A program made the translations under genes and the position numbers. From NCBI GenBank assembly GCA_030154385.1, contig JASKJZ010000049.1, positions 1-10,650 on the forward strand: a stretch of 10,650 nucleotides of DNA. Direction: 5' to 3'. Positions within the stretch are counted from its first letter, which is position 1. Every line of letters begins with the position of its first letter. The stretch is from Clostridiales bacterium (GTDB lineage Bacteria; Bacillota_A; Clostridia; Lachnospirales; Lachnospiraceae). Positions 1 through 10,650 of this stretch are shown in pieces. The notes beneath the pieces were generated by a model. That model searched no databases and was not told the DNA's origin. It saw only the letters and a list, made by a program, of their open reading frames with translations.

Positions 1-50
1 TATGCAAATTTTTGCTGTTCATATGCAAAAAATTGCAGAAGAATGCAGAA
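1..50 (+). promoter_or_regulatory. Candidate operator repeats upstream of the DapA-like gene promoter
   Basis: The octamer TATGCAAA occurs at 1-8 and 22-29, exactly 21 bp apart, which is two helical turns. Each copy forms a small dyad with a following TTGC (GCAAA-TT-TTTGC at 4-15; GCAA-AAAA-TTGC at 25-36). A second short repeat, TGCAGAA, sits at 34-40 and 44-50, one turn apart. The inverse half-site TTGCATA recurs at 106-112, downstream of the predicted transcription start. Same-face spacing just upstream of a -35 box suggests an activator or a dual-acting regulator, but I cannot name its family. The assignment is inference from repeat geometry only. Confidence 0.4.
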
Positions 51-53
51 AGA

Positions 54-82
54 TTGAAAGGAAGAATCAATTATGTTATAAA
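54..82 (+). promoter_or_regulatory. Sigma-A-type promoter for the DapA-like/Nramp-like unit
   Basis: A TTGAAA -35 box (54-59) and a TATAAA -10 box (77-82) are separated by 17 bp, close to the housekeeping consensus. Transcription would begin near 89, giving a leader of about 55 nt before the start codon at 143. The ribosome binding site AAAGGAG is at 128-134. Confidence 0.65.
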
Positions 83-142
83 AGAGATACAAGTCATACA
101 AACGATTGCATAAATCTATAAATAAGAAAAGGAGATTTTATT

Positions 143-1114
143 ATGACAAAAGTAAAAAATTTCAAAACAATTTTCCCAGCTGTATCTGTTCCTCTCAATG
201 AAGATTATTCCATTCATGAAGAAGAATTCAGAGCATATCTTCGATGGATCAAGACTTTCTATGGAAAAGGCATGGATGGACTAGTTTGCAATGGACATAC
301 TGGTGAGATAACTGGTTTGACCAGAGCAGAGAGAAAACGTGTTGTTGAAATCTGTGCGGAAGAATGTGGAGATGTGATGACAATTATCTCTGGCATTAAT
401 TGTGAGAACACTGCAGAATCAATAGAAATGGCAAAGGAAGCAAAAGAAGCTGGAGCAGATGGAATTTTATTAATGCCTCCTCATATGTGGCTTCGTTTCG
501 GAATGAGCGCAGAGGCTCCTTTTGAATATGTAAAGGATGTTGCAGAAGGGGCAGATATTGATATCATTATTCACTTGTACCCAGCAACAAGCAAGGCATT
601 TTATCCTGTTGAAATGCTAATCAAAATGTGCAAAGAGATTGAGCACGTGAAATGCATCAAGATGGGTACGCGTGTTACGTCTATATATGAGCATGATGTA
701 AGACTCCTACGTCAAGAGTGCCCAGATATTTCTTTGATTACTTGCCATGATGAAACGTTATGTGTAAGCTGGTTCCCTGGTATGGATGGTGCGTTGATTG
801 GATTTGCTGGCTGCGTTCCTGAAATCATCTGCCCTGCAAGAGAAGTGTTTGCAAACCCAGATAAACACACATTAAAAGAGGCACAGACATGGTCGGATCG
901 CATTTACCATATTTCACAAGCAATATATGGTGGTGGGCAACCTTCAGGAGAAGCACACGCAAGATTAAAAGAGGCTCTTGTACAGCGAGGAATCTTTTCA
1001 AATGGTTTGATGCGTAAACCAGTTCTTCCGCTGAATCAAGAGGAAAAGGATTGGATCGCACTTGGATTAAAAAATAGTAAAATGGAAAAGGTGGATATGA
1101 AGCAATTTAAATAA
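143..1114 (+). CDS. DapA/NanA-superfamily (class I aldolase/lyase) protein, substrate unknown
   Basis: This 323-residue protein is a TIM-barrel, Schiff-base lyase of the dihydrodipicolinate synthase/N-acetylneuraminate lyase superfamily. Visible landmarks are the barrel start FPAVSVPLNED (11-21), a GHTGE loop (51-55) where family members usually have GTTGE, the strand-helix SGINCENTAESIEMAKEA, GADGILLMPP (104-113), and the likely Schiff-base lysine K173 in CIKMG. The usual Y-N-V-P-x-R segment is replaced by H-L-Y-P-A-T (144-149), so the catalytic Tyr aligns with His144 or Tyr146 and the carboxylate-binding Arg is missing. It is therefore probably not a true DHDPS. It is about 30 residues longer than typical DapA. 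The start has AAAGGAG 8 nt upstream. It is followed after 37 bp by an Nramp-like transporter in the same unit, which hints at a catabolic role. The family call is confident; the substrate is unknown. Confidence 0.85.
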   Translation: MTKVKNFKTIFPAVSVPLNEDYSIHEEEFRAYLRWIKTFYGKGMDGLVCNGHTGEITGLTRAERKRVVEICAEECGDVMTIISGINCENTAESIEMAKEAKEAGADGILLMPPHMWLRFGMSAEAPFEYVKDVAEGADIDIIIHLYPATSKAFYPVEMLIKMCKEIEHVKCIKMGTRVTSIYEHDVRLLRQECPDISLITCHDETLCVSWFPGMDGALIGFAGCVPEIICPAREVFANPDKHTLKEAQTWSDRIYHISQAIYGGGQPSGEAHARLKEALVQRGIFSNGLMRKPVLPLNQEEKDWIALGLKNSKMEKVDMKQFK

Positions 1115-1151
1115 AGGTGGGTTGAAGGTATTTTGAAAGAGAGGATATGGG

Positions 1152-2420
1152 ATGGAAGCACAATTTGATCAAACAAAGGTGAAAAAGGTAACGTTTCTTG
1201 AGCTATTAAAACGAATTGGTCCAGGTATTATATTGGCGGGTGTTGTGATTGGCCCCGGAAATATAACCACCTCTGCAATGTTAGGAGCTAACTACGGATA
1301 TTCTATGCTATGGCTGATTGTTCCAATTGCGTTCATGGGCATTACATTTATGTTGACAACCTATCGAATTTCTATGCTTACAGGTATGCCGATTATCCAT
1401 GCGATTCGTCATTATTATGGTAAGGGTGCAGCAAATATTGTTGGTATTGCAACCTTTTTGGCCTGCTTATTTTTTACGATGGGAAATATAACGGGGTCTG
1501 GGGCAGGAATGAATTTGATTTTTGGAATGAACTGGAAGTTAGGTTCTTTGTTAATGATTGCAATCATTCTTCTTTGCTATTTTACAAAGGGTGTATATTC
1601 AAAAGTTGAAAAGATCATTACGGTTTGTATATTGGGTATGATTATTTGCTTTTATGCTACATTAGTTGCAACAGGAGGACCAGTCTGGGGTGAATTTGGA
1701 AAAGGACTTGTTCAGTGGAGGATTGCAGATGGAAGTTTAACGACAGCACTTGCTTATGTTAGTACAAATGCTGCCATTACGGCTGGTATCTATGCGACCT
1801 ACTTAGGTGTTGAAAAAAAGTGGAAAAAGGAAGATTTATTTAATGGGATCATGTTTGCCGACGCATTAGCTCATGTTATTTCTGTAATCCTTATTTCTGG
1901 TGCCATAGTATTAGTTGGAGCAATCGTACTGAATCCTGCAGGAATTTCAATTAAAGCTCCTGCTCAGCTTGGGGAGTTACTAGTGCCATTTCTTGGGAAA
2001 GCAGCGCCAATTATTATGGGAGTTGCTTTGTTAGCTGCTGGATTTTCCTCTTTACTCGGCAATACTCAAAGAGGTATGGTGCTTTTAGCTGCAGGAATTG
2101 ATAAGCCTGTAAATTTGGAGTCAAAATTCATTCGTATAGGATGCCTGCTATGTATTGCTTTTGCGGCGATTATCTGCTACACATATGGAGGATCTCCAAC
2201 ACAGTTGATATTTGCTGCAAATATCGCAACCGCTATTGCAACGCCATTTGGTGGTTTCTTTGTTAGTCGTATGATTTTCCGAAAAGATGTAAATCAAGGT
2301 TTAAAGCAGCCTATTTTCCTTCAGGTATGTATGGTGATCAGCTACGGATTTGCGCTTATTATGACAGTATCTGCGTTGGTTAATTATATTCCAAAATTAA
2401 TTGGATCCCTTGGTTTGTAA
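1152..2420 (+). CDS. Nramp-fold transporter lacking the canonical metal-site motifs
   Basis: This 422-residue polytopic membrane protein has about 11 hydrophobic segments and the overall layout of the Nramp (SLC11, LeuT-fold) family: LGPGIILAG-like opening (here RIGPGIILAG, 21-30), TM1 with xPGN, and a TM6 followed by a charged loop (EKKWKKEDLF, 221-230). In true Nramp metal transporters TM1 reads DPGN and TM6 carries MPH, which bind Mn2+ or Fe2+. Here TM1 reads GPGN (34-37), so the metal-ligand Asp is Gly, and the TM6 region (about 199-219, STNAAITAGIYATY) has no Met-Pro-His. Transport of Mn or Fe is therefore doubtful; Mg2+, another ion or an organic solute are alternatives. The start at 1152 has GAGAGG at 1139-1144. 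It is co-transcribed with the DapA-like gene and ends before a strong terminator. Automated pipelines would probably label it a divalent metal transporter. Confidence 0.8.
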   Translation: MEAQFDQTKVKKVTFLELLKRIGPGIILAGVVIGPGNITTSAMLGANYGYSMLWLIVPIAFMGITFMLTTYRISMLTGMPIIHAIRHYYGKGAANIVGIATFLACLFFTMGNITGSGAGMNLIFGMNWKLGSLLMIAIILLCYFTKGVYSKVEKIITVCILGMIICFYATLVATGGPVWGEFGKGLVQWRIADGSLTTALAYVSTNAAITAGIYATYLGVEKKWKKEDLFNGIMFADALAHVISVILISGAIVLVGAIVLNPAGISIKAPAQLGELLVPFLGKAAPIIMGVALLAAGFSSLLGNTQRGMVLLAAGIDKPVNLESKFIRIGCLLCIAFAAIICYTYGGSPTQLIFAANIATAIATPFGGFFVSRMIFRKDVNQGLKQPIFLQVCMVISYGFALIMTVSALVNYIPKLIGSLGL

Positions 2421-2466
2421 AGGTTAGTATACTTGAAAAGCTTCTTCGATTAATCAATTAAGGCGG

Positions 2467-2516
2467 AGGCCGTAGTTTCTATGATGAAAAAATTATGGAA
2501 GCTACGGTCTTTTTTG
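2467..2516 (+). terminator. Intrinsic terminator of the DapA-like/Nramp-like unit
   Basis: An approximately 15-bp stem with three G-U pairs forms between 2468-2482 (core GGCCGTAG) and 2495-2509 (core CTACGGTC), with a 12-nt loop and a run of seven T directly after. It lies 47 bp after the Nramp-like stop codon and separates that unit from the electron-transfer genes. Confidence 0.9.
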
Positions 2517-2750
2517 TAGTTTATTTCCTATCAGTATTAAAAGTGCGGAATCCATCTATTTGCTAGGAATTGAACCTGTAAAATCCACCTATTTTTGCAA
2601 TCAAAATGATACATATTTATAGTATTTAAACTTGCTAAATAATAAATTTTATCAATAAGACACAAAAAGAAAATTTAAATATAATAATGTATGAAGTGAA
2701 AAAAATCACGAGGTATTTCATGTATGGTAAAATTAGGATAAAAAAAAGGG
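2517..2750. other. AT-rich intergenic stretch without a recognisable gene
   Basis: No reading frame with a convincing ribosome binding site, no tRNA-like or rRNA-like fold and no insertion-sequence remnant is visible. The DNA is very AT-rich, with A/T tracts such as those around 2636-2690 and 2738-2748 that could bend DNA upstream of the ndh2 promoter. TGTATGGT at 2721-2728 resembles a half-site of the inverted repeat at 2785-2801. Confidence 0.6.
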
Positions 2751-2795
2751 TTGATAAAATTTACAAAATTTGATAATATGAAACCATACTATAAT
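2751..2795 (+). promoter_or_regulatory. Promoter region of the ndh2-hepT-dmkA-pplA-fmnB operon
   Basis: Two overlapping candidates are visible. One is TTGATA (2751-2756) with TAATAT (2774-2779) at 17-bp spacing. The other is a perfect TATAAT (2790-2795), preceded by TTGATA (2770-2775) at a short 14-bp spacing. Either would give a leader of roughly 100-125 nt. The first has the better spacing and the second the better -10, so I cannot choose between them. Confidence 0.5.
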
Positions 2796-2801
2796 AGTAT
2801 G
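2785..2801. repeat. Perfect inverted repeat over the ndh2 promoter -10
   Basis: CATACTA-TAA-TAGTATG is a perfect 7-bp inverted repeat with a 3-bp spacer that covers the TATAAT box at 2790-2795. The 8-mer CATACTAT recurs at 2867-2874, and TGTATGGT at 2721-2728 resembles the other arm. A dyad of this size on a -10 is typical of a repressor operator. The regulator is unknown. Confidence 0.45.
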
Positions 2802-2817
2802 ATAATAGAGATGCTAT

Positions 2818-2852
2818 GTATAAGCGATTTCTTTTAAATGTAAGCGTTAAAA
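2818..2852 (+). promoter_or_regulatory. Two cre-like (CcpA) sites in the ndh2 leader
   Basis: Compared with the Bacillota catabolite-responsive element WTGNAANCGNWNNCW, the stretch 2838-2852 (ATGTAAGCGTTAAAA) matches all positions except the C at position 14. The stretch 2818-2832 (GTATAAGCGATTTCT) fails only at positions 1 and 3. They share TAAGCG and lie 20 bp apart, about two helical turns. Their position roughly 20-60 bp after the predicted transcription start is where CcpA usually represses. The match is by eye and no weight matrix was run. Confidence 0.5.
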
Positions 2853-2908
2853 AACTGTCAATCGTACATACTATGGATAGCCTTTTGTAATTGGAAATGG
2901 AGAAAAAT

Positions 2909-4951
2909 ATGAAGAAAAATATTGTGATTGTAGGTGCTGGATATTCTGGTATCTTGACTGCAAAGAAAATTGCGAAGCGATTAAAAAAAGAAGAAGTCAG
3001 TGTTACAATTATTGATAAAAATCCTTTTCACACGATGTTAACGGAGCTCCATGAGGTAGCTGCGAACCGTGTGGAAGAGGATAGCATTAAGATTAGCTTA
3101 AAAAAAGTATTTGCAGGAAGAAATGTGAACGTGGTGATGGACACAATCACTTCCATTGATTATGAAAAAAAAGAAGTGACAGGCGAACTTTCCGCCTATG
3201 CTTACGATTATTTAATATTGGCGGCTGGCTCGAAACCTATGTTTTATGGAATACCCGGAGCTAAAGAACATGCCTTTAAGCTTTGGTCGTATGAAGATGC
3301 CGTGTTACTAAAGGAGCGTATTGTGGAGTGCTTTCGTTTGGCGGCAACGGAAACAAATGCTCAAAAACGAAAAGAGCTTTTGACCTTTTATGTTGCAGGA
3401 GCTGGCTTTACTGGAATCGAAATGATTGGGGAGCTTGCTGAATATGTTCCAATTCTTTGCGAACAGTTTGAAATTGAGCGAAAAGAAGTTAGGTTATTTA
3501 ACGTCGATGGGCTGAGTCGCCCAATACCTAACCTTCCAGAGAAGCTGTCTGCTAAAGTCGTAAGGCGTCTTGAAAAAATGGGAGTCACTTTACTGCTCAA
3601 CACAATGGTGACTTCAATTGGTGAAAATTTTATTGAATTAAAAAAAGACGATCAAATTATACATGAGGAAGCTGGTACGATCATTTGGGCAGCAGGTATT
3701 GAGGGCAGTGATATTACCATGCAAGCCGGTGCTTCCCTAGAGACAAAGCGAGGCGGACGGATTGAGGTGGATTCTTATCTTCGTTCGACCAAACAAGAGG
3801 ATGTCTATGTAATCGGTGACAATATGTACTATGTTCCGGAGGGAGAGAAGCAGGCGGTTCCTCAAATGGTAGAAAACTGTGAACAAAGTGCAGAAACGGT
3901 GGCACATAATATCGTAGCAGCGGTTACGGGACAGAAACAAAGGAAAGAATATAAGCCTGCCTTCCATGGCGTTATGGTAAGCATTGGCGGAAGATATGGA
4001 GTTGCCTATGTTGGACTTCCGGGACATTTCTTCTCTCTCCCATCATTTTTGGCAATGTTTGCAAAGCACTTTATTAATATCATCTATTTTATTCAAGTGC
4101 TAGGTTGGAATAAGGTTTTTCATTATATGAAGCATGAGTTTTTTACAATTCGCAACCAAAGAAGCTTCGTAGGAGGACATTTTTCCAACCGTACGCCTAG
4201 CTTTTTACTGGTACCTGTTCGTGTCTGGCTTGGTGCTGTCTGGTTGTTTGAAGGAATTATGAAAGTTATAGAGGGATGGTTTGAAAAACCAATGCTTACT
4301 GGCTTTTTTGGTGGTGCGAATAGCTGGTACGAAAGTATTCTAAATACGTTGAATACTGCAACAACAACTGCGGTGGATGCAGTATCTTCCGCCACAACAG
4401 CAGCAGAAGGAGCGGCACAGGGGGCAGCGGGTGCAGCCGACGCGGTATCCTCTGCAACAGGAGCAGCGACTGGTGGAGCAGAAGCAGCGGTACAGGCAGT
4501 AGGGCATGTTTTGTTAAATTTTGATTTCCTTGGTTTAATCAAAGTGATTTTTGTATCTGGAAAGGATTTGGCTGCCTCAACGCTTAGTGACTATGCGTTT
4601 AAGCTTGATATTCCTGCCATGAATTGGTTTTTAAATAAATTCATTCTTCCAAATGACAATGTGCAAATAGCGATGCAGATTTTTATTGTGGTTGCGGAAA
4701 TATTAATTGGACTTGCCTTAATCGGCGGCTTATTTACCAGTCCGGCAGCTTTCTTTTCACTCATACTCCAATTTATGTTCGTTTGCACAACGGGACTTTA
4801 TCTTGGAACATTTTGGATGATTTTTGCAGGAATTGCAGTACTCATTGGAGCAGGTAGAACGCTTGGACTTGACTATTATGCTATGCCAGTTCTAAAGAAG
4901 TGGTGGAAGCGGTTACCATTCATTAGAAAGTTGTATATCTATCATGATTAA
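2909..4951 (+). CDS. ndh2: Type II NADH dehydrogenase fused to a DoxX-like membrane domain (extracellular electron transfer Ndh2)
   Basis: This 680-residue membrane flavoprotein should oxidise cytosolic NADH and reduce a (demethyl)menaquinone. Residues 1 to about 370 are the NDH-2 module: an FAD Rossmann motif GAGYSG (9-14), DKNPFHTML, a second NADH-binding GAGFTG (164-169), and a GD motif (303-304) followed by PQMVENCEQ near the quinone site. A hydrophobic, probably monotopic stretch follows (378-398). Then come four DoxX-like membrane helices at about 431-450, 586-608, 613-634 and 635-649. The loop between the first two is long (about 451-585) and, by the positive-inside rule with a Lys/Arg-rich C terminus, external. 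It contains an Ala/Ser/Thr-rich segment with two DAVSSAT motifs. I prefer ATG at 2909 because GGAG at 2899-2902 is 6 nt upstream; TTG 2891 or ATG 2897 would add six or four residues. It is the first gene of the operon and overlaps hepT by 8 nt. Confidence 0.88.
   Translation: MKKNIVIVGAGYSGILTAKKIAKRLKKEEVSVTIIDKNPFHTMLTELHEVAANRVEEDSIKISLKKVFAGRNVNVVMDTITSIDYEKKEVTGELSAYAYDYLILAAGSKPMFYGIPGAKEHAFKLWSYEDAVLLKERIVECFRLAATETNAQKRKELLTFYVAGAGFTGIEMIGELAEYVPILCEQFEIERKEVRLFNVDGLSRPIPNLPEKLSAKVVRRLEKMGVTLLLNTMVTSIGENFIELKKDDQIIHEEAGTIIWAAGIEGSDITMQAGASLETKRGGRIEVDSYLRSTKQEDVYVIGDNMYYVPEGEKQAVPQMVENCEQSAETVAHNIVAAVTGQKQRKEYKPAFHGVMVSIGGRYGVAYVGLPGHFFSLPSFLAMFAKHFINIIYFIQVLGWNKVFHYMKHEFFTIRNQRSFVGGHFSNRTPSFLLVPVRVWLGAVWLFEGIMKVIEGWFEKPMLTGFFGGANSWYESILNTLNTATTTAVDAVSSATTAAEGAAQGAAGAADAVSSATGAATGGAEAAVQAVGHVLLNFDFLGLIKVIFVSGKDLAASTLSDYAFKLDIPAMNWFLNKFILPNDNVQIAMQIFIVVAEILIGLALIGGLFTSPAAFFSLILQFMFVCTTGLYLGTFWMIFAGIAVLIGAGRTLGLDYYAMPVLKKWWKRLPFIRKLYIYHD
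4376..4459 (+). repeat. Duplicated D-A-V-S-S-A-T motif in the Ndh2 external loop (candidate flavinylation sites)
   Basis: The seven residues DAVSSAT are encoded at 4376-4396 (residues 490-496) and again at 4439-4459 (residues 511-517), 21 residues apart in an Ala-rich, low-complexity segment. Five of the seven codons differ between copies (for example GAT/GAC, TCT/TCC, GCC/GCA) and all differences are synonymous, so the peptide rather than the DNA seems conserved. The motif fits the ApbE target consensus Dxx(S/T)(G/S)A(T/S). FMN attachment at T496 and T517 is inference. Confidence 0.5.
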
Positions 4952-5918
4952 AAATACAAATATGGATAAAAATAGAGAGATAACAAGCTATGAGGAGGGA
5001 CTTGCACTTGTAAAAGTGGAGGTAGAGCAGGCACTGCTTCGATCCCCCCGATTAATTCGCGAGTATTTGACACATCTTGCTGCTTCACAAGGAAAGTACA
5101 TTCGTGCTGTTTCTGTGATATCCTGTGCGCAAAAACCAGATGGCTGTATCCCTGGCGATGCTGTTTATGTGGCGGCAGCCATAGAAATTATCCATTTGGC
5201 TTCCTTGGTACACGATGATGTTATGGATGATTCCAGTCTTCGCAGAGGAAATATGACCTTACAAAAAAAATATGGAAAGCGGACGGCGGTCATATGCGGA
5301 GATTATTTGCTTAGTATGGCTCTTCGCATGGTATCGGAGGCGGCAAAAAATCATAAAGATATGGATTTTACAATGCCAGATTATATTAGTAGGCTCTGCC
5401 TTGGTGAGCTGGAACAGCACATCAACAATGATAACCCTGCTTTGTCCGTTTATCGTTATCTAAAAATCATATCGGGAAAAACAGCGGCATTGTTTGAAGC
5501 TTCCTTTTATACAGGAGCGCTTCTTTCAGGAGTTGAGCAAAAGGAAGCAAATTATTATCGAAAGATTGGGTTCTGTGCCGGTATGATCTTTCAGTTGACG
5601 GATGATTGTATGGATTTTGAAGCAACCTTGGAAGAGGCAAATAAACCAATTCAAACTGATTTTGAAAATGGTGTGATTACCCTGCCGCTAATTCACGCAT
5701 TTCAAAAAACAGAAGGGCTTAAAAAAAAGGCGCAGGAACACAAACTATCCCGAGTGGATATTAACGAGGCAGTTAAAAAGTCGGGTGGTCTAGATTTTAC
5801 CAGAATGGTTGCCTCAAGGTATTACGAAAAGGCACTGCGTTGTATGGAAGATATGACGCTTACAGCAGAAAAGAAGGAGCGTATTACCGTTATTTTGACA
5901 AAAGCAATGCGGCGATAG
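4944..5918 (+). CDS. hepT: Polyprenyl (heptaprenyl-type) diphosphate synthase
   Basis: This 324-residue, all-alpha trans-prenyltransferase adds isopentenyl units to make the long-chain polyprenyl diphosphate used as a quinone tail. The first Asp-rich motif is VHDDVMDD (89-96, DDxxD = D91, D92, D95) and the second is QLTDDCMD (217-224). The GGKRxRP motif near the N terminus is degenerate (QGKYIRA, 49-55). Tail length cannot be read reliably from the sequence. The chosen ATG overlaps the end of ndh2 by 8 nt and has only a weak upstream purine run, so translational coupling is likely. ATG 4962 is an alternative but has no ribosome binding site either. The next gene, dmkA, would use its product. 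It corresponds to hepT of the Listeria electron-transfer locus, which supports the specific name. Confidence 0.85.
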   Translation: MIKNTNMDKNREITSYEEGLALVKVEVEQALLRSPRLIREYLTHLAASQGKYIRAVSVISCAQKPDGCIPGDAVYVAAAIEIIHLASLVHDDVMDDSSLRRGNMTLQKKYGKRTAVICGDYLLSMALRMVSEAAKNHKDMDFTMPDYISRLCLGELEQHINNDNPALSVYRYLKIISGKTAALFEASFYTGALLSGVEQKEANYYRKIGFCAGMIFQLTDDCMDFEATLEEANKPIQTDFENGVITLPLIHAFQKTEGLKKKAQEHKLSRVDINEAVKKSGGLDFTRMVASRYYEKALRCMEDMTLTAEKKERITVILTKAMRR

Positions 5919-5931
5919 GAGGGGCAATCGT

Positions 5932-6837
5932 TTGATTCTAAGATTTTTAGATTATGTCGAGATAAAAACAAAAATAACAAGTACCTTTACCTTTTTGCTT
6001 ACGCTGTTATTTTTACTGTATCAAGGACGAACACTTGCATGGAAAGAGACGATTGTCTTTTTTATGGCTATGTTTTTGTTTGATTTGACGACGACGGCAA
6101 TCAATAACTATATTGATTCAAAGGACAATGGACAAATTCTTCCATTTGAACGGAAGCGAGCACGATTTCTTATATATGGTCTTTTTGCCGTAAGTACAGG
6201 GCTTGGTTTATATCTGGCCTATGAAACAGATTTGGTTGTCTTAGTAGTGGGTGGACTTTGCTTTTTCTGCGGTGTTTTTTACACCTATGGGCCAATTCCA
6301 ATCTCCAGACAGCCACTGGGAGAAGTGTTTTCTGGTTTCTTTTATGGCGCTATGATACCTTTTTTGCTGGCCTACATCAATTCACCAGAGGGCACGTATC
6401 TAAGCTATCATCTAAGCGTAGAATCGATATCGCTGGAGCTTAAGGTTCTTTCAATTGGTACTTTGCTGCTTCTTTGTGTGACGCCTTTTTGTGTAACAGC
6501 AAACATTATGTTAGCAAACAATATCTGCGATTTGGAAAAAGATATTACGGTGAAACGCTACACACTTCCTTACTACATAGGTGAATATGCGCTGCCTCTT
6601 TTTGCGGGACTTTATTATATAACCTATTTTGCAAGCATTCTAATGGTTGTATTTCGGATTTTGCCCCCGATATATCTGGTTTCTTTGCTATCAATGATTC
6701 CGGTGCAAAAAAATATTCATACATTTTATCAAAAACAAATGAAAGAAGAGACTTTTGTGTGCTCCATTCAAAACTTTATTTTGATTATGGGAGGTAACAT
6801 ATTGGCTCTGGTACTTTGTTTATTCTTCCAATTCTAA
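5932..6837 (+). CDS. dmkA: UbiA-family prenyltransferase, likely DHNA polyprenyltransferase making demethylmenaquinone
   Basis: This 301-residue integral membrane enzyme should join a polyprenyl diphosphate to 1,4-dihydroxy-2-naphthoate to give demethylmenaquinone. It has about eight or nine hydrophobic helices and both metal/diphosphate motifs: NNYIDSKD (58-65) and NNICDLEKD (196-204). The segment YTYGPIPISRQPLGEVFSGF (118-137) resembles the YxxGPxPIxxxxLGE block of MenA enzymes. The start is TTG at 5932, supported by AGGAGG (5917-5922) 9 nt upstream and overlapping the hepT stop codon. Its place directly after a polyprenyl synthase, with no methyltransferase gene beside it, points to the dedicated demethylmenaquinone branch known from Listeria DmkA. 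The DHNA precursor must be made elsewhere or taken up. Confidence 0.85.
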   Translation: MILRFLDYVEIKTKITSTFTFLLTLLFLLYQGRTLAWKETIVFFMAMFLFDLTTTAINNYIDSKDNGQILPFERKRARFLIYGLFAVSTGLGLYLAYETDLVVLVVGGLCFFCGVFYTYGPIPISRQPLGEVFSGFFYGAMIPFLLAYINSPEGTYLSYHLSVESISLELKVLSIGTLLLLCVTPFCVTANIMLANNICDLEKDITVKRYTLPYYIGEYALPLFAGLYYITYFASILMVVFRILPPIYLVSLLSMIPVQKNIHTFYQKQMKEETFVCSIQNFILIMGGNILALVLCLFFQF

Positions 6838-6866
6838 CGAGTTGGATAGCAATAAAATAATAACAG

Positions 6867-6881
6867 GCCGCCATAGGTGGC
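6867..6881 (+). other. Short GC-rich hairpin just upstream of the pplA ribosome binding site
   Basis: GCCGCC (6867-6872) pairs with GGTGGC (6876-6881), including one G-U pair, around a 3-nt loop. It ends 3 nt before the AGGAGG (6885-6890) of pplA. There is no T-run, so it is not a terminator. A 5' stabiliser or processing boundary for a separate pplA transcript is possible. Confidence 0.45.
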
Positions 6882-6896
6882 AGTAGGAGGTTTTAT

Positions 6897-7985
6897 ATGA
6901 AAAAAATAATAGCTTTATTCCTTGGCGCAATGCTTAGTGCGTCGGTGCTTGCTGGATGCGGTGCTGGAAATGATGCAAAGGATACTGCAGATAATCAAGC
7001 AACACCAGCACCAACTGAGAGTGCTGCAACATCAGACGAAGGCACAACGGATGTATCTGGAGCTTTAAAAACGGGTATTGCGGTAACAACTTCGGTAGCA
7101 GACTCCACAAGTGCCGCAGATGAAGATGGAGTAGCACAGGTTTATTCTACCATCGTAGCAGTCTTAGTAGATGGTAATGGAACCATCGTCGATTGTAAAA
7201 TTGATGCTGCACAAACAAAGATTAACTTTTCCAAAGAAGGAAAAATTACATCTGATTTGAATTCACCTATCCAGTCAAAGCAGGAAATTGGAGCAGCATA
7301 TGGTATGGCAGCTAAATCTGGTATTGGAAAAGAATGGAATGAGCAGGCTAGTGCATTTGCCGCTTATGTGGTAGGAAAAACAGCAGATGAAGTAAAAGGA
7401 ATTGCGGTGAATGAAGAAGGAATTGCAACGGATGCAGATTTGACTTCATCGGTAACGATCCACATTGGTGATTTTATGGCAACGGTTGAAAAGGCAGTAG
7501 CAAGTGCAAAAGAATTGGGAGCCAATGCAGGCGATAAGCTAGGTATGGCAGTTAATACCGATATTTCTGGTTCAAAAGATGCAAGTGCAGAGGGCGAAGG
7601 ACTTGCACAGGCATATTCTTACTATTCTGCAGTTACAACCAATGCAGATGGAGCTATCACAAGCTGTATCGTGGATGCGTCTCAGGGTTCGGTAAACTTT
7701 GACACAACAGGAACCATTACAACTGATTTGACGGCAGCACAGCTTACCAAGCAGGAGTTAAAGGATGCTTATGGTATGAAGGCGAAGTCGGAAATTGGAA
7801 AAGAATGGTATGAGCAAGCAGATGCATTTTCTGCTTATGTAACGGGAAAAACAGCCGATGAAGTAAAAGGAATTGCTGTTTCGGAAGAAGGCAAAGCAAA
7901 AGATGCAGACCTGATTAGCTCAGTTACGGTTCACATCGCACCATTTATTGGAGTTGTAGAAAAAGCAGTTGCAAGTGTACAATAA
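6897..7985 (+). CDS. pplA: PplA-like two-module flavin lipoprotein for extracellular electron transfer
   Basis: This 362-residue exported lipoprotein has a basic N terminus (MKK), a hydrophobic signal and lipobox VLAGC, with Cys21 as the lipidation site. A flexible Ala/Thr/Asp-rich tether follows (22-57). Two homologous modules (60-204 and 216-361) come next, 157 residues apart over most of their length. Each carries YG(M)xAKSxIGKEWxEQAxAF, a GKTADEVKGIAV block, and near its end the motif DLTSSVT (181-187) or DLISSVT (338-344). These fit the ApbE acceptor pattern Dxx(S/T)(G/S)A(T/S) with Val for Ala, making T187 and T344 likely FMN attachment sites. Listeria PplA is a lipoprotein flavinylated on two domains, and this gene sits beside fmnB, so the role as outer electron carrier to iron or other acceptors is well supported. 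AGGAGG lies 6 nt before the ATG. Each module also has one Cys (100, 257). Confidence 0.87.
   Translation: MKKIIALFLGAMLSASVLAGCGAGNDAKDTADNQATPAPTESAATSDEGTTDVSGALKTGIAVTTSVADSTSAADEDGVAQVYSTIVAVLVDGNGTIVDCKIDAAQTKINFSKEGKITSDLNSPIQSKQEIGAAYGMAAKSGIGKEWNEQASAFAAYVVGKTADEVKGIAVNEEGIATDADLTSSVTIHIGDFMATVEKAVASAKELGANAGDKLGMAVNTDISGSKDASAEGEGLAQAYSYYSAVTTNADGAITSCIVDASQGSVNFDTTGTITTDLTAAQLTKQELKDAYGMKAKSEIGKEWYEQADAFSAYVTGKTADEVKGIAVSEEGKAKDADLISSVTVHIAPFIGVVEKAVASVQ
7074..7979 (+). repeat. Tandem duplication of the FMN-carrier module inside pplA
   Basis: Module 1 is encoded at 7074-7508 and module 2 at 7542-7979. The best-conserved DNA is GGAAAAACAGC-GATGAAGTAAAAGGAATTGC at 7374 and 7845 onward, a period of 471 bp or exactly 157 codons. 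The C-terminal half (GKEW to VEKAVAS) is much better conserved than the N-terminal half. This indicates an old internal duplication with constraint on the region holding the acceptor threonines (7437-7457 and 7908-7928). Confidence 0.85.
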
Positions 7986-8022
7986 ATGTGCAATACTAGG
8001 TATTGTGACAAATAAATGAATG

Positions 8023-8050
8023 AAATGGGGATGGAAGCATCCCCATTTTT
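8023..8050 (+). terminator. Intrinsic terminator or attenuator between pplA and fmnB
   Basis: ATGGGGATG-type left arm (8023-8033) pairs with CATCCCCATTT (8038-8048) in a perfect stem of about 11 bp with a 4-nt loop, and the T-run continues to 8050. No strong promoter is visible before fmnB, which starts 20 bp later, so fmnB probably depends on read-through. This would keep the catalyst FmnB scarcer than its substrate PplA. Confidence 0.85.
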
Positions 8051-8069
8051 GTATGTGAGGAAGTAACCA

Positions 8070-9128
8070 ATGAAAAAAGTAATGGCAGTCGTCCTAATAG
8101 CAGTATTGCTCATCAATTTAAACGCTTGCACAAGCAAAAAGGAAACGCGATATGAAGCTAGCTTTCTGGAGTTATTTGATACAGTCACCACGATAGTCGG
8201 TTATGCGAAGGACGAAGCAGAATTTAAAGAAAAGACACAGATGATTTATGATCAATTAATGGAATATCATAAGCTCTACGATATTTATCATGATTATGAG
8301 GGAATCAACAATATTAAGACCATTAATGACAATGCAGGAAAAGAACCAGTCAAAGTTGATCAAAAGATCATTAATCTTCTTTTGTTTTCCAAAAGCGTTT
8401 ACGAAAAGACAGAGGGCAACACCAATGTGGCCTTTGGTGCCGTTCTTTCCATTTGGCATGCGTACCGTACCGCTGGAATTGATGACCCAGAGCATGCCAA
8501 GCTGCCGCCTATGGAAGAATTAAAGGAAGCGGCGAAGCACACGAGTATAGAGGATGTCATCATTGATGAAGCAGCTTCTACGGTGTATTTAAAGGATGCT
8601 AAGATGAGCCTGGATGTGGGAGCAATCGCGAAGGGCTACGCGACTGAGATGGTGAGCCGCTATGCCATTTCTCAGGGCTTTACCAATGGGATGCTCTCAG
8701 TAGGGGGCAACGTACGAACCATTGGCCATAAGCTTTCTGGTGAAGGCGAAGAAATTCCATGGAGTGTTGGTATTCAAAATCCTGGATTGGATGACAAGGA
8801 CGAAGCATTATTTGTACTAAATTTAGAAGGATATTCGCTGGTGACCAGTGGTGTGTATGAACGGTATTATACCGTCGAGGGCAAAAAGTATCATCACATC
8901 ATTAATACCCACACCCTTATGCCGCAAAATAACTATCTATCCGTTTCCATTATTAGTAAGGATTCTGGGCTGGCTGACGGTCTTTCAACAGCAATCTTTG
9001 ACCTGTCGCTAGTGGAGGGACAAAAACTAATTGAGAGCATGCCAGATACCGAAGCATTATGGGTGCTGTCGGATGGAGAGATGGCCTATAGTGATGGCTT
9101 TATGGCTTTAGTTAAAAAAAGCAATTGA
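8070..9128 (+). CDS. fmnB: ApbE-family FAD:protein FMN transferase lipoprotein
   Basis: This 352-residue extracellular lipoprotein should transfer FMN from FAD to Thr or Ser of target proteins in a Mg2+-dependent reaction. The signal peptide ends in lipobox LNAC, with Cys20 lipidated. ApbE landmarks follow in order: FFDTV-like LELFDTVTTIVGY (33-44), LDVGAIAKGYATE (181-193), SVGGNV (210-215), VTSGVYERYY (258-267), YHHIINTHT (274-282), and ADGLSTAIF (302-310) where most family members read ADALSTA. The length fits complete ApbE proteins. GAGGA at 8056-8060 is the ribosome binding site. Its neighbour pplA has two candidate acceptor motifs and ndh2 has two more, so both are plausible substrates. 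Its stop codon lies inside the -35 of the next promoter. The family is certain and the FmnB role is inferred from context. Confidence 0.92.
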   Translation: MKKVMAVVLIAVLLINLNACTSKKETRYEASFLELFDTVTTIVGYAKDEAEFKEKTQMIYDQLMEYHKLYDIYHDYEGINNIKTINDNAGKEPVKVDQKIINLLLFSKSVYEKTEGNTNVAFGAVLSIWHAYRTAGIDDPEHAKLPPMEELKEAAKHTSIEDVIIDEAASTVYLKDAKMSLDVGAIAKGYATEMVSRYAISQGFTNGMLSVGGNVRTIGHKLSGEGEEIPWSVGIQNPGLDDKDEALFVLNLEGYSLVTSGVYERYYTVEGKKYHHIINTHTLMPQNNYLSVSIISKDSGLADGLSTAIFDLSLVEGQKLIESMPDTEALWVLSDGEMAYSDGFMALVKKSN

Positions 9129-9153
9129 CAGAGGATTGCTCCTTTGCTACTAT
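9125..9153 (+). promoter_or_regulatory. Promoter of the glycine cleavage operon
   Basis: A perfect TTGACA (9125-9130) with TACTAT (9148-9153) at 17-bp spacing would start transcription near 9160, about 20 nt before the first glycine aptamer. The -35 contains the fmnB stop codon TGA (9126-9128). An inverted repeat TTTGCTA/TAGCAAA (9143-9149, 9162-9168) flanks the -10 and the start site. Confidence 0.65.
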
Positions 9154-9178
9154 CAAAGTAATAGCAAAATCGGTTGAT

Positions 9179-9313
9179 AAATCCGAGAGAGTGCAAGACT
9201 AGTGCCGCCGAAGGGGAAAGCGAAAACTCTCAGGCAAAAGGATCGGATTTGGACGAGACTCTGGAGAACATTTATGTACCGAAGAAGTCAATCTTTCAGG
9301 TAAAAGGACAGAG
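9179..9313 (+). promoter_or_regulatory. Tandem glycine riboswitch
   Basis: Two glycine aptamers lie in series. Aptamer I runs 9179-9250, with P1 AAATCCG (9179-9185) pairing perfectly with CGGATTT (9244-9250) and the conserved GCCGCCGAAGGGG and CTCTCAGGCAAAAGGA elements. Aptamer II runs 9259-9313, with P1 CTCTG (9259-9263) pairing with CAGAG (9309-9313) and TACCGAAGAAG and TTTCAGGTAAAAGGACAGAG elements. The linker is 8 nt. Its position before gcvT fits the known role of glycine-sensing switches in turning on glycine cleavage when glycine is abundant. Confidence 0.95.
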
Positions 9314-9357
9314 GCAGATAGCAGACCTTATTTAGGTGTGCCTATCTGTCTCTTTTT
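9311..9357 (+). terminator. Riboswitch-controlled terminator (expression platform)
   Basis: GAGGCAGATAG (9311-9321) pairs with CTATCTGTCTC (9342-9352) in an 11-bp stem with one G-U pair, extended by an inner ACCT/AGGT helix, and is followed by TTTTT. Its first three bases are also the 3' strand of aptamer II P1, so glycine-stabilised P1 would compete with the terminator. That makes this an ON switch, by inference from the overlap. Confidence 0.88.
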
Positions 9358-9381
9358 CTTATAAAAAATGAGGAGGTATGT

Positions 9382-10467
9382 ATGGAGAAAAAAACACCAT
9401 TATATGAAATGCATGTGAAGTATCATGGAAAAATCGTTCCCTTTGCCGGGTATCTTCTTCCCGTACAGTATGAGGCAGGCATTATGAAGGAGCATATGGC
9501 CGTTCGAGAAAGGGTTGGTATATTCGATGTCTCACACATGGGAGAAATAATATGCAGGGGTGAGGATGCATTATTAAATCTTCAGCAGCTTTTGACCAAT
9601 GATTTTTTTAATCTAGAGGTTGGGCAAGCAAGATACAGTCCGATGTGCAATGAAACGGGAGGAACGGTGGACGATCTCATCGTTTACAAACGAGGGGAGC
9701 AGGACTATTTTATTGTGGTAAATGCTGCAAACAAGGAGAAGGACTATCAATGGATGAAGGAGCATGTGTTTGGAGCGGCGATACTGGAGGATCGTTCAGA
9801 GCAAATCGCACAAATCGCCCTGCAAGGACCTGAGGCTGAGGCTGTTCTTAAAAAGCTGACTAAGGTGGCGTCCATTCCGCAAAAGTATTACTATGCGAAA
9901 TTTGATCAAGTGGTTGCAGGTTTTCCCTGCATGATTTCTAGAACTGGTTATACGGGAGAGGATGGGTTTGAGCTTTATGTGGATCAAAAGGATGCAGTGC
10001 CATTATGGGAGGCACTGATGGAGGCAGGCGAAGCATTTTCGATTCTGCCTTGCGGGCTTGGAGCCAGAGATACCCTGCGTCTTGAGGCAGCGATGCCGTT
10101 GTATGGACATGAAATGAATGAAGAAATCAATCCGATTGAGGCAGGTCTTTCCTTTGCGGTTAAGAGAAATAAGGGAGACTTTATTGGAAAGAGCGGTTTA
10201 CCAAGGATGGAAGAGGTAAACAAAAAGCGAGTGGGTCTAAAGGCAATTGGACGGGGTATACTACGCGAAGGGTACCCTGTATTTTTTGAGGGGAAACAAG
10301 TAGGGATTACCACCTCGGGAACACACCTTCCTTATTTAGGTTATGCCGCTGCTATGGCGCTGTTAGACGTAGATGTGGCAGTTCCTGGTAATACGGTGTC
10401 GGTCGATGTACGAGGAAGAGAGGTTACGGCAAATGTGGTTTCCCTGCCGTTTTATAAACGCAAATAA
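9382..10467 (+). CDS. gcvT: Glycine cleavage system T protein (aminomethyltransferase)
   Basis: This 361-residue, tetrahydrofolate-dependent enzyme takes the aminomethyl group from lipoylated H protein and releases ammonia and 5,10-methylene-THF. Visible motifs are [21 protein letters not shown] (the canonical FAGW is FAGY here), [19 protein letters not shown] (48-55), [10 protein letters not shown] (93-102) with the probable catalytic Asp at 97/98, [14 protein letters not shown], and [20 protein letters not shown]. The length is typical. AGGAGG at 9371-9376 lies 5 nt before the ATG; the ATG at 9378 is out of frame and too close to it. Expression is under the upstream glycine riboswitch, and gcvH follows 22 bp downstream. 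Confidence 0.96.
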
Positions 10468-10489
10468 TGAATGGAAAAGGAGTGCTATT

Positions 10490-10650
10490 ATGGGAGCAGA
10501 ACAATTATTTTTTACCAAAACACATGAATGGGTGAAATATGAAACCGATGGAACTGCAATTATTGGACTTACGGATTATGCGCAGAAGACACTGGGAGAG
10601 CTGGTATTTGTCAATCTTCCACAGGTTGAGGATGAGATGGTGGCAGGGGA
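10490..10650 (+). CDS. gcvH: Glycine cleavage system H protein, 5' part (cut by window end)
   Basis: The first 53 codons are present. They begin [18 protein letters not shown] and continue with [24 protein letters not shown] (residues 21-44), the standard N-terminal half of the lipoyl-carrier H protein (T-x-H-E-W, G-I/L-T-x-Y-A-x-x-x-L-G-E/D). The lipoyl-lysine segment lies beyond the window, so it cannot be checked. AAAAGGAG at 10475-10482 gives a 7-nt spacing to the ATG. It is co-directional with gcvT in the riboswitch-controlled unit and carries the aminomethyl group to GcvT. Confidence 0.93.

Follow-up and report, generated by a model that had tools for sequence, protein, structure and literature searches.

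The membrane-spanning Ndh2 of an extracellular electron transfer (EET) operon was identified as a candidate substrate of the secreted FMN transferase ApbE/FmnB of the same operon, a reading to which we assign a probability of about three in four. The original prediction, made on the window (the whole 10,650-nucleotide stretch analysed), concerned two DAVSSAT words in one external loop of a single protein; the finding is real and broader than first reported. The motif site was more general than had been held and mostly single in our survey (55 proteins with 65 words in all), and the two copies in the window represent an expansion of this usually single site. ApbE/FmnB would attach FMN by phosphoester bond to T496 and T517, the last Thr of each DAVSSAT, and these FMN sites would lie on a flexible loop outside the membrane. 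Both the enzyme and the modification were already known; joining them to NDH-2 is new as far as our literature search reached, since no report of a flavinylated NDH-2 was recognised in the portions of text returned by a full-text search (preprints lay outside its scope, and a mention in Light 2018 or Light 2019 is possible). Ndh2 is probably a new ApbE substrate family.

Gene organization of the window and the membrane part of Ndh2

The window genes listed in Table 1, all on the + strand, were assigned from their sequences to a Gram-positive EET operon. The window ApbE had the FAD:protein FMN transferase 7esa as its best PDB match (E 9e-37), and it displayed a lipobox-like LNAC at its N-terminus, so it should act outside. 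The UbiA/MenA-type product matched DHNA polyprenyltransferase models below their cut-offs. The PplA-like lipoprotein matched no Pfam family at E 0.001, and the putative name PplA was taken from synteny and resemblance.

Table 1. Features of the window discussed in the text (Ndh2 residues numbered from the ATG at 2909)
Feature	Position	Strand	Details
ndh2, type II NADH dehydrogenase with C-terminal membrane-spanning extension	2909..4951	+	680 aa from ATG 2909
Membrane helix 1, residues 434-454	4208..4270	+	AlphaFold2 model helix
Loop between helices 1 and 2, residues 455-582	4271..4654	+	Predicted extracytosolic; AlphaFold2 model and charge distribution
Flavinylation-like motif 1, DAVSSAT, residues 490-496	4376..4396	+	GAT GCA GTA TCT TCC GCC ACA; predicted FMN acceptor T496
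Flavinylation-like motif 2, DAVSSAT, residues 511-517	4439..4459	+	GAC GCG GTA TCC TCT GCA ACA; predicted FMN acceptor T517
Membrane helices 2-4, residues 583-606, 610-626, and 636-647	4655..4849	+	AlphaFold2 model; weakly MauE/DoxX/DoxD-like
Polyprenyl diphosphate synthase, quinone side chain, DmkB-like	4944..5918	+	PF00348, E 7.5e-58
UbiA/MenA-type prenyltransferase, DmkA-like	5932..6837	+	PF01040, E 4e-18
pplA-like lipoprotein	6897..7985	+	Near-motifs DLTSSVT (7437-7457) and DLISSVT (7908-7928)
apbE/fmnB, FAD:protein FMN transferase, presumed modifying enzyme	8070..9128	+	PF02424, E 4e-65

The ORF list started ndh2 at the in-frame TTG 2891, six residues upstream of the ATG used here. Ndh2 matched Pyr_redox_2 (PF07992) at E 9e-38, its best PDB matches by sequence were NDH-2 structures, and its AlphaFold2 model (mean pLDDT 81) displayed the NDH-2 fold, with a Caldalkalibacillus NDH-2 chain as fold match (TM-score 0.95 of target). 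The original prediction had described the membrane helices as DoxX-like; this likeness proved weak: MauE (E 0.017) and DoxX (E 0.045) both matched the C-terminal part below curated cut-offs, and precomputed tags among the 120 distant relatives listed were DoxD in 11 and DoxX in one. Structure comparison of the C-terminal model found no solved fold. FMN_bind (PF04205) had no match in Ndh2 at E 0.001 and none listed for the C-terminal part at E up to 10.

The loop connecting helices 1 and 2 is predicted to sit outside the cytosol, as had been proposed from the positive-inside rule: the NADH domain is expected to be cytosolic, the model contained four membrane crossings, and K/R made up six of the 30 C-terminal residues, which together would place the C-terminus inside and the loop outside. 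Residues 483-530 (4355-4498) of the loop were disordered in the model (pLDDT <50).

In what follows, "motif" denotes D..[ST][GSA]A[ST], the "[GS] form" is that with Gly or Ser at position 5, and the "core" is [ST][GS]A[ST]. DAVSSAT occurred twice in the Ndh2 loop between the first two membrane helices, as first noted, and the codon sequences bore out that five of the seven codons differed between the copies, with every difference synonymous. The pattern D..[ST][GS]A[ST] was absent from seven further window genes; when an 85-residue loop segment was shuffled 100,000 times, one such word appeared in 0.5% of the shuffles and two in none.

Conservation of the loop site and selection on it

Among the outcomes named beforehand as refuting were a cytosolic loop and a motif not conserved in orthologues. 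Neither was seen: the loop is predicted outside, as described above, and the site was found to be kept, also in short, non-alanine-rich loops. Named close relatives of Ndh2 belonged to the Lachnospiraceae, among them Konateibacter (75%), Lachnotalea (76%), and Galacturonibacter, the last with 77% across 70% of the query. Among the 120 matches listed for close relatives (the window's Ndh2 included), 97 harbored at least one motif of the [GS] form, each within the loop (52 with one copy, 41 with two, and four with three), and 119 harbored the motif within the loop when Ala was allowed at position 5. The [GS] form and the motif were found at 51 and 69 of 80 genome loci, respectively; the other + strand frames (>=200 aa) of these loci contained seven words of the [GS] form in 198,097 residues, compared with 66 in the 13,578 residues of the Ndh2 C-terminal parts. 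The majority consensus of the variable loop in an alignment of 77 proteins held little beyond DA.S.AT and ADAVSSATGA. The loops of relatives varied in both length and sequence.

The survey was not motif-selected: two genome samples were searched with the Ndh2 membrane part as query, and frames of >=480 aa were retained (shorter frames, L143 and L221 among them, were left out; L137, L175, and L219 gave none). The query matched 74 of 341 genomes in the class of Lachnotalea (sample 1) and 10 of 344 genomes in the phylum of an Erysipelothrix-labelled genome (sample 2). The resulting 93 frames displayed the following profiles: (i) 55 contained the motif, 35 of them in the [GS] form and 20 with Ala at position 5, and none had it outside the loop region and (ii) 38 contained no motif, 19 of which kept the core, 12 kept D....A[ST], and seven kept neither. 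Motif copies per protein ranged from none to five. The branch of L126, L128, and L129 had a different, Cys-containing loop, from which the site was absent.

It might be argued that the loop is an Ala/Ser/Thr-rich spacer spanning the cell wall, whose DAVSSAT-like words arose by low-complexity repeat expansion and stay unmodified. Many loops were Ala-rich and repeat-like, the aligned loop region of 172 representatives was anywhere between 55 and 171 residues long, the loop was disordered in the model, and position 5 was mostly other than the published Gly, all of which would suit a spacer. However, when 65 representatives with <75% identity outside the loop were drawn from 258 proteins, 42 loops contained the [GS] form, compared with a mean of 0.22 in shuffled loops; the motif was found in 53 loops (0.45 in shuffled loops) and outside the loop in none of the 65 proteins.

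The near-invariant site in the short-loop branch retrieved with L177 as query is the strongest single result, and it also runs counter to a spacer origin. The loop of this distant branch was short, not alanine-rich, and without any low-complexity segment. Among 119 of the 120 listed proteins (the 366-aa fragment P0352 was left out), the five defined columns held D in 116, [ST] in 116, [GS] in 112, A in 118, and [ST] in 118; the full D..[ST][GS]A[ST] was present in 108, with the x-x positions and the residues preceding Asp variable. P0287, P0324, and P0333 of this branch had an additional motif copy at the site, which may be an intermediate on the way to loops with several motifs, as in the branch of the window. 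The Turicibacter-type Ndh2, represented by 120 near-identical proteins, had DALGAAS in 91 and the motif in 18; in Listeria and Enterococcus gilvus Ndh2, the equivalent position held TSGAS and TTGAS, respectively, without the Asp.

The same constraint bears on another possibility, that the loop Ser/Thr residues are O-glycosylated or otherwise modified, or that the site binds a partner, its likeness to the ApbE motif being coincidental. O-glycosylation is possible for Ser/Thr-rich extracytosolic loops of Gram-positive proteins; but what was constrained in the L177 branch was the ApbE pattern, with Asp-1 in 116 and Ala-6 in 118 of 119 proteins and x-x varied, so we regard coincidence as very improbable.

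Selection on the loop was assessed by gapped alignment, a procedure that may itself favour motif-motif pairing, of 118 disjoint pairs that shared 70-93% identity beyond the loop. In longer loops, the motif D was kept in 0.78-0.82 of aligned pairs, A in 0.86-0.89, and the last S/T in 0.74-0.77; within flanks of 20 residues the values were 0.39-0.44 for D, 0.56-0.57 for A, and 0.27-0.31 for T. The first x (0.71-0.74) was kept nearly as well as the last S/T, and position 5 was kept in only 0.44-0.46. Ungapped pairs of equal-length loops, taken lowest identity first, displayed no excess conservation at the motif; this test was set aside because indels shift the loops out of register. Codon counts in 98 overlapping pairs gave, per codon, 0.21 non-synonymous and 0.46 synonymous differences at the key positions of the motif, 0.55 and 0.24 at the two x positions, and 0.35 and 0.37 at other A/S/T/D/G loop codons. 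These counts pointed the same way as the gapped test, from pairs that were non-independent and some perhaps out of register. Motif positions thus varied less than like residues nearby, which argues against an unmodified spacer, and together with the short-loop branch makes that explanation improbable, though less so than coincidental likeness.

Position 5 of the motif and the ApbE partner gene

We return to flavinylation by ApbE as the preferred reading. The original prediction had taken Gly or Ser at position 5 as the known consensus, which is wider than the published D-x-x-[S/T]-G-A-[S/T] with Gly at that position (PMC12052999, PMC10339131). Both window motifs have Ser there and so depart from the published form. 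In one substrate, a Gly-to-Ala change at position 5 kept about half (about 50%) of flavinylation, and Asp-to-Ala had minor effects only; seven residues were enough as a flavinylation tag, with termini giving a higher yield than surface loops (PMC12052999). The sections at hand of the papers checked for it stated no flavinylated substrate with Ser at position 5. Position 5 of Ndh2 was mostly Ser or Ala, compared with the published Gly, and this lowers our confidence in Ndh2 as an ApbE substrate.

The published form was nevertheless present in Ndh2: Gly occupied position 5 in 12/120, 13/80, 17/119, and 11/93 proteins of four sets. Among the 65 representatives it was found in 11 loops and nowhere outside the loop, compared with 0.12 in shuffles; its occurrence in Ndh2 loops exceeds chance. 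FMN_bind regions from genomes with such Ndh2 contained 11 motif words in 20 regions, nine with Gly and two with Ser, and 10 of the 20 regions contained none. The PplA-like proteins of the operons displayed a motif-like word, mostly SSVT, in 42 of 63 and none in 21; the Turicibacter-type locus encoded a PplA-like protein with DTISGVT and DAISGVT. Judged from SSVT in the PplA-like proteins and from the two Ser words among the 11 of FMN_bind, the ApbE of the operon probably accepts Ser at position 5.

The partner gene accompanied this class of Ndh2. ApbE was present in 72 of the 74 genomes with a match to the Ndh2 membrane part, compared with 178 of the 267 without (Fisher p 4e-9, kinship ignored), and in all 10 matching genomes of the second survey sample. 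At eight loci (L162, L165, L167, L168, L170, L177, L179, and L180), ndh2 and apbE lay side by side in divergent orientation, with no PplA-like protein seen; six of these Ndh2 proteins contained the motif and two the core. More widely, 19 Ndh2 frames had apbE with pplA undetected in the examined stretch, that is, with no phmmer match (E 1e-10) to the PplA-like protein of the window or of the Turicibacter type, a search that short PplA-like proteins may escape; the motif was present in 13 of them, the core in five, and neither in one. At L124, an unassigned 195-aa lipoprotein adjoined apbE. FMN_bind was searched for in 11 of the 18 genomes of the frames with pplA undetected, and among the matches listed none lay within the examined stretch. 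With apbE present, pplA undetected, and no FMN_bind match listed nearby, Ndh2 would be the best candidate substrate at these loci.

Proposed electron route and comparison with known systems

Electrons would pass from NADH to FAD at the cytosolic face, then to demethylmenaquinone, then to the loop FMN, and from there to PplA, to free flavin, or to an acceptor outside; a single polypeptide would then constitute both the cytosolic entry and the external exit site. This route is attractive because published electron export depended on Ndh but not PplA, with the step after quinone left open (PMC9888254, PMC8837199, PMC9864754): another oxidoreductase or route was suggested for PplA-independent iron reduction in Lactiplantibacillus plantarum (PMC9888254), and Lactococcus strains without pplA still yielded current (PMC8837199). 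The loop FMN could be the missing step by which electrons leave the cell in this acknowledged gap of Gram-positive EET. If true, Ndh2 flavinylation could explain Ndh-dependent, PplA-independent electron export, an external FMN on the dehydrogenase itself would account for the importance of FAD export where PplA is dispensable, and one more protein family would join the ApbE substrates. The link to L. plantarum, Lactococcus, and E. faecalis is weaker than for Clostridia, since the Ndh2 loops compared outside Clostridia included those of E. gilvus and Listeria, in which the motif Asp was absent.

A variant compatible with Ndh2 as ApbE substrate keeps the flavin off the main electron route and has it serve in storage, in redox sensing, or in the docking of ApbE or PplA. 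A motif number from none to five and a flexible loop would suit a tether as well as a relay; but the site is on the very enzyme that feeds the route, and the published export needs Ndh and not PplA (PMC9888254, PMC8837199, PMC9864754), and both points, short of proof, leave this variant unlikely, if clearly the strongest of the alternatives. A wider form of the relay reading is that membrane-spanning NDH-2s are a widespread self-wired class, taking NADH inside, reducing quinone at their own membrane domain, and carrying covalent FMN on the outside loop as the step from quinone to acceptors, with PplA optional, output tuned by motif copy number (one to five), and Ser/Ala accepted by ApbE at position 5; we hold it tentatively, at slightly under even odds.

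The flavin-based EET locus of Listeria, Enterococcus, and lactic acid bacteria is composed of Ndh2/Ndh3, DmkA, DmkB, FmnB, PplA, EetA, and EetB. The window resembled it in harboring ndh2, pps, ubiA, pplA-like, and apbE genes, but differed in that its Ndh2 contained the motif twice and EetA/EetB were not identified in the window. For Listeria, the sections at hand named PplA and FrdA only as flavinylated proteins, and PplA is reported to be flavinylated at two sites (PMC9973259). Listeria PplA has two SGAT sites, one of them with the sequence EVVSGAT, which, like the minor effect of Asp-to-Ala, softens the objection drawn from the missing Asp in Listeria and E. gilvus Ndh2. In the eLife 2021 survey, the EET marker was an NADH dehydrogenase with membrane helix, which the parts at hand did not name as a substrate (PMC8238504).

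The ApbE substrates outside FMN_bind (DUF2271, DUF3570, Flavodoxin_4, and FMN_red) share with Ndh2 an extracytosolic motif protein whose gene lies near apbE, but in the descriptions at hand none of them was an NADH dehydrogenase; DUF2271 and DUF3570 have the motif [S/T]GA[S/T] (PMC8238504), whose Gly corresponds to a position held mostly by Ser or Ala in Ndh2. Among FMN_red proteins, those bearing motifs on an unstructured C-terminal tail were shown to be flavinylated (PMC11334425). Na+-NQR and RNF, both electron-transfer complexes, likewise have FMN that ApbE attaches outside the membrane (PMC8238504); they are multi-subunit ion pumps with FMN_bind, whereas Ndh2 is a single NDH-2-fold polypeptide without FMN_bind match. 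The canonical NDH-2s of Caldalkalibacillus and Staphylococcus shared the NADH/FAD domain with Ndh2 (TM-score 0.95 of target; 32% and 30% identity, respectively), but their solved chains have ~400 residues, and the membrane-spanning extension and the loop are what set Ndh2 apart from them.

Genes around ndh2 and records filed as plasmids

In the window, a DHDPS-family gene preceded the Nramp-family transporter gene, and the open frame antisense to the loop of Ndh2 (the predicted extracytosolic segment between membrane helices 1 and 2 of this type II NADH dehydrogenase) was probably a by-product of the loop Ala codons. Two comparison records filed as plasmids looked like chromosomal sequence: NZ_LR134400.1 (locus L226; Listeria 'plasmid 3') contained ribosomal protein genes, and NZ_CP154629.1 (locus L227; Acetoanaerobium 'plasmid') had a size of 2.6 Mb.

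Coordinates of features in the window and the compared loci
Feature	Location	Position	Strand	Remark
Nramp-family transporter gene (PF01566)	window	1152-2420		upstream of ndh2
Open frame, 139 aa	window	4123-4542	-	Ala- and Pro-rich
PplA-like protein	window	6897-7985		DLTSSVT and DLISSVT, Val replacing Ala
Membrane-spanning Ndh2, first copy	L124	6834-9110	+	
Membrane-spanning Ndh2, second copy	L124	14039-16111	+	
Membrane-spanning Ndh2 frame	L126	4836	+	no flavinylation-like site
Membrane-spanning Ndh2 frame	L128	6839	+	no flavinylation-like site
Membrane-spanning Ndh2 frame	L129	7216	+	no flavinylation-like site
Ndh2 frame	L134	8862	-	five motifs

Ndh2 loops differing in motif number and type

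The Ndh2 of L134 had the maximum motif number among the sets counted, all within a single loop. In the short-loop Ndh2 proteins P0287, P0324, and P0333, the usual site held one additional motif, and these proteins may represent intermediates toward multi-motif loops. The Ndh2 proteins of L126, L128, and L129, members of a branch lacking the flavinylation-like site, displayed a loop of a different type with two Cys residues common to all three (YC.LNEFP...GLVC); the Cys pair could possibly form a disulfide or another redox site.

Residue at position 5 of the motif

The two Ndh2 copies of L124 flanked a single apbE (FAD:protein FMN transferase gene), and their motifs DVTTGAT and DALSGAT both had Gly at position 5, as in the published consensus. 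The window PplA-like protein, carrying Ser at this position, matched no Pfam family at E 0.001; among PplA-like proteins of the related loci, 42 of 63 contained a motif-like word, and the ending SSVT was found in 57 of the 65 such words. DTVSGAT and DTVSSAT occurred together within one FMN_bind region (L242, genome G653), and this co-occurrence hinted at possible acceptance of Ser as the residue at position 5.
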